Part shown: piece by piece, positions 1-64,000 of the stretch
Layout: the number at the start of each line of letters is the position of its first letter
Position numbering within the stretch: position 1 is the stretch's first letter
Assembly: GCF_014642915.1 (NCBI RefSeq)
Contig: NZ_BMJE01000007.1
Span: 1-64,000, forward strand
DNA from: Flavobacterium suaedae
GTDB taxonomy: Bacteria; Bacteroidota; Bacteroidia; Flavobacteriales; Flavobacteriaceae
Reading direction: 5' to 3'
Length of the DNA: 64,000 nt
Translations under genes and position numbers: made by a program
The notes under the pieces: model-generated
Told to the model about the DNA's origin: nothing
Database searches by the model: none
What the model saw: only the letters and a program-made list of their open reading frames with translations

Positions 1-105
1 TACGTTCATGTTGTACATGTACTGGGTGTAGTGTGGGTCTTGCTGGGCAGTCATGTCCGTGAACCCTAACAACGCCAGTAAACTGGCTAAGTATAGTTTT
101 TTCAT
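1..105 (-). CDS. PorP/SprF family type IX secretion membrane protein, N-terminal fragment
   Basis: Only the first 35 codons lie in the window; the gene runs off the left edge. The translation begins with a lipid-export type signal peptide (MKKLYLASLLALLGF) followed by QQDPHYTQYMYN, the hallmark start of mature PorP/SprF proteins. These are outer-membrane beta-barrels that help the type IX secretion system handle its substrates. Family members encoded next to large adhesins with a gliding-type (type B) C-terminal domain are usually needed for secretion of that adhesin. The gene lies 81 bases downstream of just such an adhesin on the same strand, so it is probably the dedicated partner. A hairpin separates the two genes. 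The identification rests on the N-terminal motif and the neighbour; the barrel itself cannot be seen. Confidence 0.85.
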   Translation of the reverse strand, partial: MKKLYLASLLALLGFTDMTAQQDPHYTQYMYNMNV

Positions 106-133
106 GCGGTGTGGTTATTTCTTTTTAATAATT

Positions 134-176
134 TAAAGGCATACTCCTGCGTATTTATGCAAGAGTATGCCTTTTA
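134..176 (-). terminator. Long stem-loop between adhesin and porP/sprF-like gene
   Basis: AAAGGCATACTC pairs with GAGTATGCCTTT (12 bp), with an inner TGC/GCA extension. On the minus strand the stem is followed by TTTAAATTATTAAAAAG, which is a weak U-tract. It could be a partial terminator that makes the outer-membrane partner less abundant than the adhesin transcript, or an mRNA-stabilising stem. Confidence 0.6.
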
Positions 177-186
177 CTATTTTATA

Positions 187-3100
187 TTATTGTTCTCTGT
201 TGATGTAAACCCATCCTGTTTTACTTTCTCCGTTTGCTCTCTTAATAGAGTAGAAGTAAGTACCTGTAGGTAGTTCATCACCCTCACTGCTTTGACCGTG
301 CCACTGATCTGTATAAGCTCCGTAACTGAATACTTCTTTACCGTAACGGTTAAAGATGCTTATTTGTGTTACACCTAGCGATGTAAGATCAAAGGTATCG
401 TTCATATCATCATTGTTTGGTGATATACCTCTAGGAATGGAACAACTTGTGTCTATAACATTTACTACAGTACTGCCTATACAACCATCTTCTGTAGTTA
501 CTGTTACAGTATAGTCACCTGCTTCCGGTATAACAACTTCCTGAGTGGTTTCAGAGAATCCGTTAGGACCTGTCCAAGTGTAGCTTGCTGTATCAGGGTT
601 AAATGAACCGTCAATATCCATAACATTTACCATGTATATTCCGTCTTCACAACCTTCTTCAAACATTATTGCCACAGCATCAGTATCCTGAGTTAATGCT
701 ATACTTTCTGTAGCAGAACAGTTGTTAACTGTTACTGTCACTTCATAAGTACCAAACTCTGTACCCTGGATGCTTGAACCTGTTTCTGCTGAAGCTACTC
801 CGTTAACTGTCCATGCATAGGTTGCATCTGCAGTATTAAAGTTATTAGCGTTTACAGCAATAGTAACATTGCTTGCCACACATGCGGTGTATGGACCGCC
901 AAGGTTAAAGTCCGGATTTGGTGTAATAGTTACAACAAAGCTACTTTCATCTGTACATGCTGAAATTGGATCAGTATCTGCAAGTATATAAATAGTTTGA
1001 GTTGTAGTTATTAAATCGCCTGCTGCAAGCATATCTCCTGTTCCGTCAGGACCTGTATAGTAATTATTATCAGGGTCAAGAGCAGGAAGTTCATAGCTGT
1101 CACATTCTGTTACATCGGGTAATACCTGAGCTACAGGGCTGTCAATTATTGTTACCTCAAAACTTTCTTCACTGAAACATACAAATGAAGCATCAGTTGA
1201 AGCTATATTCTCGCCATACACATAAATTGTTTGTGTAGTAGTTATTTCATCACCTGCATTTAACATAGTACCTGCTCCGTTAGGACCATCTACATCAGTG
1301 TAGTATGATAATCCTGCAGATAATGCCGGTAAAGTATAACTATCACATTCTGTTACATCACTCTGCGGAGCAATGTTCGGAGTTCTTACAAGTGTTATTG
1401 TAAACTCATTATCTACAGTACAGTTTGGTGTAGTTCCCGATTCAGCATATACATATAGCGTATATGTTGTTTCATTAACACCGTCAGGAATTGTAAATGT
1501 ATCACCTGCTGCATATGCAGTTCCTGTACCTCCCGGTTCACTAAAGTAGTTACCATTAGTTAAAGCAGGTAGTACATATGGGTTAGCATCATCACTACAA
1601 ACTAATACATCATCCGGAGCATCAGCATCTGGGGCTTCGTTTATAAACAAGTCAAAAGACTCCGTTACGTAACAAGTGTTATTATTACCTCTTGTTATTC
1701 TTATATAAATTGTTTGCTCTGTATCTGTAGTGTAGGTTTCAGGTAAATTATCATCATCGCCTATGTCTGCTGCATCCTGAGAGTCGTAGAACATAAAGTT
1801 ATATTCACTAAGATCAGGGAACATGCCTACAAGGCTCTCTGTTAAGTCAAACGTTCCTTCATTAGTTCCTTCATCAATACAAGCATTTAAATCTTGTGGC
1901 TCTTCAGGAGTTATAGGCTCATTAACATTTATTGTAATATTATTTTCTTTTACAATTTCTTCACCTGTACAAGCTGTATATGTTGCACGTGCAGTTAATG
2001 ATGTTTGTTCTGTAGCACAAAGCGTAATATCTGAATCACTTGAGTAGAACTCACCATCTTTAAGCCATTCGAATACAACACTTAAGTTATCTCCACTTGG
2101 TACAAATCTCCAAGCTTCGTTAGTAGCAGTCCAAGCACCCGTGTTTCTGTCCGCAGGTGTTATACCTTCAGTACCATCAGCGTTTTGTATACCAATTACA
2201 CCAACACCACCTTGCCAAGTTGTACAAGGAGTTCTTGTTTCTACATAAACTTCAATAATGTTAGATATCTCATATATTACTATCTGGCTTGTTTGTGTTC
2301 CCACACCAAGACCACAAGAGAATTGAGGTACATCATAATAGTTAACTACAAGCGCTCTACATGGGTAACTACCTAGTACTTGATAGTTAATATTTACATC
2401 ACTACCATCAACGTTAGGGTTAACATCTTGGTAAACACCATATATAGCGTTTAGTATAGGGAATGCAGGGTCTGGTACAGACTCGTCGTATGACCATGGG
2501 CAGAATCCACCGTTTGTCATATTGTTACCAAGTTGTACAACACCGTTTGAACCTACCTTAGCTTGGTTAAATGTTCCGCCATAGAAGCAGAAATCAAAAG
2601 GAAGATCTACAACAGGTGACCAAATATCATCAGTTTCTATATTTAATTCTGTTCCTCCAAGGAAAGGATAAGGAGGGTTGTATGCTATAGATTCAACCTC
2701 ATAAGAGTCAGTTTCTTTTAACTCATAGTAGTTTGCACTGAAATCAAAACAGTTATCGTCACCAGGACAGATATTTATTTCAGAATCAGGAGCTACAACG
2801 TCAAGGTCAGCACCTTCAAATACATCAATTGCAGCACAACCAGGAGGGCTGAATATACTAAATTCGTAAGGACCACTCCAGAAGCTCTCATCACCTTCGC
2901 CACATATTGCTCTTACATAGTACTCATAGAATAAGTCAGGGTTAAGACCTGTAACAATGTATGAAGGCTCATCTTCTACAGATATTACAGTTGTTGGGTT
3001 TTCTCCGGGGTAACCGTTATCAGCAACCTGAATTACAACTTCCCACTCTGTTTCTGTTCCTCCAGGAGTCCAGGTTAATTCAACACCATCAATACCATAG

Positions 3101-6100
3101 TTTTCAGAAAGTAAATCTGTTGGCTGCGGACATGTAATAGGGTCACAGTTAGGAATTCCTTCATATAGTAATGAGTTTTGTGCACCTGAACCCGTAGGGT
3201 GGTTAAATATTTCTTCATTCTGAGCGTTTTCAATAGATACACCTACTTCACCCGCAGAGAAACCTCCTGAGTTCCAGTAAAGTTCTAATGGTACACCAGG
3301 ACAAATGTTTACAAACTGAGATACAGGGTTTGTATCATCGGCTGCTGTAGGACCAGTCAATTCAGCAATTGCAATACCACCTTGGTATACTGTCATGGTA
3401 TTACCATTCCATCCGTCACCCCAAGAGTCAACCATTATAAACTCGTAAACACATTGGTCATCAAGAGGACAGAAAGTAGTATTAAAGCTATAAGGACCAG
3501 ACCATAAACTCATATCGTCAGTATCACATACAGATCTTACATAGTATTCATAAGACAGACCTGCACCTAAACCATCGTATGTGAAAGGATTAGTATCAGC
3601 AGCAGTACCAACAGTAGTGTCATCAGGAGCAGGGTCACCTGCATTTACAACATATACTTCCCATGCTGTAGCAGAACCTGTTTCAGTCCATTCAAGTACA
3701 ACTGAATCATTACTTACATCACTTACAGCAAGATCTATAGGCTGTGGACAAGTAATTAATGATAGTGCAACGTTATCAATAGCACCTGCAGGCGCAGTAC
3801 CTACACTACCATCATTTCTCCATTCGAAAATAAGTCTTAATGTTTGACCTGCGAAAGATGAAACATCTACTATTTCGTTAACTGTTTGCCAGTCTGAATT
3901 GTTATTGTAGTTACCACCAACTTGTACTCTGTCAGCAGCAGCAGTAATAAGCGTACCAGGAGTTGGGGAATAGGTTACAGGAACCATCCATACTCTTACG
4001 TAGTCACAACAGTTTTCTGCTTGGGCTTTCCAGTCAAAAGAAAGGTTAGCTTCTACACCTGTTGCAGGTATAGCAAGGTCTCTGTATGCATGCACTACAG
4101 AGCTTACATTATTAGTATAAGTGTTATTTGCACCACCATCGTTAGAGATGTATAAAGATGTATCCGGGCTGCTGCTTGTAGCAGTACCAAAGTACCATTG
4201 GTTTGTTTGGTCACCGTTACTAAGCGTCCAGCTTATTGTATCTTCAAAATCATCTTCAAAATCTAATTCAGCAGGAACCTGAGGTGTAGTAAACTGTACA
4301 GGACCTACCCAGAAGCTAGTGTCACCAGGACCACAGTTACTTCTTACCCAGAACCAGTATGCAGTTGATGGCGGTAATGAACCAATTGTTACCGTTTCGT
4401 CAGCTACGTTATCTGTTGGTACTGTAGTATCATCAGGAGTGTCAGGGCTTGTTGTAAAATAATAATCGAAAGTTGGCGATACAGATGTAGGACCAGTCCA
4501 TTCGAAAGTAGCTTCTTCATCCTGAAGGTCAGTAATTGCTAAATCAGTAGGAGCAGGACAAGTTATAACTGAAAGGTCTACATTATCTACAGCTGCAGGA
4601 GGGTTAGTTCCTGTAAATGCGTTGTTTGTCCACTCAAATATAAGACGAACTATTTGCCCTGAGAAATCAGCTGCTTCAATAACTTCATTTTCAGTTTGCC
4701 AATCAGATTGTAAGTTATGGTTACCACCTATTTGTATTCTGTCGGCGGCGGCAGTAATTTGTGTGCCTTCAGCAGGAGAATACGTTACAGGAACCATCCA
4801 TACTCTTAAAAAGTCACAACAACCTTGTGCATTTGCTTTCCAGTCGTACGATAGTAATAACTGATCTACAGCTGCAGGCATTTGTATATCTCTATATGCG
4901 TGTACTATAGATGCAGAGTTGTTAGTGTAAGCATTACTCACACCACCATCGTTAGTAATATATAATGCAGTATCAGGGCTGCTACTTGTTGCTGTACCCA
5001 CAAACCATTGGTTTGTAGCATCACCATTAACAAGAGTCCAGTTTACGGCACCTTCAAAATCATCCTCATAATCTAACACAGCAGGAACCTGAGGTGTAGT
5101 AAATTGTACAGGACCTACCCAGAAACTAGTGTCACCAGGACCACAGTTACTTCTTACCCAAAACCAGTATGGTGTAGATGGAGGAAGAGAACCGATTGTT
5201 ACAGTTTCGTCAGCTACGTTACCTGTTGGTGTTGTAGCATCATCCGGTGCAGTAGCATCAGTAGCAAAGTAGTAATCGAAAGTTGGTGATACAGATGTAG
5301 GACCAGTCCATTCGAAAGTAGCTTCGTCTTCCTGAAGATCAGTAATATCTAAATCAGAAGGAGATGGACAAGTAACTACAGAAAGCCCTATGTTATCAAC
5401 AGCAGCACCGGGTGGAGTACCTACACTACCATCGTTTCTCCATTCAAAAACAAGTCTTAAAACTTCTCCTGCGTATGCAGAACCGTCAAATATCTCTGTA
5501 ACAGTTTCCCAGTCAGAGTTGTCGTTATAGTTACCGCCAATTTGTATTCTGTTTGTTCCTGCTCCTATAAGCGTACCTTCAGTTGGTGTGAAAGAACCCG
5601 GAACAATCCATACTCTTAAATAGTCACAACAGTTTTCACCGTCTGCAAGCCAGTCAAAATTAAGAGCAAGCTGGTCTACAGCTGCCGGCATTTGTATATC
5701 TCTGTATGCGTGTACTACAGAAGTAGAGTTGTTTGTATAGTTTGTAGTAGCACCACCATCGTTAGAGATGTATAGTGCAGTAGTAGGGCTGTTACTTATT
5801 GCAGTACCAATTACCCACTGGTTTGTAGCGTCACCGTTACCAAGAGACCAGTTTGCAGTACCTTCAAAGTCCTGAGAGTAGTCCATTGTAGCAGGAACTT
5901 GTGTAGTTGAGAAAAGGAAAGGACCCGCCCATACACTAAAGTTACCATCGTTACAATCAGCTCTTACATAAAATTCGTAAGCAGTAGCTTCGTCTAAACC
6001 TGTAGCAGGATAATTAGAGTTTGAAGCAACTGTTGTACCTGCACCTGCAGGTAAACCTCCTCCTGCTTCCTGAACTACTATTTCCCATGATGTAGCACCA

Positions 6101-7413
6101 CTTGGGTTACCCCATGATAGCTCAGCAGAATCATTATCAACTCCAGAAGCAGAAAGGTTATCTGGAGCTTCACAGAATACTTGTTGTATTGTTAGTGTAT
6201 ATGGTGCTGTTTGTGGAGAGGCCCACGTAGAAATTACTATGTAGTAGGTTTGTCCTGCTGTAACAGCAAAGTTCTCTATAGAGACAGGGTTTCCTGCGAA
6301 ACCACCTACACCACCTGCTACACACGCCACGCCTATATCGGCACAGTCCTCATAAACAAACATTCCTGAATAACTACCGTTCTCAGTCATATCAATGTTT
6401 ATAGTTCCGTCAGCAGCAGCAGTATATTCATATACTACATCGTCTCCGTTAAGGTAGCCAGATGTACTACCACAGCCTGAAGCACCAGGGCTTCCACTGT
6501 AATCATCTCCGTAACCATCAGTATTATCTGTAGTGGTATATGGTAAAGATGTAATTTCTATAGCAGCATCACAAGTAGCTCCTAATGCAACTGTGCTAAA
6601 ATAAAAAGGTCCAGCCCATTCGCTGGTACCACCATCATCGCATATTGTACGAACGTAATACTTGTAGTCAGTACTTTCAGTAAGTCCTGTAGCTTCATAC
6701 GGTAAAGTACCGCTGTAAACTTCTCCGGAACCTGAAGGTATATCAAGAGCTTCAACTACTTCAATTTCCCACTCACTAGCCCCGTTAGGATCAGTCCAGG
6801 TAAGGTTAGCTGTGTCAAGACCAATACTATCAGTATCAAGATCTGTTGGCTCTAAACATTGCTGAAGTACAGACACGTTATCTATTAACCAACGGTCTCC
6901 GTTGTCTCCTACTAAAACAAAAGCAAGATACACATCTTGTCCTTCGTATGCCGCAGGAATATCTAAAGCAACTTCAACATAATCATCCTGAACAGGATTA
7001 ATTTCAAACTCAGTCCATTCCTCTACTTGATCATAACCTGCAAGGTCAGTAGGGTCTCCCGTAGTAACCATTATTCGGTATAATGATCCCTGATCTCCCG
7101 GTTGTGTCAATCTTGAGAAGAAGTGAAGTTGTGGGTTTGTTGGTACAGTAAACTGAGGGGTGATTAACCAGTCCTCAGGAATGCCTGAAGCAACATTTTC
7201 TTTGTTTACATACGCTGCATAATCGCCCTCGTATGGGGGTTGTAGTGGGTTGCCAAGTTGGCTTTGTGTCCACAATGCAGCCGGTCCTATGCCATTATCA
7301 TCAATGGTCCACCCGGCAGGCGGCCACGTACCCTCAAAGTCTTCTTCGGCAAGCTGCGCGAAGGAGCAAAGAGGTATTAATGACATGAAAAACAATAAGG
7401 TAATTTTTTTCAT
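187..7413 (-). CDS. Giant T9SS-secreted adhesin with fibronectin III modules and gliding-type C-terminal domain
   Basis: A 2408-residue exported surface protein. It has a signal peptide (residues 1-20, ending SFAQ) and a choice-of-anchor J/cleaved-adhesin domain (about 22-185, PEDWLITPQF and DRWLIDNVS). Next come a fibronectin III module, a PPC-like domain (about 275-410) and another fibronectin III. Three consecutive 270-residue modules follow (about 508-1315), each pairing an anchor-J-like domain with a fibronectin III. After these are a region with DSWGDGWNG, a nidogen-like stretch (DFCFYGGTF, KVGSNGVVQLGNN), three repeats of about 75 residues starting near 1950 (DVTECDSYTLPAL type), a PKD-like region and a gliding-type (type B) T9SS domain over the last 85 residues (RGISPNNDDMNDTFDL, FNRYGKEVF, LPTGTYFY). 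Type B substrates are typically exported by T9SS with a PorP/SprF partner, which is the next gene. Adhesion or gliding is inferred; the ligand is unknown. Confidence 0.88.
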   Translation of the reverse strand: MKKITLLFFMSLIPLCSFAQLAEEDFEGTWPPAGWTIDDNGIGPAALWTQSQLGNPLQPPYEGDYAAYVNKENVASGIPEDWLITPQFTVPTNPQLHFFSRLTQPGDQGSLYRIMVTTGDPTDLAGYDQVEEWTEFEINPVQDDYVEVALDIPAAYEGQDVYLAFVLVGDNGDRWLIDNVSVLQQCLEPTDLDTDSIGLDTANLTWTDPNGASEWEIEVVEALDIPSGSGEVYSGTLPYEATGLTESTDYKYYVRTICDDGGTSEWAGPFYFSTVALGATCDAAIEITSLPYTTTDNTDGYGDDYSGSPGASGCGSTSGYLNGDDVVYEYTAAADGTINIDMTENGSYSGMFVYEDCADIGVACVAGGVGGFAGNPVSIENFAVTAGQTYYIVISTWASPQTAPYTLTIQQVFCEAPDNLSASGVDNDSAELSWGNPSGATSWEIVVQEAGGGLPAGAGTTVASNSNYPATGLDEATAYEFYVRADCNDGNFSVWAGPFLFSTTQVPATMDYSQDFEGTANWSLGNGDATNQWVIGTAISNSPTTALYISNDGGATTNYTNNSTSVVHAYRDIQMPAAVDQLALNFDWLADGENCCDYLRVWIVPGSFTPTEGTLIGAGTNRIQIGGNYNDNSDWETVTEIFDGSAYAGEVLRLVFEWRNDGSVGTPPGAAVDNIGLSVVTCPSPSDLDITDLQEDEATFEWTGPTSVSPTFDYYFATDATAPDDATTPTGNVADETVTIGSLPPSTPYWFWVRSNCGPGDTSFWVGPVQFTTPQVPAVLDYEDDFEGAVNWTLVNGDATNQWFVGTATSSSPDTALYITNDGGVSNAYTNNSASIVHAYRDIQMPAAVDQLLLSYDWKANAQGCCDFLRVWMVPVTYSPAEGTQITAAADRIQIGGNHNLQSDWQTENEVIEAADFSGQIVRLIFEWTNNAFTGTNPPAAVDNVDLSVITCPAPTDLAITDLQDEEATFEWTGPTSVSPTFDYYFTTSPDTPDDTTVPTDNVADETVTIGSLPPSTAYWFWVRSNCGPGDTSFWVGPVQFTTPQVPAELDFEDDFEDTISWTLSNGDQTNQWYFGTATSSSPDTSLYISNDGGANNTYTNNVSSVVHAYRDLAIPATGVEANLSFDWKAQAENCCDYVRVWMVPVTYSPTPGTLITAAADRVQVGGNYNNNSDWQTVNEIVDVSSFAGQTLRLIFEWRNDGSVGTAPAGAIDNVALSLITCPQPIDLAVSDVSNDSVVLEWTETGSATAWEVYVVNAGDPAPDDTTVGTAADTNPFTYDGLGAGLSYEYYVRSVCDTDDMSLWSGPYSFNTTFCPLDDQCVYEFIMVDSWGDGWNGNTMTVYQGGIAIAELTGPTAADDTNPVSQFVNICPGVPLELYWNSGGFSAGEVGVSIENAQNEEIFNHPTGSGAQNSLLYEGIPNCDPITCPQPTDLLSENYGIDGVELTWTPGGTETEWEVVIQVADNGYPGENPTTVISVEDEPSYIVTGLNPDLFYEYYVRAICGEGDESFWSGPYEFSIFSPPGCAAIDVFEGADLDVVAPDSEINICPGDDNCFDFSANYYELKETDSYEVESIAYNPPYPFLGGTELNIETDDIWSPVVDLPFDFCFYGGTFNQAKVGSNGVVQLGNNMTNGGFCPWSYDESVPDPAFPILNAIYGVYQDVNPNVDGSDVNINYQVLGSYPCRALVVNYYDVPQFSCGLGVGTQTSQIVIYEISNIIEVYVETRTPCTTWQGGVGVIGIQNADGTEGITPADRNTGAWTATNEAWRFVPSGDNLSVVFEWLKDGEFYSSDSDITLCATEQTSLTARATYTACTGEEIVKENNITINVNEPITPEEPQDLNACIDEGTNEGTFDLTESLVGMFPDLSEYNFMFYDSQDAADIGDDDNLPETYTTDTEQTIYIRITRGNNNTCYVTESFDLFINEAPDADAPDDVLVCSDDANPYVLPALTNGNYFSEPGGTGTAYAAGDTFTIPDGVNETTYTLYVYAESGTTPNCTVDNEFTITLVRTPNIAPQSDVTECDSYTLPALSAGLSYYTDVDGPNGAGTMLNAGDEITTTQTIYVYGENIASTDASFVCFSEESFEVTIIDSPVAQVLPDVTECDSYELPALDPDNNYYTGPDGTGDMLAAGDLITTTQTIYILADTDPISACTDESSFVVTITPNPDFNLGGPYTACVASNVTIAVNANNFNTADATYAWTVNGVASAETGSSIQGTEFGTYEVTVTVNNCSATESIALTQDTDAVAIMFEEGCEDGIYMVNVMDIDGSFNPDTASYTWTGPNGFSETTQEVVIPEAGDYTVTVTTEDGCIGSTVVNVIDTSCSIPRGISPNNDDMNDTFDLTSLGVTQISIFNRYGKEVFSYGAYTDQWHGQSSEGDELPTGTYFYSIKRANGESKTGWVYINREQ
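3461..5890 (-). repeat. Three in-register 810-bp repeats inside the adhesin gene
   Basis: The anchor sequence GCAGGAACCTGAGGTGTAGT occurs at 4271 and 5081, and a close relative occurs at 5891, so the spacing is exactly 810 bp (270 codons). The third unit keeps the same register (GTAGT at 3476 against 4286), although its fibronectin III half has diverged. Units at 4271-5080 and 5081-5890 are nearly identical over long stretches of DNA, for example around 4287-4360 and 5097-5170. This points to recent duplication or gene conversion. Confidence 0.9.
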
Positions 7414-7442
7414 AGAATATAGGTTTAGCTAATTTTAATCTC

Positions 7443-7450
7443 CAAATTTA
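7443..7450 (-). promoter_or_regulatory. Bacteroidetes -7 element for the adhesin gene
   Basis: The minus strand reads TAAATTTG, an exact match to TAnnTTTG, 30 bases before the adhesin start codon. No clear TTTG -33 element is visible at the usual distance. Confidence 0.55.
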
Positions 7451-7548
7451 AAAAAATATAACTTATCCATAACATTTTATTGAAATTTAACACTAAAAGT
7501 TCGAAATACTTTTTTATAAAACAATCCTGTAAACAGTCTTGTTTTTCT

Positions 7549-7556
7549 TAAATTTG
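7549..7556 (+). promoter_or_regulatory. -7 element upstream of hflX that fixes its start
   Basis: TAAATTTG matches TAnnTTTG exactly. Transcription would start near 7563, which excludes the in-frame TTG at 7539 and supports ATG 7575. The -33 element is not obvious. Confidence 0.55.
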
Positions 7557-7574
7557 TTATATACTTACGAAATT

Positions 7575-8804
7575 ATGCTAGAGAAAGAAATAATAAATTT
7601 TGAAAAAACAGTTCTTGCAGGTATTATTACCCTTGAACAAGATGAAGATAAGCTGGAGGAATACTTAGATGAACTTGAATTTTTAACGTACACAGCAGGA
7701 GGAGAAGTTGTTAAACGATTTTCGCAACGTATGGAACGCCCTAATCCTAAAACTTTTTTAGGTACGGGTAAAATAGAGGAGATACATACTTACATTAAAG
7801 AAAATGATGTAAAAACCATAATATTTGATGATGAGTTAAGCCCTGCACAGCAAAAAAACCTGAACAAGATATTAGAGTGTAAAGTTCTTGACAGAACCAA
7901 CTTGATACTGGATATTTTTGCACAAAGGGCGGAAACTTCCTATGCGCGTACACAGGTAGAGCTGGCGCAGTGTCAGTATTTATTACCGCGACTAAGCGGC
8001 ATGTGGACTCACCTTGAGCGACAGCGAGGGGGTATTGGTATGCGTGGTCCCGGTGAAACGGAAATTGAAACGGACAGACGTATAGTGCGCGACCGTATAG
8101 CGTTGCTTAAAAGTAAAATTAAGACTATTGATAAGCAAATGTCTGTACAACGAAGTAACAGGGGTGCGTTAGTACGCGTTGCACTGGTGGGGTATACCAA
8201 TGTGGGTAAGTCTACCCTTATGAATGTAATTAGTAAAAGTGAGGTTTTTGTAGAGAATAAACTTTTTGCTACGCTTGATACTACTGTACGCAAAGTGGTT
8301 ATTAAAAATTTACCGTTTTTATTATCTGATACTGTAGGATTCATCAGGAAGTTGCCAACGCAGCTGGTAGAATCGTTTAAAAGTACGCTTGATGAAGTTA
8401 GAGAGGCTGATTTATTATTACATGTTGTAGATATATCGCATCCTGATTTTGAAGACCATATAGAATCGGTAAACGATATATTGCAAGATATTGAAAGTAT
8501 AGGCAAGCCTACTATTATGGTATTTAATAAAATAGATGCTTATAAGCCTTTAACTATTGATGAAGATGATTTAGTTACTGAAAAAACATCTCGTCATAAT
8601 ACGTTAGAGGAATGGAAAACTACCTGGATGGCGAATGTAGGTGAAGATAATGCTTTGTTTATTTCGGCTATTAACAAGGAAAACATGGAAGAGTTTAGGG
8701 AAAAAGTTTATGAAGCGGTTAGAGAAATACACGTAACACGTTTCCCGTATAATAACTTCCTGTACACGGATTATAAAGAAGGAGATTTAGATGAAGAAGA
8801 ATAA
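7575..8804 (+). CDS. hflX: Ribosome-associated GTPase HflX
   Basis: A 409-residue GTPase of the Obg-HflX group, which binds the large ribosomal subunit and rescues stalled or heat-damaged ribosomes. The N-terminal HflX domain contains RPNPKTFLGTGKIEE and the linker GGIGMRGPGETEIETDRR. The G domain starts near residue 206 with the P-loop GYTNVGKST, followed by the switch II motif DTVGFIRKLP and the guanine-recognition motif NKID. The length and domain order are normal for the family. I chose ATG 7575 because a -7 promoter element lies between it and the upstream in-frame TTG. The gene stands alone, divergent from the adhesin and convergent with the DUF5689 gene, from which a symmetrical terminator separates it. 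Confidence 0.96.
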   Translation: MLEKEIINFEKTVLAGIITLEQDEDKLEEYLDELEFLTYTAGGEVVKRFSQRMERPNPKTFLGTGKIEEIHTYIKENDVKTIIFDDELSPAQQKNLNKILECKVLDRTNLILDIFAQRAETSYARTQVELAQCQYLLPRLSGMWTHLERQRGGIGMRGPGETEIETDRRIVRDRIALLKSKIKTIDKQMSVQRSNRGALVRVALVGYTNVGKSTLMNVISKSEVFVENKLFATLDTTVRKVVIKNLPFLLSDTVGFIRKLPTQLVESFKSTLDEVREADLLLHVVDISHPDFEDHIESVNDILQDIESIGKPTIMVFNKIDAYKPLTIDEDDLVTEKTSRHNTLEEWKTTWMANVGEDNALFISAINKENMEEFREKVYEAVREIHVTRFPYNNFLYTDYKEGDLDEEE

Positions 8805-8851
8805 AATAGTAGTGCTACTATTTTTTTAAGCTTTAGTACTATAATAAAAAC

Positions 8852-8883
8852 AAAAAAGCGGAGCAATTGCTCCGCTTTTTTTT
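8852..8883. terminator. Bidirectional terminator between hflX and the DUF5689 gene
   Basis: The perfect palindrome GCGGAGCAATTGCTCCGC has an A-run on its left and a run of eight T on its right. It can therefore end transcription from both convergent genes. Confidence 0.9.
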
Positions 8884-8906
8884 ATATGGTTTGCTAACTA
8901 TAATTA

Positions 8907-10301
8907 TTAGTTACCACTCATTACAAAGTTATCTATTTGGAACGCTCCGCTAAGTTCAGGTTCTACATCAGTTCCTGTGTACTTAAACGCGATGTGTATC
9001 TGCCCTGTATAACCTGATAGGTCTATAACACCAGAGTTTACAAATTCATACCATGCAGTGCTGCTTGTTGGTAATTCAACCTGACTTGTAATGTCAACTT
9101 TAGTAGCGTTAACAATATCAGTACCGTCAAACGCAGTTACAACAAACACTTCAAGTTTGTTTAAGTCTCCATCATTTTCAAGGTGGTGTTGCGCTGTTTC
9201 AAAAGTCATAGTAACGTTAGTGTTAGCGTCAAGATCAAAAGCAGGAGTAACTAACCATGCTACGTTATCTACACCAGAGTTATATGCACTAAACTCTACA
9301 TAACCATTTCCTTGGTATACTTTTTCACTCCATCTCCAGTTACCTTCTTCAGCAATGTTGTACCATCCTTCAAAGTCAAAAGTAGTGTTATGCTCAGCAG
9401 CCTGGAAATCTTCAGTAAAGAAAGGAGTTCCCGGGTCTACAGGCTCACCACCTATACGCTCTTCCGTAAGGTTAATATCACTTTCGTAACGTGATACAAA
9501 CTGGTAAGTACTGCTAAATTTAGTTAACACACCTGTTATGCTACCACTGTTAGAAGGAACTTCAGTTCCTGCATAATCAGCAAAAGAACTTGTTCTGAAA
9601 GGTATTAAGTTTGTCTCTTCTTCTGATTGTGTGATGTATGTAAGTGTTTGACCACCACCATCAACGTTATCAGCGTTGTAGAATGTTTGGTTTAAAGACT
9701 CGTCAGAGAATTGTACACCTTCAAAACGGATTAATTTACCTATGTAACTATCATTAATTGCACTAAGGTCAGTAACAACATTTACAAGGTTTTCTTCCGG
9801 TATAATAGTACAAGATCTCATTATGTGGTCTTGATATTCTGTAGTAGGAATTTGCCCAATGTTACCGTTGTAAAGTGCACCTATTTGTAGAGTGTTGCTT
9901 CTTATTTGAGTATAAAGACCGTTTAGGTTAATAAATACTCTTCTACCAACATTATAGTCAGTAAATAAGTCAGCTTGGTTTACCTGTACAGAGAAACCTA
10001 TATCTCCTGCAGCAAGTTCACCCTCGCCATTAGTAACAATGTTGTTTAAGTATAAAGTTTTGTAGAAGTTACCTCCTTTATCGCTTGATACTACTACTGC
10101 CTCTATAATATCTTCACCTTCGTATAAAGTAGCTGCAGGTGTAGCAGCGTCATATATTTCTTGTACAGTTTTAGTAGCAGCAATATTTGGCTCATCGCAC
10201 TCCAGTTGAGGAACTGAATAATCATCATCATTAACACAGCTGGTTAGCGTACCCGCTGCCATCGCTAAGAATAAAATCGATTTTACAAAATTTGTTTTCA
10301 T
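8907..10301 (-). CDS. DUF5689-type surface lipoprotein with C-terminal choice-of-anchor J domain
   Basis: A 464-residue lipoprotein. The signal peptide ends with the lipobox-like LTSC (Cys at about residue 22), followed by acidic NDDD, the pattern of a Bacteroidetes surface-exported lipoprotein. Residues 35-280 resemble the DUF5689 domain, an OB-fold-like region found in flavobacterial surface proteins (GRRVFINLNGLYTQ, IGKLIRFEGVQF). The C-terminal 170 residues form a choice-of-anchor J domain (WLVTPAFDL, AFQIDNFVMSGN) likely to bind a ligand. It lies 17 bases after a TonB-dependent receptor gene on the same strand, so the pair probably forms an uptake unit comparable in logic to SusC/SusD. 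The substrate cannot be told from the sequence; the facing nuclease gene hints at nucleic acid or phosphate esters. The family assignment is from memory of the domain and is moderately sure. Confidence 0.78.
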   Translation of the reverse strand: MKTNFVKSILFLAMAAGTLTSCVNDDDYSVPQLECDEPNIAATKTVQEIYDAATPAATLYEGEDIIEAVVVSSDKGGNFYKTLYLNNIVTNGEGELAAGDIGFSVQVNQADLFTDYNVGRRVFINLNGLYTQIRSNTLQIGALYNGNIGQIPTTEYQDHIMRSCTIIPEENLVNVVTDLSAINDSYIGKLIRFEGVQFSDESLNQTFYNADNVDGGGQTLTYITQSEEETNLIPFRTSSFADYAGTEVPSNSGSITGVLTKFSSTYQFVSRYESDINLTEERIGGEPVDPGTPFFTEDFQAAEHNTTFDFEGWYNIAEEGNWRWSEKVYQGNGYVEFSAYNSGVDNVAWLVTPAFDLDANTNVTMTFETAQHHLENDGDLNKLEVFVVTAFDGTDIVNATKVDITSQVELPTSSTAWYEFVNSGVIDLSGYTGQIHIAFKYTGTDVEPELSGAFQIDNFVMSGN

Positions 10302-10318
10302 ATTAATTTTTATTTATT

Positions 10319-13111
10319 TTAAAAGTTTACGTAAAGGTTAACGAAGAAGTTTCTCCCGTAACCGTGGAAGTATTTAGTACCGAATGAACGTGTAGGTCCT
10401 GCTAAATCCTGAGTTAACTGTCTGTAGTTAGCATTACGAGCCTGTTCAAAACCTCCTGTCTTGTAAGTTACATCAAATACATTATTTACCACAGCAAATA
10501 AACCTATTATTTTATCTCCTACTTTCCAAGATTTACCACCTTTAAGTGTGAATAACGTTACAGGATCTAATTTTTCCTGCTTTAATAATGCTCTTGCACC
10601 TTCTTCAGTAGCTTCCGGGAATGGGTAACCGTCAGGGTCATCATTGTTAATAAAGAAGTTCTGTGTTCTTAATAACGGAGAGATATCTACGTAAGCATCT
10701 GCAAGATAGTTTATGTTAGCACCTATCCACCAGTAATGAGGGTCTCTGTACTCAAGTCCGAATGAATATGCTTGTTGTGGCATACCTGCTTGCTTGTAAT
10801 CTTTAAGTGTAGCCTCTCCAAAATCAACAGTAGAACGGATGTTGTCTACATTAAGTTTTACATTCGGGTTACTGTCAAAAGTATACTGTCCGTAAGCAGC
10901 AGCAGCAGTAGCTGTAATAGTAGAGGTAACTTTATATTCAATACCAAGTTCTCCACCCATATTCAGTTTATCAAGACCTGTTACAGTTTCTGATACGAAT
11001 GCGTTACCGTTTTCAGATATTTGAGTTCCTTCGGCAGTTAATACTCCAAGACCTTCAGTAAAATAGAATCCTATATCAGTTGCATCAGATATTTTAGAGT
11101 AATAAGCTGTTACACGAGCTTTAAGTTTAGGCGCTCTTATAATGTAGCTAATATCACCACCATATATGCTTTCACTTTCTAAGCCTTCGGTAAACTTGTT
11201 GTTTAACCTTGCATTAGGGAACGAGTTTCTTAATGTTGGAGCTTTGGTCATGTATAGTGCATTAACATCTATCATATGGCGACCTGTAATTTTGTAAGTA
11301 GCACCACCTTTAAAGCCAAAGTTATTAAATTCTTTTTTATCGCCCTTACCAAATGAATTATCAGAGTAGTTACCATTACGGTATAAACCTTCTCTTTGGT
11401 ATTCTGAACGTGAGTAGTTTACTGCTGCGTAAAAGTCTACTTTATTGTAGCTGAACCTTGATTGTACGAAACCATCAAGAACATCGGCAAATAAATTATA
11501 GTTGTATCCAAATTCATCTCCTACACCTACAACTCTGTTAGGGTTATTAAGGTCAGACTGTCTTGCATCTCCAATAAGGAAAGGATCTATATCAAGATAA
11601 CCGGAACCACCTAGTAAGTCAAGTAAGTTTTGGAAATTATGGGATTTAAGCTTTCTGTATGTTACACCTGCATTAAGTATAACATGGTCAGACAGGCGAG
11701 AGTTTAAAATAGAGTTTGCAGTAAACAGTTTATCATCAGTTCTGTCTTCATAAAGTACAGCAAGGCTTTCTCCGTTTTCTATGTTGTCCTCATAAAGGTC
11801 ATCCCAGTCTATTTGCGGGCTGGCAAGGAACTGCGCTCTTGCTGCTGCTGCATAGTTCAGGTTATCTTCAGAGTCTCCTACATATACATCATTATCATGC
11901 ATAGTAGTATAGAAGCTAGGTAACTTTCTGTAATAAGTAGGATCAGGGTTTCTTGTATAGTTAAAGTCTAACCTACTGTTACCTATTTTACCAAACTGGT
12001 ATGATATGTTAGTAGTTAAAGAGTTATTTTCGTTAATAGTCCAATAGTGACTTAACATTAAAATCGGCTCCTCTACATCTTTATCGCGAGAGTTTCTCTT
12101 TTTACCATTCTGGTAACCCCAGTATGAGTTATAATCCCAACCTACAAGGTCTATAACCTCTTGTGTGTTAGGAGATGTTTTACCACGCTTGTTTTCAGCA
12201 TAAATAGACGTGAAGTTAAGGCTGTGGTGGTCGTTTATTTTCTTTTCAACACTTGCAAAGAAAGAGTTAGCATCATAGTCAGTTCCTTCAAAGTGACCTT
12301 CTTCCGCCCATCTTCTTGAAGCTGATATTACGTAAGCCCAACCGTTACTGTCCATACCGGAGGCATGCGTACCCATTAATCTCCAGTTATAATTAGTATT
12401 AGTTGAAGAAAATGAAATTCTTGTACCCGGTCTGTATAAAGACGCTCTTGTGTTTATTTCCTGAGTACCTAATAAACCTCCGAAAGTATAATCAGAAGCA
12501 TCAGAACCTATTGTAAATTCCTGATTTCGGGTAGCATCGTTAAGACCACCCCAGTTACTCCATTGTGGTCTTCCGTCATAAAGCTTATCCATAGGTACAC
12601 CATTTACCATGGTTTTACCATAAGCATTGTCAAGACCTCTTACCCTAAATCTTGCCTGCCCAAAGTTATAAGCGGCAGCCTGCATAAATACATCTCTCGA
12701 TGCCTGTAGTAAACCTGCAGTACTTTCAGAGTTACCATTGTCATCACCTAAATCATTTTCAGTAATAGTAATAAGGCTAAGTTGCTGTTCTGTAGTTATA
12801 TCCTGCTCCAGGGTAATAACTCCTAAATCAACATTTTGTCCTTTTTCTACTTCAAGAGAAAAAGACTGTGAAACATAACCTGTGCTGTTAACATCTAACG
12901 ATTGTTTTCCATCAGCAACATTTTCAAAAACAAATACCCCTTCTGCATTTGTCAAAGCTGTTTGGTTTGTGCCCTGCAACGTTGCTACAACGTTTTGCAT
13001 TGGCTGCTGCGATTTTGAATCGACTACTTTACCTGTTATCGATGCTGATTGCTGCGCCCATACAGCTACTACCTGCATCATACATAAAAGGCTGAATACT
13101 AGTTTTTTCAT
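10319..13111 (-). CDS. TonB-dependent outer-membrane receptor with N-terminal carboxypeptidase-like domain
   Basis: A 930-residue receptor. The signal peptide ends at VWAQ (residue 20). A CarboxypepD_reg-like beta-sandwich covers about 22-105 (SITGKVVDSKSQQPMQNV), as in many Bacteroidetes receptors. The plug follows at about 130-260 (RFRVRGLDNAYGKTMVNGVP), and a long beta-barrel ends in the aromatic C-terminus FFVNLYVNF. Such proteins import large or scarce nutrients across the outer membrane using energy from TonB-ExbBD. It is the first gene of an operon with the DUF5689 lipoprotein and is divergent from a secreted nuclease/phosphatase gene. The substrate is unknown; acquisition of nucleotides or organic phosphate is an inference from those neighbours only. 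Confidence 0.92.
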   Translation of the reverse strand: MKKLVFSLLCMMQVVAVWAQQSASITGKVVDSKSQQPMQNVVATLQGTNQTALTNAEGVFVFENVADGKQSLDVNSTGYVSQSFSLEVEKGQNVDLGVITLEQDITTEQQLSLITITENDLGDDNGNSESTAGLLQASRDVFMQAAAYNFGQARFRVRGLDNAYGKTMVNGVPMDKLYDGRPQWSNWGGLNDATRNQEFTIGSDASDYTFGGLLGTQEINTRASLYRPGTRISFSSTNTNYNWRLMGTHASGMDSNGWAYVISASRRWAEEGHFEGTDYDANSFFASVEKKINDHHSLNFTSIYAENKRGKTSPNTQEVIDLVGWDYNSYWGYQNGKKRNSRDKDVEEPILMLSHYWTINENNSLTTNISYQFGKIGNSRLDFNYTRNPDPTYYRKLPSFYTTMHDNDVYVGDSEDNLNYAAAARAQFLASPQIDWDDLYEDNIENGESLAVLYEDRTDDKLFTANSILNSRLSDHVILNAGVTYRKLKSHNFQNLLDLLGGSGYLDIDPFLIGDARQSDLNNPNRVVGVGDEFGYNYNLFADVLDGFVQSRFSYNKVDFYAAVNYSRSEYQREGLYRNGNYSDNSFGKGDKKEFNNFGFKGGATYKITGRHMIDVNALYMTKAPTLRNSFPNARLNNKFTEGLESESIYGGDISYIIRAPKLKARVTAYYSKISDATDIGFYFTEGLGVLTAEGTQISENGNAFVSETVTGLDKLNMGGELGIEYKVTSTITATAAAAYGQYTFDSNPNVKLNVDNIRSTVDFGEATLKDYKQAGMPQQAYSFGLEYRDPHYWWIGANINYLADAYVDISPLLRTQNFFINNDDPDGYPFPEATEEGARALLKQEKLDPVTLFTLKGGKSWKVGDKIIGLFAVVNNVFDVTYKTGGFEQARNANYRQLTQDLAGPTRSFGTKYFHGYGRNFFVNLYVNF

Positions 13112-13166
13112 AAATAAATTTAGAATTTTTCTTACACTTGTTAAGTTAAATATTTCTTAACGGCTG

Positions 13167-13174
13167 CAAATGTA
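13167..13174 (-). promoter_or_regulatory. -7 element of the TonB receptor operon
   Basis: The minus strand reads TACATTTG, an exact TAnnTTTG match about 56 bases before the receptor start codon. No TTTG -33 element is clear; GTTAA sits at the expected distance. Confidence 0.55.
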
Positions 13175-13210
13175 CAGCATTTAAAATAATTAACTACTTT
13201 TGGCGTCCAT

Positions 13211-13243
13211 TTTGTTATAAAACTTGATGTTAAATTAATATTG
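13211..13243 (+). promoter_or_regulatory. Possible promoter of the endonuclease gene
   Basis: TTTG at 13211-13214 is followed after 21 bases by TAATATTG at 13236-13243, which matches seven of eight positions of TAnnTTTG. The start codon follows within 10 bases, so the message would be almost leaderless, or translation begins at one of the next two ATGs. Confidence 0.4.
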
Positions 13244-13250
13244 TTAAATA

Positions 13251-14342
13251 ATGATGATGAGAAGAATTCTTTTGGTTGTTGTAATGTTTACTGTACTAGC
13301 AGGTTATGCTCAGGAAAAGCAGTACAAGATACATACCGTAGCATTTTATAATTTAGAAAATCTTTTTGACGCTAAAAACGACCCAAAGATTAAAGATGAG
13401 GAGTATTTGCCGACAGGTAAACAAAAGTGGACTGATGAAAAGTACCACCAAAAATTGAAAAACCTATCAAGAGTAATTGCTGATATAGGTACAAAAGCAA
13501 ACCCTAACTCACCTACACTTTTAGGAGTATCGGAAGTTGAAAACAGAGGCGTGCTGGAAGACCTTGTAAAAGAACCAAGCATTGCCGATAAAGATTATGG
13601 TATTATTCACTTCGATTCTCCTGACAGAAGGGGTATAGATGTAGGGTTACTGTATCAAAAAAAGTACTTTATACCTACAAGCTACAAAAACATACCGCTT
13701 ATTATATATGAGAGCGACAGGGAAAAAGAAAAGAAAGAAGAAGAAACTAACGGTGACCAGACCGAAGCGGATGATTCTGGAAGAATTTATACACGTGACC
13801 AACTGTTAGTAACAGGATTGCTTGATGGCGAAGAGATAAACGTTATAGTAAACCACTGGCCCTCGCGTTACGGAGGTGAAAAAAGAAGTAGCCCGTTACG
13901 TGAAGCAGCAGCAGCACTAAACAAAAAGATAATAGATTCGCTTTACAAAATTAACCCTAACGCTAAAATTATTACAATGGGCGACCTTAACGACGGTCCT
14001 TATAATAAAAGTGTAAAAAAAGTACTGGGAGCAAAAGCGAAAAAAGAAGATGTAAAGAAAGAAGGGCTTTATAACCCTATGGAAGAAATGTCAGACAGAG
14101 GTATAGGTACACTGGCATATCGTGATGCCTGGGACTTATTTGACCAAATGATTGTTTCTGAGCCATTAATACGTAAAGACGATTACAAAACCTTTACTTT
14201 TTGGAAAGCAGGAGTATTTAATAAAGACTACTTAACCCAAAAATCAGGACGTTACAGGGGTTACCCAAAACGTAACTGGAACGGTGTACCGGGGTATAGT
14301 GACCACTTCCCTGTTTACCTATACCTTATTAAAGAAATGTAA
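13251..14342 (+). CDS. Secreted endonuclease/exonuclease/phosphatase family protein
   Basis: A 363-residue exported metal-dependent hydrolase of the DNase I-like fold. The signal peptide ends at AGYAQ (about residue 21). The catalytic motifs of the superfamily appear in order: YNLENLFD, GVSEVENRGVLEDL (metal-binding Glu), SPDRRGIDVGLLY, VNHWPSRYGG (His), MGDLNDGP (Asp/Asn) and YSDHFPVYLY (terminal Asp-His pair). All key residues are present, so it should be active on phosphodiester bonds, either DNA/RNA or phospho-organic compounds. It is divergent from the TonB receptor/DUF5689 operon; the arrangement suggests hydrolysis outside the cell coupled to uptake, which is an inference. Three ATGs in a row open the frame and the first is used here; the choice changes only one or two residues. 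Confidence 0.9.
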   Translation: MMMRRILLVVVMFTVLAGYAQEKQYKIHTVAFYNLENLFDAKNDPKIKDEEYLPTGKQKWTDEKYHQKLKNLSRVIADIGTKANPNSPTLLGVSEVENRGVLEDLVKEPSIADKDYGIIHFDSPDRRGIDVGLLYQKKYFIPTSYKNIPLIIYESDREKEKKEEETNGDQTEADDSGRIYTRDQLLVTGLLDGEEINVIVNHWPSRYGGEKRSSPLREAAAALNKKIIDSLYKINPNAKIITMGDLNDGPYNKSVKKVLGAKAKKEDVKKEGLYNPMEEMSDRGIGTLAYRDAWDLFDQMIVSEPLIRKDDYKTFTFWKAGVFNKDYLTQKSGRYRGYPKRNWNGVPGYSDHFPVYLYLIKEM

Positions 14343-14374
14343 GGTAAAAAAAGAGTAAAAAACACTAATAATAT

Positions 14375-14404
14375 AAAGGCTGACCTTATGGGTTAGCCTT
14401 TATT
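14375..14404 (+). terminator. Terminator after the endonuclease gene
   Basis: AAAGGCTGAC pairs with GTTAGCCTTT around a 7-base loop (one G-T pair), followed by TATTATTT. The U-tract is imperfect. Confidence 0.65.
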
Positions 14405-14443
14405 ATTTAGTACCTTTAGTACAAATTTTAAAGCACAAATTTC

Positions 14444-14977
14444 ATGGCTATAATAAAACCTTTTAACCTTAATAAATGGATAGAAGATAACCGTCATTTA
14501 TTAAAACCACCGGTGGGAAATAAAAACATCTATCCACTGTCAGACGACTATATAGTAATGGTAGTAGCAGGACCTAATGCCCGTAAAGACTACCACTATA
14601 ATGAAACCGAAGAACTGTTTTACCAACTGGAAGGCAGTATAAAAGTAGTAGTACAGGATGAAGGTGAACGAAAGGAAATGGAATTACATGCAGGCGATAT
14701 GTACCTTAATCCCGGTAAAGTACCACATTCACCATCAAGAAGTGAAGGCTCAATAGGGCTGGTAGTAGAACGCAAACGTGCCGGCAAGGGCTATAACGAT
14801 GGCTTACTTTGGTTTTGCGAAAAATGTAACCACAAATTACACGAAGTATATTTTGAACTGCACGATATAGAAAAAGACTTTTTACCTCACTTTGAGCGTT
14901 TTTATACTTCGGAGGAATTAAGAACCTGCGATAAATGTGGTACTATTATGGAAACCGACCCGAAGTTTGTGAAGTAA
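14444..14977 (+). CDS. nbaC: 3-hydroxyanthranilate 3,4-dioxygenase
   Basis: A 177-residue cupin dioxygenase that opens the ring of 3-hydroxyanthranilate in the kynurenine pathway of tryptophan breakdown or in the route to quinolinate and NAD. The iron ligands fall at His51, Glu57 and His95, with Arg47, Arg99 and Glu110 for substrate binding. These are the same positions known for the Cupriavidus enzyme. The C-terminal rubredoxin-like site has all four cysteines (C125, C128, C162, C165), which is the bacterial form with the extra iron site. The length fits the family exactly. It is followed on the same strand by an aldehyde dehydrogenase gene with its own promoter. No other kynurenine-pathway gene lies in the window. 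Confidence 0.96.
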   Translation: MAIIKPFNLNKWIEDNRHLLKPPVGNKNIYPLSDDYIVMVVAGPNARKDYHYNETEELFYQLEGSIKVVVQDEGERKEMELHAGDMYLNPGKVPHSPSRSEGSIGLVVERKRAGKGYNDGLLWFCEKCNHKLHEVYFELHDIEKDFLPHFERFYTSEELRTCDKCGTIMETDPKFVK

Positions 14978-15077
14978 TACAAGAATAATATTTTTTGCTT
15001 TTTGCGGGTATTACTGCGAAATAATCATTTCCTAACATACTATAGCGCATTAAATTATCAAAAAAGCAAAAAAGGAC

Positions 15078-15085
15078 TATATTTG
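15078..15085 (+). promoter_or_regulatory. -7 element of the ALDH7-type dehydrogenase gene
   Basis: TATATTTG, an exact TAnnTTTG match 35 bases before the start codon. The -33 region is weak. Confidence 0.55.
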
Positions 15086-15120
15086 TAAAATATAACATTA
15101 AACAGTATAAAAGTTAAAAT

Positions 15121-16668
15121 ATGGCAACACTAACTGACCAATTTGGTATTCAGGAAGCCCTAACGCAACTAGGCATACAAGAAGTAAACAAAGGATCATC
15201 TACCGGAAGCGAATTTTTTGCAAACGGAGAGATTATAGAATCATATTCACCGGTTGACGGTTCATTAATAGCTAAAGTACAGGCTTCAACTAAAGAAGAT
15301 TACGAAAAAGCTATGGAAAAAGCAGGCGAAGCCTTTAAAACATGGAGACTTATGCCGGCACCAAAAAGAGGTGAAATAGTACGCCAAATGGGTGATGAGC
15401 TACGTAAGTATAAAGAACCACTGGGGCAACTTGTTTCTTTCGAAATGGGTAAAAGCCTTCAGGAAGGTTTAGGTGAAGTTCAGGAAATGATTGACATTTG
15501 TGACTTTGCTGTAGGACTTTCACGTCAGCTTTACGGACTTACAATGCACAGCGAAAGACCACAACACCGTATGTACGAGCAGTACCATCCGGTAGGAATT
15601 GTGGGTATTATATCAGCATTTAACTTCCCTGTAGCAGTATGGAGCTGGAATGCTATGATTGCATGGGTATGTGGTGATGTTTGTATTTGGAAACCAAGTG
15701 AAAAAGCACCACTTTGCGGTATAGCTTGCCAAAACATTATAAAAACTGTTTTAGAAAGAAACAACGTACCGGAAGGTGTTAGCTGTTTAATAAACGGTAG
15801 AGAAAACGGAGAATTATTGAATAACGATAAGCGTATACCATTAGTATCGTTTACAGGTTCTACAAAAGTAGGTCGCCACGTATCTAAAACCGTTGCAGAG
15901 CGTTTTGGTAACACTATCCTTGAACTTGGTGGTAACAACGCTATCATTGTATCAGAACACGCTGATATCAACATGGTATTAGTAGGTGCGGTATTTGGTG
16001 CAGTAGGTACAGCAGGACAGCGTTGTACTTCTACAAGAAGACTAATTATACACGACAGTATTTACGATAAAACGGTTGAAGTACTTAAAAGTGCATACAG
16101 CCAGTTAAAAATTGGTAACCCGTTAGACAGTAACAACCACGTAGGGCCACTTATTGATAAAGACTCTGTAAACAACTACCTTAACGCTATAGAAAGAGCG
16201 AAAGCAGAAGGCGGTAAAGTACTTGTTGAAGGTGGTGTACTGGAAGGCGAAGGTTACGAAAGCGGATGCTACGTTAAGCCTTGTATTATAGAAGCTGATA
16301 ACAGTTTTGAAATTGTACAGCACGAAACATTTGCACCGGTATTGTATGTAATGAAGTACAGCAACCTTGAGGATGCTATTGCAATGCAAAATGATGTACC
16401 GCAAGGACTATCATCATCTATCTTCACACAGAATATGAGAGAGATGGAATTATTCCTTTCTCATGCAGGTTCTGATTGTGGTATTGCCAATGTAAACATC
16501 GGTACATCGGGTGCTGAAATTGGTGGTGCATTTGGTGGTGAGAAAGAAACAGGCGGAGGTCGCGAAAGTGGATCGGATGCTTGGAAAGCGTACATGAGAA
16601 GACAAACGAACACCATTAACTATGGTACAGAGCTACCATTAGCACAAGGTATTAGTTTTGATATATAA
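15121..16668 (+). CDS. amaB: ALDH7-family semialdehyde dehydrogenase (piperideine-6-carboxylate dehydrogenase type)
   Basis: A 515-residue NAD(P)-dependent aldehyde dehydrogenase. The active-site Glu268 (ELGGNN) and nucleophile Cys302 ([12 protein letters not shown]) lie at canonical positions. Features of the antiquitin (ALDH7A1) branch are clear: [32 protein letters not shown] and [17 protein letters not shown]. Members of this branch oxidise alpha-aminoadipic semialdehyde (piperideine-6-carboxylate) in lysine catabolism. The gene follows the 3-hydroxyanthranilate dioxygenase, so a role with 2-aminomuconate semialdehyde is an alternative, but the sequence motifs favour ALDH7. It ends at a strong terminator shared with the convergent egt operon. 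Confidence 0.85.
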
Positions 16669-16700
16669 GACGCATTATCTTTTTAATTTATAAAGTGTTT

Positions 16701-16731
16701 AAAAAAAGCAGCCTGTTAAGGCTGCTTTTTT
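16701..16731. terminator. Bidirectional terminator between amaB and egtD
   Basis: AAAAAAAGCAGCC pairs with GGCTGCTTTTTT around TGTTAA. The A and T runs on either side allow termination from both directions. Confidence 0.9.
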
Positions 16732-16758
16732 GCTTATATATGTTTTTTATTGCTGAAG

Positions 16759-17715
16759 TTACTTCACCCAAAGGCTATCGGTAAAATAGTGTTTGCAGTC
16801 CATAAAGTTATGCACTACACTAAAGCCTGCTTCTTCGGCTACATTATTTATTTCGTTTAAGCTGTATTTTTTAGAAAGCTCTGTCCAAATCAGTTCATCT
16901 TTCTCAAAGTGGAAGGTAGTATTAAGCACCGTACTATGGAAGTGTTGTTTTTTAAGGCTCACTAAGTAGCTGTTTACCTCTCCGTTTTCGGGGTTGTAGT
17001 TGCTGTAAAAATCAAACTGGTCTAACGCAATATCAGCATCCAGCTCATTATTTATTCTTTTCAGCAAGTTTATATTAAACGCTTTGGTGATACCATGAGG
17101 GTCATCATAAGCAGTTTGTATAACACGCGGATTTTTCCTTAAATCCATACCCATAAGCAGCATATCGCCCTTATTCATACCCTTGTGGAACTTTTTAAGC
17201 AGGTCTAAAGCCTCTTCAGGTTTATAGTTACCAATGTTACCCCCTAAAAACAGAAATAGCTTAGGTGTATCACTTTTAGCAAGTTCATCCAGTATTTCAA
17301 AATAATCACCTGTTTTGGGTGTCATTTTTATATTGGGTAGTGTAGCGGTTATATTTTCCTGTAAAGCATCAAGTGCTTCCTGAGAAATATCAATAGGCAC
17401 ATAGGTAAAATCTGCCTGATTTCTTAAAAAAGTAGTTAGCAGTTGCTTGGTTTTCACACCATCGCCACTACCAAACTCTACAATATCAAACCTTTCTTCA
17501 AAGCATAATTTTTTCAGTATGTCCTGAGATTGTTGCGATAGTATTTCAAATTCACACCCTGTTGGGTAGTATTCCGGCATTTTCATTATTTGCATAAAAA
17601 TGCGACTGCCGTTATCATCATAAAAATATTTAGAGGATAAATGTTTTTTCTCTCCCGAAAGCCCTTCCACTACATCGTGTGCAAAGGCGGTATTAGGTGC
17701 AGTTGTAGTACTCAT
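16759..17715 (-). CDS. egtD: L-histidine N(alpha)-methyltransferase EgtD
   Basis: A 318-residue SAM-dependent methyltransferase that trimethylates the amino group of histidine to hercynine, the first step of ergothioneine synthesis. Family motifs are present: KYFYDDNGSRIFMQI and PEYYPTGCEFEIL near the N-terminus, the SAM-binding VEFGSGDGVKT (about residue 80), VPIDIS, and FLGGNIGNYKPEEA. The C-terminal part carries the histidine-pocket region (DQFDFYSNYNPENGEVNSYL). The length is typical. It begins 12 bases after egtB ends, so the two form one operon. The usual actinobacterial genes egtA, egtC and egtE are not nearby. Confidence 0.93.
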   Translation of the reverse strand: MSTTTAPNTAFAHDVVEGLSGEKKHLSSKYFYDDNGSRIFMQIMKMPEYYPTGCEFEILSQQSQDILKKLCFEERFDIVEFGSGDGVKTKQLLTTFLRNQADFTYVPIDISQEALDALQENITATLPNIKMTPKTGDYFEILDELAKSDTPKLFLFLGGNIGNYKPEEALDLLKKFHKGMNKGDMLLMGMDLRKNPRVIQTAYDDPHGITKAFNINLLKRINNELDADIALDQFDFYSNYNPENGEVNSYLVSLKKQHFHSTVLNTTFHFEKDELIWTELSKKYSLNEINNVAEEAGFSVVHNFMDCKHYFTDSLWVK

Positions 17716-17727
17716 AATTTTTTAGTT

Positions 17728-18876
17728 TTATTTTACAAGACGGATGCCGTTAAACTGCCACCGCTCATCAGGATGGAAAAAATTACGGTACGTGGCGCGC
17801 CCGTGTTTTGGGCTTGTTGCACACGACTTTCCGCGTAATACCATCTGGTTAATCATAAATTTTCCGTTGTATTCTCCCACTGCACCCTCAGGTTTTGTAA
17901 ACCCTGGGTAGGGTAGGTAGGCACTGTTTGTCCACTCCCAGCGTTGCCCCCAGTTTAATTTTTGTGCAACAGCTTCCCACTCAAACTCGGTGGGCAGGCG
18001 CATGCCTTTCCATTCTGCAAATGCGGCAGCTTCATAAAAATTAATATGGGTTAGTATGGCATCAGGGTTAATTTCCTGCAAACCGGAGAGTGTAAAATGC
18101 ATCCACTTTCCGTTTATTCTGTGCCAGTATAGCGGAGCTTTAACTTGGTTTTCGGTTACCCACACCCAGCCTTCGTCAAGCCAGTAGTTAAAATCTTCGT
18201 AACCGTTACTTTCCATAAACTCCATGTACTCGGCATTAGTAACTAAGGTATTGGCTATTTCGTAATTGTGCAGGTACACTTTGTGCCTGCCATGTTCATT
18301 GTCGTAAGAAAAACCTTCGTCGTTAAAACCAATTTCATATACCCCTTCATTTATTGGAGTAAAACCTGCTTCGGTTTTGTTTTCCTGGTTTTCCCATTCA
18401 ATGTCTTCGTTATATACAGGGAAGGTAGGGTTACAGCCCAGTATATATTTTATATCGGTAAGTAATAGTTCCTGATGTTGTTGTTCGTGGTTAATGCCCA
18501 GTTCTGCCAGCTCATGTATTTCATCATCTTTTAGCTGTAGTGCCAGTTCCATGTGCATGTCTACATAACGGCGGTATTCGTATACCTGTTGCACGGTAGG
18601 GCGGGTAATAGCACCTCTTTCTGCCCTAAAAGTTCTGTCGCCTACATTGTTGTAATAGCTGTTAAACAGAAAGCAGAAATCTTCGTCAAAAACTTTATAG
18701 TCAGGTAAATGCTTGGTTAAAATAAACTGCTCAAAAAACCATGTAGTGTGTGCTAAGTGCCACTTGGGTGGGCTTACAAATGCTACAGGTTGCGGAACGT
18801 AATCTTCGGTTTGTAGCAGGCTGCATAGTTCTTCGGAGTATTGTCTGGTAGTATGATAGTGTTCTAAGAGGTTCAT
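17728..18876 (-). CDS. egtB: Ergothioneine sulfoxide synthase EgtB
   Basis: A 382-residue non-haem iron enzyme that joins hercynine to a thiol donor with oxygen, giving the sulfoxide precursor of ergothioneine. The N-terminal DinB-like bundle supplies the iron triad: the His of WHLAHTTWFFEQ and the two His of HEQQHQELLLTDIKY. The C-terminal FGE-sulfatase-like domain has ITNAEY-like NTLVTNAEYMEFM, RLPTEFEWE, and the end motif HPDERWQFNGIRLVK. There is no C-terminal methyltransferase domain, which separates it from OvoA. It is the first gene of the egtB-egtD operon. Without egtA or egtC in sight, the thiol donor may be cysteine itself rather than gamma-glutamylcysteine; this is an inference from context. 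Confidence 0.93.
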   Translation of the reverse strand: MNLLEHYHTTRQYSEELCSLLQTEDYVPQPVAFVSPPKWHLAHTTWFFEQFILTKHLPDYKVFDEDFCFLFNSYYNNVGDRTFRAERGAITRPTVQQVYEYRRYVDMHMELALQLKDDEIHELAELGINHEQQHQELLLTDIKYILGCNPTFPVYNEDIEWENQENKTEAGFTPINEGVYEIGFNDEGFSYDNEHGRHKVYLHNYEIANTLVTNAEYMEFMESNGYEDFNYWLDEGWVWVTENQVKAPLYWHRINGKWMHFTLSGLQEINPDAILTHINFYEAAAFAEWKGMRLPTEFEWEAVAQKLNWGQRWEWTNSAYLPYPGFTKPEGAVGEYNGKFMINQMVLRGKSCATSPKHGRATYRNFFHPDERWQFNGIRLVK

Positions 18877-19072
18877 TTTTAAAAACTTGTTCCCCTAAAT
18901 TACAAATAATATAAAGTGACTCTTTTTTTGACTCTTTTTTTAACCAAATTATAACAGTTACAGCTATGCATAAATGTTGCTGAAAATAACTAATTATTAG
19001 CAATGTTAAGGTATTGTTACGCTATTGGTTTGATATGTAAATAATTAGACTTATTACAAATTAACGCTTGTT

Positions 19073-19103
19073 TTTGGTTTATTAAGAATTTACTTTACAT
19101 TTG
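19073..19103 (+). promoter_or_regulatory. Strong promoter ahead of the leader/RNA-repair locus
   Basis: TTTG at 19073-19076, 19 bases, then TACATTTG at 19096-19103: a full match to both Bacteroidetes sigma-A elements at ideal spacing. Transcription should start near 19110. It is one of the two best promoters in the window. No protein gene of normal size begins until 19612. The stretch between egtB (ending 18876) and this promoter is AT-rich, and I see nothing else in it. Confidence 0.8.
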
Positions 19104-19142
19104 CAGCGCAATTATAGCAATAACAAGAAAAATTAAGTAAAA

Positions 19143-19238
19143 ATGCGTTTTATAAAATCTACATATCAGCTACACGATGCAGGAGAAAATATCCTTGCAT
19201 TGGCGCCGGGTTTTATAGCGCAGTTTAGTTTTAAATAG
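19143..19238 (+). CDS. Possible 31-residue leader peptide
   Basis: A short frame starting with ATG about 33 bases after the predicted transcription start and ending with TAG, 24 bases before a strong terminator. The peptide begins MRFIKSTYQLHDAGEN and ends GFIAQFSFK. It has no recognisable domain, signal peptide or run of one amino acid that would mark a classical attenuator. It may be a translated leader, a small protein, or simply part of a small RNA. The placement directly after the best promoter in the region is the main support. Confidence 0.35.
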   Translation: MRFIKSTYQLHDAGENILALAPGFIAQFSFK

Positions 19239-19261
19239 ATAATTTATAACTTAAAATATAT

Positions 19262-19294
19262 AAGCCCGGAACCTAAAAGCTCCGGGCTTTTTTT
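19262..19294 (+). terminator. First of two related terminators upstream of the pcfJ-like gene
   Basis: AAGCCCGGA pairs with TCCGGGCTT around a 10-base loop and is followed by an unbroken T-run. The stem and tail (CCGGGCTTTTTTTATGC) recur in the second terminator at 19431-19464. Confidence 0.9.
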
Positions 19295-19464
19295 ATGCCA
19301 TGATTTTAAACAGAGCACAACATACAGTAGTTAACAACATAGGGTGCAACTTACCATTTGGTGAGATGGACATGCTATGCCCTGAACCGGATATTTCCTC
19401 TTGAAAGGAAGGAAATGACTTTGCAAACGCAAGCCCGGTTCTGTTACAGAGCCGGGCTTTTTTT
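19295..19464 (+). ncRNA. Candidate structured small RNA or leader between two terminators
   Basis: This 170-base stretch lies between two similar intrinsic terminators and folds into several local hairpins by eye. These are CTTACC/GGTGAG with loop ATTT (near 19350-19365), TTTCC/GGAAA (near 19394-19415), TTGC/GCAA (near 19421-19432) and the closing terminator. It also holds a 34-codon frame at 19300-19404 with no recognisable product. No separate promoter is visible, so it is probably reached by read-through of the first terminator or made by processing. It matches no RNA family I can name with confidence. Its position directly before a PcfJ-like and RtcB gene set makes an RNA substrate or regulator possible; that is inference. 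Confidence 0.4.
19431..19464 (+). terminator. Second related terminator upstream of the pcfJ-like gene
   Basis: A 13-bp stem: AAGCCCGG then TCTG, pairing with CAGA then CCGGGCTT across one T-G pair, loop TTA, followed by seven T. It shares stem and tail sequence with the terminator at 19262-19294. Confidence 0.9.
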
Positions 19465-19611
19465 ATGCTGTACAGTAAATAAAAACAAGTAACAGATTAA
19501 TAAATATTGAATGAAGAAAATGAACTTAGGCTTCACCTAGAACTTAGAATAAACCTTAGAATGTAAAAGAGGAAAAGAAAGGGAAAGTGCTGCCGCAAAA
19601 CAAGCACAATT

Positions 19612-21021
19612 ATGGAAACACTAGCACAAACACTGGCTTTACCAACAGCCAAGCAAACAAAATTTGCCGATATGGTAGAAAGGGCTTCTACAAAAGCCCC
19701 CGGATTAACAGGTTACAAGGGTACATACGAAAGTGTTATAGAAGCACAGTTTACCCGAATAAGTGCAAGCAATTATACTAAAAGGGAAACCTTAAAGCGG
19801 TTGTTACTTCACTTATATAACCAAACTTGTTACACCATAATAAAAACACCTGATTATTTAGATGTATTGGCTAACATGAGTGCTTTTGGAGGCAAAATGG
19901 TTAGGGATATAGAAAGCTGGGAGAAAAAAGGCTTTGTTGCCGAAGACCAGTTAACATCGCTAATACAGCATTGCTTTGCAAAGTACCCTGTACCACAGTT
20001 TCTTGAACCTGCCTTTGCAGGCGATAAATTACTGTATATGGTTTGGTACGTACAGCTTGGTGCCGGTAAAAGTGTTATGGAGCTTAGTAGTTTTCCTGTA
20101 GTGTTTACCAAAAAAATGGCACACTACTTTAGGCTTACCCCTCCCGAATATAAAGTGGAACAAGCCATAAGGAGGGCTCAGGCATTGGGTTATGGTGCAA
20201 CTATAGAAAATGCCGAAGCCATAGCGTGGTCAGTACTTTCAGCAGGTTTTGAAGATGAAGCGTTTTGGGATAAGGTTATAAAGTTCGTAGCTAAGGTTAA
20301 ACAGTCAGTACCGCTTGATGAGCTTCAGATAGTATTGTACTTCTTAAAGCAATTAAAGGAAAATCAGCCTGATTTAACCATGAAAGGCAGAACCTGGGAT
20401 GCTTTATTAAGGCAGGCACAGGAATGGAATATTGAAATGAACCGACGGAGTCATTTTGAAAATTATTTGGAATGGAAACCGGCTGATATAGGCAATTTCA
20501 CTATAAAAATAAACAATGTAACCTATGCTATAGTACAGCTTGTAAACTCCGAAGAGCTATATGTAGAAGGTTATGAAATGAGCCACTGTGTAGCTGACTA
20601 TGACCAAGACTGTGCAACCGGAGAGATTGCAATATTCTCTTTAAGGAAATATGCTGAAAAAAAAGCAATGGAAAGAATAGCCACAATTGAGGTTGACATT
20701 ATAGCTAAAGAAGTTACACAGGCTAAGGGTAAGTATAATGAATATACAACCGATGAAGCTGACAAGTTGATAAAAGAGTGGGCAGACAGAGAAGGTTTGA
20801 CTATAGAATACAGTCCTGAATATTATAATGAAGCCCCTCTGCCTCAGCAGGCGCAACATCAGGGAATAGCACAAGCAAACCCTCGCCCGGTTGATTTAGA
20901 TAATTACAGATATGTGCCTCCAAGATACAGGCAGGATACTAAAATTACAGAAAATGAGCTTATGTTAATACTAAGACTCTCATTACTTATACTGTTTGCT
21001 TTGGTACGAGCATGTCACTAA
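19612..21021 (+). CDS. PcfJ-like protein
   Basis: A 469-residue protein. The C-terminal half (about 300-410) matches the PcfJ-like pattern: EMSHCVADYDQDCATGEIAI with the conserved HCV, then IATIEVDI and the Gln-x-Lys-Gly-x-x-Asn segment TQAKGKYNEY. The N-terminal half is helical and includes FTKKMAHYF. PcfJ was first noted on conjugative plasmids; the biochemical role of the family is not established. The last 20 residues are unusually hydrophobic (MLILRLSLLILFALVRACH) and could act as a membrane tail. It is the first gene of a same-strand set with rtcB (56 bases downstream) and a TPR gene, which suggests work on RNA. A well-formed stem-loop lies between it and rtcB. Confidence 0.8.
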   Translation: METLAQTLALPTAKQTKFADMVERASTKAPGLTGYKGTYESVIEAQFTRISASNYTKRETLKRLLLHLYNQTCYTIIKTPDYLDVLANMSAFGGKMVRDIESWEKKGFVAEDQLTSLIQHCFAKYPVPQFLEPAFAGDKLLYMVWYVQLGAGKSVMELSSFPVVFTKKMAHYFRLTPPEYKVEQAIRRAQALGYGATIENAEAIAWSVLSAGFEDEAFWDKVIKFVAKVKQSVPLDELQIVLYFLKQLKENQPDLTMKGRTWDALLRQAQEWNIEMNRRSHFENYLEWKPADIGNFTIKINNVTYAIVQLVNSEELYVEGYEMSHCVADYDQDCATGEIAIFSLRKYAEKKAMERIATIEVDIIAKEVTQAKGKYNEYTTDEADKLIKEWADREGLTIEYSPEYYNEAPLPQQAQHQGIAQANPRPVDLDNYRYVPPRYRQDTKITENELMLILRLSLLILFALVRACH

Positions 21022-21031
21022 AACTAGGATA

Positions 21032-21056
21032 ACAGGGCAGTCATACTGCCCTGTTT
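21032..21056 (+). terminator. Perfect stem-loop between the pcfJ-like gene and rtcB
   Basis: ACAGGGCAG pairs with CTGCCCTGT (9 bp, loop TCATA) and is followed by TTATCT rather than a full T-run. It is probably a weak terminator or an mRNA-processing/stability element inside the operon. Confidence 0.55.
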
Positions 21057-21077
21057 ATCTAATTGAAAACAAACAAA

Positions 21078-22475
21078 ATGGCAAAATTAAAATTACGAGG
21101 CAAAGACCTCATAGCAATAGGATTTCCGCAAAACAAAGCAATAAGCATAGCTATGGAAAGCATGCAAAAACACTACAAGCGGGAAACTAAAGAAAGGGTA
21201 CTGGTACTTTTAAAAGAAGTACTTAAAGACCCTGAACAATTTTTAAACGATGGGATATTCGGTAAAATAGCCGAAGCCTTATTGAGCGATACAAAAACAG
21301 AAAAGCAGAAGCTGAAAACCAATCGTGCGCCGTATACCATTTTTGGTGAAAACGATATTAAAGACGAAGCCAAAAACCAGTTATACACAGCCCTAAAGCT
21401 GCCTATTGCAAAAGCAGGCGCGCTTATGCCGGACGGGCATTCGGGTTACGGTTTACCCATAGGTGGGGTACTGGCTACCGAAAATGCTGTAATTCCGTAT
21501 GGGGTTGGGGTAGATATTGGTTGCCGAATGTGTTTAAGCGTGTATGATATACCGCCATCGTACCTATTGGGTAGTAAGGACAAGTATGTAAACATACTGC
21601 AAAAACACACCAAATTTGGTATGAAAGAGGTACACAGTAACCCTGCCGACCACGAAGTTTTAGAACGGGAAGAATTTAAAACCATTCCGTTTGTAAAAAA
21701 ACTAAAGGACAAAGCCTATGCACAATTAGGTAGTTCGGGTGGGGGTAACCACTTTGTAGAATTTGGTATTGTAGATGTCCCAGCTAACGATGCAGTATTT
21801 AACATACCTCCCGGTAAGTATATAGGCGTGCTATCGCACAGTGGTTCTCGCGGATTGGGTGCGAATATTGCCAAACAATATACCTATTTGGCAATGAAGC
21901 AAACCCCGTTACCCAAAGAGGCAAAGCACTTAGCATGGTTAGACCTCAACACACACGATGGGCAGGAATATTGGTTAGCCATGAATCTTGCGGGCGATTA
22001 TGCTTCGGCATGCCACCACGATATTCATAAAAGGATAGCAAAGGCATTAGGTGCAAAACCGCTTACAGTAGTAGAGAACCACCACAACTTTGCATGGAAG
22101 GAAATAGTAGATGGCAAGGAGTTAATAGTACACCGCAAAGGAGCAACCCCCGCGCAGGAAAATGTGTTGGGTATTATTCCCGGCAGTATGACGGCTCCCG
22201 GATTTATTGTAAAAGGCAAGGGCAGTGAGTTATCGTTGAGTTCTGCGTCGCATGGTGCAGGCAGGCTGTTTTCACGCTCAAAGGCTAAGCAGTCGTTTAC
22301 ACGAAACGAGCTTAATAAAATGTTGACAGATAACGGTGTTACGCTTTTAGGTGCAGGTATAGATGAGGCACCTATGGCATATAAAGACATTAATAAAGTT
22401 ATGGCACAACAAACAGAGCTTGTAGATGTAGTGGGGACTTTTACCCCGAAAATAGTAAGAATGGACAGAGCATAA
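21078..22475 (+). CDS. rtcB: RNA-splicing ligase RtcB
   Basis: A 465-residue GTP-dependent RNA ligase that joins 2',3'-cyclic-phosphate or 3'-phosphate ends to 5'-OH ends, as in tRNA or rRNA repair. Active-site elements are intact: MPDGHSGYGLPIGG, the Mn-binding Cys149 in GVDIGCRMC, SSGGGNHFVEFG, LSHSGSRGLG, and the GMP-accepting His392 in SSASHGAGRLFSR. The start is ATG 21078; the upstream in-frame TTG would add only KTNK-type residues and lacks support. It lies between a PcfJ-like gene and a TPR gene. There is no archease, RtcA, RtcR or Ro (Rsr) gene in the window, unlike the best-known RtcB operons. Confidence 0.96.
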   Translation: MAKLKLRGKDLIAIGFPQNKAISIAMESMQKHYKRETKERVLVLLKEVLKDPEQFLNDGIFGKIAEALLSDTKTEKQKLKTNRAPYTIFGENDIKDEAKNQLYTALKLPIAKAGALMPDGHSGYGLPIGGVLATENAVIPYGVGVDIGCRMCLSVYDIPPSYLLGSKDKYVNILQKHTKFGMKEVHSNPADHEVLEREEFKTIPFVKKLKDKAYAQLGSSGGGNHFVEFGIVDVPANDAVFNIPPGKYIGVLSHSGSRGLGANIAKQYTYLAMKQTPLPKEAKHLAWLDLNTHDGQEYWLAMNLAGDYASACHHDIHKRIAKALGAKPLTVVENHHNFAWKEIVDGKELIVHRKGATPAQENVLGIIPGSMTAPGFIVKGKGSELSLSSASHGAGRLFSRSKAKQSFTRNELNKMLTDNGVTLLGAGIDEAPMAYKDINKVMAQQTELVDVVGTFTPKIVRMDRA

Positions 22476-22502
22476 ACTCTGCAAAACGTAAAAACAAATA
22501 TT

Positions 22503-23063
22503 ATGGGAATTGATACCTATGAAGTAATGTACATTCAGGCGAGGGATAATTACCCATACGATATACATGAATGTATAGAGAAACTACAATATGTTATTGC
22601 TGCCGATGATGAGCATGCGGGAGCCCATTGCCTGTTAGGGCAAATATATGATGAGCAGTTGGAAGACTATAAGCAGGCAGAGTACCATTACAGAATGACA
22701 CTTTACCTCAACAGGGAGTATACCCCTGTTTACTACCAGTATATTTGGCTGTTAATACGCCATAACCGTTTGGAAGAAGCACTAAAAATAATAGATATAG
22801 GGCTTACGGTACAAGGTATAGAGGAAGCAACCATGATGTACTTTAAAGGTGTTTTATACGAAAAGTATGAAATGTATAACACTGCTATAGAGTATTTTAA
22901 TGAAGCTAAAAAGAAATGCTTTAATAATGGTTTTATGAATGAAATGGATGACCATATAAAAAGGGTTAAGGATAAAAAAGCCCTGATTAAAAAGTTATCT
23001 AAAAAAGGAGATTCAAAATCGAAACGTAAAAAAAGTAAAAACAAGAAAAAGAAAGCTTCATAA
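22503..23063 (+). CDS. TPR-repeat protein with lysine-rich tail
   Basis: A 186-residue protein with about three tetratricopeptide repeats (roughly residues 10-140, e.g. AHCLLGQIYDEQLEDYKQAE and YNTAIEYFNEAKKK). It ends in a very basic Lys/Ser tail (KSKRKKSKNKKKKAS) that could bind nucleic acid or ribosomes. It follows rtcB by 27 bases and ends at a strong terminator, so it is the last gene of the pcfJ-like/rtcB set. TPRs mediate protein contacts; together with the basic tail this would suit an adaptor for the ligase, which is inference. No known named family was recognised. Confidence 0.8.
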   Translation: MGIDTYEVMYIQARDNYPYDIHECIEKLQYVIAADDEHAGAHCLLGQIYDEQLEDYKQAEYHYRMTLYLNREYTPVYYQYIWLLIRHNRLEEALKIIDIGLTVQGIEEATMMYFKGVLYEKYEMYNTAIEYFNEAKKKCFNNGFMNEMDDHIKRVKDKKALIKKLSKKGDSKSKRKKSKNKKKKAS

Positions 23064-23066
23064 ATA

Positions 23067-23100
23067 AAAACCACCTCTTAACGGGGTGGTTTTGTTTTTT
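23067..23100. terminator. Terminator after the rtcB-TPR operon
   Basis: AAAACCACC pairs with GGTGGTTTT and is followed by GTTTTTT. The A-run on the left lets it also serve the convergent hypothetical gene. Confidence 0.88.
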
Positions 23101-23112
23101 ATCTTAAAGCAT

Positions 23113-23598
23113 TTAATTATAATGCATTTGATTTACTTTCAGTAATGTTATCGTGCCTTTTTCATGTTTAAAGGTATAAAGGTATCGCGCGCCAAAACTT
23201 GGAGCTTCCGAATATTTAAGCGAGCGTTTTTTAGTGGTATAAAAAACTTGTGCGAAAAAGAGATTGTCACTTTCTTCTGTAAAGAAAATTTTTACATTCC
23301 CCCGTCTTCTTTTATTAAGCCTTAATAATTCTTTGTCTGTTCTTGTTACAAATTCTTCATTATAATTAATTTGCTTAATATATTTCTCCATGTTATGCAC
23401 TATAGCAAAATCAGCAAAAGGGAGTATTTCTTCGGACACTACATAGTTTTCATCGCTAATATTATAGTCAATTTTATATGATTGATATTCAGTAGACTTT
23501 ATGATTAAGTTAAGTGCTTCGGAATATTTCTCAACATTAGTATTTGTGTTTAAAGTTAAACAAGTAATAAAAGAGATAATTAAATTCAGGTTTATCAT
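23113..23598 (-). CDS. Hypothetical exported protein
   Basis: A 161-residue protein with a hydrophobic N-terminus (LNLIISFITCLTLN) that may be a signal peptide. The rest is a mix of charged and beta-prone segments (NVKIFFTEESDNLFFAQVFY, RYLYTFKHEKGTITLLKV) resembling small secreted stress or nutrient-response proteins of flavobacteria. I recognise no family. It ends next to the terminator of the convergent rtcB operon and lies 25 bases downstream of the phosphoesterase gene on the same strand, so the two may be cotranscribed. Confidence 0.6.
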   Translation of the reverse strand: MINLNLIISFITCLTLNTNTNVEKYSEALNLIIKSTEYQSYKIDYNISDENYVVSEEILPFADFAIVHNMEKYIKQINYNEEFVTRTDKELLRLNKRRRGNVKIFFTEESDNLFFAQVFYTTKKRSLKYSEAPSFGARYLYTFKHEKGTITLLKVNQMHYN

Positions 23599-23623
23599 AA
23601 ATGCTTTATTTACTGTTTACTAC

Positions 23624-24352
23624 TTAATTCCTTCCGCTTTCATTTGGGTACAGTAGATGTACAGGGTCGCTTTGCCAATATTCTTTAGTGTCAGCATCTA
23701 TTACCGTAAGCGGACCTTTAAAAGCAGCTCCCGTGTCTACATTCCAAATATTAGCTTTATTTATAGGTGTGGTTTCACCAATGCGTGTTACGGGGGTGTG
23801 TCCTATGTATATTTCGTTATAAACAGTAAAGCGTTTTGGGTAGTGCGGGTGGTCGGTATCTATATTTTCATCCAGCGCAAGGGCAGTTTCCCAAAGCGTT
23901 CTGTCCCAATACAACATTCGGGTATAATGTTCTCTGCTCACTCCGTGGTGACTTGTAAATCCGGCGTGTAAAAACAGTCGGTTACTCTCATCTAAATAAT
24001 GGTTTTGCAGGTTCTCTAAAAACTGTGTGTGTAATTGTAACTTTCCTTTAGGTATGCTGCTGTATACTTCAGAGGTTAATTTGCCACCGTGGTTTAACCA
24101 TTCTTGGTTAGGAATACCTTTTTTAAACCATTCCAGTAAAAGTTCATCATGGTTACCCAGTATAAATATACAATTATAGCTGTCTTTAATTTTAATAAGG
24201 AAATCAATCACCTCCGGCGATTCACTCCAGCCATCAACATAATCTCCCAGAAATATAATTTTATCGTTGGTTGTAACAGCAGCACGGTCAAAAACCTGCT
24301 CCAGTGCTTTATGTGCACCATGTATATCGCCTATTACCAGTGTTCTGCTCAT
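23624..24352 (-). CDS. Calcineurin-like metallophosphoesterase (PrpA/ApaH-type)
   Basis: A 242-residue phosphatase with every metal-binding motif of the family: GDIHGAHKAL (residues 8-17), FLGDYVDGWSES, LGNHDELLL, LFLHAGF and YIGHTPV. It resembles the short bacterial serine/threonine phosphatases (PrpA/PrpB) and symmetrical dinucleoside tetraphosphatases; which of these it is cannot be settled by motif alone. The protein is cytoplasmic, without a signal peptide. It is divergent from the T9SS substrate gene at 24481 and probably cotranscribed with the small hypothetical gene downstream. Confidence 0.9.
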   Translation of the reverse strand: MSRTLVIGDIHGAHKALEQVFDRAAVTTNDKIIFLGDYVDGWSESPEVIDFLIKIKDSYNCIFILGNHDELLLEWFKKGIPNQEWLNHGGKLTSEVYSSIPKGKLQLHTQFLENLQNHYLDESNRLFLHAGFTSHHGVSREHYTRMLYWDRTLWETALALDENIDTDHPHYPKRFTVYNEIYIGHTPVTRIGETTPINKANIWNVDTGAAFKGPLTVIDADTKEYWQSDPVHLLYPNESGRN

Positions 24353-24480
24353 GTTATTTTTTTGGTTAGATAATTAAAAGAAATGAAAAATATGCATTTT
24401 TTATGTAAGTTAGTAGTCTGTACAAAAAACTCTTATTAAAAAAAGGTTAAAAATATATCCTCAAACTAAAAAAGTAAATT

Positions 24481-26646
24481 ATGAAAAAGAAATTACTACT
24501 GGCATTAGTATGTTTAATCTCACTGGGTAGCCATGCCCAAGAGTATGTTGAAGGCTTTGAAGGCGAGTTCCCTCCTGAAGGCTGGATTGTAACAGATAAC
24601 GGAATAGGAATGGAGAAAACATGGGAAAAAACAGAATTAGGCGACCCTATTTTACCCCCTTATGAAGGAAATTATGCTGCATATATAGATAAAGAAGATG
24701 TAGCAACCGGCACACCGGAAGACTGGTTGATTACCCCTCAGTTTACAGTGACCCAAGATTATTTGTTGAGGTTCTATTCCAGATTAACCCAACCGGGGGA
24801 TCAAGGGAGTATTTATCGTATTATGCTTACAACAGGAGACGCTACTGATTTAGGAGCGTATGTCCAAATTCAGGAATGGACAGAACTGGAAATTAACCCT
24901 GTTCAGGATGATTATATTGAAAAAGTAGTAGCGATACCTAATAATTACGTTGGGTTTGATGTACACCTTGCCTTTATAATGGTAGGTGATAATGGGGACA
25001 GGTGGCTTATAGATAATGTATCCTTGGCTACCGGATGTGAGACTCCTACAAATTTAGCTATGGAAGCTTCTGACCCTACAACTTTGGATATAAGCTGGGA
25101 TAGTGACCCTTCTATAACTGAATTTGAAGTTGCTGTACAGTCTGTAAATGAGCCTTTTACAGGAGCAGGCGCTTATACTGTTCAAGGGAATTATTTTGTT
25201 ATTGACGGTGTAGATGAAAATGAACAGTATTTGGTATGTGTAAGGAGTTTGTGTCCTGATGGGGGTACTAGCGAGTGGGCTTGTGTAGGCGGTGAGCAAA
25301 ATACTTTAACAGGGGTGGTTACTTATGATGCTGATAACGATACTAATTGTGATGCTGAAAACATAATGCCTTTTTTACCTATAGAAGTAACTATAAACAA
25401 TACAGCAGTATATACAACGTATACTAATTTTAGCGGAGCGTATACTATTTATAACGTAAGCAATGGTGATGAGGTAATATTGCAACCAGTATTACCAAGT
25501 GCTTTTCCTGAAGTAGACGCAACAAACGTAACTATAAGCCTTGAAACTGGTGAGACAGTTGAAGTAGCAGATATCTGTTTGCCACAACCTGATAATGCTG
25601 TTAATGACATAGAAGTTGTGTTGCTACCGGTAAACAATGCCCGCCCCGGGTTTACTGCAAACTATTTATTAATAGTAAAGAACAAGACTGCTAACCAAGC
25701 TGAAAACGTAACCGTTACTCTCGATTTTACAGAAGAAAGAGTTGAAGTAAATACATTAGATGCACCATATACTACAACTGATAGTAATACTATATTAATA
25801 ACAGTAGGAACTATTGCTCCTTTTACTAGTGGTACTGTAAATGCTGTTTTTGATGTATTTGAGCCTCCTGTAAATGAGGGGGGAGATCAGTTGTTTTACA
25901 CTGCTTATGCAGCAATGGACGCTGAGGATAATGATGTGACAAATAATTATCACTATTTAAATCAAATACTGGTTAACTCTTACGACCCAAATAGTGTTGT
26001 TGTTGCTGAGGGAGATATGATACCGTATGATGCTAACCCTCCGGAATTGCCTTATATACACTACACTATAAATTTCCAAAACTTAGGTACAGCAGAAGCT
26101 GTAAATATAAGAGTAGAAAATGATTTAGACGGAAACTTTGACTGGTCTACGTTTGAAATGCTTACAGCAAGCCATGAATATAGTTTAACTCGTACAGATG
26201 GACATTTAGAATTTCAGTTTGATAATATTAACTTGCCCGATAGCACTACAGACGAACCGGGGAGTCACGGTTATGTAATGTATAGAATTAAACCAAAAGA
26301 AGATATTAATGAGGGTGATATTGTGAATAATACAGCAGATATTTATTTTGATTTCAATCCTGCTATTGTTACCAATACAGCTACATCAGAGTTTTATTCT
26401 GTTTTATTAAGTACTAACATGTATCAATATAAAGCTATACAACTTTACCCTAACCCTGTAAGCGACATACTTTATATAGATACTAAGCAGGAAATAATAG
26501 CTATAAATGTTTACGACATTAACGGCAGGTTATGTGTTATAGGTAAAGAAAGTACCGTAAACGTACAGGACTTAAAGCAAGGATTATACTTCGCAGAAGT
26601 TATAACCGATAGCGGAAAACAATTCTATAAAATAGTAAAGGAATAA
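24481..26646 (+). CDS. T9SS type A-sorted surface protein with choice-of-anchor J domain
   Basis: A 721-residue exported protein. The signal peptide ends at GSHAQ (about residue 20). An anchor-J/cleaved-adhesin domain covers 22-190 and is strikingly close to the first domain of the adhesin at 187-7413 (shared TPEDWLITPQF/PEDWLITPQFTV, SRLTQPGDQGS, GDNGDRWLIDNVS). A fibronectin III module (190-275), a carboxypeptidase-like repeat (about 280-370), a DUF11-like region and a DUF7619-like domain (about 500-640, SYDPNSVVV, FQNLGTAEA, YFDFNPAIVTNTA) follow. The C-terminal 80 residues form a type A sorting domain (LYPNPVSDILYID, VYDINGRL, LKQGLYFAEV). It should be secreted by T9SS and anchored to the surface. 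The ligand is unknown. Confidence 0.88.
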   Translation: MKKKLLLALVCLISLGSHAQEYVEGFEGEFPPEGWIVTDNGIGMEKTWEKTELGDPILPPYEGNYAAYIDKEDVATGTPEDWLITPQFTVTQDYLLRFYSRLTQPGDQGSIYRIMLTTGDATDLGAYVQIQEWTELEINPVQDDYIEKVVAIPNNYVGFDVHLAFIMVGDNGDRWLIDNVSLATGCETPTNLAMEASDPTTLDISWDSDPSITEFEVAVQSVNEPFTGAGAYTVQGNYFVIDGVDENEQYLVCVRSLCPDGGTSEWACVGGEQNTLTGVVTYDADNDTNCDAENIMPFLPIEVTINNTAVYTTYTNFSGAYTIYNVSNGDEVILQPVLPSAFPEVDATNVTISLETGETVEVADICLPQPDNAVNDIEVVLLPVNNARPGFTANYLLIVKNKTANQAENVTVTLDFTEERVEVNTLDAPYTTTDSNTILITVGTIAPFTSGTVNAVFDVFEPPVNEGGDQLFYTAYAAMDAEDNDVTNNYHYLNQILVNSYDPNSVVVAEGDMIPYDANPPELPYIHYTINFQNLGTAEAVNIRVENDLDGNFDWSTFEMLTASHEYSLTRTDGHLEFQFDNINLPDSTTDEPGSHGYVMYRIKPKEDINEGDIVNNTADIYFDFNPAIVTNTATSEFYSVLLSTNMYQYKAIQLYPNPVSDILYIDTKQEIIAINVYDINGRLCVIGKESTVNVQDLKQGLYFAEVITDSGKQFYKIVKE

Positions 26647-26663
26647 CAAGAATAGTGTAGTAT

Positions 26664-26690
26664 AAAAAAGGCTGCATTTGCAGCCTTTTT
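26664..26690. terminator. Bidirectional terminator after the T9SS substrate gene
   Basis: AAAAAGGCTGCA pairs with TGCAGCCTTTTT around TT. It separates the convergent T9SS and AlbA_2 genes. Confidence 0.9.
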
Positions 26691-26694
26691 GCTT

Positions 26695-27834
26695 TTATTC
26701 ATATTTCATTTTGCGCAATACACGCATCGATTCTTTAAAAGAGATGTAGGCACTCTTGTCAGGGTATGCCCTTAGCAAAGGCTTGGCTTCGGCAAGTCTT
26801 TTTTTGGCATCATCAAACCCATTGAGGTAACATAACATAAGTGTGTGTGGCAGGTTGCTTAAATCGCGTTCTTCCCTTGCCGATAATGGTACATTATGCT
26901 CCAGTTTTTTTATAAGTGCAAGATTGGCGTTATAAATGTGGTGCATCATTTTAGGGTTATACTGCGGCGGTTCAAACAACAGTGTAGACTCCATTTTATA
27001 ATATCCGTTATCATGAAAACGAATGGTTACTTTTTCTAAGGGATAGTAACTTGTTCTGTCGTTTAACCCTAACGATACATATTCAGTAATCGAAAAAGTA
27101 TCATCATCATATTCAATACTAACCTCATCTAGGGCAGAATAAAATAGCTTAATCTGTTCATTAATTAATTCTATATCTACACGAGAGTAATATGTTTTGC
27201 CTTTTACCGTTTTTTTATTTCCTGCCCAGCACACCACAAATAATTCTTTGAATACTTTATACCCTGATGCCATATCTCTGTGGCGATTGTTCAGGAAATC
27301 GATAACCCCTTCCAGCGTATAGCCAATACTATTTCGGGAGTTGTTTTCAATATCAATAACCGTAGCCGTGTTTTGGTAGTTCATTTGCTCGTCGCGGTCT
27401 ACCGGAACAGAATTACTGCCACGACGCATAAAAACAGCACCATACGGAATATTATGAACAGGTTTTTTAAAGAATGATATTTTGTTATTCGGCTTAATGG
27501 TTACCAGTCCCACTACCTTATGTTTTGGCAGTTGCGGGAAGGGTATGTTTTCGTACTGAATTTTTGGCGGATTCTCTAAATAGGCATTTACCAAATTCTG
27601 GATTCGGCTGTCATCATAAAAATCAGTACCTCGTATTTCGTTGTCTTTATCTTCAACCCCTACAACAATATAAGAGTTGTTGGAGGGGTTGGAGTTAGAC
27701 AGCGCACAAATGTGCTTGGCAAACTTGCCTTTACCTTCTTTATTATGCAGGTTTAACTGACGCTTTTTGTCATAAAAACTGCTCTCATCATTGTGAGCCA
27801 GTAAGTTTTTTATGAGCAAGCGTTTGTTAATCAT
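26695..27834 (-). CDS. AlbA_2 (Schlafen-like) domain protein
   Basis: A 379-residue cytoplasmic protein. Residues 15-150 fit the AlbA_2/divergent AAA-4 pattern: KRQLNLHNKEGKGKFAKHIC, ALSNSNPSNNSYIVVGVED (the conserved N-x-x-G-x-hydrophobic-hydrophobic-G-x-x-D element), then FPQLPKHKVVGLVTI and PYGAVFMRRGSNSVP. The domain is found in Schlafen-related proteins and is thought to bind nucleic acid. The remaining 230 residues are not familiar. The domain occurs both in regulators and in some antiviral proteins, but no defence partner lies next to it. It probably acts alone, being followed by a terminator and preceded by a repeat tract. Confidence 0.72.
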   Translation of the reverse strand: MINKRLLIKNLLAHNDESSFYDKKRQLNLHNKEGKGKFAKHICALSNSNPSNNSYIVVGVEDKDNEIRGTDFYDDSRIQNLVNAYLENPPKIQYENIPFPQLPKHKVVGLVTIKPNNKISFFKKPVHNIPYGAVFMRRGSNSVPVDRDEQMNYQNTATVIDIENNSRNSIGYTLEGVIDFLNNRHRDMASGYKVFKELFVVCWAGNKKTVKGKTYYSRVDIELINEQIKLFYSALDEVSIEYDDDTFSITEYVSLGLNDRTSYYPLEKVTIRFHDNGYYKMESTLLFEPPQYNPKMMHHIYNANLALIKKLEHNVPLSAREERDLSNLPHTLMLCYLNGFDDAKKRLAEAKPLLRAYPDKSAYISFKESMRVLRKMKYE

Positions 27835-27846
27835 AATTTACAGATT

Positions 27847-27904
27847 CGGATTTTTCGAGTTGCGGGTTATGGGTTGCGGGTTACGAGTTTCGGGTTGTTG
27901 TAAA
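27847..27904. repeat. Degenerate GGGTT-type short tandem repeat tract
   Basis: Units such as GTTGCGGGTT, ATGGGTTGCGGGTT and ACGAGTTTCGGGTT follow one another. An inverse-oriented tract of the same kind lies at 28300-28357, so the two bracket the broken four-helix-bundle gene. Confidence 0.75.
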
Positions 27905-28285
27905 TTTACTGCCTTTTATGTCAGATTTATTAAGATAGGATATTAAAGCACCAAGTTTTTTACTCTCCAGTTCTGTTTTCTCAATTAAAGATTTAAATTG
28001 TTCCTGAGTTATATGTTTTCTGTCAAAAGCTCTGTACAACTGAGACCTAACCTCGCCACAAGAAGCTTTTGCAATACTTAAAAACTGTATAAATTCTCTG
28101 TTACCGTTACGCTCAACTCCTTCTGCAATATTATCCATTATAGAACCCGAAGAACGATTTATTTAGTTTCTTAAAGCAAAATCGTTTCCCAAAGGTGTTT
28201 GCTCAATCAATTGCCATACATCTAAAGCAATTTCTCTGGCAAGTTGCCAAGCCTGTATTTCCTCAAATCTCTGAAAACTTGCCAT
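27881..28285 (-). pseudogene. Four-helix-bundle protein (S23-type), interrupted by one in-frame stop
   Basis: Reading from ATG 28285, the frame gives MASFQRFEEIQAWQLAREIA and continues to FALRN, then meets TAA at 28165-28163 (codon 41). It then continues in the same frame with [19 protein letters not shown]. Family members read [18 protein letters not shown] here, so a single CAA to TAA change accounts for the stop. The family (once called S23 ribosomal protein) occurs in rRNA intervening sequences and as free genes in Bacteroidetes; its function is unclear. A shorter product of 85 residues could start at the Met of MDNIAEG (28138) but would lack the first helix. The last codons (TTTRNS) are encoded inside the GGGTT-type repeat tract, so the original C-terminus has also been altered. 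Confidence 0.85.
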
Positions 28286-28299
28286 GTGCTTTTATTTTT

Positions 28300-28357
28300 A
28301 ACTTACAACGCGAAACTCACAACCTGTAACTCGTAACTCTAAACCCGCAACCCGCAA
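28300..28357. repeat. Degenerate AACCCGCAAC-type repeat tract
   Basis: Successive units AACGCGAAACTC, ACAACCTGTAACTC, GTAACTCTAAACCC and GCAACCCGCAACT form the reverse complement type of the tract at 27847-27904. They abut the stop codon of the SDR gene. Confidence 0.75.
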
Positions 28358-29110
28358 CTACATTTCTTTATTCAAAATAGTAGCACTTGCCTGTGCAGTA
28401 GGTAATACTGTTAAATCCGCTATGTTTACATGATAAGGGCGTGTTACTACAAAAGTGATAATATCGGCAATATCATCTGCTTGTAGTGGTTCGTAACCTT
28501 TATAAACATTAGCAGCTCTTTCGCTATCACCTTTAAAACGTACTTCACTGAATTCTGTTGCTACCAATCCCGGATTTATTGCCCCTACACGTATACCATA
28601 TTGGTTTAAGTCCATACGCATACCCTGGTTAATAGCATCCACCGCATGTTTGCTGGCACAATACACATTTCCGTTAGGGTACACCTCTTTACCGGCAATA
28701 GAACCTATGTTGATAATATGCCCGTGTTTGCGCTCAATCATGCCCGGTATAACCTCACGAGATATGTAAAGTAATCCTTTCACGTTAATTTCTATCATGG
28801 CATCCCAGTCATCAGTGCTACCGCTTTCTATAGGGTCTAAACCATGTGCGTTTCCGGCGTTGTTAACCAGTATATCTATATTCATTAAATCTTCGGGAAT
28901 TGATTCTATAGATGCTTTTACGGCAGCTTTATCGCGCACATCAAAATTAAGGGTATGTACACGGGTTAGCGGAGCAAACTCATCTTGTAACTGTACCAAG
29001 CGGTCATCTCTGCGTCCGCATAATATTAGTCTGAAATGGTTTTTAGCAAAATATTTTGCAGTAGCCCTGCCTATACCACTGGTTGCTCCTGTTATTAATG
29101 CTGTTTTCAT
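28358..29110 (-). CDS. SDR-family NADP-dependent oxidoreductase (YdfG-like)
   Basis: A 250-residue classical short-chain dehydrogenase. It shows the cofactor motif TGATSGIGRA (residues 7-16), an Arg-rich end of beta-2 (CGRRDDR) that favours NADP, NNAG, and the catalytic Ser-Tyr-Lys set (GSIAG, YCASK). The tail NPGLVATEFSEVRF and the C-terminal pattern resemble YdfG and related 3-hydroxy acid/L-allo-threonine dehydrogenases. The substrate cannot be fixed from the sequence. It is followed, on the same strand, by repeat sequence rather than a terminator, and it lies 81 bases downstream of an aldo/keto reductase gene. Confidence 0.88.
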   Translation of the reverse strand: MKTALITGATSGIGRATAKYFAKNHFRLILCGRRDDRLVQLQDEFAPLTRVHTLNFDVRDKAAVKASIESIPEDLMNIDILVNNAGNAHGLDPIESGSTDDWDAMIEINVKGLLYISREVIPGMIERKHGHIINIGSIAGKEVYPNGNVYCASKHAVDAINQGMRMDLNQYGIRVGAINPGLVATEFSEVRFKGDSERAANVYKGYEPLQADDIADIITFVVTRPYHVNIADLTVLPTAQASATILNKEM

Positions 29111-29119
29111 TTTTTAATT

Positions 29120-29190
29120 CATTTAAAATTTAAAACTTTCTAACTTTTGACTTTACGATTTTCGACCTTATGACTTTAGGCTTTACAATT
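29120..29190. repeat. Degenerate GACTTT-type repeat tract
   Basis: Between the aldo/keto reductase and SDR genes, units such as TTGACTTTACG, ATTTTCGACCTTATGACTTTAGG and CTTTACAATT recur with a period of about 8-9 bases. The same unit type appears at 31441, 39573 and 50958. Confidence 0.7.
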
Positions 29191-29191
29191 A

Positions 29192-30061
29192 TTAAGGCAC
29201 CTTATTCCCCATGCTCTCTGTCCATATAGCAAACCAGTCTTCCAGTTCCAGTTCTGTTCCTACTGCTTTCATTTGGCTTTTTAACCTGTCCGGGTTGCTC
29301 GAACCGGTTACAGGAATAATACCTGAAGGGTGGCGCAATATCCATGCTAACAGAATAACATCGGCAGTTACTTCATATTTCACTACCATTTCCATTAATA
29401 TGTTTTTCAGACGTTGGGTTTGCTTGGTGTCCTGCTTAAACACGCAGCCTATAGGGCTCCATGCCAAAGGCTTTACATTGTTTAAAGTCATATAGTCCAA
29501 AGTACCGTCAAGCATAGGCTCGTAGCAGGTAGCGGAAAATTCTATCTGGTTGCAAAACACTTCGGTACGGGAACGGATAAGTTCTGTTTGGCTGTTGGTA
29601 AAGTTAGATACCCCAAAGGTTTTTATTTTACCTTCACTTTTCAGCTTTTCGGCAGCTTCGGCAATTTCATCAGGCTGCATTAACGGACTCGGACGGTGCA
29701 GCAACAATACATCCAAATGGTCGGTCTGCAAATTTTTTAGTGAACCCTCAGCAGATGCGATAATATACTCCTTAGAATAATCGTAGTGTTTTATTTTATT
29801 AGTACGCTTTTCGCTAAGGTGTTGAATACCGCATTTTGATATCAGCTGTATATGGTCGCGGTGAATGCCACTCTCTTTAAAAGCTTTCCCGAAAGCCTCT
29901 TCGGTACTGTAATCGCCATAAATATCGGCATGGTCAAAAGTAGTAATACCATATACCAAACAGGAGTTAATAAGCGAAGCCATTTCGGCAGTGTTGAGGT
30001 TTTTACCAAGGTTTCCCCAGTTCATTACTCCTGAAATAATAGGCGATAAGTTAATTTCCAT
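29192..30061 (-). CDS. Aldo/keto reductase (YdhF-like)
   Basis: A 289-residue monomeric NADPH-dependent oxidoreductase with a TIM-barrel fold. The catalytic tetrad is visible: Asp and Tyr in FDHADIYGDYSTE, Lys in LISKCGIQ and His in LLLHRPSPLM. The cofactor end IIPVTGSSNPDRL is typical. The opening MNWGNLGKNL and overall length match the YdhF group; the natural substrate is unknown. It shares orientation with the SDR gene and may be cotranscribed with it. Confidence 0.9.
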   Translation of the reverse strand: MEINLSPIISGVMNWGNLGKNLNTAEMASLINSCLVYGITTFDHADIYGDYSTEEAFGKAFKESGIHRDHIQLISKCGIQHLSEKRTNKIKHYDYSKEYIIASAEGSLKNLQTDHLDVLLLHRPSPLMQPDEIAEAAEKLKSEGKIKTFGVSNFTNSQTELIRSRTEVFCNQIEFSATCYEPMLDGTLDYMTLNNVKPLAWSPIGCVFKQDTKQTQRLKNILMEMVVKYEVTADVILLAWILRHPSGIIPVTGSSNPDRLKSQMKAVGTELELEDWFAIWTESMGNKVP

Positions 30062-30076
30062 TCGTTTGTGTTAGTT

Positions 30077-30307
30077 ATGTTATTTGTGTTTTTAACAAGA
30101 ATTTTAGATTTATTTTTACTGACATGGCATAGCAATTGCGGAATGAAATTTTGGCTTTTTTTACCGATATCCATAACGTTCTTTATAAAGCTTTTACCGA
30201 AAAATTTCGGCTATAAAAAATATGCTGTAGTTGCAAAAATAACAGGGTATACTTATGTAGTATATGTTATTATTGTTGCGATGCTAAAAATAGCAAAAAA
30301 TAAGTAA
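30077..30307 (+). CDS. Possible small two-helix membrane protein
   Basis: A 76-residue frame that begins 16 bases from the divergent aldo/keto reductase start. It contains hydrophobic segments near the N-terminus (MLFVFLTRILDLFLLTW), at FWLFLPISITFF and at YTYVVYVIIVAMLKIA, with a basic patch between them (KLLPKNFGYKKYAVVAK). A shorter product from ATG 30143 would keep the last two. No family was recognised. The composition suits a real inner-membrane protein, but short AT-rich frames can look hydrophobic by chance. Confidence 0.4.
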   Translation: MLFVFLTRILDLFLLTWHSNCGMKFWLFLPISITFFIKLLPKNFGYKKYAVVAKITGYTYVVYVIIVAMLKIAKNK

Positions 30308-30435
30308 TATAAAGGCTTTGTGTGCGTTAGGTTTACGTAATAATTAACAAGTCGTTAACAAGAGTACTATATGAAATTTCAATTTGCACCGTTAATTTAA
30401 CATTATTAATTTCACGCTACCAAAACACGAAAATT

Positions 30436-31440
30436 ATGGAAGAAAATACTGCTGCTGTAGACATCAGGGCGATTAATGAAAAAATAGAAAGGGAAAGTGC
30501 TTTTATAGATCTCCTTATGATGGAGATGAACAAAGTAATAGTAGGGCAAAAATATATGGTAGAGCGCCTGCTTATAGGTTTACTCGGTCAGGGGCACATA
30601 CTTTTAGAAGGAGTGCCGGGGCTGGCAAAAACCTTAGCTATTAATACACTTTCGCAGGCGGTACACGGTAGCTTTAGCCGTATACAGTTTACGCCCGACC
30701 TGCTTCCTGCCGATGTAGTGGGAACTATGATTTACAACATTAAGCAGAATGAATTTTCGATAAAAAAAGGACCTATATTCGCCAACTTTGTACTGGCAGA
30801 TGAGATAAACCGTGCGCCTGCAAAGGTGCAAAGTGCACTACTGGAAGCCATGCAGGAAAAGCAGGTAACCATAGGCGAAGAAACTTTTAAGCTGGAAAGA
30901 CCATTCCTTGTAATGGCAACCCAAAACCCTGTAGAGCAAGAAGGTACTTACCCATTACCGGAAGCACAGGTTGACCGTTTTATGCTGAAAGCAGTTATAG
31001 ACTACCCAAAAATTGAAGACGAACGCATTGTAATGCGTAACAACCTGAAAGGTGCTTTTGAAAAAGTGAATCAGGTAGTGTCGCTAGACCAAATACTAAG
31101 AGCGCAACAAGCCGTTCGTGAAGTATATATGGACGAGAAAATTGAGAAATATATACTGGACCTTATTTTCGCTACCCGTTATCCTGAACAGTACAAACTG
31201 GAAAGCCTGAAACCGTTAATTAGTTTCGGTTCATCACCAAGGGGTTCTATAAACTTGGCTACGGCTGCAAAATGTTATGCATTTATAAAGCGTAGAGGTT
31301 ATGTAGTTCCGGAAGATGTACGAGCGGTAGTGTATGATGTATTACGCCACAGAATAGGAGTAACCTATGAAGCCGAGGCAGAAAACATCACATCCATGGA
31401 CATCATCAACAAAATAGTAAATCAGGTTGAAGTGCCTTAA
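30436..31440 (+). CDS. moxR: MoxR-family AAA+ ATPase
   Basis: A 334-residue chaperone-like ATPase. The Walker A region is GVPGLAKTLA (about residue 59) and Walker B is VLADEINRAPAKVQ. Sensor elements include MATQNPVEQEGTYPLPEAQ, and the C-terminal lid carries SFGSSPRGSINLATAAKCYA. MoxR proteins work with von Willebrand A-domain partners to mature or insert metal centres or protein complexes. Here it heads the Bat (Bacteroides aerotolerance) operon, with a DUF58 protein and two VWA proteins downstream. The 89-base gap to the next gene is filled by a repeat tract that could form a stem. Confidence 0.95.
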   Translation: MEENTAAVDIRAINEKIERESAFIDLLMMEMNKVIVGQKYMVERLLIGLLGQGHILLEGVPGLAKTLAINTLSQAVHGSFSRIQFTPDLLPADVVGTMIYNIKQNEFSIKKGPIFANFVLADEINRAPAKVQSALLEAMQEKQVTIGEETFKLERPFLVMATQNPVEQEGTYPLPEAQVDRFMLKAVIDYPKIEDERIVMRNNLKGAFEKVNQVVSLDQILRAQQAVREVYMDEKIEKYILDLIFATRYPEQYKLESLKPLISFGSSPRGSINLATAAKCYAFIKRRGYVVPEDVRAVVYDVLRHRIGVTYEAEAENITSMDIINKIVNQVEVP

Positions 31441-31525
31441 TGGTCATAAAGTCAAATGTCGTAAAGTCGAAAGCAAACCCGTTACCGACTTTAGGACTTT
31501 ATAAATTTTAGGACTTTAAGACTTA
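31441..31525. repeat. AAAGTC/GACTTT inverted repeat tract inside the bat operon
   Basis: The left half has AAAGTC units (CATAAAGTCAAATGTCGT, AAAGTCGAAAG); the right half has GACTTT units (GACTTTAGGACTTTATAAA, GGACTTTAAGAC). The two halves are complementary, so the message between moxR and the DUF58 gene could fold into an imperfect stem. Confidence 0.75.
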
Positions 31526-31529
31526 AACT

Positions 31530-32396
31530 ATGGATACAAAAGAGATACTTAAAAAAGTACGTAAAATAGAAATCAAAACCCGAAGGTTAAGCGACCACAT
31601 TTTTTCGGGGGAGTACCACACGTCGTTTAAAGGGCGGGGTATGACCTTTAGTGAGGTACGCCAGTATCAGTTTGGTGATGATATACGGGCGATAGACTGG
31701 AATGTTACCGCACGCTACAACGAACCCTATATAAAGGTTTTTGAAGAAGAACGCGAGCTTACCATGATGCTGATGGTAGATGTGAGCGGTTCGGAGAGTT
31801 TTGGTACACAAAATGCCTTTAAAAAAGACATTATTACCGAAGTGGCAGCTACTATGGCATTTTCGGCAACACAAAATAATGACAAAATAGGGTTAATACT
31901 TTTTTCTGACCAGATAGAACTTTTTATACCACCAAAAAAAGGGAAGTCCCACGTGTTGCGTATTATTCGTGAGCTTATCGAGTTTAAACCGAAAAGCAAT
32001 AAAACGGATGTATCGCAGGCATTAAAATTCCTTTCGGGCGTACAAAAAAAGAAAGCAATAATATTCCTTATTTCTGATTTTATAACCGAAGGTTACGAGC
32101 ATACCCTTAAAATAGCAGCCAAACGCCACGATATTACAGGCGTTAGGGTGTACGACCACAGGGAAGAGCAAATGCCTAATATTGGTATGGTAAACATGAC
32201 CGATGCCGAAACCGGGCAAACTATGCTGGTAAACACAGGCTCAAAAAGCATACGCAGGGAATACGAAAAATATTACAGGGATAAGGTAAATTACTTTACC
32301 CAGACCTTTAGCCGCTGCGGTGCGGGGGCGGTAAGCACACGCACAAATGAGTCGTATGTAACCAAGCTGCTAAGCTATTTTAAAGCAAGAGGCTAA
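31530..32396 (+). CDS. DUF58 domain protein of the Bat operon
   Basis: A 288-residue cytoplasmic protein. The DUF58 signature is clear: GRGMTFSEVRQYQFGDDIR, IDWNVTARYNEPYIKVFEEE, followed by a VWA-like core with MLMVDVSGSESFG (MIDAS-like DxSxS) and IIFLISDFI. DUF58 proteins are regular partners of MoxR ATPases and probably present clients to them or act in membrane-complex assembly. It is the second gene of the operon. Confidence 0.92.
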   Translation: MDTKEILKKVRKIEIKTRRLSDHIFSGEYHTSFKGRGMTFSEVRQYQFGDDIRAIDWNVTARYNEPYIKVFEEERELTMMLMVDVSGSESFGTQNAFKKDIITEVAATMAFSATQNNDKIGLILFSDQIELFIPPKKGKSHVLRIIRELIEFKPKSNKTDVSQALKFLSGVQKKKAIIFLISDFITEGYEHTLKIAAKRHDITGVRVYDHREEQMPNIGMVNMTDAETGQTMLVNTGSKSIRREYEKYYRDKVNYFTQTFSRCGAGAVSTRTNESYVTKLLSYFKARG

Positions 32397-32432
32397 ACAA
32401 AACAAACAGGAGGTTAATATGCGTTAATAACC

Positions 32433-34076
32433 ATGAAACGAATGAATATTAAAAAACTAGTTACTTTTTTACTGCTTATACTTTCCGCTGCTGTTTTTGC
32501 ACAACAACCGCAGTTGGAAACCAGTATGGATTCTACCAGTATAAAAATAGGCTCACAGGCAAACCTCATCCTTAAAACTACTGATGTTGATACTGCCGCT
32601 ACAGTAAATTTCCCCGAAGGGAAAAACTTCGGGCAACTGGAAGTACTGGAGTCTTACCCTGTAGATACTGTAGTAAAAGGAGCTAAATATGACCTGATAA
32701 AAAAATACGGACTTACACAATTTGATTCCGGTAGGTATGTACTGCCAAGGCTATCGGTTTTTATTAATGATAAACAATTCCGCACCGATTCTTTAGCGTT
32801 AGTGGTTAACCCTGTGCAGGTTGATACCCTTAAGCAAAAAATGTACGACATTAAAGATGTTTCCACAGCCGAAAGTAAAAGCCTGTTATGGCTTTGGATA
32901 TTGATAGGTGTTGTAGTAGCTGCAGGTATTGCATTTGGTGTATGGTTCTTGATTAAAAAGAACAGAGAAGCCAAAAACAAACCTAAAGAGGAAGAAGTAC
33001 ATTATGAAAGCCCTATAGAAAAGGCGACTACGCATTTAAAATCTTTAGAAGGTAAAGCATTACTGCAAAGAGGAGAAGTTAAAGATTACTATAGCGAACT
33101 TACTGATATTGCCCGAACCTATATTGAAGAAGCGATACACATACCGGCAATGGAAAGCACAACGGCAGAGCTCATAGAAGCAATGAAGCAAGCTGTACGT
33201 CGTAAAAATATGGGGTTAAATCAGGAGACATTTGAAGAGCTTGAACGCGTATTGCGTAATGCCGATTTGGTGAAGTTTGCCAAAATGCGACCTTTAGAAT
33301 ATGAAATTGCCGAAGACCGTAACCGTATAGAAAAAACTATAGTGGTTATAGACCAAAGCATACCCGAAGAAAAAGAGGAGGACAACGAGCATACCCTTGC
33401 ATGGCTGGAAGCGCAACGCAAGAAAGAAAAACAAAAACGTAAAAACCGTAATATAATAATAGCAGTTGCTACGGTAGTGGTGGTACTGGGTGTAACTTTC
33501 TATTTTGTGGGTAGGAACGTAATGCGCAATTATATAACAGGAATACCTACTCAGGAATTATTAGAGGGCGACTGGGTAAAAAGCTCTTACGGTAATCCGC
33601 CTGTAACTATAGAAACACCAAAAGTGTTGAAAAGGAGAGATGCATCTGAAATGATACCTGATGATGTTGCCGCCATGATAAAAGAGATGCAAATTTTTAT
33701 ATACGGGGCTATGTATGATAATTTGTATGTAATGGTATCTACAGCCAATTACAATCAAAAAGTTGATATTGACCTTGATTTAGCTCTTGATGGCGGAATT
33801 AAAACAATGGAATCACGAGGAGCTACCAATATAATTGTTAAAAAGGAGGTGTTTGCTACCGAAAGCGGTTTGCAAGGTGTTAGAGGTTATGGTAATTTAT
33901 CTATGCCTAATCCGGTTACCAAAAGCCCTGTAAGGATGTATTATGAAGCATATATGTTTAAGCATGCAAACGGTTTGCAGCAAATATTTATTATGTACCG
34001 TGAAGGCGATGAATATGCTCCTAAAATACTGGATAGGATTAAAGAATCGATTGAAATTACAAAGCTGAATAATTAA
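32433..34076 (+). CDS. BatD-like membrane protein with DUF4381-type segment and extra C-terminal domain
   Basis: A 547-residue protein. A signal peptide (ending VFAQ, about residue 24) precedes a periplasmic beta-rich domain (25-145). Then come a membrane helix (about 150-174), a cytoplasmic helical domain (175-350; YYSELTDIARTYIEEAIHIP resembles the DUF4381-like region of Bat operons), a second helix (about 352-373) and a further external domain of about 170 residues (GDWVKSSYGNPPVTIE onward). This slot in Bacteroidetes Bat operons usually holds a BatD-related protein of about 300 residues, so the second helix and last domain look like an added module. The function is inferred from the operon only. 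It ends 3 bases before batA. Confidence 0.78.
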   Translation: MKRMNIKKLVTFLLLILSAAVFAQQPQLETSMDSTSIKIGSQANLILKTTDVDTAATVNFPEGKNFGQLEVLESYPVDTVVKGAKYDLIKKYGLTQFDSGRYVLPRLSVFINDKQFRTDSLALVVNPVQVDTLKQKMYDIKDVSTAESKSLLWLWILIGVVVAAGIAFGVWFLIKKNREAKNKPKEEEVHYESPIEKATTHLKSLEGKALLQRGEVKDYYSELTDIARTYIEEAIHIPAMESTTAELIEAMKQAVRRKNMGLNQETFEELERVLRNADLVKFAKMRPLEYEIAEDRNRIEKTIVVIDQSIPEEKEEDNEHTLAWLEAQRKKEKQKRKNRNIIIAVATVVVVLGVTFYFVGRNVMRNYITGIPTQELLEGDWVKSSYGNPPVTIETPKVLKRRDASEMIPDDVAAMIKEMQIFIYGAMYDNLYVMVSTANYNQKVDIDLDLALDGGIKTMESRGATNIIVKKEVFATESGLQGVRGYGNLSMPNPVTKSPVRMYYEAYMFKHANGLQQIFIMYREGDEYAPKILDRIKESIEITKLNN

Positions 34077-34079
34077 GAA

Positions 34080-35084
34080 ATGGGAGACGTTACCTTTTTA
34101 CATCCAAAGTTTTTCTGGTTGTTTCTGTTACTGCCTGTTGCCATAGGTTGGTATATATGGAAACGCAGGCAGCAAACAGCAACGCTCACCATAAGTACGC
34201 TTAATGGGTTTAAAACCTCATCATCAGTACTGGCAAAGCTAAAGCCGTTACTTTTTGTATTGCGCTTGCTGGCATTAAGTGCGCTAATAGTAGCTTTGGC
34301 ACGACCACGAACGGTAGATGTAAGCAGTAAAACCAAAACTACCCGAGGTATTGATATTGTTATGGCAGTAGACGTTTCGGGGAGTATGTTGGCAAAGGAC
34401 TTAAAACCAAACCGACTGGAAGCGCTTAAAGAAGTAGCCACCCGATTTGTAGACAATCGCCCGAACGACAGGATAGGTGTTGTGGTGTATGCTGCGGAAA
34501 GTTATACCAAAACTCCTGTTACCAGCGATAAAGAACTAACAAAACGCTCTATAGAGTCAATTGAATATGACCCAAGCGTGTTGCAGGACGGTACCGGTAT
34601 AGGTGTAGGTTTGGCAACAGCCATTAACCGCCTTAAAGAAAGCAAAGCAAAAAGTAAGGTTATTATTCTCCTTACTGATGGTGTAAATAACGCAGGGTTT
34701 ATAGACCCTCGCATGGCTGCCGATATTGCTAAGGAATATGGAATAAAAGTATATACCATAGGCTTAGGTACTAATGGTAACGCACAGTTCCCCTATGCTA
34801 AAACAGGAAACGGGCGTATTTTATACCGCATGATGCCTGTAGAGATAGAGGAGGACTTAATGAAAGAAATAGCAAAAAAAACAGATGGTAAGTACTTTAG
34901 AGCTACAAGTAACAGTAAGTTAGAGTCTATTTACGATGAAATAAACCAGCTTGAAACTACCGAGATAAACGAATTGAAGTTTTATAACTACGACGAAAAA
35001 TACCGTCCGTGGGTATTGGCAGCATTAGGTTTGTTATTGTTGGAGGTACTATTACGTAAAACCATTTACAGAAGTTTCATTTAA
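34080..35084 (+). CDS. batA: VWA-domain membrane protein BatA
   Basis: A 334-residue inner-membrane protein. The N-terminal pattern of an aerotolerance VWA protein (FLHPKFFWLFLLLPVAIGWY) is followed by a second helix (about 60-78). A von Willebrand A domain covers about 90-300 with an intact metal-ion site (VDVSGSMLAKD, a later Thr, and LLTDGVNNAG), and a C-terminal helix ends the protein (LAALGLLLLEVLL). It is 3 bases after the previous gene and 2 bases before batB, so translation is probably coupled. Confidence 0.94.
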   Translation: MGDVTFLHPKFFWLFLLLPVAIGWYIWKRRQQTATLTISTLNGFKTSSSVLAKLKPLLFVLRLLALSALIVALARPRTVDVSSKTKTTRGIDIVMAVDVSGSMLAKDLKPNRLEALKEVATRFVDNRPNDRIGVVVYAAESYTKTPVTSDKELTKRSIESIEYDPSVLQDGTGIGVGLATAINRLKESKAKSKVIILLTDGVNNAGFIDPRMAADIAKEYGIKVYTIGLGTNGNAQFPYAKTGNGRILYRMMPVEIEEDLMKEIAKKTDGKYFRATSNSKLESIYDEINQLETTEINELKFYNYDEKYRPWVLAALGLLLLEVLLRKTIYRSFI

Positions 35085-35086
35085 TT

Positions 35087-36127
35087 ATGTACGAGTTAGA
35101 CGAATCAAAATATTTATACCTGTTGGGCATATTGCCCGTACTGGTGCTTATATACCTCATTAACCTGTGGTGGCAACGTAAAAAGCAGCGCGAATTTGGT
35201 AATGCCGATTTGGTTAAAAAATTGGCACCTACACGTTCGGTATTTAAGCCTGTATTAAAACTGGTAGTGCTTTTACTGGCACTATCGTGTATAGTAATAG
35301 CACTGGTAAATCCTAAAATAGGCACTAAAACCGAAACAGTAAAGCGTGAGGGGATTGATATTGTTTTCGCTATAGACGTATCTAAAAGTATGTTGGCGGA
35401 AGATGTTGCTCCAAACCGATTGGAGAAAGCAAAACAAATAGTATCGCAAACTATAAACCAACTGGGTAACGACAGGATTGGTATAGTAGGGTATGCCGGC
35501 AGTGCTTACCCCGTGCTGCCTATAACATCGGATTATAGCGTGGCAAAAATGTTTCTGCAAAACATGAATACCGATATGGTATCTTCGCAGGGTACAGCTA
35601 TAAGCGATGCATTAGAACTTGCCGCTACTTTTTTTGATGACCCGCAAACCAGTAAGCTGGTAATATTAATATCAGATGGAGAAGATCATGGTGAGGGGAG
35701 TGCCGAGGCAGCTAAAGCAGCCGAAGAAAAAGGAATAAAAATAATTACCGTTGGGGTAGGTACTAAAAAAGGAGGACCTATACCAATAAAACAAAATGGT
35801 ATTACACAAAGCTTTAAGCGCGATAACCAAGGCGAAGTAGTAGTTACCAAAATGTACCCTGAACAGTTAAAAGAAATTGCTGAGATTACAAAAGGGGGCT
35901 ATGTGTACGGTAACACCAGCCGAGAGGTCACAGAGTATGTAAAGAATGCTTTGGAAAACATAGAAAAAACAGAATTTGAATCGAAAGAAGTATCGCTGTA
36001 CGAGTCGCAATTTCAGTGGTTTTTAGGCGGAGCATTTTTATTACTGTTTATAGAACTGTTTATGCTGGAACGCCGTACAGAGTGGATACGAAAATTAAAC
36101 CTGTTTAACGAAAAAGAAGAACAATAA
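35087..36127 (+). CDS. batB: VWA-domain membrane protein BatB
   Basis: A 346-residue paralogue of BatA. It has membrane helices near residues 12-28 and 60-78, then a VWA domain with the metal site IDVSKSMLAED and ISDGEDHGEGS, and a C-terminal helix (FLGGAFLLLFIELFML). Its stop TAA overlaps the batC start by one base (TAATG), a sign of translational coupling. With BatA it probably forms the periplasm-facing core of the Bat complex. Confidence 0.94.
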   Translation: MYELDESKYLYLLGILPVLVLIYLINLWWQRKKQREFGNADLVKKLAPTRSVFKPVLKLVVLLLALSCIVIALVNPKIGTKTETVKREGIDIVFAIDVSKSMLAEDVAPNRLEKAKQIVSQTINQLGNDRIGIVGYAGSAYPVLPITSDYSVAKMFLQNMNTDMVSSQGTAISDALELAATFFDDPQTSKLVILISDGEDHGEGSAEAAKAAEEKGIKIITVGVGTKKGGPIPIKQNGITQSFKRDNQGEVVVTKMYPEQLKEIAEITKGGYVYGNTSREVTEYVKNALENIEKTEFESKEVSLYESQFQWFLGGAFLLLFIELFMLERRTEWIRKLNLFNEKEEQ

Positions 36128-36954
36128 TGAAAGTGAGCGTACTATATACTTGCCTGTTGTTATTGGCTACGGCAACAGCTTTTTCGCAGGAAAAAGATAC
36201 AGAAACAGAAAAAAAAGACAAATATTTGCCAAGGGGTAACGAAGCCTTTGCAGAGGAACAATATGCCGAAGCCGAAGCCGACTACAGGATATCGCAGTCT
36301 AACAATCCTGCTAAGGCAAAGGCTGCTTATAATTTGGGTAATGCTATTTACAGGCAGGGGCAATCGGCAGAGTCTATATTTCCGTATCTGAAAGCTATTG
36401 AAAACGCACAGGATAAAAGCGACAAGCACAAGGCATACCATAATTTGGGTAATGCATTAATGAAGATGAAAGACTATCAAAACGCTGTAGAGGCTTATCG
36501 TAATGCATTGCGAAATAATCCGTATGATGAAGAAACCCGTTATAACTTTGCATTGGCAAAAGATATGCTGAAAAACAATCCGCCACCGCCTCAGCCTGAA
36601 AATCAGGATGACAAGAATAAGGAGAATAAAGACGACAAGAGCCAAAGCCCTAAAGACCAAGGCGACAATAAAAACCAAGGTGACCAGCAAGACAAAAATG
36701 ATAAGGGTGACGATAAGGAAGATAAGAAAGACGGTCAGGGAGATAAAGATAACAACCAAAATAAAGGCGATAATAAAGACAAGCAGCAAAAAGGCGGAGA
36801 GGGTAATGAAGACGAACAGGAAGCCCCAAGCCCCGGCAAGCAGCGTATGGAAAACTTGCTTGATGCCATGAATAACGAAGAGAAAAAAGTTCAGGATAAA
36901 ATAAATGCCAAAAAGGTAAAAGTACAACCTAAAAGGCAGGAGAAAGACTGGTAG
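36127..36954 (+). CDS. batC: TPR protein BatC with acidic/basic low-complexity tail
   Basis: A 275-residue exported protein. The signal peptide ends at AFSQ (about residue 21). TPR repeats cover 35-150 (AAYNLGNAIYRQGQSAES, KAYHNLGNALMKMKDYQNA). A stretch of roughly 90 residues then consists almost only of Lys, Asp, Asn, Gln, Gly and Glu (e.g. DQGDNKNQGDQQDKND), and a short conserved end follows (QRMENLLDAMNNEEKKVQDK). The charged spacer is usual for BatC and probably keeps the TPR domain away from the membrane complex. It is 92 bases before batD. Confidence 0.92.
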   Translation: MKVSVLYTCLLLLATATAFSQEKDTETEKKDKYLPRGNEAFAEEQYAEAEADYRISQSNNPAKAKAAYNLGNAIYRQGQSAESIFPYLKAIENAQDKSDKHKAYHNLGNALMKMKDYQNAVEAYRNALRNNPYDEETRYNFALAKDMLKNNPPPPQPENQDDKNKENKDDKSQSPKDQGDNKNQGDQQDKNDKGDDKEDKKDGQGDKDNNQNKGDNKDKQQKGGEGNEDEQEAPSPGKQRMENLLDAMNNEEKKVQDKINAKKVKVQPKRQEKDW

Positions 36955-37046
36955 CAAACCGGTAGTTATAATGCGTAACAGTTATACCGTTTGCTATACT
37001 AATTATTTTAAAGCGCAGGTAAAAGCGATTAAGTAATTACAAAAAA

Positions 37047-38801
37047 ATGAAGAAATACCTTTTATTATTAGTATTACTTTCCATTCAGGGTTTGTTTGCT
37101 CAGGTAGAGTTTACAGCAAAACCCAGTAAAACCACTTTGGGTATAAACGAACGCCTTAGGGTAGAGTTTATAATGACCGAAGACGGCGATAACTTCAACC
37201 CGCCTTCCTTTGAAGGTTTTGAGGCAGCAGGACCCAGCCAGATGATAAGCAACTCGTGGGTAAATGGAAAACGTACCTTTAGTAAAACGTATACCTATGT
37301 GCTAACACCTACCAAGCGCGGTACATTTACCATTGGGCAGGCAACTATAGAAATAGGAGGAGAAACCTATAAAACCCTGCCGTTTAAGGTAACGGTTACC
37401 GCAGCAGTTAAAGGTGCCGATGGTTCAACCGACGGCAGTGGACAAAGCGCAGGCGAAGGCATACATGTAGTTGCCGAAATAAGCAATGCTAACCCATATG
37501 TAAATGAGCCTATAAGTGTAGTGTATAAATTGTATGTTAGCCATAACTCCAGTGTGGGGAGTACACGACAGCTTGATGTTCCGCAATTTAATGATTTCTG
37601 GAGTCAGAATATAGATTCAGGTAATAAGGGCGTACAAAACGGAACGTATAATGGCGAAAGTTATCGTTATGTTGTTATACAGGAAGTATTACTCTATCCA
37701 CAAAAAGCAGGAAGGCTGGAAATAGAGCCGCTTTCTATGGAGATGGATGTGGAAGTGCCTACTAACCGCAGGGATTTCTTTGGCAGACCGCTAATGCGTA
37801 CAAAAAGCATTGTAAAAGCATCGGGCAGAAAATATATAAACGTTAAGCCATTACCGGAAAATGGTCGTCCGGCAGATTTTAGCGGTGCGGTGGGAGATTT
37901 TGATTTTAAAGTAACGCCATCTAAAACCACACTAAACAACGGGGAGTCGTTACAGCTTACTGTTGAGGTATTGGGTAAAGGAAATTTAAAGCTGTTTACA
38001 CTGCCTAAGCCTGTAGTGCCATCAGCACTGGAAATGTACGACCCTGAGCATAAAGAAAAAGTATCTGTACCGCTTTCGGGTATGCGAGGCAGTATTTCCG
38101 ATATATATACTATCATTCCGCAAAACAAAGGGAAATACCCTATAAAACCGCTTTCGTTCTCGTATTTTGATTTATCGGAGAAGAAATATAAAACCTTTAC
38201 ATCTGATGAAATAATGATAGATGTACAGGGTGGTCCAGTAGCGCAAAGTGATGCTACCGAAATGCAGCAGGGAGCGCAAAAGCAGGCTGTACAAACTACA
38301 GAACAGTTTAGGTTTATAGACCTGGATACTACATTAAAACCAATGAATAGTGAGGACTTTTTCGGTTCAGGACGTTTTTACCTGTTCCTGTTCCTGCCAT
38401 TCTTGCTAATACCTGTAATTGTTTTACTGAAGAAAAAGAAACAAGCACGTGATAACGATGTTGCCGGAAACCGAATAAGGAAAAGCAGTAAACTGGCTAA
38501 AAAATACCTTTCGGAAGCGAAAAAGCAACTGGGTAATAAAGAGCTGTTTTATGTAGCATTGGAAAAAGCCCTGCATAACTTTTTGAAAGCAAAACTGAAT
38601 ATTGAAACTTCGGAAATGACAAAGCCGAACATTCAGGAACTACTGTTATCAAAAGGAGCAAAACAGGAAACTGTTAGTGAGTTTATACAGATAATGAACA
38701 ACTGCGAGTTTGCCCGTTATGCACCGTCATCGGGTACGGCAATGCAACAGGATTACAACCATGCCGTAAGTGTAATAACAGCATTAGAAAAACAAATTTA
38801 G
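37047..38801 (+). CDS. batD: Aerotolerance protein BatD
   Basis: A 584-residue membrane protein with a signal peptide ending at LFAQ (residue 19). Tandem Ig-like BatD domains follow, e.g. VEFTAKPSKTTLGINERLRV, SYRYVVIQEVLLYPQKAGRL and GDFDFKVTPSKTTLNNGESL. A single membrane helix lies near 449-467 (FYLFLFLPFLLIPVIVLL), and a cytoplasmic helical domain runs to the end. Length and layout match BatD from Bacteroidetes. The Bat system was first linked to oxygen tolerance in Bacteroides fragilis; in aerobic flavobacteria it more likely supports envelope stress tolerance. Confidence 0.94.
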   Translation: MKKYLLLLVLLSIQGLFAQVEFTAKPSKTTLGINERLRVEFIMTEDGDNFNPPSFEGFEAAGPSQMISNSWVNGKRTFSKTYTYVLTPTKRGTFTIGQATIEIGGETYKTLPFKVTVTAAVKGADGSTDGSGQSAGEGIHVVAEISNANPYVNEPISVVYKLYVSHNSSVGSTRQLDVPQFNDFWSQNIDSGNKGVQNGTYNGESYRYVVIQEVLLYPQKAGRLEIEPLSMEMDVEVPTNRRDFFGRPLMRTKSIVKASGRKYINVKPLPENGRPADFSGAVGDFDFKVTPSKTTLNNGESLQLTVEVLGKGNLKLFTLPKPVVPSALEMYDPEHKEKVSVPLSGMRGSISDIYTIIPQNKGKYPIKPLSFSYFDLSEKKYKTFTSDEIMIDVQGGPVAQSDATEMQQGAQKQAVQTTEQFRFIDLDTTLKPMNSEDFFGSGRFYLFLFLPFLLIPVIVLLKKKKQARDNDVAGNRIRKSSKLAKKYLSEAKKQLGNKELFYVALEKALHNFLKAKLNIETSEMTKPNIQELLLSKGAKQETVSEFIQIMNNCEFARYAPSSGTAMQQDYNHAVSVITALEKQI

Positions 38802-38823
38802 AGAAAGCATAGTACTAATAACC

Positions 38824-39573
38824 ATGAAAAAGTTACTGTATATAGTTACTGTTGTATTGCTAAGCCAAGTTACCTGGGGGCAGCAGGCTTTTAAGGAAGC
38901 TAACAAGCTGTACCAAGAAGGTAAATATGCTCAGGCTGCCAAAGGTTACGAGGATATACTTAAAGGAGGCGAGGAGTCGGCAGAGTTGTATTTCAACCTG
39001 GGTAATGCCTATTACAAAATGGATGAGGTAGCCCCTGCCATATATAATTACGAAAAATCGTTACTGCTAAAACCAAATGATAAAGACACTAAAATAAACC
39101 TTGGCTACGCCCAAAAAATGACTATAGACCATATTGAAGCTGTACCACAGGTAGGCTTTAGTAAAATACTGTACAATTTTACAGGAGCATACCATTACAA
39201 TACGTGGGCATGGGCAGCAATAGCGGGTGCTGTTTTGGTTTTATTGTTTTTTGTAGGGTACTATTTTGCAGGCACTACATTGCTGAAAAGAGTATTTTTC
39301 GGCGGAATGGTAGTGGCATTGCTGGGTATTGTAGTATGCGTGCTTTCGGCAATGTTTGTAAAGTCAGAAGGGGAGAAACTACGCCCTGCCATTGTGTTTA
39401 GCGAAGTAGTTTCCGTAAAAAGTGAACCGAACGACAATGCTCCTGATGCTTTTATTTTGCATGAGGGTACAAAGGTATTTGTACAGGAAACACTGGGCAA
39501 TTACAAAAAAATAGAACTGGAAGACGATAGCGAAGGCTGGATTGAGAGAGATGCTATTAAGGAGCTTAAGTAG
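38824..39573 (+). CDS. batE: TPR and SH3-domain protein BatE
   Basis: A 249-residue protein, the last of the Bat operon. It has a signal peptide or first helix ending at TWGQ, TPR repeats (about 20-95; ELYFNLGNAYYKMDEVAPA), two membrane helices (about 128-150 and 158-180) and a C-terminal bacterial SH3 domain (EVVSVKSEPNDNAPDAFIL, YKKIELEDDSEGWIERD). This matches BatE. No clear terminator follows: a repeat tract begins at the stop codon, and the next gene is convergent 395 bases away. Confidence 0.92.
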   Translation: MKKLLYIVTVVLLSQVTWGQQAFKEANKLYQEGKYAQAAKGYEDILKGGEESAELYFNLGNAYYKMDEVAPAIYNYEKSLLLKPNDKDTKINLGYAQKMTIDHIEAVPQVGFSKILYNFTGAYHYNTWAWAAIAGAVLVLLFFVGYYFAGTTLLKRVFFGGMVVALLGIVVCVLSAMFVKSEGEKLRPAIVFSEVVSVKSEPNDNAPDAFILHEGTKVFVQETLGNYKKIELEDDSEGWIERDAIKELK

Positions 39574-39620
39574 TCTTAAAGTCTATAAAGTCGAAAGTCA
39601 TAAAGTTTTAAAGTTGGATG
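39573..39620. repeat. AAAGTC-type repeat tract after batE
   Basis: CTTAAAGTCTATAAAGTCG, AAAGTCATAAAG and TTTTAAAGTTGG follow each other from the batE stop codon, in the same unit family as the tracts at 29120 and 31441. Confidence 0.7.
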
Positions 39621-39662
39621 TTGGGTGGTCTGATGTCCTAAGTTGCTAGACCTATACACTTC

Positions 39663-39792
39663 GTCATTACGAGGAGTCACGACGAAGCAAAATCTTTTTA
39701 TAGTCGCTTTTCAATTACTAATGCCTATTGGCTAACTCCTAAATTACTTGACTTTAAGATTGCCACGCTCCATTGCACTACACTCGCAATGA
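39663..39792. repeat. REP-like palindromic element, copy A
   Basis: It begins GTCATTACGAGGAGTCACGA and ends with GCGCTC-like CACTACACTCGCAATGA. The ends are imperfect inverted repeats of the widespread GTCATTGCGAG...GCAATCT type. The 130-bp element has no coding capacity. A second copy in the same direction follows at 39830. Together with 39573-39620 these fill the 395-base gap between batE and cvpA; I see nothing else there. Confidence 0.85.
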
Positions 39793-39829
39793 TATTATGT
39801 TAGTTATTTAGAGTATAAGGATAGGTTTT

Positions 39830-39957
39830 GTCATTACGAGGAGGCACGACGAAGTAATCTTTTTATAGTCGCTTTTCAATTACTAGTACCTATTGGCTAA
39901 TTCCTAAATTACTTGACTTGAAGATTGCCACGCTCCGTTGCACTGCGCTCGCAATGG
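39830..39957. repeat. REP-like palindromic element, copy B
   Basis: Almost the same sequence as copy A in direct orientation, including the core CTTTTTATAGTCGCTTTTCA and the right end CGCTCCGTTGCACTGCGCTC. The 38 bases between the copies are unrelated. Confidence 0.85.
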
Positions 39958-39968
39958 CGGACGGAAAC

Positions 39969-40595
39969 TTAAATACTCCTGTTTAACCCTTCAATAAAGT
40001 TATTGTTCTCTTCTTCGGGTAAAGTATCCTGTTCTTCCTCGTTGTTTTCAGAAGGATCTTCATCAGGACTGTACTCATCCAAGTTAATATCCGTACCTTC
40101 TTTAAGATCACTAAACCACTCTGTAAGTGTTGGGTAAATAGTACTTGAAACTTTTAACATCGGGTAAAAAAAGATAGATTCGTCCAGCGATTTTTTATCG
40201 GCAATACTGTAGTTAAAGTTTACTCTTATAAATATATGCAGCAGTATACTAATAATTACTGCCCACTTTAAAAGCCCGAAAACACCGCCCAACAGTTTAT
40301 TCAGCCAACCCATCATGGCATACTTAGCCAGTTTGGTAAAAAACTTACCTAAAAAAATAACCAGTAAAACCGCTGCTGCAAAAGTGATAATAAAAGCCGT
40401 GATTTTTATGGTAGTTTCGTTCCAGTGCAGGTTACGGCTTAGCGTACCACCCACATAGCCCGAAAATTTTATGGCAGCATATAAACCCAGCAGTAGCGAC
40501 AGCAGTGTCGCCAGTTCGGTAAAAAGCCCTTTTAACACTCCACGAATAAACCCGTAGAGTAAAAACCCGCCAATAATAATGTCCATAACAGCCAT
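39969..40595 (-). CDS. cvpA: CvpA family membrane protein
   Basis: An inner-membrane protein of about 208 residues with four hydrophobic segments typical of CvpA/colicin V production proteins. It starts MDIIIGGFLLYGFIRGVLKG, then LLSLLLGLYAAIKFSGYVGG, AFIITFAAAVLLVIFLGKFF and NKLLGGVFGLLKWAVIISIL. The tail is acidic (PDEDPSENNEEEQDTLPEEE). ATG 40595 gives MAVMDIIIGG; ATG 40586 is also possible. A TTG further upstream is unlikely, because it would add a polar HGRVN stretch before the first helix. It is divergent from the gene at 40693. The role of CvpA in flavobacteria is not well defined. Confidence 0.88.
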   Translation of the reverse strand: MAVMDIIIGGFLLYGFIRGVLKGLFTELATLLSLLLGLYAAIKFSGYVGGTLSRNLHWNETTIKITAFIITFAAAVLLVIFLGKFFTKLAKYAMMGWLNKLLGGVFGLLKWAVIISILLHIFIRVNFNYSIADKKSLDESIFFYPMLKVSSTIYPTLTEWFSDLKEGTDINLDEYSPDEDPSENNEEEQDTLPEEENNNFIEGLNRSI

Positions 40596-40667
40596 AAAGG
40601 CAAAGTTAACCCTCCCGTGCAATTATCCAAAAAAATAAAAGCGATGGGGTTTTAAATTTCAACTCAT

Positions 40668-40675
40668 TATCTTTG
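40668..40675 (+). promoter_or_regulatory. -7 element of the 40693 gene
   Basis: TATCTTTG, an exact TAnnTTTG match 17 bases before the start codon. No clear -33 element. Confidence 0.5.
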
Positions 40676-40692
40676 CGCGATAAATATTAAAC

Positions 40693-41049
40693 ATGTCCAG
40701 AGACGAACAATTAAAAGAACGGTGGGAGCAGGTGGTAACTATATTGTCGGATAAGTTTGCCGATGGCGATACGCTTGACCTTGATGCTATTATATACCTT
40801 ATAGGCGTACAGGAATTAGGAAAATTTAAACGCCGATTTAAAAAAGACGATAAAGTAAACTTAATGCATATAGCCATTTGCAGGCTGTTAGAGCCGTACG
40901 GCTATTATGAATTTGATTATTTTGATGCAGACGGCTGGCCACATTATAAAGTAAAGGAACAATTACCATCGCTTAAAGCGGGAGAGCAGTCTATATTAAT
41001 GAAAGGTGCTATAGTAGATTATTTTATAGAAAAAGGTGTTATAGAGTAA
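40693..41049 (+). CDS. Conserved hypothetical protein upstream of pheS
   Basis: A 118-residue cytoplasmic protein, soluble and charged, with many aromatic residues in the centre (EPYGYYEFDYFDADGWPHYK). It contains no signal peptide, membrane segment or known catalytic motif. I believe a similar protein is common in flavobacteria but cannot name a domain. It has its own -7 promoter element and stops 88 bases before pheS, which has another, so it is probably expressed separately. Confidence 0.7.
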   Translation: MSRDEQLKERWEQVVTILSDKFADGDTLDLDAIIYLIGVQELGKFKRRFKKDDKVNLMHIAICRLLEPYGYYEFDYFDADGWPHYKVKEQLPSLKAGEQSILMKGAIVDYFIEKGVIE

Positions 41050-41106
41050 ACAAAAAGTTACAAAATTATAGCAAATAAATAGGTGGCATACCATTTTTAA
41101 AATACC

Positions 41107-41114
41107 TAAATTTG
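41107..41114 (+). promoter_or_regulatory. -7 element of pheS
   Basis: TAAATTTG, an exact TAnnTTTG match 24 bases before the pheS ATG. No clear -33 element. Confidence 0.55.
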
Positions 41115-41137
41115 CACTTCATTACCATTAATTGACA

Positions 41138-42157
41138 ATGATAGAAGATATTAAAGCGCATATTGCGGAGGCAGCAGCTTTTACAACCGAGAGTAAAGAC
41201 GAACTGGAAGCGTTCAGGATTAAATATTTAGGTAAAAAAGGTATATTAAATGGCTTTTTTGCTGAGTTTAAGAGTGTACCGAAAGAGCAGAAAAAAGATT
41301 TTGGGCAGGTAGTAAACCAGCTTAAAAAAACTGCTGAAGAAAAAGTAACGTCTATACAGGAAGCATTAGAAAGTAAAGAGGAATCTAAAGGAGTGTATGG
41401 TGACCTTACACGCCCTGGAGAACCGTTTACTTTAGGTTCGCGTCACCCTATATCGCTTGTTAAAAATCAGATAATTGATATATTTTCAAATATTGGTTTT
41501 AACGTATCCGAAGGTCCGGAAATTGAGGACGACTGGCATAACTTTACTGCGCTAAACTTACCGGAATACCATCCGGCGCGCGATATGCAGGATACCTTCT
41601 TTATTCAAACCAATCCTGATGTGTTATTGCGTACGCATACCTCATCAGTACAGGTGCGTTATATGGAGGAAAACAAACCGCCTATCCGTACGATATCTCC
41701 GGGTAGAGTGTTCCGTAACGAGGCTATATCGGCACGTTCGCACTGTATTTTTCACCAAATTGAAGGTTTGTATGTAGATACTGATGTTTCTTTTGCAGAT
41801 TTAAAACAAACGCTTTTATATTTCACGAAAGAAATGTTCGGTAAAAGTAAAATACGTTTACGCCCGAGTTACTTCCCGTTTACAGAACCAAGTGCAGAGC
41901 TTGATATTTACTGGGGACTTAAAACGGAAACCGATTACCGTATTACCAAAGGTACAGGCTGGCTGGAAATAGGTGGTTGTGGTATGGTAGACCCTAACGT
42001 ACTTAAAAACTGCGGTATAGATGAAACTAAATATACCGGATTTGCTTTTGGTATGGGGGTAGAGCGTATTGCTATGCTGTTACACCAAATTGGCGACATC
42101 CGTATGTTCTATGAAAACGATGTTCGTTTCTTAGAACAGTTTAAATCGTCTATTTAA
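41138..42157 (+). CDS. pheS: Phenylalanyl-tRNA synthetase alpha subunit
   Basis: A 339-residue catalytic subunit of the (alpha-beta)2 class II synthetase that charges tRNA-Phe. The N-terminal coiled-coil covers about 1-90. The class II motifs follow: [31 protein letters not shown] and [14 protein letters not shown] (motif 2 region), then [37 protein letters not shown] and [14 protein letters not shown] (motif 3). ATG 41138 is chosen over the in-frame TTG two codons upstream. pheT is not in this window, as is common in Bacteroidetes where the subunits are encoded apart. A strong terminator follows. Confidence 0.97.
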
Positions 42158-42177
42158 TTTATAAAGACATATAAAAC

Positions 42178-42205
42178 AAAAGCCCTGCAATGCAGGGCTT
42201 TCTTT
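42178..42205. terminator. Bidirectional terminator between pheS and the NlpE-like gene
   Basis: AAAGCCCTGCA pairs with TGCAGGGCTTT with almost no loop, followed by CTTT. The stop codon of the convergent gene lies in its right flank. Confidence 0.85.
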
Positions 42206-42743
42206 ATTCTTGCAATTTTTCTTTCTGTAAAAAATATCGTTTATCAGGCTTATCGGTAATACTGCTTTCACCTTCATTTTTTTCTACTCTTTTCAGCATA
42301 CCCTCCATTACTTTAAAGCGTAATGCAGTGCCATTGGTATCCAGCACAATAGTATCACGCTGTTTATTCCAAACAATATTGCCCTTATATCGTTTAGTTC
42401 TTGTCGGTTTATTTTTTACTGGAGCAATAGTCTGACTCAGAGTATAAGTACTGTCTGCTGCCAGGTAAATAGCTGTCCTAATTCCTTCACACCCTTCGCC
42501 ACAGGGCAGGTTACCTGTATATTTCCCTGTCCAATCAGCAAACTTGGTGCTTTTTTTTATTTCTTCTGCGGTAGGAGCAAGTATATTTTGTGGCGACTGA
42601 GGCTCTAAGTCGGTAGTATCAGTTACATCCGTATTAACTTGTTCCGTAGTTATTTCGGTTTCTTCATTATCTGCGTTATTTTTGCATCCGTAACTAAATG
42701 CAATAATGGCTAATAGGGTTATTATTTTATGTGGTAACTTCAT
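42204..42743 (-). CDS. NlpE-like copper-resistance lipoprotein
   Basis: A 179-residue lipoprotein. The lipobox is FSYGC (Cys at about residue 20), followed by a Thr/Glu-rich linker (21-70). An NlpE N-terminal barrel then has its hallmark: GKYTGNLPCGEGCEGIRTAI and LAADSTYTLSQT. The two cysteines correspond to the CxxC motif of NlpE but are spaced Cys-x3-Cys (CGEGC). In enterobacteria NlpE senses envelope and copper stress through Cpx; flavobacteria lack that system, so here only a stress-related envelope role can be suggested. Convergent with pheS. Confidence 0.8.
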   Translation of the reverse strand: MKLPHKIITLLAIIAFSYGCKNNADNEETEITTEQVNTDVTDTTDLEPQSPQNILAPTAEEIKKSTKFADWTGKYTGNLPCGEGCEGIRTAIYLAADSTYTLSQTIAPVKNKPTRTKRYKGNIVWNKQRDTIVLDTNGTALRFKVMEGMLKRVEKNEGESSITDKPDKRYFLQKEKLQE

Positions 42744-42793
42744 TTTTATTATTGGGTTGGTTTTATTCTTATTAAAAAACAGTATATAAAAAT

Positions 42794-43201
42794 ATGAAAA
42801 AAGATATTCATATCCCTCCTGTTGAGGGAGTATATGTAGCAGCCATGAAGGAGTGGAATGATGATTTTATGCAAAATACCTGGTATGCCTACCTTATTAA
42901 CGATAGTAAAGATGTTTTGGAAACAGCAATAATAGTTTCCAGTGCAAAGGGCGAAATAAACGGAGAGGAAAAGAAAACCTCTATGCTTCGCCATGCTTTT
43001 GTAAAGGTAGAACCTGATACTGCCGTACGCATAGAAATGATAGAGGATAGTGTGCTACAGCTTAATAACAGCTTTATGGTAACCTATTTTATAGGCAACA
43101 CCCTGTACGATAAAAATTATGTATTCCGTGCGAATACTATTAATGACGATAATACAAAGCTATTGCCTGTAATTCATAAAGAAGGTATTTTGCTTAAGTA
43201 A
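42794..43201 (+). CDS. Conserved hypothetical protein
   Basis: A 135-residue soluble protein without signal peptide. Its start (MKKDIHIPPVEGVYVAAMKE) and centre (WYAYLINDSKDVLETAIIV, YDKNYVFRANTINDDN) look like a compact beta-rich cytoplasmic domain. I think it is widespread in Bacteroidetes, but I know no function. It is divergent from the NlpE-like gene, with 50 bases between them, and followed by a REP-like palindrome. Confidence 0.7.
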   Translation: MKKDIHIPPVEGVYVAAMKEWNDDFMQNTWYAYLINDSKDVLETAIIVSSAKGEINGEEKKTSMLRHAFVKVEPDTAVRIEMIEDSVLQLNNSFMVTYFIGNTLYDKNYVFRANTINDDNTKLLPVIHKEGILLK

Positions 43202-43213
43202 GCATTACCACTT

Positions 43214-43305
43214 GTCATTACAAGGATGCATGACGAAGTAATCTCTATTTAACGATACTTACTTCTGTTTAGTTAGATTGCTTCGTCGTACCTTCTCGCA
43301 ATGAC
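43214..43305. repeat. REP-like palindromic element, copy C
   Basis: A 92-bp element whose 31-base ends are imperfect inverted repeats: GTCATTACAAGG...GAAGTAATCT on the left and AGATTGCTTCGTC...GCAATGAC on the right. The centre differs from copies A and B. Confidence 0.8.
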
Positions 43306-43318
43306 TTTGTAATATATA

Positions 43319-43780
43319 TTACACAAACTTCCTTATGCCCAGCATACTCCCTAAATGTACCCCTTCGTGGTAGTTGTTAAACTCCATACCTTCTTCTACA
43401 GAGTGTAGCGTATAACCAAACTCGGTAGTATATTCTTTAAAATGTTCAAACATACCGTTGTTATAATCTTCCTCAGTTTTATCAATGGTAGTAAATAAAA
43501 GCTTTTTAAGTTCTGTTACCTCTTCCGCTGTAACATCGCGCATTGGTCGCGTACCTTTCATATAGCTTTTTACAAGTTCGTCGCTTACCAGCATTTCTTC
43601 AGGCTTACCCGAAAGTGCATATACCAGGCGTTGTTGGCTTACCACTACATGGGCAATATTCCAGTATAAATTATTATTAAAGCCTTCCGGTATTTTATTA
43701 AGCTGTTCTAAAGAGTAATTATTTAAGTAATTAAGCAGTATTTCTCTGCTTTTTCGGGTAATGCTAAATGTACGTTTCAT
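43319..43780 (-). CDS. DinB-family metal-binding protein
   Basis: A 153-residue four-helix bundle. The metal-binding His triad of the DinB/YfiT family is visible: WNIAHVVVSQQRLV (His about residue 44) and NNYHEGVHLGSMLG (two His near 137 and 141). DinB-like proteins include thiol transferases and enzymes for bacillithiol or mycothiol chemistry, but many are uncharacterised. Residue placement indicates an intact metal site. Flanked by a REP-like element, divergent from the arsC-like gene. Confidence 0.85.
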   Translation of the reverse strand: MKRTFSITRKSREILLNYLNNYSLEQLNKIPEGFNNNLYWNIAHVVVSQQRLVYALSGKPEEMLVSDELVKSYMKGTRPMRDVTAEEVTELKKLLFTTIDKTEEDYNNGMFEHFKEYTTEFGYTLHSVEEGMEFNNYHEGVHLGSMLGIRKFV

Positions 43781-43851
43781 TGGTAAGTAATTTTATGTAA
43801 AAATAAGGTTTTTTGTACAGAGTACGGGTAACGTCCGCCATATAAAAACCT

Positions 43852-43859
43852 TATCTTTA
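43852..43859 (+). promoter_or_regulatory. -7-like element fixing the start of the arsC-like gene
   Basis: TATCTTTA matches seven of eight positions of TAnnTTTG. It overlaps the in-frame ATG at 43859, which therefore cannot be the start; ATG 43904 follows at a normal distance. Confidence 0.45.
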
Positions 43860-43903
43860 TGCCGATTTTAGGGAAAAACACACAAGAAACACAACACAAA
43901 AAC

Positions 43904-44260
43904 ATGAAAATTATTTTTTACTTGAAGACTTGCGATACCTGCAAAAGGATATTACGCGAGCTAAAAAACATTGAGGGCTATACCTTACAGGATATTAAAA
44001 AAGACCCTGTTACCGAAGAGCAACTTGAAGAAATGAAACGTTTAGCGGGGAGTTACGAGGCGTTATTCAGCCGTAGGGCAACACTATACAAACAACGCGG
44101 GCTAAAGGATGTAGCACTTACTGAGGACGACTTTAAAAGCCTTATTTTAGAGCATTACACTTTTTTAAGCCGCCCTGTTATTATAGATGGCGAAACCATT
44201 TTTGTAGGCAACAGTAAAGCTACGGTACACGCAGCAATAAAGTATTTAAGCAGTAAGTAA
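43904..44260 (+). CDS. ArsC/Spx-family thioredoxin-fold protein
   Basis: A 118-residue protein starting MKIIFYLKTCDTCKRIL. The Cys-x-x-Cys (C10, C13) sits where ArsC has its single catalytic Cys and Spx has its redox pair. Other family features are DPVTEEQLEEM, LFSRRATLYKQRG and FLSRPVIIDGETIFVG (the Arg-Pro-hydrophobic element). In flavobacteria such genes are usually annotated as arsenate reductase, though their reductase activity is mostly untested. The longer frame from 43859 adds 15 polar residues not found in the family and overlaps a promoter element. Confidence 0.85.
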   Translation: MKIIFYLKTCDTCKRILRELKNIEGYTLQDIKKDPVTEEQLEEMKRLAGSYEALFSRRATLYKQRGLKDVALTEDDFKSLILEHYTFLSRPVIIDGETIFVGNSKATVHAAIKYLSSK

Positions 44261-44302
44261 CAGGTATATATAAAGTTAAATGCTGTAAATGGTAAAAATT
44301 TT

Positions 44303-44310
44303 TAACTTTG
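44303..44310 (+). promoter_or_regulatory. -7 element of the yicC-gmk-nadD operon
   Basis: TAACTTTG, an exact TAnnTTTG match 18 bases before yicC. No clear -33 element. Confidence 0.55.
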
Positions 44311-44328
44311 TGCCTTTAAATTTTTTCC

Positions 44329-45186
44329 ATGATACAATCTATGACGGGCTTTGGTAAAGCCTCTATACAATTACCCAATAAAAAAGTTACGGTAGAGATA
44401 AAATCGCTTAACAGCAAAGGTTTAGACTTAAACGTACGTATGCCTTCTGCTTTTCGCGAAATGGAATTAAAACTACGTAATCAGATAGCCCAAAAGCTGG
44501 AAAGAGGTAAGGTAGACTTTTCTATATATGTAGAGGTTACAGGAGAAGAAACCTCATCTAAAGTAAATGTGCCTATAGTAAAAACTTACATTAGCCAGTT
44601 ACGTGAGGTGGTAGACGGCGATGAAACCGAACTGCTTAAAATGGCAGTGCGTATGCCGGATGCTCTTAAAACCGAACGCGAGGAAATAGATGAAGAAGAC
44701 TGGGCACAAATGCAAAAGGTAATAAACGAAGCACTTGAAAATATTGCAGAGTTCAGAGTATCGGAAGGTAAAGCACTGGAAAAAGAGTTTACAACGCGTA
44801 TAGAAAACATACGCACACTACTTGCCGAAACAGTAGCGTATGAAGAAGAACGTATAGAAAACGTAAAGAAAAGGCTTAGTACCGCTATAGAAGAGCTACA
44901 GGTAAATATAGATGAAAATCGCTTTGAGCAGGAGCTTATTTACTATTTGGAAAAAATGGATGTTACCGAAGAAAAAGTACGCTTGGAAAACCACCTGAGC
45001 TACTTTACAGAAACGTTAGCAGGTAACCAGGCAAACGGACGTAAGCTGGGTTTTATTACTCAGGAAATGGGGCGCGAAATAAACACTATGGGCTCTAAAG
45101 CCAACCATGCCCAAATGCAAAAACTGGTAGTACAAATGAAGGATGAGCTCGAAAAAATAAAAGAGCAGGTACTAAACGTTTTATAA
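44329..45186 (+). CDS. yicC: YicC/YloC-family endoribonuclease
   Basis: A 285-residue protein with the N-terminal signature MIQSMTGFGKASIQLPNKKV and the C-terminal domain ending (GRKLGFITQEMGREINTMGS, then SKANHAQM). Members are hexameric endoribonucleases that cleave sRNAs or structured RNA. It is 90 bases before gmk and together with nadD forms a common Bacteroidetes gene order. Confidence 0.95.
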   Translation: MIQSMTGFGKASIQLPNKKVTVEIKSLNSKGLDLNVRMPSAFREMELKLRNQIAQKLERGKVDFSIYVEVTGEETSSKVNVPIVKTYISQLREVVDGDETELLKMAVRMPDALKTEREEIDEEDWAQMQKVINEALENIAEFRVSEGKALEKEFTTRIENIRTLLAETVAYEEERIENVKKRLSTAIEELQVNIDENRFEQELIYYLEKMDVTEEKVRLENHLSYFTETLAGNQANGRKLGFITQEMGREINTMGSKANHAQMQKLVVQMKDELEKIKEQVLNVL

Positions 45187-45276
45187 AAACAACAAGCATA
45201 ACAATATACAGCTAAACCACCCGTTACCCAAGTTTTTAACTATTGGGGCGGGGAACAACAACACAATAATAACAGA

Positions 45277-45849
45277 ATGAAAAAAGGAAAGCTAATAGTA
45301 TTCTCAGCCCCGTCAGGTTCAGGTAAAACTACCATAGTAAGGCACTTACTGGGTAAGGAAGAACTGGATTTAGAGTTTTCTATCTCGGCAGCAACACGAG
45401 AGCCAAGAGGAGAGGAAAAACACGGGAAGGACTACTATTTTATGTCGACAGAAGAATTTAAAAAACATATAAAGGCAGAAGACTTTGTAGAGTGGGAAGA
45501 AGTATACCGTGATAACTTTTACGGAACCCTGAAAAGCGAAGTAGAGCGTATTTGGGCAAAAGGCAAAAATGTAATTTTTGATATTGATGTAGCAGGCGGG
45601 CTTCGTATAAAAAAGAAGTTCCCCGAAGAAACCCTTGCCGTTTTTGTAAAACCACCAAGTATTGATGAACTTAAAATACGCCTTAAAAAACGCAGTACCG
45701 AGAGTGATGATAAAATAAACATGCGTATCGCAAAAGCATCGGTAGAGCTTGCTACTGCACCGCAGTTTGATACCGTTATAAAAAATTATGACCTTGATAC
45801 GGCTAAAGAAGAAGCCTATAACTTGGTAAAAGATTTTATAAAAAAATAG
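45277..45849 (+). CDS. gmk: Guanylate kinase
   Basis: A 190-residue enzyme that phosphorylates GMP to GDP with ATP. The P-loop is FSAPSGSGKTT (about residue 10). GMP-binding motifs SISAATREPRGEEKHGKDYY and EEVYRDNFYGT are present, followed by NVIFDIDVAGG and the LID region LKKRSTESDDKINMRI. Length is standard. It is the middle gene of yicC-gmk-nadD, 31 bases before nadD. Confidence 0.97.
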   Translation: MKKGKLIVFSAPSGSGKTTIVRHLLGKEELDLEFSISAATREPRGEEKHGKDYYFMSTEEFKKHIKAEDFVEWEEVYRDNFYGTLKSEVERIWAKGKNVIFDIDVAGGLRIKKKFPEETLAVFVKPPSIDELKIRLKKRSTESDDKINMRIAKASVELATAPQFDTVIKNYDLDTAKEEAYNLVKDFIKK

Positions 45850-45880
45850 GCAAACCAAAAAAAGGATATAGTAATTAGTT

Positions 45881-46462
45881 ATGAAAATAGGGCTTTACTT
45901 TGGGACATTTAATCCTGTACACATTGGTCACCTTATCATTGCAAACCACATTGCAGAGCATACCGATTTAGATCAGGTTTGGATGGTGGTAACACCACAC
46001 AACCCGCACAAAAAGAAAAGTTCCCTGCTGGATGACCGCCACCGCCTTGAAATGGTACATTTAGCAACAGAAGAATATGATAATATCCGCCCTTCGGATA
46101 TTGAGTTTAGCCTGCCGCAGCCTAATTACACTGTAAACACACTGGTACACCTGTATGAAAAGTACCCCATGCACGATTTTGCCCTTATAATGGGCGAGGA
46201 TAACCTTTGTTCGCTGCACAAATGGAAAAACTACGAAGTACTTTTACAAAACCATGATATTTACGTTTACCCGCGCATAAGCGACAGGAAACCGTCGGAA
46301 GAGTTAGCATCGCACCCTAAAGTGCATTATGTTGGCGCACCTGTAATAGAAATATCATCTACTTTTATCAGAGATAATGTTAAAGAAGGTAAAAATATAA
46401 AGCCATTACTGCCTTTAAAAGTTTGGGAATATATAGACCACAACCTTTTTTATAAAAAGTAA
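45881..46462 (+). CDS. nadD: Nicotinate-nucleotide adenylyltransferase
   Basis: A 193-residue nucleotidyltransferase that adenylates nicotinate mononucleotide to deamido-NAD. The nucleotide-binding motif GLYFGTFNPVHIGHLIIAN lies at residues 4-22, and the second signature EISSTFIRDNVKEGK near 165. PHNPHKKK is the usual substrate loop. Last gene of its operon. No strong terminator was seen directly after it. Confidence 0.96.
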   Translation: MKIGLYFGTFNPVHIGHLIIANHIAEHTDLDQVWMVVTPHNPHKKKSSLLDDRHRLEMVHLATEEYDNIRPSDIEFSLPQPNYTVNTLVHLYEKYPMHDFALIMGEDNLCSLHKWKNYEVLLQNHDIYVYPRISDRKPSEELASHPKVHYVGAPVIEISSTFIRDNVKEGKNIKPLLPLKVWEYIDHNLFYKK

Positions 46463-46573
46463 GAAAATACTATCTTTCGGAAAGAATGTAAAAAGCACTG
46501 TTTTAAATTTATAACAGTGTGGTTTGCAGTATTTCTTAACATTATGTTACAACCTGCACAGGTGTATAATTTA

Positions 46574-46581
46574 TACCTTTG
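46574..46581 (+). promoter_or_regulatory. -7 element fixing the start of yqhD
   Basis: TACCTTTG, an exact TAnnTTTG match 16 bases before ATG 46598. It excludes the longer frame that begins at 46517. Confidence 0.55.
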
Positions 46582-46597
46582 CGCAAACTTTACTTTT

Positions 46598-47758
46598 ATG
46601 CTTAATTTTGAATATTATAACCCCGTAAACCTTGTTTTTGGTAGGGGGCAAATTGCTAAAATTTCTAAACTAATTCCCGAAGGAGCTAAAGTATTAATGG
46701 CTTACGGAGGAGGAAGTATTTTTAAAAATGGTATTTACGAACAGGTAAGTACAGCACTGGAAGGACATGAAGTAACCGAGTTTAAGGGTATAGAACCTAA
46801 CCCGCGTTACGAAACCCTGATGAAAGCTGTAGAAATTGTACGCGAAAAGAATATCGATTTTATACTGGCTGTTGGTGGCGGTTCCGTTATCGATGGTGTA
46901 AAATTTATTTCGGCTGCGGTTAAATTTGAAGGCGATACCAAAGAAATACTTCATAAAAGGCTTCGAATAGAAGAAAACACAGTGCCTTTTGGTACAGTAC
47001 TAACCTTACCCGCAACTGGTAGCGAAATGAACTCAGGTTCTGTAGTAACTATCGAGGAAACACAGGAAAAGCTGCCTTTTGGCGGCCCTGCTTTATTCCC
47101 ACAGTTTTCAATATGCGACCCTACGGTAGTGGCAAGCCTTCCTACGCGTCAAGTGCAAAATGGTGTTATAGATGCTTTTACTCACGTAATGGAGCAATAC
47201 CTAACCTATCCGCATGATGCAATACTGCAAGACAGAATTGCCGAGGGTATACTGCAAACCCTTGTGGAAATAGGACCTAAAGTAGCTAAAGACCCATCAA
47301 ATTACGAAATGGCAGCCAACCTTATGTGGAGCTGTACAATGGCGCTTAACGGGCTTATACAAAAAGGTGTCCCTACTGACTGGGCTACCCACATGATAGG
47401 GCACGAACTTACAGCTCTGTACGAAATAGACCACGCACGTACACTGGCTATTGTAGGACCAAACCTATACCGTGTAATGTTTGATAGTAAAAAAGATAAA
47501 CTGGCGCAATACGGGCAACGTGTTTGGAATATAAATGCCGATACTATTGAACAAGGAGCACTTGAGGCTATAGAAAAAACGGTTCAGTTTTTCCACACTA
47601 TGGGTATGGATACTAAGTTGTCTAACTATACGCCTGAGTATGAAAAAACAGCCGATTTTATCGTAAAACGTTTTGAAGAAAGAGGCTGGAAAGCACTTGG
47701 CGAAAAACAAAACATAACTCCGGAGAAAGTAAGAGATATTGTAGAACTTAGCTATTAA
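46598..47758 (+). CDS. yqhD: Iron-containing alcohol dehydrogenase, YqhD type
   Basis: A 386-residue NADPH-dependent aldehyde reductase/alcohol dehydrogenase. It follows E. coli YqhD closely along its length: NPVNLVFGRGQI, MAYGGGSIFKNGIY, FKGIEPNPRYETLMKAVE, LAVGGGSVIDGVKFI and LPATGSEMN. The metal-binding Asp/His are in VIDAFTHVMEQYLT and the two later His in THMIGHELTALYEIDHARTL. These enzymes remove toxic aldehydes from lipid peroxidation and related stress. The start is ATG 46598, because the upstream extension lacks family similarity and overlaps a promoter element. A good terminator follows. Confidence 0.93.
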   Translation: MLNFEYYNPVNLVFGRGQIAKISKLIPEGAKVLMAYGGGSIFKNGIYEQVSTALEGHEVTEFKGIEPNPRYETLMKAVEIVREKNIDFILAVGGGSVIDGVKFISAAVKFEGDTKEILHKRLRIEENTVPFGTVLTLPATGSEMNSGSVVTIEETQEKLPFGGPALFPQFSICDPTVVASLPTRQVQNGVIDAFTHVMEQYLTYPHDAILQDRIAEGILQTLVEIGPKVAKDPSNYEMAANLMWSCTMALNGLIQKGVPTDWATHMIGHELTALYEIDHARTLAIVGPNLYRVMFDSKKDKLAQYGQRVWNINADTIEQGALEAIEKTVQFFHTMGMDTKLSNYTPEYEKTADFIVKRFEERGWKALGEKQNITPEKVRDIVELSY

Positions 47759-47793
47759 TAATACAGGAAGGATTATTTAATAAAAAGAAAAAA

Positions 47794-47826
47794 GCATGCC
47801 CGGCTGTAACGCCGGGTATGCTCTTT
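47794..47826 (+). terminator. Terminator after yqhD
   Basis: GCATGCCCGGC pairs with GCCGGGTATGC (11 bp with one G-T) around TGTAAC, followed by TCTTT. Confidence 0.8.
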
Positions 47827-48002
47827 AAAACACCAAAAACAAAAAATTTAACTAACCTTGTAATCATTCTGCACCAGGCAAAATTCTATATGATAACGCC
47901 GGTGATATAATGTAAATTGCCGTAGTAGTCTTAATTATATGTTAATCTTTTTAAGTGTGCATCTTTTATAGTAACTTATGGCTGTTAATGAAAACGATTG
48001 CT
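47827..48002. other. Gap between yqhD terminator and gpsA promoter
   Basis: An AT-rich spacer. No frame of interest, no repeat and no RNA signal was seen on either strand. Confidence 0.6.
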
Positions 48003-48035
48003 TTTGGCACATCCTGTAAATTTTGAGTATTTTTG
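48003..48035 (+). promoter_or_regulatory. Full promoter of gpsA
   Basis: TTTG at 48003-48006, 21 bases, then TATTTTTG at 48028-48035. Both Bacteroidetes elements match. It lies over the in-frame TTG at 48033, so the real start is ATG 48060. Confidence 0.75.
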
Positions 48036-48059
48036 GCATTCAAAACGACAAACAAAAAG

Positions 48060-49055
48060 ATGAATGAACATCCTAAGTTCGCTGTAATAGGTGGCGGAAG
48101 CTGGGCAACTGCTATTGCAAAAATGCTTTGCGACAATGTAGACGAAATTGCCTGGTACATGCGCAACACCTATGCTATAGAACATATAAAGCTCCAAAAG
48201 CACAACCCCAACTATTTAAGTTCGGTAGAATTTGATACCAAACAGTTAAAGCTAACCAACGATATTAACGAAGCGGTGGCTTATGCTGATTATATAATAT
48301 TTGTTATTCCTTCAGCATTTTTAGCTACAGAGTTAAAAGACCTTACTGAAAGCCTTGAAGGAAAAGTAATATTTTCCGCCATAAAAGGTATAGTTCCCGA
48401 AACAAGTCTTATTGTAGGCGAGCACTTCCACCAGAAGTTTAATATTCCTTACGAAAACTTTGGAGTAATTACAGGACCTTGCCATGCGGAGGAAGTAGCA
48501 CTGGAGCGTCTGTCTTACCTTACCATTGCCTGTGGCGATGATAAGAAGGCTAAAATAATGGGTAAACACCTAAACAGCCACTATATAAATACAAAAATAT
48601 CTGATGATATTGTAGGTACGGAATATGCCGCAATGCTTAAAAATATTTATGCTATTGCTGCCGGTATAGCACATGGCTTAGGCTATGGTGATAACTTCCA
48701 GGCACTGCTTATGAGTAATGCCATACGCGAAATGAAGAAGTTTATCCGTAAAGTGCATAAAATGAAGCGTAATATTAATAACTCGGCATACTTGGGCGAC
48801 CTTTTGGTAACAGGCTATTCTACTTTTTCGCGTAACCGTATGTTTGGTAACATGATTGGCAAGGGGTACACAGTGAAATCAGCCATGATGGAAATGAGTA
48901 TGGTTGCCGAAGGCTATTATGCCACTAAAAGTGCTTATACCATTAACCAGGAACATAAAGCCAAAACTCCGATTATAGATGCGGTTTACAGTATACTATA
49001 TGACGGTAAGGATGCTAAAAATGTATTTAAAAAGCTAACGGAAAAACTTGATTAA
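48060..49055 (+). CDS. gpsA: Glycerol-3-phosphate dehydrogenase [NAD(P)+]
   Basis: A 331-residue enzyme that reduces dihydroxyacetone phosphate to glycerol-3-phosphate for phospholipid synthesis. The dinucleotide-binding motif VIGGGSWATAIAKML lies at residues 8-22. VIPSAFLATEL, FSAIKGIVPE, ITGPCHAEEVALER and the catalytic-lysine region EYAAMLKNIYAIAAGIAHG (Lys) are all present, with YLGDLLVTGYSTFSRNR further on. ATG 48060 is chosen from the promoter position. It is 23 bases before terC and probably cotranscribed with it. Confidence 0.95.
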   Translation: MNEHPKFAVIGGGSWATAIAKMLCDNVDEIAWYMRNTYAIEHIKLQKHNPNYLSSVEFDTKQLKLTNDINEAVAYADYIIFVIPSAFLATELKDLTESLEGKVIFSAIKGIVPETSLIVGEHFHQKFNIPYENFGVITGPCHAEEVALERLSYLTIACGDDKKAKIMGKHLNSHYINTKISDDIVGTEYAAMLKNIYAIAAGIAHGLGYGDNFQALLMSNAIREMKKFIRKVHKMKRNINNSAYLGDLLVTGYSTFSRNRMFGNMIGKGYTVKSAMMEMSMVAEGYYATKSAYTINQEHKAKTPIIDAVYSILYDGKDAKNVFKKLTEKLD

Positions 49056-49078
49056 TACACACATTACATAGAATAGAA

Positions 49079-50089
49079 ATGGATCACTTGATTAACCACC
49101 CCGGTTTAATAGCCGGATTTTCGATTGTTGTTATTATAATGTTGTTGCTGGACCTTGGGGTGTTTAATAAAAACAGTCATATAGTTTCCAATAAAGAAGC
49201 TTTAATATGGTCTATAGTATGGATATCACTTTCTATGATATTCAGTGGTGTAATCTATTATATGGTAGGCTGGGAGCAGTTTACCCAGTTCCAGAGTGCC
49301 TACTGGATAGAAAAAGCCCTTTCAGTAGACAACCTTTTTGTATTTATACTGGTTTTCAAGTTTTTTAAAGTACCCAAAAAACTCCATCATAAAGTACTGT
49401 TTTGGGGTATTATAGGTGCGCTTGTTTTCCGGGCTATATTTATATTTACAGGGGTAGAGCTTATAAAAGCTACATACCTGCCGGATATGGAACTTTTCGG
49501 TGTAACAGTGAGTATAAATGTAGTACTTACCATATTCGGGCTGTTCCTGTTTATTGCAGGTATAAAATCATGGTCGGCACACGAAGAAAGCGAAGAAGAC
49601 AAAGATTTTTCCAACAGTCCCGGTGCAAAGCTGATTTATAAGCTGTTTAAAGTAACCAAAGACTTTGAAGGCGATAAGTTTTTCATCATCAGAGAAGGGA
49701 AGCGTATAGCTACACCATTACTGGTAGTAGTGGCTGTTATTGAGTTTACCGACCTTATTTTTGCGGTAGATTCTATCCCTGCCATATTTGCCATAGCTCC
49801 TGACGATCCTTTTATACTGTATACATCGAATATATTTGCTATTCTGGGGTTAAGGGCTTTATACTTTTTGCTGGCTAACTTTATGTATATGTTCAGCAAA
49901 TTGCACTATGGGCTGGCTATCATTTTAATTTTTATAGGCACTAAAATGCTTATAGGGCCGTTTTTCCATATCCCTTCTCCTATATCGTTAATGATAGTGG
50001 GCGGAATACTCGTTATTTCAGTAATAATTTCGTTTATGTTCCCTGCCGAACATGATGAGCCTAAAGAGGAACTGGAAGAGGAGAAATAG
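49079..50089 (+). CDS. TerC/Alx family membrane protein
   Basis: A 336-residue integral membrane protein with about eight or nine helices. Family motifs include LLLDLGVFNK, YWIEKALSVDNLFVFILVFK, HKVLFWGIIGALVFRAIFIF and VIEFTDLIFAVDSIPAIFAI, with conserved acidic residues in the membrane that suggest a metal-ion path. TerC proteins are linked to tellurite resistance and to manganese export that supports metalation of secreted enzymes. The C-terminus is acidic and cytoplasmic. It follows gpsA closely. Confidence 0.93.
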   Translation: MDHLINHPGLIAGFSIVVIIMLLLDLGVFNKNSHIVSNKEALIWSIVWISLSMIFSGVIYYMVGWEQFTQFQSAYWIEKALSVDNLFVFILVFKFFKVPKKLHHKVLFWGIIGALVFRAIFIFTGVELIKATYLPDMELFGVTVSINVVLTIFGLFLFIAGIKSWSAHEESEEDKDFSNSPGAKLIYKLFKVTKDFEGDKFFIIREGKRIATPLLVVVAVIEFTDLIFAVDSIPAIFAIAPDDPFILYTSNIFAILGLRALYFLLANFMYMFSKLHYGLAIILIFIGTKMLIGPFFHIPSPISLMIVGGILVISVIISFMFPAEHDEPKEELEEEK

Positions 50090-50144
50090 TTTCGTGTTTT
50101 GAGTTACGAGCTAGTATTGCCTTTTGCCTAATTAACTATAATTT

Positions 50145-50708
50145 TTACTCTACTTTTTTGTAGACAGCTAAGTTGTATTTAAACTCATGCTCATTATGAG
50201 GTAGATGAGATATAATAATTAATGTATCATTAGTTATTTTATGTATCTCCCAACCGGTTTCCGAATATTCTACTACAAGACCTTGTTCTTTAGCTTTTTT
50301 AAGTAATTCAGGAGACATCTTATCTGGGGGAGGGCTGTATTGCGTTTCGTTGTAAATAAAAACTAACACTTTTTCTTTTTCATTATACTTCCATTTACCT
50401 TCATCAACACTTTCATCAAGGTTAAAAATTCTGGCGCTCTTAGATTTTTTGAATTCTAATGATGGACGATTTGGTTTTATTCTAGTCTGAACAGAGTTCC
50501 CAAGTGTTATTGTTTGTGTATTTATCTCTTCTCCTTCGGGAGTAGTTAGTTTTTCAAATTTCCAGTAACCAATAATGTTTTCTTCAATGAAAGCTTTACC
50601 AGCATTGGTTTTAACCTTATCTATGGTTGCTGTATTTGGTTTTGCTGTTTGAGAATAAGTGTTTACTGCTATCAGTATCAGAATAATAAAAGTGTATATT
50701 CTTCTCAT
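50145..50708 (-). CDS. Hypothetical exported protein, possibly lipocalin-like
   Basis: A 187-residue protein with a signal peptide ending at NTYSQ (about residue 20). The segment IIGYWKFEKLTTPEG near residue 45 resembles the conserved start of lipocalin-like DUF4488/DUF5004-type barrels; the rest (GKWKYNEKEKVLVFIYNE, NDTLIIISHL) is beta-rich and would fit. I cannot assign a family firmly. It lies alone between terC (convergent) and a REP-like element. Confidence 0.62.
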   Translation of the reverse strand: MRRIYTFIILILIAVNTYSQTAKPNTATIDKVKTNAGKAFIEENIIGYWKFEKLTTPEGEEINTQTITLGNSVQTRIKPNRPSLEFKKSKSARIFNLDESVDEGKWKYNEKEKVLVFIYNETQYSPPPDKMSPELLKKAKEQGLVVEYSETGWEIHKITNDTLIIISHLPHNEHEFKYNLAVYKKVE

Positions 50709-50760
50709 TTCTTTTTTAGGATTACTTCATTAATGCTTTTGCCTAACTACTAATTTTAAA

Positions 50761-50858
50761 GATTGCCGCGCTCCGTTGCACTGCGCTCGCAATGACAGTG
50801 TGTCAACGATTATAAATATAAGGGTTTCGTCATTTCGAGGAGGTACGACGAAACAATC
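50761..50858. repeat. REP-like palindromic element, copy D, in inverse half order
   Basis: The half GATTGCCGCGCTCCGTTGCA...GCAATGAC (50761-50796) comes first, and GTCATTTCGAGG...ACAATCTT (50829-50858) comes second, the reverse order of copies A and B. After it come a short GTTGCGGGTT unit (near 50882) and GACTTT-type units (50953-50985). These fill the gap between the 50145 gene and the GH92 gene. Confidence 0.75.
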
Positions 50859-50986
50859 TTTTTAAGGGCTACAGGGTTCGTGTTGCGGGTTTTTGCCCTC
50901 ATGCTTAAGTATGTAAACAGTATTCGGTCGCAGTATTGTGGCTGCCTATTGGGACTTTACTACTTTATAAACTTTCAACTTTAAGA

Positions 50987-53845
50987 CTATTCCACTATTA
51001 TTTCATCAATAAAAATAAATGCTTCACCGCCTTTACCCTGATGCCATTCCGGTAATGTACCATAGTTATAGGCTTTTACTTTTATATAGCGTGCGGTAAC
51101 CTCATCACTTTCATTTTCCTTGGTGCTTTTTACAGCGGTTTCCAGTGTTTGTATTTGTGAGGTATAGTTTTTAGGGTTAACAGTATTTTCAACCGTGCCA
51201 ATCAGCGTAAAGTTTTTATTATCGGTAGATGCATAAAACTCCACTTTGGTAGGCATTAAAATCCATGAACGGGTATCTTGTAAAAAGCGAGCACCAATAT
51301 TTGTAATAGGTTTTTCTTCTTGTAAATCAACCACCGCTTCAAAATCCTGATTTTGGTAACCCTGCCAGTCGCCTTTACGCCAGTTTTCAGTGCCGTATAT
51401 CCCATCCAGTAATCCTTCAGGACCACCTGCCGTATATTGCGAATTGTACTTTGATTTTATCTCAATAGTATAGTCATTCGGCTTTTTTATAAAGTTAGCT
51501 GTAATTACATGGCTCATTATTCTGTCCTTTTCGGCATAAGCACGTATTTCACAGGTTTCGGCAATTTTAAAAGGAGCTGTATACTCCTGAAACATTCGGC
51601 TTTCATTTTCGTTAGATGGGGTATTGATAATATAATACATCTTGTCCGCTCCGAAAGGCGCATTCATAGCTACAGTCATACTATCTTTAAACGATTTTCC
51701 TCCTGCTTCAATAACAGGTACAACAACTATGTCTTTATATAAGTTTTGTATAGTGTCGCTTACCGTTTTACTGTCTTTTATATAGTTTGTATTTATGGCT
51801 GCAAGTGTGCTCTTACTTGTTTTAGGAGTGATAACCTGATTACTACCATTTTCAAGGTGGATAACAGCCTTATCAAAATAGGGTGTCGTGGTACTCCAAC
51901 CTTGTTTACCCGGTGTGACGGAGTATATACCCATACTGCTCAGTACATACCACGCACTCATTTGCCCGCAATCCTCATTACCAATTAACCCGTCAGGGCT
52001 ATTTTTATAAAAATTATTGAGAATGTAGTGTACTTTCTCTTTTGTTTTTTCGGGCTTGTCTACATAGTTATATAAGTAAGCCATGTGGTGACTTGGTTCA
52101 TTACCATGCGCATATTGCCCTATCAACCCCGTAACATCTGCCTGATCGCGTCCTGTGGTTTGGCTTGCGGCATTAAACATCTCGTCCAGTTTGGCTTCAA
52201 AGGCTTCCTCACCGTCGTAGGCTTCAATCATTCCCGGAATATCCTGCGGTACAAAAAAGCTATACTGCCAGCTATTGCCTTCGGTAAAGTTGTTGTTTAC
52301 CTCACGCGGGTCAAAAGGCTTGTCCCATCCGCCATTCTTTTTAGGACGCATATGTTTGGTTTCAGGGTCAAATATGTTTTTCCAGTATTGCGAACGACTC
52401 ATAAACAATTTGTAATCATTGATTTCGCCCAGTAGTAATGCCATTTGTGCAATACACCAATCGTCATAAGCATATTCCAGTGTTTTCGATACACTTTCGT
52501 GCTCATCATCTATACTGATGAATCCCTGAAACTTATAAGCCTCTAGCCCAAAGTGATTAAGCATAGCACTATGTCGGGCAGCTTCAAAGGCTTTTTGGTA
52601 GTCGAAACCTTGTATATCTTTTGCCATAGCATCAGCAATTACCGAAACGGAGTGATAGCCTATCATACAGTCGGTTTCATTACTGGCAAGTTCCCAAACA
52701 GGCAGTCGTCCGCCCTGTTCATACTGTTTAATGAATGTATTGATGTAATCCGCCGTACGTTTTTTATCGATAAGCGTATACAACGGGTGAGCTGCTCTAA
52801 AGGTATCCCAAAGGGAGAATACAGTGTAGTAATCAAAGCCTTCGGCAGTGTGTATTTCGTTATCTCTGCCACGGTATTTACCATCTACATCCATAGCAAT
52901 ATTAGGCTGCATCATGGTGTGGTATAGTGCAGTGTAGAAAATCGCCAGTTTATCCTTATCAGATGAAGTTACTTCTATTTTAGAAAGCTCTTTATTCCAA
53001 AGTTTTTCGGCAGCTCGTTTTGTTCTTTTAAAATTCCATCGGCGTAGTTCAGCCTCCATATTTTTGGCTGCACCTTCATAGCCTGTAGGGGACAGGGCTA
53101 CTTTTATTTTTAGCTTTTCATTCTTTTTAACCTCGGTACTAAAACTGATGGCGAGTAGTGAGCCTGCAAAAAAAGGATCGGTAGTTTTAGCGGGTGCAAA
53201 AGCGTTATTGTTAACCCCAGTAACCGTCATGGGCTTGCTGAATTCTATACTGGCATAAACGTACTGGTTGCGTGCCCATGCTTCGCTACGTCGCAGTACT
53301 TCTATAGTTTTGCTGTCTATAATGCGAACTTCGCCCATAAGCAAGTCGTCGCGGTGATTAAGGTCGAGAATAATATTTGCCTGTCCTGCTTTGCTAAACG
53401 TATATTGATGCATACCCACACGTGGTGTAGTGGTAAGCTCTACTTTAATATTATCATCATCGAGTTGTACAGCGTAATACCCAGCCGAAGCGGTCTCATT
53501 ATCATGTGAAAAGGTTGATGAGTAGGCTTCTTTATCCAGATTGGGTTCACCCATAGTAGGCATCAGCATAATATCGCCGTAGTCCGATACGCCTGTTCCG
53601 TTGAGGTGCGTATGCGAAAAACCGTAAATAACATTGTCCGAATAATGGTAACCACTACACCCGTCCCAACTACCGTCTATACGGGTATCGGGGCTTAGTT
53701 GTACCATACCGTAAGGTACGGTAGCACCGGGGAAGGTATGCCCGTGCCCGCCTGTACCAATAAACGGGTTTACATGCTTAGCATATTTTTGTGCAGAAAG
53801 GGTAAACGTACTTAATATAACGAGCAGAAATAGTAGCTTTTTCAT
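50987..53845 (-). CDS. GH92 family alpha-mannosidase with C-terminal carbohydrate-binding domain
   Basis: A 952-residue secreted glycosidase. The signal peptide ends at LSAQ (residue 19). The family 92 beta-sandwich and (alpha/alpha)6 barrel are marked by YAKHVNPFIGTGGHGHTFPG, PGATVPYGMVQLSPDTR, CSGYHYSDNVIYGFSHTHLN, YTVFSLWDTFRAAHPLYTL, NETDCMIGYHSVSVIADAM, NNFTEGNSWQYSFFVP, and GNEDCGQMSAWYVLSSMG, in which Glu624 is the likely general acid. The last 150 residues look like a discoidin (F5/8 type C) domain (NWRKGDWQGYQNQDFEAVVD, NIGARFLQDTRSWI). GH92 enzymes are Ca-dependent exo-mannosidases acting on N-glycans or yeast mannan. No SusC/SusD pair or other glycosidase lies beside it. Confidence 0.94.
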   Translation of the reverse strand: MKKLLFLLVILSTFTLSAQKYAKHVNPFIGTGGHGHTFPGATVPYGMVQLSPDTRIDGSWDGCSGYHYSDNVIYGFSHTHLNGTGVSDYGDIMLMPTMGEPNLDKEAYSSTFSHDNETASAGYYAVQLDDDNIKVELTTTPRVGMHQYTFSKAGQANIILDLNHRDDLLMGEVRIIDSKTIEVLRRSEAWARNQYVYASIEFSKPMTVTGVNNNAFAPAKTTDPFFAGSLLAISFSTEVKKNEKLKIKVALSPTGYEGAAKNMEAELRRWNFKRTKRAAEKLWNKELSKIEVTSSDKDKLAIFYTALYHTMMQPNIAMDVDGKYRGRDNEIHTAEGFDYYTVFSLWDTFRAAHPLYTLIDKKRTADYINTFIKQYEQGGRLPVWELASNETDCMIGYHSVSVIADAMAKDIQGFDYQKAFEAARHSAMLNHFGLEAYKFQGFISIDDEHESVSKTLEYAYDDWCIAQMALLLGEINDYKLFMSRSQYWKNIFDPETKHMRPKKNGGWDKPFDPREVNNNFTEGNSWQYSFFVPQDIPGMIEAYDGEEAFEAKLDEMFNAASQTTGRDQADVTGLIGQYAHGNEPSHHMAYLYNYVDKPEKTKEKVHYILNNFYKNSPDGLIGNEDCGQMSAWYVLSSMGIYSVTPGKQGWSTTTPYFDKAVIHLENGSNQVITPKTSKSTLAAINTNYIKDSKTVSDTIQNLYKDIVVVPVIEAGGKSFKDSMTVAMNAPFGADKMYYIINTPSNENESRMFQEYTAPFKIAETCEIRAYAEKDRIMSHVITANFIKKPNDYTIEIKSKYNSQYTAGGPEGLLDGIYGTENWRKGDWQGYQNQDFEAVVDLQEEKPITNIGARFLQDTRSWILMPTKVEFYASTDNKNFTLIGTVENTVNPKNYTSQIQTLETAVKSTKENESDEVTARYIKVKAYNYGTLPEWHQGKGGEAFIFIDEIIVE

Positions 53846-53879
53846 TGTGTTGCTGTAATTTCAGCTAAGATAATAAAAA
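53840..53879 (-). repeat. 40-bp leader repeat, copy upstream of the GH92 gene
   Basis: TTTCATTGTGTTGCTGTAAT continues into TTCAGCTAAGATAATAAAAA. The same block with one difference lies at 54881-54920. It includes the start codon and the untranslated leader, and holds TATCTTAG (minus strand), a near match to TAnnTTTG. Confidence 0.85.
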
Positions 53880-53935
53880 GCATTACAGTATATATCAGGC
53901 TTTCCGGTTATGGTAGCAGATGGTAAGAATAGCTT

Positions 53936-54400
53936 TTATTTAATTATAAACTGGTCGTATATATTTTTATGCTTTTTGTTTAGTAACCTTAAAAGGCTTG
54001 AAAAGTTTTCGGAAACTCGTATGTCGTTATCAACACCGTGTCTGGTAGATTTTATTTTATTATTACCACAACCAATACTTAATACTAGTTGACCACTATC
54101 TGTAAATCGAGGTCTTTTTACTAATAGGCTTTTAGGCTGCAGATCATCACTAACCAGTTTTTTTATTGCAGAAAGTGTTGCCTCTTCTGCTTTAATTTTG
54201 CTGTTTTTTTGATTTGTATAAAGGTAAATAGTATCATTATTATCAAATACTACCATTTTTGCAATGCAGTTATAATTGAAATAACCTACTTCATAACTTT
54301 TCTCAATTTTATTCTCAAGTTGATTTGAACCTTGCTTACAGCCCGAAAAGAGAAATAAAATGAATAGTATTGATAATGCTGTGTGTACTTTAAATTTCAT
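53936..54400 (-). CDS. Hypothetical lipoprotein
   Basis: A 154-residue lipoprotein with lipobox LFSGC (Cys at about residue 21). The mature part is basic and beta-prone (KMVVFDNNDTIYLYTNQKNS) and contains no domain I recognise. It belongs to a patch of small orphan lipoproteins (53936-55959) and lies 27 bases downstream of the next one, with which it is probably cotranscribed. Confidence 0.65.
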   Translation of the reverse strand: MKFKVHTALSILFILFLFSGCKQGSNQLENKIEKSYEVGYFNYNCIAKMVVFDNNDTIYLYTNQKNSKIKAEEATLSAIKKLVSDDLQPKSLLVKRPRFTDSGQLVLSIGCGNNKIKSTRHGVDNDIRVSENFSSLLRLLNKKHKNIYDQFIIK

Positions 54401-54427
54401 TGGTTAAAAGGTTTTAACTAACATTTT

Positions 54428-54886
54428 TTATTCTTTAAATTTCAGAATGCTATTTTTTATTTCAATTGGTAAATCTTCTGTTTTCATCCCTTTGTATGTA
54501 ATTTCTAACATATCAGCCCCATAATATAAATAAAAAGCTATACTGGACTTGTTGTCTTCTGTATATTGTGTACTATATGCATTATCAAAGTTCATTTGTT
54601 TTTTAAAGGCTTTAATAAAGTTGTCAATTTCATTTGGACTCAATTTAAGGTTACTCTTGTCACCTGAAGTATGATTATCATATTTTAAAACAGAAATATC
54701 TTTTTGATTACTTTCAATTGAAAAATATTTTATTTCATCATGATCAACAATTCTAATAATATAGTCAAACTCAGTTTCCTCATAATAAGCTTCCATAGAA
54801 ACCTTATCTTTTTTATGGCATCCACTTAAAAGAATTATAATAGCCAAAGAGAAAATATATAAATATGCTTTTTGTTTCACTTTCAT
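54428..54886 (-). CDS. Hypothetical lipoprotein
   Basis: A 152-residue lipoprotein. The lipobox is LLSGC (Cys at about residue 23), followed by basic residues and a beta-rich domain (EYYEETEFDYIIRIVDHDE-like start, SSIAFYLYYGADMLEITYKG). No family was recognised. Its start codon and leader are a near copy of those of the GH92 gene 1 kb away. A terminator of the gene upstream lies only 36 bases before it. Confidence 0.65.
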   Translation of the reverse strand: MKVKQKAYLYIFSLAIIILLSGCHKKDKVSMEAYYEETEFDYIIRIVDHDEIKYFSIESNQKDISVLKYDNHTSGDKSNLKLSPNEIDNFIKAFKKQMNFDNAYSTQYTEDNKSSIAFYLYYGADMLEITYKGMKTEDLPIEIKNSILKFKE

Positions 54887-54920
54887 TGTGTTGCTGTAAT
54901 TTCAGCTAATATAATAAAAA
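54881..54920 (-). repeat. 40-bp leader repeat, copy upstream of the 54428 lipoprotein gene
   Basis: Same block as 53840-53879 with T in place of G at one position. The two copies are in direct orientation about 1041 bases apart and bracket two small lipoprotein genes. Confidence 0.85.
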
Positions 54921-54945
54921 TAAAGCCCTGCGTTTTGCAGGGCTT
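54917..54945 (-). terminator. Terminator of the small membrane-protein gene
   Basis: On the minus strand AAGCCCTGC pairs with GCAGGGCTT, followed by TATTTTTATT. Confidence 0.82.
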
Positions 54946-54952
54946 GTATGTG

Positions 54953-55237
54953 TTACATTAACTTATAAATCATTAAGGCTATAACTACTATTGTGCCGAG
55001 GTGGATTAGTAAATTTTCTTTTGGGTATTTTCTTTTAAAACTTTCCTTATCGTTAAAATAGAGAAGTGCTAAATAAGACACCAGCAGTGGTATTACTAAC
55101 AGCAGGAAAAGGTTAAACAACCCAAATGTATTTATACGTTTCACAACGGCTATGCTATTATCCATGTGAGGAAATAATAATGTAAAAGCTATAACAACAA
55201 TAAGTAATGCTTTTATAACTTGTAGTATAGTTTTCAT
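54953..55237 (-). CDS. Small membrane protein of unknown function
   Basis: A 94-residue protein with three hydrophobic segments: QVIKALLIVVIAFTLLF, FNLFLLLVIPLLVSYLALLY and LIHLGTIVVIALMIYKL, with a charged loop FNDKESFKRKYPKEN. ATG 55237 is preferred to the TTG at 55267, which overlaps the upstream gene's stop region. It follows the 55261 lipoprotein by 23 bases and is followed by a terminator, so the two are one operon. An accessory or protective role for the upstream product is possible but unproven. Confidence 0.65.
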   Translation of the reverse strand: MKTILQVIKALLIVVIAFTLLFPHMDNSIAVVKRINTFGLFNLFLLLVIPLLVSYLALLYFNDKESFKRKYPKENLLIHLGTIVVIALMIYKLM

Positions 55238-55260
55238 AGTTATAAGTTTATAAAGCTTGT

Positions 55261-55959
55261 TTAACAAGCATTTTTACACCTGTTTAAGGCTCTTACGCAA
55301 GTTCTTTGAGCATTGTTATACACCACTGTAGCATATACAGCCGCAGCCGCAGCAATAATAGGATTGAAGAATGACGATACACCGCTTGCACCTATCCCTG
55401 CCGCATAATTACTTCTTGCAGATCTGTCGCAGGCAACAGCATCATTAATACATTCAAAAACGCAGTTGTCATAAGGTGTTACAGGAGGGGTATCTATAGG
55501 ATTAAAAGGACTACCTATTACCCCTATAAGTTGTTCCCTAAAGTCAGGGTTATCAACTGTTTCTTTAAAAAAGTTTTCATTTTCACTAAAAACGGCAAGG
55601 TAACTTGTTTCTAATTCGTCAAGTTGTTTTTCTGCATCAGGATAATCAATAAAAGTTGTTGTAGAGATATTTTCTCTTAACCATTTTTTTAATCCTTCCT
55701 GATCTTCTAAAGTGTATAAGTCATATTCTTCCGCATGTAGATTATCTACAAAGACCTTCATTTTCAAATCAAAATCCTTATAGCTTTGAGATTCCAGCAT
55801 TTCATGGTAATAAATTTCTAAATTAGATTGCGGGTTTCCCTTTAACACAATACTTGTTTCTGTCTGACTTTCGCTTGTTTTAGCGTCATCATCGCTACAG
55901 GCTACTAATAATAGCGAAGCAATAAAAAAAATGCTTACGTTTCTAAATACATTTTTCAT
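55261..55959 (-). CDS. Lipoprotein with mirror-symmetric cysteine motif at the C-terminus
   Basis: A 232-residue lipoprotein with lipobox LLLVAC (Cys at about residue 21) and the acidic surface-export signal SDDD right after it. The middle (45-150) is helical and acidic. Near the C-terminus is CVFECINDAVAC (Cys-x3-Cys-x6-Cys), then a small-residue and Ala-rich hydrophobic run (FNPIIAAAAAVYATVVY), then CVRALNRCKNAC (Cys-x6-Cys-x3-Cys). The mirrored spacing would suit an antiparallel helical hairpin held by three disulfides. I recognise no family. The next gene on the same strand is a small membrane protein. Confidence 0.72.
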   Translation of the reverse strand: MKNVFRNVSIFFIASLLLVACSDDDAKTSESQTETSIVLKGNPQSNLEIYYHEMLESQSYKDFDLKMKVFVDNLHAEEYDLYTLEDQEGLKKWLRENISTTTFIDYPDAEKQLDELETSYLAVFSENENFFKETVDNPDFREQLIGVIGSPFNPIDTPPVTPYDNCVFECINDAVACDRSARSNYAAGIGASGVSSFFNPIIAAAAAVYATVVYNNAQRTCVRALNRCKNAC

Positions 55960-56172
55960 AATAAAAGTAAATTTTTTAGTGAATAAATTTCAACCTGTTT
56001 TTTGTGCACAATTAAACAAGTGGTTCTGTAAAAGCCGGCTTATTCGGGAGCAATATTATATAATAATTTAGCAGGTTGTAATTACTTTAAAGACTATTTT
56101 AGTTGCTTAGTGACTATTTTAATTTGTGTGTTAAATGACAACTATTTAACATAAATATTAACGCTTTCTATT

Positions 56173-56180
56173 TACTTTTG
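56173..56180 (+). promoter_or_regulatory. -7 element of the HTH gene
   Basis: TACTTTTG, an exact TAnnTTTG match 22 bases before the start codon. Confidence 0.55.
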
Positions 56181-56202
56181 AGGTTATCTAACTTAAATTA
56201 CA

Positions 56203-56421
56203 ATGGAAAAGAAAATTCTCGACATATTATGGAGAGCAAGGGTGAATCAAAAAATATCGCAGGAAAATATTGCAGAGTATTTAAAACTTACTCAAAGTTC
56301 CTATGCTAAAATTGAAAGGGGTGAAACGACCTTAACACTAAGTAACTTTTTAAAAATATGTTCCTATCTTAAATTAAAACCTCAGGAAGTTTTTAATATA
56401 GCTGAAACAGAGGGTAAGTAA
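56203..56421 (+). CDS. Xre-family helix-turn-helix regulator
   Basis: A 72-residue DNA-binding protein made only of an HTH_3 domain: RVNQKISQENIAEYLKLTQS (helices 2-3), SSYAKIERGETTLTLSNFLK (recognition and following helix) and KLKPQEVFNI. It is a typical stand-alone Xre/SinR-like repressor. No toxin or phage gene lies next to it on the same strand; the divergent neighbour is the mirror-cysteine lipoprotein operon, 243 bases away, which it could control (inference). Confidence 0.88.
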   Translation: MEKKILDILWRARVNQKISQENIAEYLKLTQSSYAKIERGETTLTLSNFLKICSYLKLKPQEVFNIAETEGK

Positions 56422-56434
56422 CACAGGCAGAAAT

Positions 56435-56479
56435 AAAAAAGTGGAGTATGATTCTATAAAAATCATGCTCCGCTTTTTA
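56435..56479. terminator. Bidirectional terminator between the HTH gene and the DUF3298 gene
   Basis: A long stem AAGTGGAGTATGATT with AATCATGCTCCGCTT (two G-T pairs), flanked by an A-run and a T-run. Confidence 0.88.
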
Positions 56480-56501
56480 TGTATTATAGCTATAACTTTA
56501 C

Positions 56502-57299
56502 TTATTTTACTTTTAAGTACTCTTCAATATCTTTATAAGAAAGTTTTAGTTTTTTAGGACCATCAGCGTACGATGAAATTTCGTAAGTATTGTAAAATAA
56601 GAGTAAACCGTCTTCTTCAAAAAAGATGTTGTTTGGCAATGCAAATTTTTCATCTTCAAACATCAACCCATCATCATTAATAGGTGCCATTTCTGATATT
56701 TTAAATTCCTGTCGGAATCTTTTCTCTGCATAATCGGTAAAACCATTTACATCGTTAAAAAGGTCTCTGTATTCAAGAGGCTTCCCGTTATTAGGGTCAA
56801 ACAGTAAAGAGTAGTCGCCTTGGTTACCATGAGCACCACCAGTATATACATAGCTGCTCAAGGTTATGTTTAAAACCTTATCACTACGGTATGAAACATC
56901 ACCTTTAACAGTCCCTTCCCATCCCATAGTTTCTTCAGGAAATTCTTTTTTCAGCTCTTCGTACGACTGCATGAACGATTTCATCAACTCACTATAAGTA
57001 GTAGCATTATATGGTTTTTCTCCAAAATAAATAAGTTCTTTTACTTTACTAAAAACAGAGTCGTTAATAACTCTTGCTACTTTTTTATTTCCGCCGGCTT
57101 CCGGCACTTCAATTTTTACAACAGGGCAATCTTCCTTACATGGTATAGTACTGGTTTCCTGGTAGTACTTTTTCTCAAAAGTAAGTGGGGCAACCTCTTC
57201 AGTTTTAGTTATTACAGGCTCTTCATTTTCTTTTTTATCTTTTCCGCAAGCCACAACTAAAAGGGCAGCAAAAACCAATGGTAAAAATCTTTTCATCAT
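56502..57299 (-). CDS. DUF3298/DUF4163 domain lipoprotein
   Basis: A 265-residue lipoprotein with lipobox LLVVAC (Cys at about residue 18). The N-terminal part (40-130) fits the DUF4163 region, and the C-terminal part has the DUF3298 signature SSYVYTGGAHGNQGDYSLLF and YRDLFNDVNGFTDY. These domains occur in envelope proteins of Gram-positive and Gram-negative bacteria and may bind peptidoglycan; the function is not established. The first two codons are both Met; either may be the start. Divergent from the cystathionine gene. Confidence 0.85.
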   Translation of the reverse strand: MMKRFLPLVFAALLVVACGKDKKENEEPVITKTEEVAPLTFEKKYYQETSTIPCKEDCPVVKIEVPEAGGNKKVARVINDSVFSKVKELIYFGEKPYNATTYSELMKSFMQSYEELKKEFPEETMGWEGTVKGDVSYRSDKVLNITLSSYVYTGGAHGNQGDYSLLFDPNNGKPLEYRDLFNDVNGFTDYAEKRFRQEFKISEMAPINDDGLMFEDEKFALPNNIFFEEDGLLLFYNTYEISSYADGPKKLKLSYKDIEEYLKVK

Positions 57300-57399
57300 A
57301 AAATGTTATTGTTTTGTAAAAGGGCGATATCCTTATGCAAGGATAAACAAAATCCAGTACATTTGTTTTTAAAATAAATACAAACGAATTCAAAATTAC

Positions 57400-58542
57400 A
57401 TGAAATTTAACACAAAAACTATACATGGCGGACAAAAGCCGGACCCGAGTACAGGAGCAGTAATGCCCCCCGTTTATCAAACCTCAACATTTGCACAAAG
57501 CAGCCCCGGTATACACCAGGGATATGAGTACAGCCGTGCGGCAAACCCAACGCGTACCGCGCTGGAAGATGCACTGGCAAGTATAGAAAACGGAGCAAAA
57601 GGTTTAGCATTTTCATCTGGTTTGGCAGCTATAGACAGCGTTATGAAGCTGTTAAAGCCAAACGATGAGGTTATTGCTATGGATGACCTGTATGGTGGTA
57701 CATACCGTATGTTTAGTAAAATATATTCGGAGTACGGTATTAAGTTCCATTTTGTAGATATGAACGATTTGGAGAAAGTAGAATCGTTATTTAACGAAAA
57801 TACTAAGCTGGTTTGGGTAGAAACACCAACAAACCCGTTAATGAAACTGGCTGATATTGCCAGAATAGCCGAGCTTACCAAGGAGAAAAATGTACTTTTT
57901 GCAGTAGATAACACTTTTGCTACACCATACCTGCAAAACCCGCTTGATTTGGGTGCTGATATTGTAATGCACTCGGCTACCAAATATTTAGGAGGGCACA
58001 GTGATGTGGTTGCGGGAGCATTAGTAGCTAAAACCGAAGAGCTTGGCGAAAAACTACACTTTGCACAGTTTGCAACAGGCGGAACGCTGGGACCAAACGA
58101 TTCGTATTTAGTACTGCGTGGTATAAAAACATTACACCTGCGCATGCAACGTCACAGCGAAAATGGGCAAAAAGTAGCTGAATATCTTGAAAATCACCCG
58201 AAAGTAGAGAGAGTATATTATCCTGGGTTAGAAAGCCACCCATACCACGAAATTGCTAAAAAGCAAATGCATGATGGTTATGGCGGTATGGTAACATTTA
58301 CATTTAAATCCGGTAAGAAAGAAGACTCTATTAAATTTTTAGAAAAGGTAAAAGTATTTACCCTTGCCGAATCACTTGGAGGAGTAGAATCACTTGCCAA
58401 CCACCCTGCTATAATGACGCATGCCTCTGTACCGGAAGAAACCCGAAAAGTTTTAGGGATTACAGATGATATGGTGCGCCTGAGTGTAGGGGTAGAAGAT
58501 GCTGAAGATTTAATTAAAGATTTAGAAAAGGCATTAAGCTAA
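57400..58542 (+). CDS. Cystathionine gamma-synthase/gamma-lyase family PLP enzyme
   Basis: A 380-residue enzyme of the Cys/Met metabolism PLP family. It starts FNTKTIHGGQKPDPSTGAVM and has YEYSRAANPTRTALE, FSSGLAAIDSVMKLL, DDLYGGTYRMF, VETPTNPLMKLADI, the PLP Lys195 in HSATKYLGGHSDVVAGA, and ESLGGVESLANHPAIMTHAS. It makes or cleaves cystathionine in transsulfuration. Motifs do not separate synthase (MetB) from gamma-lyase (CTH), so no symbol is given. Monocistronic, between the DUF3298 gene (divergent) and gdhA. Confidence 0.92.
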   Translation: MKFNTKTIHGGQKPDPSTGAVMPPVYQTSTFAQSSPGIHQGYEYSRAANPTRTALEDALASIENGAKGLAFSSGLAAIDSVMKLLKPNDEVIAMDDLYGGTYRMFSKIYSEYGIKFHFVDMNDLEKVESLFNENTKLVWVETPTNPLMKLADIARIAELTKEKNVLFAVDNTFATPYLQNPLDLGADIVMHSATKYLGGHSDVVAGALVAKTEELGEKLHFAQFATGGTLGPNDSYLVLRGIKTLHLRMQRHSENGQKVAEYLENHPKVERVYYPGLESHPYHEIAKKQMHDGYGGMVTFTFKSGKKEDSIKFLEKVKVFTLAESLGGVESLANHPAIMTHASVPEETRKVLGITDDMVRLSVGVEDAEDLIKDLEKALS

Positions 58543-58662
58543 TTAATATAAATTAATCGTGTTTTTGTAGGCGTAAAAGTGCTGAAAAATAAAGGATTAT
58601 CAATATAATCGAATTAAAATAAAGTATCAATAAAAATATATGGCTGAAATTAAGAAATGCTA

Positions 58663-58670
58663 TATATTTG
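58663..58670 (+). promoter_or_regulatory. -7 element of gdhA
   Basis: TATATTTG, an exact TAnnTTTG match about 48 bases before the gdhA start. No clear -33 element. Confidence 0.55.
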
Positions 58671-58715
58671 CTTTGTAATCAACGAAAACGTTTTCTTAAA
58701 CACAAAATTCTTTAA

Positions 58716-60062
<1,347 letters not shown>

Positions 60063-60090
60063 TATTTTTACAGTACAACATAGTATATAA

Positions 60091-60124
60091 AAAAAAGCTC
60101 ACGTTTTGGCGTGGGCTTTTTTTA
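60091..60124 (+). terminator. Terminator after gdhA
   Basis: AAAAAAGCTCACG pairs with CGTGGGCTTTTTTT around a short loop, with one G-T pair in the stem. Confidence 0.88.
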
Positions 60125-60164
60125 TATCACTTTATACAAAAACGACTATATATTCGTTTTAGCT

Positions 60165-60172
60165 TATATTTG
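60165..60172 (+). promoter_or_regulatory. -7 element fixing the start of porZ
   Basis: TATATTTG, an exact TAnnTTTG match that overlaps the longer frame opening at 60170, so ATG 60194 is the start. Confidence 0.55.
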
Positions 60173-60193
60173 TTCTTCAAATTAAACTACTTA

Positions 60194-62464
60194 ATGAAAC
60201 GTTTTTTTCTCCTATATTTTTTTCTTTTAGGTTACATACTTTTTGCCCAAAACAATCAGGGATGGGTGGGGCATTTCTCGTACAATAATATACAGGATAT
60301 AACGCAGTCATCAAACAGAGTGTATGCTGCTGCCGAAAGTGCTATCTTTTCTAAAAGTACTATTACTTTTGAACTTAAAACCACTACTTCGGTAGATGGG
60401 CTTAAACCTGAAACCATAACCGCTATATATTATAGTGAAGTTTACGACCGTACCATTGTGGGGAGTAGTAATGGTTTACTCATAGTGGTAAACGGAGATG
60501 ACAGTATAGTAAATAAAGTAGATATTATTGAGGAGACTACTGTACCGCCCGGCACTAAAAAAATAAACCATATTTATGAGCATGATGGCAAAGCGTATAT
60601 TTCCTGTGATTTTGGTATTGCAGTTTTAAACTTGCAAACCCTTGAGTTTGGAGATACCTATTATTTAGGGCCTAATGGTACTGAAATAGCGGTAAACCAA
60701 ACTACGGTATTAAACGGTTATATATATGCAGCTACAGAGAATAATGGTATAAGTAGAGGATTTTTAAACAACCCTAATCTTAATGATTTTAATCAGTGGA
60801 CAGAGGTTTATGGCGGTAACTGGAGCGGAATAGTTTCTTTTTCTAATACGTTATTTGCAGCAGATAATTTAGGAACAGTATACAGGCTGGACAATGGTAC
60901 TGCTATACCTTTTAATACTACAGGAGGAGTCATAACTGATTTAAGAGTAGCAAATAACCATCTGGTAGTAACTAATCCCTTCCGCATTTTGGTATATAAC
61001 GATTCATTAGTTCAAATACTACAGTTGTTTGAAAATGCTTTTGAAGGAGGGGTTATATTTACAGCGGCAACAGTAGTTTCGGGTCAGTTATTTATAGGAA
61101 CTAAGGCGCATGGAGTTATAGAAACCTACTTAAATAACAGTATGGTAAAAAATAATATTACCCCAAATGGTCCGCTACGAACTAATATTTTTTCAATAGA
61201 AAAGACATCAAACTCACTTTGGGCAGTTTTTGGCTCATACAATTTTTATTTTACTCCTGATGAGCAAGTTAAAGGTATAAGTAAATTAACTCAGGAAGGA
61301 TGGATTAATATACCTAAAGATGACGTTTTGGGTGCAGCATCAATAGGAGATATTGCCGTAAACCCAAATAATGAAAGCGAGGTGTTCGCATCATCTTACC
61401 ATAGAGGCTTATTGCGCATAGAAGATGATACTCCTGTACAGCTCTACAACGAAACGAACAGCCCTTTAGAAAGTCAACAATTAGTTGCAAATTATTATAA
61501 TATAAGGGTTAATAGTTTAGCTTATGATGATTCGGGTGCACTATGGATGACAAATGATATGACAGAAAAACCATTAAAAGTTTTTCGTAATGGGAACTGG
61601 TCATCATATGATTTTACAGATGTACTAAATAATGCTATATCGAATAAATACCAAAAAATGATCATCGACAGGAATGGTACAAAATGGATACCTTCCATTA
61701 ACGAAGGGCTAATAGCTTTTAATGAAACGCTGGGGGATAAGTTTATAGTAATAGGAGCTGATGATATAGGAAACTTGCCATCGGAATATGTTCGTTCTGT
61801 AGCTATTGATAACAGCAACAGGCTTTGGATAGGAACTTCGAGAGGGTTAAGAGTAATGCCGGGAATAGACCGTTTTTTAACTGAGAATATACTTACTACA
61901 AATGCAATAATTATTGAAGAGGACGGACTTGCACAAGAGCTTTTATATGATCAGGATGTAACGGATATTGAAGTAGACGGTTCTAATAATAAGTGGTTAG
62001 GAACTTCGGGTGCGGGTGCGTTTTTAGTATCGCCTGACGGACAAAGAACCCTTTTCCATTTTACCAAACAAAACTCACCGTTACCAAGTAATACTATAAA
62101 CGATATTGCCATTGATAATGCAACGGGAGATGTATATTTTGCTACTGATAAGGGTATGGTTACTTATAAAGGAACGTCTACCGAGGCAGCAGGCGATTTA
62201 AGTAATGTATATGTGTTTCCTAATCCTGTGCGACCTGACTTTAATGGCGATGTTAACATAAGCGGACTTATTGATAATGCTAATATTAAAATAACCGATA
62301 TATCAGGAAATCTGGTTTACGAAACTACCTCCGAAGGCGGTACAGTACTTTGGGACACCCGTGCTTTTGGTAGTTACAAAGTGGCATCAGGGGTGTATAT
62401 GATATTTATAGCTTCTGAAGACGGTACTGAAACCAAAGTAAAAAAGGTAATGATTATTAGGTAA
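60194..62464 (+). CDS. porZ: Type IX secretion attachment-complex protein PorZ
   Basis: A 756-residue exported protein. The signal peptide ends at LFAQ (about residue 20), followed by NNQGWVGHFSYNNIQDITQS, typical of the PorZ N-terminus. Two beta-propellers of two-component-regulator type follow (repeats such as GLLIVVNGDDSI, DDSGALWMTND, DRNGTKWIPSINEGL, DNSNRLWIGTSRGL, DGSNNKWLGTSGAGAFL). The C-terminal 85 residues form a T9SS type A domain (VFPNPVRPDFNGDVN, ITDISGNLVYE, VASGVYMIFIA). PorZ works with PorU, PorV and PorQ at the cell surface to attach T9SS cargo to lipopolysaccharide. The porZ-recO order is common in flavobacteria. It explains how the two T9SS substrates in the window could be processed. 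Confidence 0.9.
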   Translation: MKRFFLLYFFLLGYILFAQNNQGWVGHFSYNNIQDITQSSNRVYAAAESAIFSKSTITFELKTTTSVDGLKPETITAIYYSEVYDRTIVGSSNGLLIVVNGDDSIVNKVDIIEETTVPPGTKKINHIYEHDGKAYISCDFGIAVLNLQTLEFGDTYYLGPNGTEIAVNQTTVLNGYIYAATENNGISRGFLNNPNLNDFNQWTEVYGGNWSGIVSFSNTLFAADNLGTVYRLDNGTAIPFNTTGGVITDLRVANNHLVVTNPFRILVYNDSLVQILQLFENAFEGGVIFTAATVVSGQLFIGTKAHGVIETYLNNSMVKNNITPNGPLRTNIFSIEKTSNSLWAVFGSYNFYFTPDEQVKGISKLTQEGWINIPKDDVLGAASIGDIAVNPNNESEVFASSYHRGLLRIEDDTPVQLYNETNSPLESQQLVANYYNIRVNSLAYDDSGALWMTNDMTEKPLKVFRNGNWSSYDFTDVLNNAISNKYQKMIIDRNGTKWIPSINEGLIAFNETLGDKFIVIGADDIGNLPSEYVRSVAIDNSNRLWIGTSRGLRVMPGIDRFLTENILTTNAIIIEEDGLAQELLYDQDVTDIEVDGSNNKWLGTSGAGAFLVSPDGQRTLFHFTKQNSPLPSNTINDIAIDNATGDVYFATDKGMVTYKGTSTEAAGDLSNVYVFPNPVRPDFNGDVNISGLIDNANIKITDISGNLVYETTSEGGTVLWDTRAFGSYKVASGVYMIFIASEDGTETKVKKVMIIR

Positions 62465-62504
62465 TTATTTATACAAAAGCAATTAACAGAAAGGAGTTTG
62501 TGGC

Positions 62505-63218
62505 GTGCGGGTTAAAACAAAAGCAATTGTAATCAGTTCATTACGGTATCAGGAAAAAGGGCTTATTGTAAAATGCTTTACACAGTCCGATGGGTTAAAA
62601 TCATACTTTGTGCGCGATGCTTTTTCGTCTAAAAAAAGTGCCCAAAAAACAGTTTATTTTCGTCCGCTTACTATTTTAGAAATAGAGGCGACCCATAAAA
62701 ATAAAGGTACGCTGGAATATTTTAAGGAGATAAGGTTGGCACACCCTTACCAAACACTTGCTACTGATATTATTAAAACAACCATAGCTATTTTCCTGTC
62801 GGAAGTTTTACATTATTGTATAAAAGAGGAAGAGCAAAACGAAAACCTGTATGCGTATTTAGAAACTTCTTTATTGTGGCTGGATACGCACGATGAGGTA
62901 GCAAATTTCCATTTAATATTACTACTTGAAATTACAAAGTTTTTAGGCTTTTATCCTGATACGGGAAACCAACAGCACTCTTATTTTGAAATGACGGAAG
63001 GGATATTTATGCCATATCCTTCAGCAAGCTGTCTTTCGGAAGACGAAACCATGTTGTTACGCCGACTGATGACTTTGCGCCAGGGGGATGGAGCGAAGTC
63101 TTTTCATGTTTCCGAAAGGCAGGCACTACTAAAGGTTTTAATTGATTATTATTCTTTTCACCTTGATGGTTTTGTAAAACCAAAATCAATAGAGGTTTTA
63201 AAAGAGGTATTTAGTTAG
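62505..63218 (+). CDS. recO: DNA repair protein RecO
   Basis: A 237-residue recombination mediator that loads RecA with RecR. The N-terminal OB-fold is clear (VKTKAIVISSLRYQEKGLIV, FTQSDGLKSYFVRDAF), followed by the helical domain (FHLILLLEITKFLGFYPDT, YFEMTEGIFMPYPS) and a C-terminal helix (LIDYYSFHLDGF). The zinc-finger cysteines of some RecO proteins are not seen, as in other Bacteroidetes. The start is GTG at 62505, preceded by AAAGGAG, one of the few clear Shine-Dalgarno sites in the window. Its last 8 bases overlap the convergent phage-like gene. Confidence 0.93.
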   Translation: MRVKTKAIVISSLRYQEKGLIVKCFTQSDGLKSYFVRDAFSSKKSAQKTVYFRPLTILEIEATHKNKGTLEYFKEIRLAHPYQTLATDIIKTTIAIFLSEVLHYCIKEEEQNENLYAYLETSLLWLDTHDEVANFHLILLLEITKFLGFYPDTGNQQHSYFEMTEGIFMPYPSASCLSEDETMLLRRLMTLRQGDGAKSFHVSERQALLKVLIDYYSFHLDGFVKPKSIEVLKEVFS

Positions 63219-63867
63219 CCACTAGTATACCGCCCAAAATACCTACACCAAGCCACACATACCATTTTTTATAAACAGGTGTGGGTACTTCTACCTCCGC
63301 AGCTTTAAGCTCAGTTACTTTTATATAAGGGTTGGTACTGGTAACATCGGTAGTAATAGTCTGTTTCCCTAAAAACCATTTACGCTTTACTCCTGTAATA
63401 ACGGTTACTTCGTTAGGTATGGTTAAACTATCTAAAGTAAAACCATCGTTCATAGATTTATAGCGAAAAGAATACCACTTATTTTTAATCTTGCCTGTGC
63501 GTTCAAAATCAGGATAAGGCAGTGTGTCAGTATAGGTTACTTTTATGGTATCTATTACAATACGGTCTTTATATTTAACCACATTTTTTACTGATGCAAA
63601 TTCTTTTATCAGTTCCTGTAGCTCTTTATCTTTGTCAGTTAATAATACACCCAGTGTTTCTTTATCAGCTAGTAGTGTTTTTATAGTAGCTGTTTGGGAG
63701 CCAAGCCTGTTTTTATAATAGCTTATACTATCGTTTAAAGCTTGGTAATTTGTTTTTATTCTGGTTTCGCTATTACAGCGTGGCTGCAGGAGTATTACCA
63801 GCAGCACGCTGCATAATAGGTAAGGTATGTATTTCTTATAAGTTAACCCATGTGTATGTTTTTCCAT
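63211..63867 (-). CDS. Membrane-anchored coiled-coil protein, phage-like
   Basis: A 218-residue protein with an N-terminal membrane helix (YIPYLLCSVLLVILLQP) followed by a coiled-coil of about 60 residues (NDSISYYKNRLGSQTATIKT, LLADKETLGVLLTDKDKELQ). A beta-rich part (KNKWYSFRYKSMNDGFTLDS) and a hydrophobic C-terminal helix (KWYVWLGVGILGGILVAN) complete it. This layout resembles DUF6549/DUF6808-like proteins found in Bacteroidetes prophages near lysis genes. It overlaps the upstream peptidase gene by 32 bases, so the two are translationally linked. It could be a spanin-like or lysis-accessory protein, which is inference. It shares 8 bases with the recO end. Confidence 0.62.
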   Translation of the reverse strand: MEKHTHGLTYKKYIPYLLCSVLLVILLQPRCNSETRIKTNYQALNDSISYYKNRLGSQTATIKTLLADKETLGVLLTDKDKELQELIKEFASVKNVVKYKDRIVIDTIKVTYTDTLPYPDFERTGKIKNKWYSFRYKSMNDGFTLDSLTIPNEVTVITGVKRKWFLGKQTITTDVTSTNPYIKVTELKAAEVEVPTPVYKKWYVWLGVGILGGILVAN

Positions 63868-64000
63868 CTACTACTTCTATAAAAGTATCGCCTGAATCGT
63901 ATTTTCCTTTCAATGCTCTCCAGTTATGGTCAAAAGTCTTTTCAAGATGTGGGTAGTCTTTAAATGAGTTCCAGTCGCCTCCCCATGTCCAGCCAATAGA
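63836..64000 (-). CDS. M15-family peptidase (endolysin type), C-terminal fragment
   Basis: Only the last 54 residues lie in the window; the gene runs off the right edge. The visible part reads IGWTWGGDWNSFKDYPHLE near its start. This is the zinc-ligand-containing end of M15 L-alanyl-D-glutamate/D-Ala-D-Ala peptidases (WGGDW, DYPHxE), common as phage endolysins. It ends WRALKGKYDSGDTFIEVVD and a short tail. In many phage enzymes the His of DYPH binds zinc. It overlaps the coiled-coil membrane-protein gene, forming a possible lysis pair. The remainder of the protein and further phage genes would lie beyond the window. Confidence 0.8.
   Translation of the reverse strand, partial: SIGWTWGGDWNSFKDYPHLEKTFDHNWRALKGKYDSGDTFIEVVDGKTYTWVNL

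Follow-up and report, generated by a model that had tools for sequence, protein, structure and literature searches.

Transcription attenuators of the trp, his and thr type are built from a short leader ORF, mutually exclusive 1:2, 2:3 and 3:4 pairings, and a terminator placed before structural genes of amino-acid synthesis. Leader-peptide attenuation has also been inferred for amino-acid biosynthesis operons from the 5′ regions of Flavobacterium psychrophilum, in a paper whose main text holds no occurrence of rtcB (PMC9723704). For RNA repair, a different type of control is described: the RNA ligase gene of the RtcR-controlled rtcBA operon is induced by RNA damage, and RtcR binds the ends of cleaved tRNAs through its CARF domain (PMC7790460). 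Among the matches listed in open-access literature searches there was no leader controlling rtcB or pcfJ, no pair of leader-peptide attenuators in series, and no account of how bacteria lacking RtcR switch on RNA repair.

Here we analyse a stretch of 64,000 nucleotides from Flavobacterium suaedae (the window), in which a pcfJ-like gene and rtcB follow two short structured units. RtcR (PF06956) had no match in this genome, with E. coli positive as the control. Our main reading, to which we give a probability of about 0.83, is that the region at 19.07-19.61 kb acts as a double ribosome-mediated transcription attenuator before the pcfJ-rtcB operon. Comparison among relatives shows that each unit consists of a leader ORF and an intrinsic terminator, and that a strand in the 3′ part of the ORF is predicted to form a duplex with the terminator's 5′ arm. 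Several features that define such attenuators were found: a leader ORF with a fixed stop position, a terminator before the gene, an exclusive antiterminator pairing and, in unit 1, a region 1.

Layout of the locus

The preliminary description of this DNA had pointed to a promoter, a 31-codon frame and two related terminators, all of which we recovered in the sequence (Table 1). The promoter fits the TAnnTTTG consensus given for the flavobacterial -7 box in PMC9723704, and 33 of the 44 retained upstream stretches, window counted, carry such a box followed by a short ATG frame. The terminator stems are AAGCCCGGAACCTAAAAGCTCCGGGCTT with a T run (19262-19289) and AAGCCCGGTTCTGTTACAGAGCCGGGCTT with a T run (19431-19459). 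A promoter and terminator scan, of a sigma-70 type ill-suited to the phylum of the window, listed terminator 2 on the + strand and the hairpin of terminator 1 on the - strand only, with 4 sites against 1.9 (sd 1.5) expected. Both units are predicted to fold stably: unit 1 reaches -43.7 kcal/mol (z -2.8; 1/200 shuffles equally stable) and unit 2 reaches -50.8 kcal/mol (z -3.9; 0/200). The second structured unit reported earlier is thus structured, as claimed, but it is not an RNA unit without an ORF, since it holds leader ORF2. The motif ACATA(C/T) occurs at 19161-19166 and 19320-19325, around nt 18-27 in each of the two leader ORFs, in differing frames; counted frame-free, it is present in 28/42 ORF1 and 16/29 ORF2.

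Table 1 Features of the leader region and operon in the window
Feature	Position	Strand	Basis
Promoter: TTTG (19073-19076), 19-base spacer, TACATTTG (19096-19103)	19073..19103	+	Sequence inspection; start predicted near 19110
Region 1, ORF1 start region, predicted to pair with region 2	19138..19161	+	Permutation test of 1:2
Leader ORF1, 31 codons, MRFIKSTYQLHDAGENILALAPGFIAQFSFK and stop	19143..19238	+	ORF assigned in 42/42 analysed leaders
Region 2, putative antiterminator strand, 3′ part of ORF1	19201..19218	+	Permutation test, covariation
Terminator 1 with U tract; 5′ arm is region 3	19260..19296	+	Sequence, terminator scan, leader survey
Leader ORF2, 34 codons, MILNRAQHTVVNNIGCNLPFGEMDMLCPEPDISS and stop	19300..19404	+	ORF in 29 loci
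Region 2′ (GAACCGG), putative antiterminator strand at ORF2 end	19384..19390	+	Duplex permutation, alignment count
Hairpin across ORF2 stop with SD-like stretch GAAAGGAAGG (19403-19412)	19391..19416	+	Folding, 16S-tail pairing
Terminator 2 with U tract; 5′ arm is region 3′	19426..19467	+	Sequence, terminator scan, duplex test
Mini-ORF3, MKKMNLGFT and stop	19511..19540	+	Motif in 18/42 loci
pcfJ-like gene	19612..21021	+	PF14284, E 3e-15
rtcB, RNA ligase	21078..22475	+	PF01139, E 3e-79; start MAKLKLRGKD predicted from homologue L049
TPR-repeat protein gene, possible third operon gene	22503..23063	+	Weak TPR matches

Between terminator 2 and pcfJ, the last codons of mini-ORF3 are predicted to pair weakly with 19579-19589 (-7.9 kcal/mol in the window). 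Among the 18 of 42 loci that carry the motif, the native pairing averages -9.16 against -7.92 kcal/mol (sd 0.37) after permutation, with 2/5000 permutations as good, and possibly represents a translational hairpin. The mini-ORF before pcfJ mostly ends in GFT or GIT and a stop, and its last codons can pair with a downstream GUG..GCC or GUAAAG.

For PcfJ itself, a sequence search up to E 1 gave no relative of solved structure, and Foldseek returned no match at E <= 0.001 for either the whole protein or its C-terminal domain. This domain was modelled with a pLDDT of 94.6, and the VIA alignments shown have acetyltransferases as partners (highest Z 7.6; for the two best, an rmsd of 3.3-3.8 over 101-107 residues); we take the resemblance to a GNAT-like fold as a lead. 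The domain is encoded at 20467-20829, and in it a His-Cys and a Cys are invariant.

Several neighbouring genes are also worth recording. A further RtcB gene, diverged from the first and coding for 462 aa (L076, contig C2 of G000, 126713-127477), is present in the genome, and the gene beside it on the other strand presumably encodes a WYL-type regulator. A divergent gene pair with PF03781 and PF10017 occupies 16759-18876 of the window (- strand), which we take to be EgtB/EgtD-like; an EgtB-like gene also adjoins the leader in L003 and L006. In L010/L020, pcfJ-like genes stand in tandem, each with a AACCGGTGGTA..GGCCGG stretch 5′ of its start.

Conservation and predicted pairing of the leader units

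Searched by blastn in 120 genomes, unit 2 matched its own genome and three others of the same genus, in each case before a pcfJ-like gene, as well as G095, where the match was confined to 39 bases of the query at the terminator. Matches to the PcfJ protein, own genome counted each time, came from 18/398 genomes of the genus (one, G489, weak), 12/299 of the family (four weak) and 4/395 of the order, and 36 pcfJ loci were obtained by scanning the contigs of named genomes. With 24 search loci and the window these made 61 upstream stretches, of which 44 were retained after removal of 17 duplicates. Five weak pcfJ matches (L016-L019, L037) and a second pcfJ copy (L020) were left out of the leader set; L070, whose upstream stretch is another pcfJ copy, was dropped, and L051 was added by hand for codon counts only.

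The preliminary description had named conservation in relatives as a check on the leader, and the outcome is favourable: a leader was found in 43 of the 44 stretches upstream of close pcfJ genes, L070 being the exception, and its native pairings exceed permuted ones. The 42 distinct pcfJ leaders (window included) all keep ORF1, terminator 1 and the antiterminator strand, and 29 carry ORF2. They come from Flavobacterium, Aquimarina, Kordia, Winogradskyella, Leptobacterium, Aureisphaera, Sediminicola and relatives.

ORF1, with a length of 17-31 codons, lies 5′ of terminator 1 in 42/42 leaders, and its stop is placed 13-27 nt 5′ of the terminator stem in 41/42; in L036 the ORF is truncated and region 2 falls 3′ of the stop. 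Across leaders the segment paired with the terminator 5′ arm begins at ORF nt 46-63, which would leave room for a stalled ribosome. ORF1 and terminator 1 were picked without using the pairing (automatically in 34/42 loci, by hand in 8/42), and the 2:3 duplex nonetheless has a native mean of -17.0 kcal/mol over 42 loci, compared with -12.25 (sd 0.47) for swapped arms, and 0/5000 permutations reached the native mean. The two strands also vary together: CCGGGUU is found with AAGCCCGG, GCUUCGUGAC with GUCCGAAGC, UUUUGGGUU with GACCCGAAA, and GACUUGGGUUUU with AAAACCCGAGUC.

The competing 1:2 pairing behaves in the same manner in pcfJ leaders, with a native mean of -11.97 against -8.20 (sd 0.38) permuted (0/5000). 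When region 1 was allowed to lie 5′ of the AUG and three rtcB-only loci were included, the 45 loci gave -12.99 vs -9.32, again with 0/5000. In one clade region 1 is located just 5′ of the AUG (ACGAAG with CUUCG), and three Aquimarina loci (L049, L055, L060) have a weak 1:2 pairing of -4.1 to -5.6.

In unit 2, ORF2 (16-35 codons) stands between terminators 1 and 2 in 29 loci, of which 28 had the second terminator found automatically and one, L065, by hand; its stop lies 18-34 nt 5′ of terminator 2 in 28/28. The last ORF2 codons (GAACCGGAUAUUCC in Flavobacterium) form the predicted antiterminator strand of terminator 2. Over 28 loci the best upstream duplex for 2′:3′ is -14.2 vs -12.6 kcal/mol (sd 0.42) permuted (0/5000), and it uses a segment other than GAACCG in 5/28 (L021, L022, L024, L042, L067). 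Its partners change together, as GAACCG:CGGUUC, GGACCG:CGGUCC, AGAAACGG:CCGAUUCU and GUAUCGGUGGU:ACCCGAUGCU, and GAACCGG:CCGGTTC is paired in 86.7% of alignment cells. A region-1 competitor for region 2 was established for unit 1 only.

Covariation was scored on alignments, that of unit 1 comprising 23 sequences. The 2:3 score is 0.256 vs 0.165 shuffled, and the scores for 2:3, 1:2 and 2′:3′ are above those of every slide. Cells changed on both sides exceed those in shuffles for all three pairings (2:3, 11 vs 4.9; 1:2, 14 vs 6.7; 2′:3′, 11 vs 2.3). Counted by pair, changes on both sides are not clearly above shuffles (3 vs 2.6, 4 vs 4.1 and 3 vs 1.5 for 2:3, 1:2 and 2′:3′), and neither are further pair types (8 vs 7.7, 11 vs 13.8 and 6 vs 5.4). 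Because the loci are related, some changes are inherited in common, and the number of loci overstates the number of independent changes.

The stretch after the ORF2 stop resembles a strong SD. Against an assumed 16S tail it pairs at <= -15.6 kcal/mol in 14/29 loci and at -11.8 in the window, and twelve other loci are weaker than -6 kcal/mol. A role as a ribosome dock is possible. As a constant feature, the start of a further ORF was rejected: several loci (L025, L036, L056) have no ATG or GTG at the position expected behind it. The 9-mer GAAAGGAGG is not rare in the genome (9 copies; 12 for the reversed control), and the window's own copy is broken by an A.

A related leader was also found beyond pcfJ. 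A covariance model of unit 1, run on 199 Flavobacterium genomes, gave 11 strong matches (53-146 bits), all in pcfJ genomes; G489, with its weak pcfJ match, had no strong one. Ninety further genomes had matches between E 5e-4 and 0.05. Eight of these weaker matches were inspected: five (L113, L116, L121, L124, L125) precede rtcB in genomes outside the pcfJ-positive set, and no rtcB was seen behind L109, L110 and L111. An rtcB protein fragment matched 84/199 genomes, from which 30 loci were taken; with 92-100% identity between their fragments and the query, these loci amount to few independent events.

A strict promoter box was required at first and gave leaders in 3/30 loci; with the box dropped and the ORF-terminator pair selected by best pairing energy, 29/30 carry a leader and a terminator, with the consensus MFV.TS.SQSFTPN.FGAA.LRGLFQS and a stop. 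Most of these leaders can form the pairing CUUCGUGGCUU:AAGCCCGAAG. Their pairing energies are not independent evidence, because the pairs were chosen by energy; the near-identical peptide is. All 29 ORFs have exactly 27 codons, and the distance from the leader to rtcB downstream is 139-150 nt in 14 loci and 847-862 nt in the other 15. In this set (L128-L157, single conserved leader ORF and attenuator; an example from outside it is L124, 1506-1650) and among the inspected matches, L130 and L121 have a gene (MENYTVDEYxLCTRF...) without Pfam match between leader and rtcB.

In the 36 named pcfJ loci, rtcB follows pcfJ in 25, L062 has another RtcB type, and ten have none at that place, three of them on short contigs. 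Ten genomes were checked, and no RtcB match was obtained in G511, G463 and G477, which carry pcfJ and the leader. A leader specific to RtcB was therefore rejected, some genomes having leader and pcfJ without an rtcB match and others a related leader and rtcB without pcfJ. The existence of both kinds of locus assigns the putative attenuator to pcfJ and rtcB as a group.

Whether the leader ORFs are translated was approached from their frames and substitutions. The ORF assignment itself required an open frame, and the shifted frames served as control: of 42 leaders, just 2 stay open across the ORF1 span in the +1 frame and 2 in the +2 frame, and the ORF2 span is open in frame in 29/29 and in +1 and +2 in 3 and 6. 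This comparison, together with where the stops fall and how long the ORFs are, forms the evidence for translation. Substitutions at the three codon positions number 46, 68 and 78 in ORF1 and 60, 57 and 59 in ORF2 (one ORF2 pair with a wrong L068 frame), and frame-breaking versus in-frame indels 6 vs 1 and 11 vs 5. In the 29 rtcB-only ORFs, each of the three codon positions accounts for 11 variable columns; of the extra states, 14 are synonymous and 32 non-synonymous. The codon-position signal is weak or absent, which would fit selection on pairing and on the act of translation, and would equally fit untranslated ORFs.

Under the attenuator reading, the switch would work as follows. When no ribosome is present, regions 1 and 2 would pair, terminator 1 would form and the operon would be off. 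A ribosome that reaches the stop would cover region 2, and the terminator would again form. A ribosome that is held up within the first 12-14 codons would cover region 1 and free region 2, the 2:3 pairing could then arise, and the polymerase would read through. Unit 2 would repeat the switch for polymerases that pass unit 1, making a series (AND) gate on slow translation, and short terminated leader transcripts would be expected as by-products. The purpose we infer is that cleaved tRNA or rRNA slows elongation and thereby turns on the operon, including the sealing ligase RtcB, in a genome without RtcR.

Two other explanations of the region had to be weighed. The terminators could be constitutive, insulating or lowering a weak operon, with pairings that are due to chance or inherited. 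Terminators alone would indeed attenuate, and the weak codon-position signals agree with this; however, 2:3, 1:2 and 2′:3′ match better within than between loci in several genera, and we regard constitutive terminators as very unlikely. The preliminary description had left two alternatives, controlled read-through at two terminators or abundant small RNAs resembling Y RNAs. The first gains support from the conserved antiterminator strand within each leader ORF. The second, in which two terminated units would act as small RNAs beside RtcB, can account for the promoter, the terminators and the structured units, yet the Rfam search proposed in that description gave no family at gathering score in the window or in six leader loci, and TROVE/Ro (PF05731) had no match in the genome (99.7% complete; Deinobacterium chartae positive as control). 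A permissive Rfam list held 32 matches, the best being MicC, whose 29.4 bits fall short of its gathering score of 90, and these look like terminator noise. The ORFs span the conserved strands, moreover, it is hard to see what conserved alternative pairings would do in a stable small RNA, and unit 2 finds an explanation as an attenuator. As the main explanation, small RNAs were rejected and appear highly improbable.

Signals that could hold the ribosome

Two special cases of the attenuator explanation differ in what would stall the ribosome. The tRNAs for Tyr, His and Asn, with GUN anticodons, are members of the queuosine family. The leaders could detect the loss or damage of these three tRNAs, a stall at codons 7-9 opening both terminators. 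The tRNAs that colicin E5 prefers to cleave are those for Tyr, His, Asn and Asp, and the cut ends carry 2′,3′-cyclic phosphate and 5′-OH (PMC9223846). In line with such a sensor, Tyr, His or Asn stands at ORF1 codons 7-8 in 42/43 loci (dinucleotide-shuffle expectation 28%) and in 20/21 peptide clusters, and the triad ranks first of 1140 amino-acid triads; at ORF2 codons 7-9 the count is 29/30 (expectation 44%; triad rank 12), with L051 added by hand and another start used for ORF2 of L036. Both the windows and the triad, however, were chosen after looking. The ACATA(C/T) motif is a confounder, [ACT]AY appearing in the shifted frames in 31 and 10 of 43 (ORF1) and in 20 and 24 of 30 (ORF2). Asp is not enriched, and E. 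coli gained no protection against colicin E5 from RtcB2-PrfH (PMC9223846). Codons 7-9 hold Tyr, His or Asn in 0/29 rtcB-only leaders, and these codons as a general rtcB rule were rejected. We regard a sensor of specific codons as rather unlikely.

Alternatively, any slow-down of elongation, whether by antibiotics, ribotoxins or low charged tRNA, would open the attenuators, with codon identity of minor importance. General stall sensing is known for antibiotic-response leaders. A uORF motif is read as being of the antibiotic-response type in PMC8632094. The rtcB-only leaders, in which the same switch is retained although the early codons differ (SQSFTPN), speak for such a sensor, whereas the near-constant Tyr/His/Asn codon of pcfJ leaders is left unexplained by it. 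We place general stall sensing at roughly even odds, and at present it is more likely than the codon sensor.

A more speculative and rather improbable extension is that the double leader is a coincidence detector of RNA damage. It would open only on stalls at both Tyr/His/Asn sites, when tRNAs with GUN anticodons are destroyed by anticodon nucleases, and the anti-SD dock that follows the ORF2 stop in many Flavobacterium could report exposed 16S tails. If this were true, the cell would read the integrity of both tRNA and ribosome through translation, without a damage-sensing protein, and release pcfJ together with an RNA ligase that reseals the cuts.

Comparison with known systems

Y RNA-Ro-Rtc loci share with this one a structured RNA near rtcB, and differ from the window's genome, which has no Ro/TROVE match and whose leader has no Rfam match at gathering score. 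A second point of comparison is the bS21/anti-SD autoregulation of rpsU in F. johnsoniae. Genomes of Flavobacteriales typically have one SD of exceptional strength, at rpsU, and ribosomes without bS21 are reported to favour it (PMC9976891). The strong SD-like stretch in 14/29 leaders is similar; unlike the rpsU SD, it sits after the ORF2 stop within a hairpin, in some loci with no start codon behind it.

Induction of the RNA ligase gene by RNA damage, as in the rtcBA operon (PMC7790460), is assumed for the present locus. The rtcBA system has the sensor protein RtcR, whereas here, with no RtcR match, control would lie in the leader. A leader-peptide attenuator would thus offer an RtcR-free answer to the control of RNA repair, in which damage to tRNA or ribosomes is read as slow translation. 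It would cover two flavobacterial arrangements, pcfJ-rtcB and rtcB alone, and would link the PcfJ family to translation stress.

The closest relatives of the device are the leader-peptide attenuators themselves. The leaders of F. psychrophilum (PMC9723704) belong to the same bacterial family, promoter type and mechanism class, and there precede amino-acid operons. With trp, his and thr attenuators the locus shares the short leader ORF, the exclusive pairings and the terminator before the structural genes, and it differs in controlling pcfJ and an RNA ligase, in showing two leader-peptide units in series, and in having no run of a single amino acid. By the features testable here, the device would be a member of this class, and a slow or stuck ribosome probably switches on pcfJ and rtcB genes in flavobacteria.
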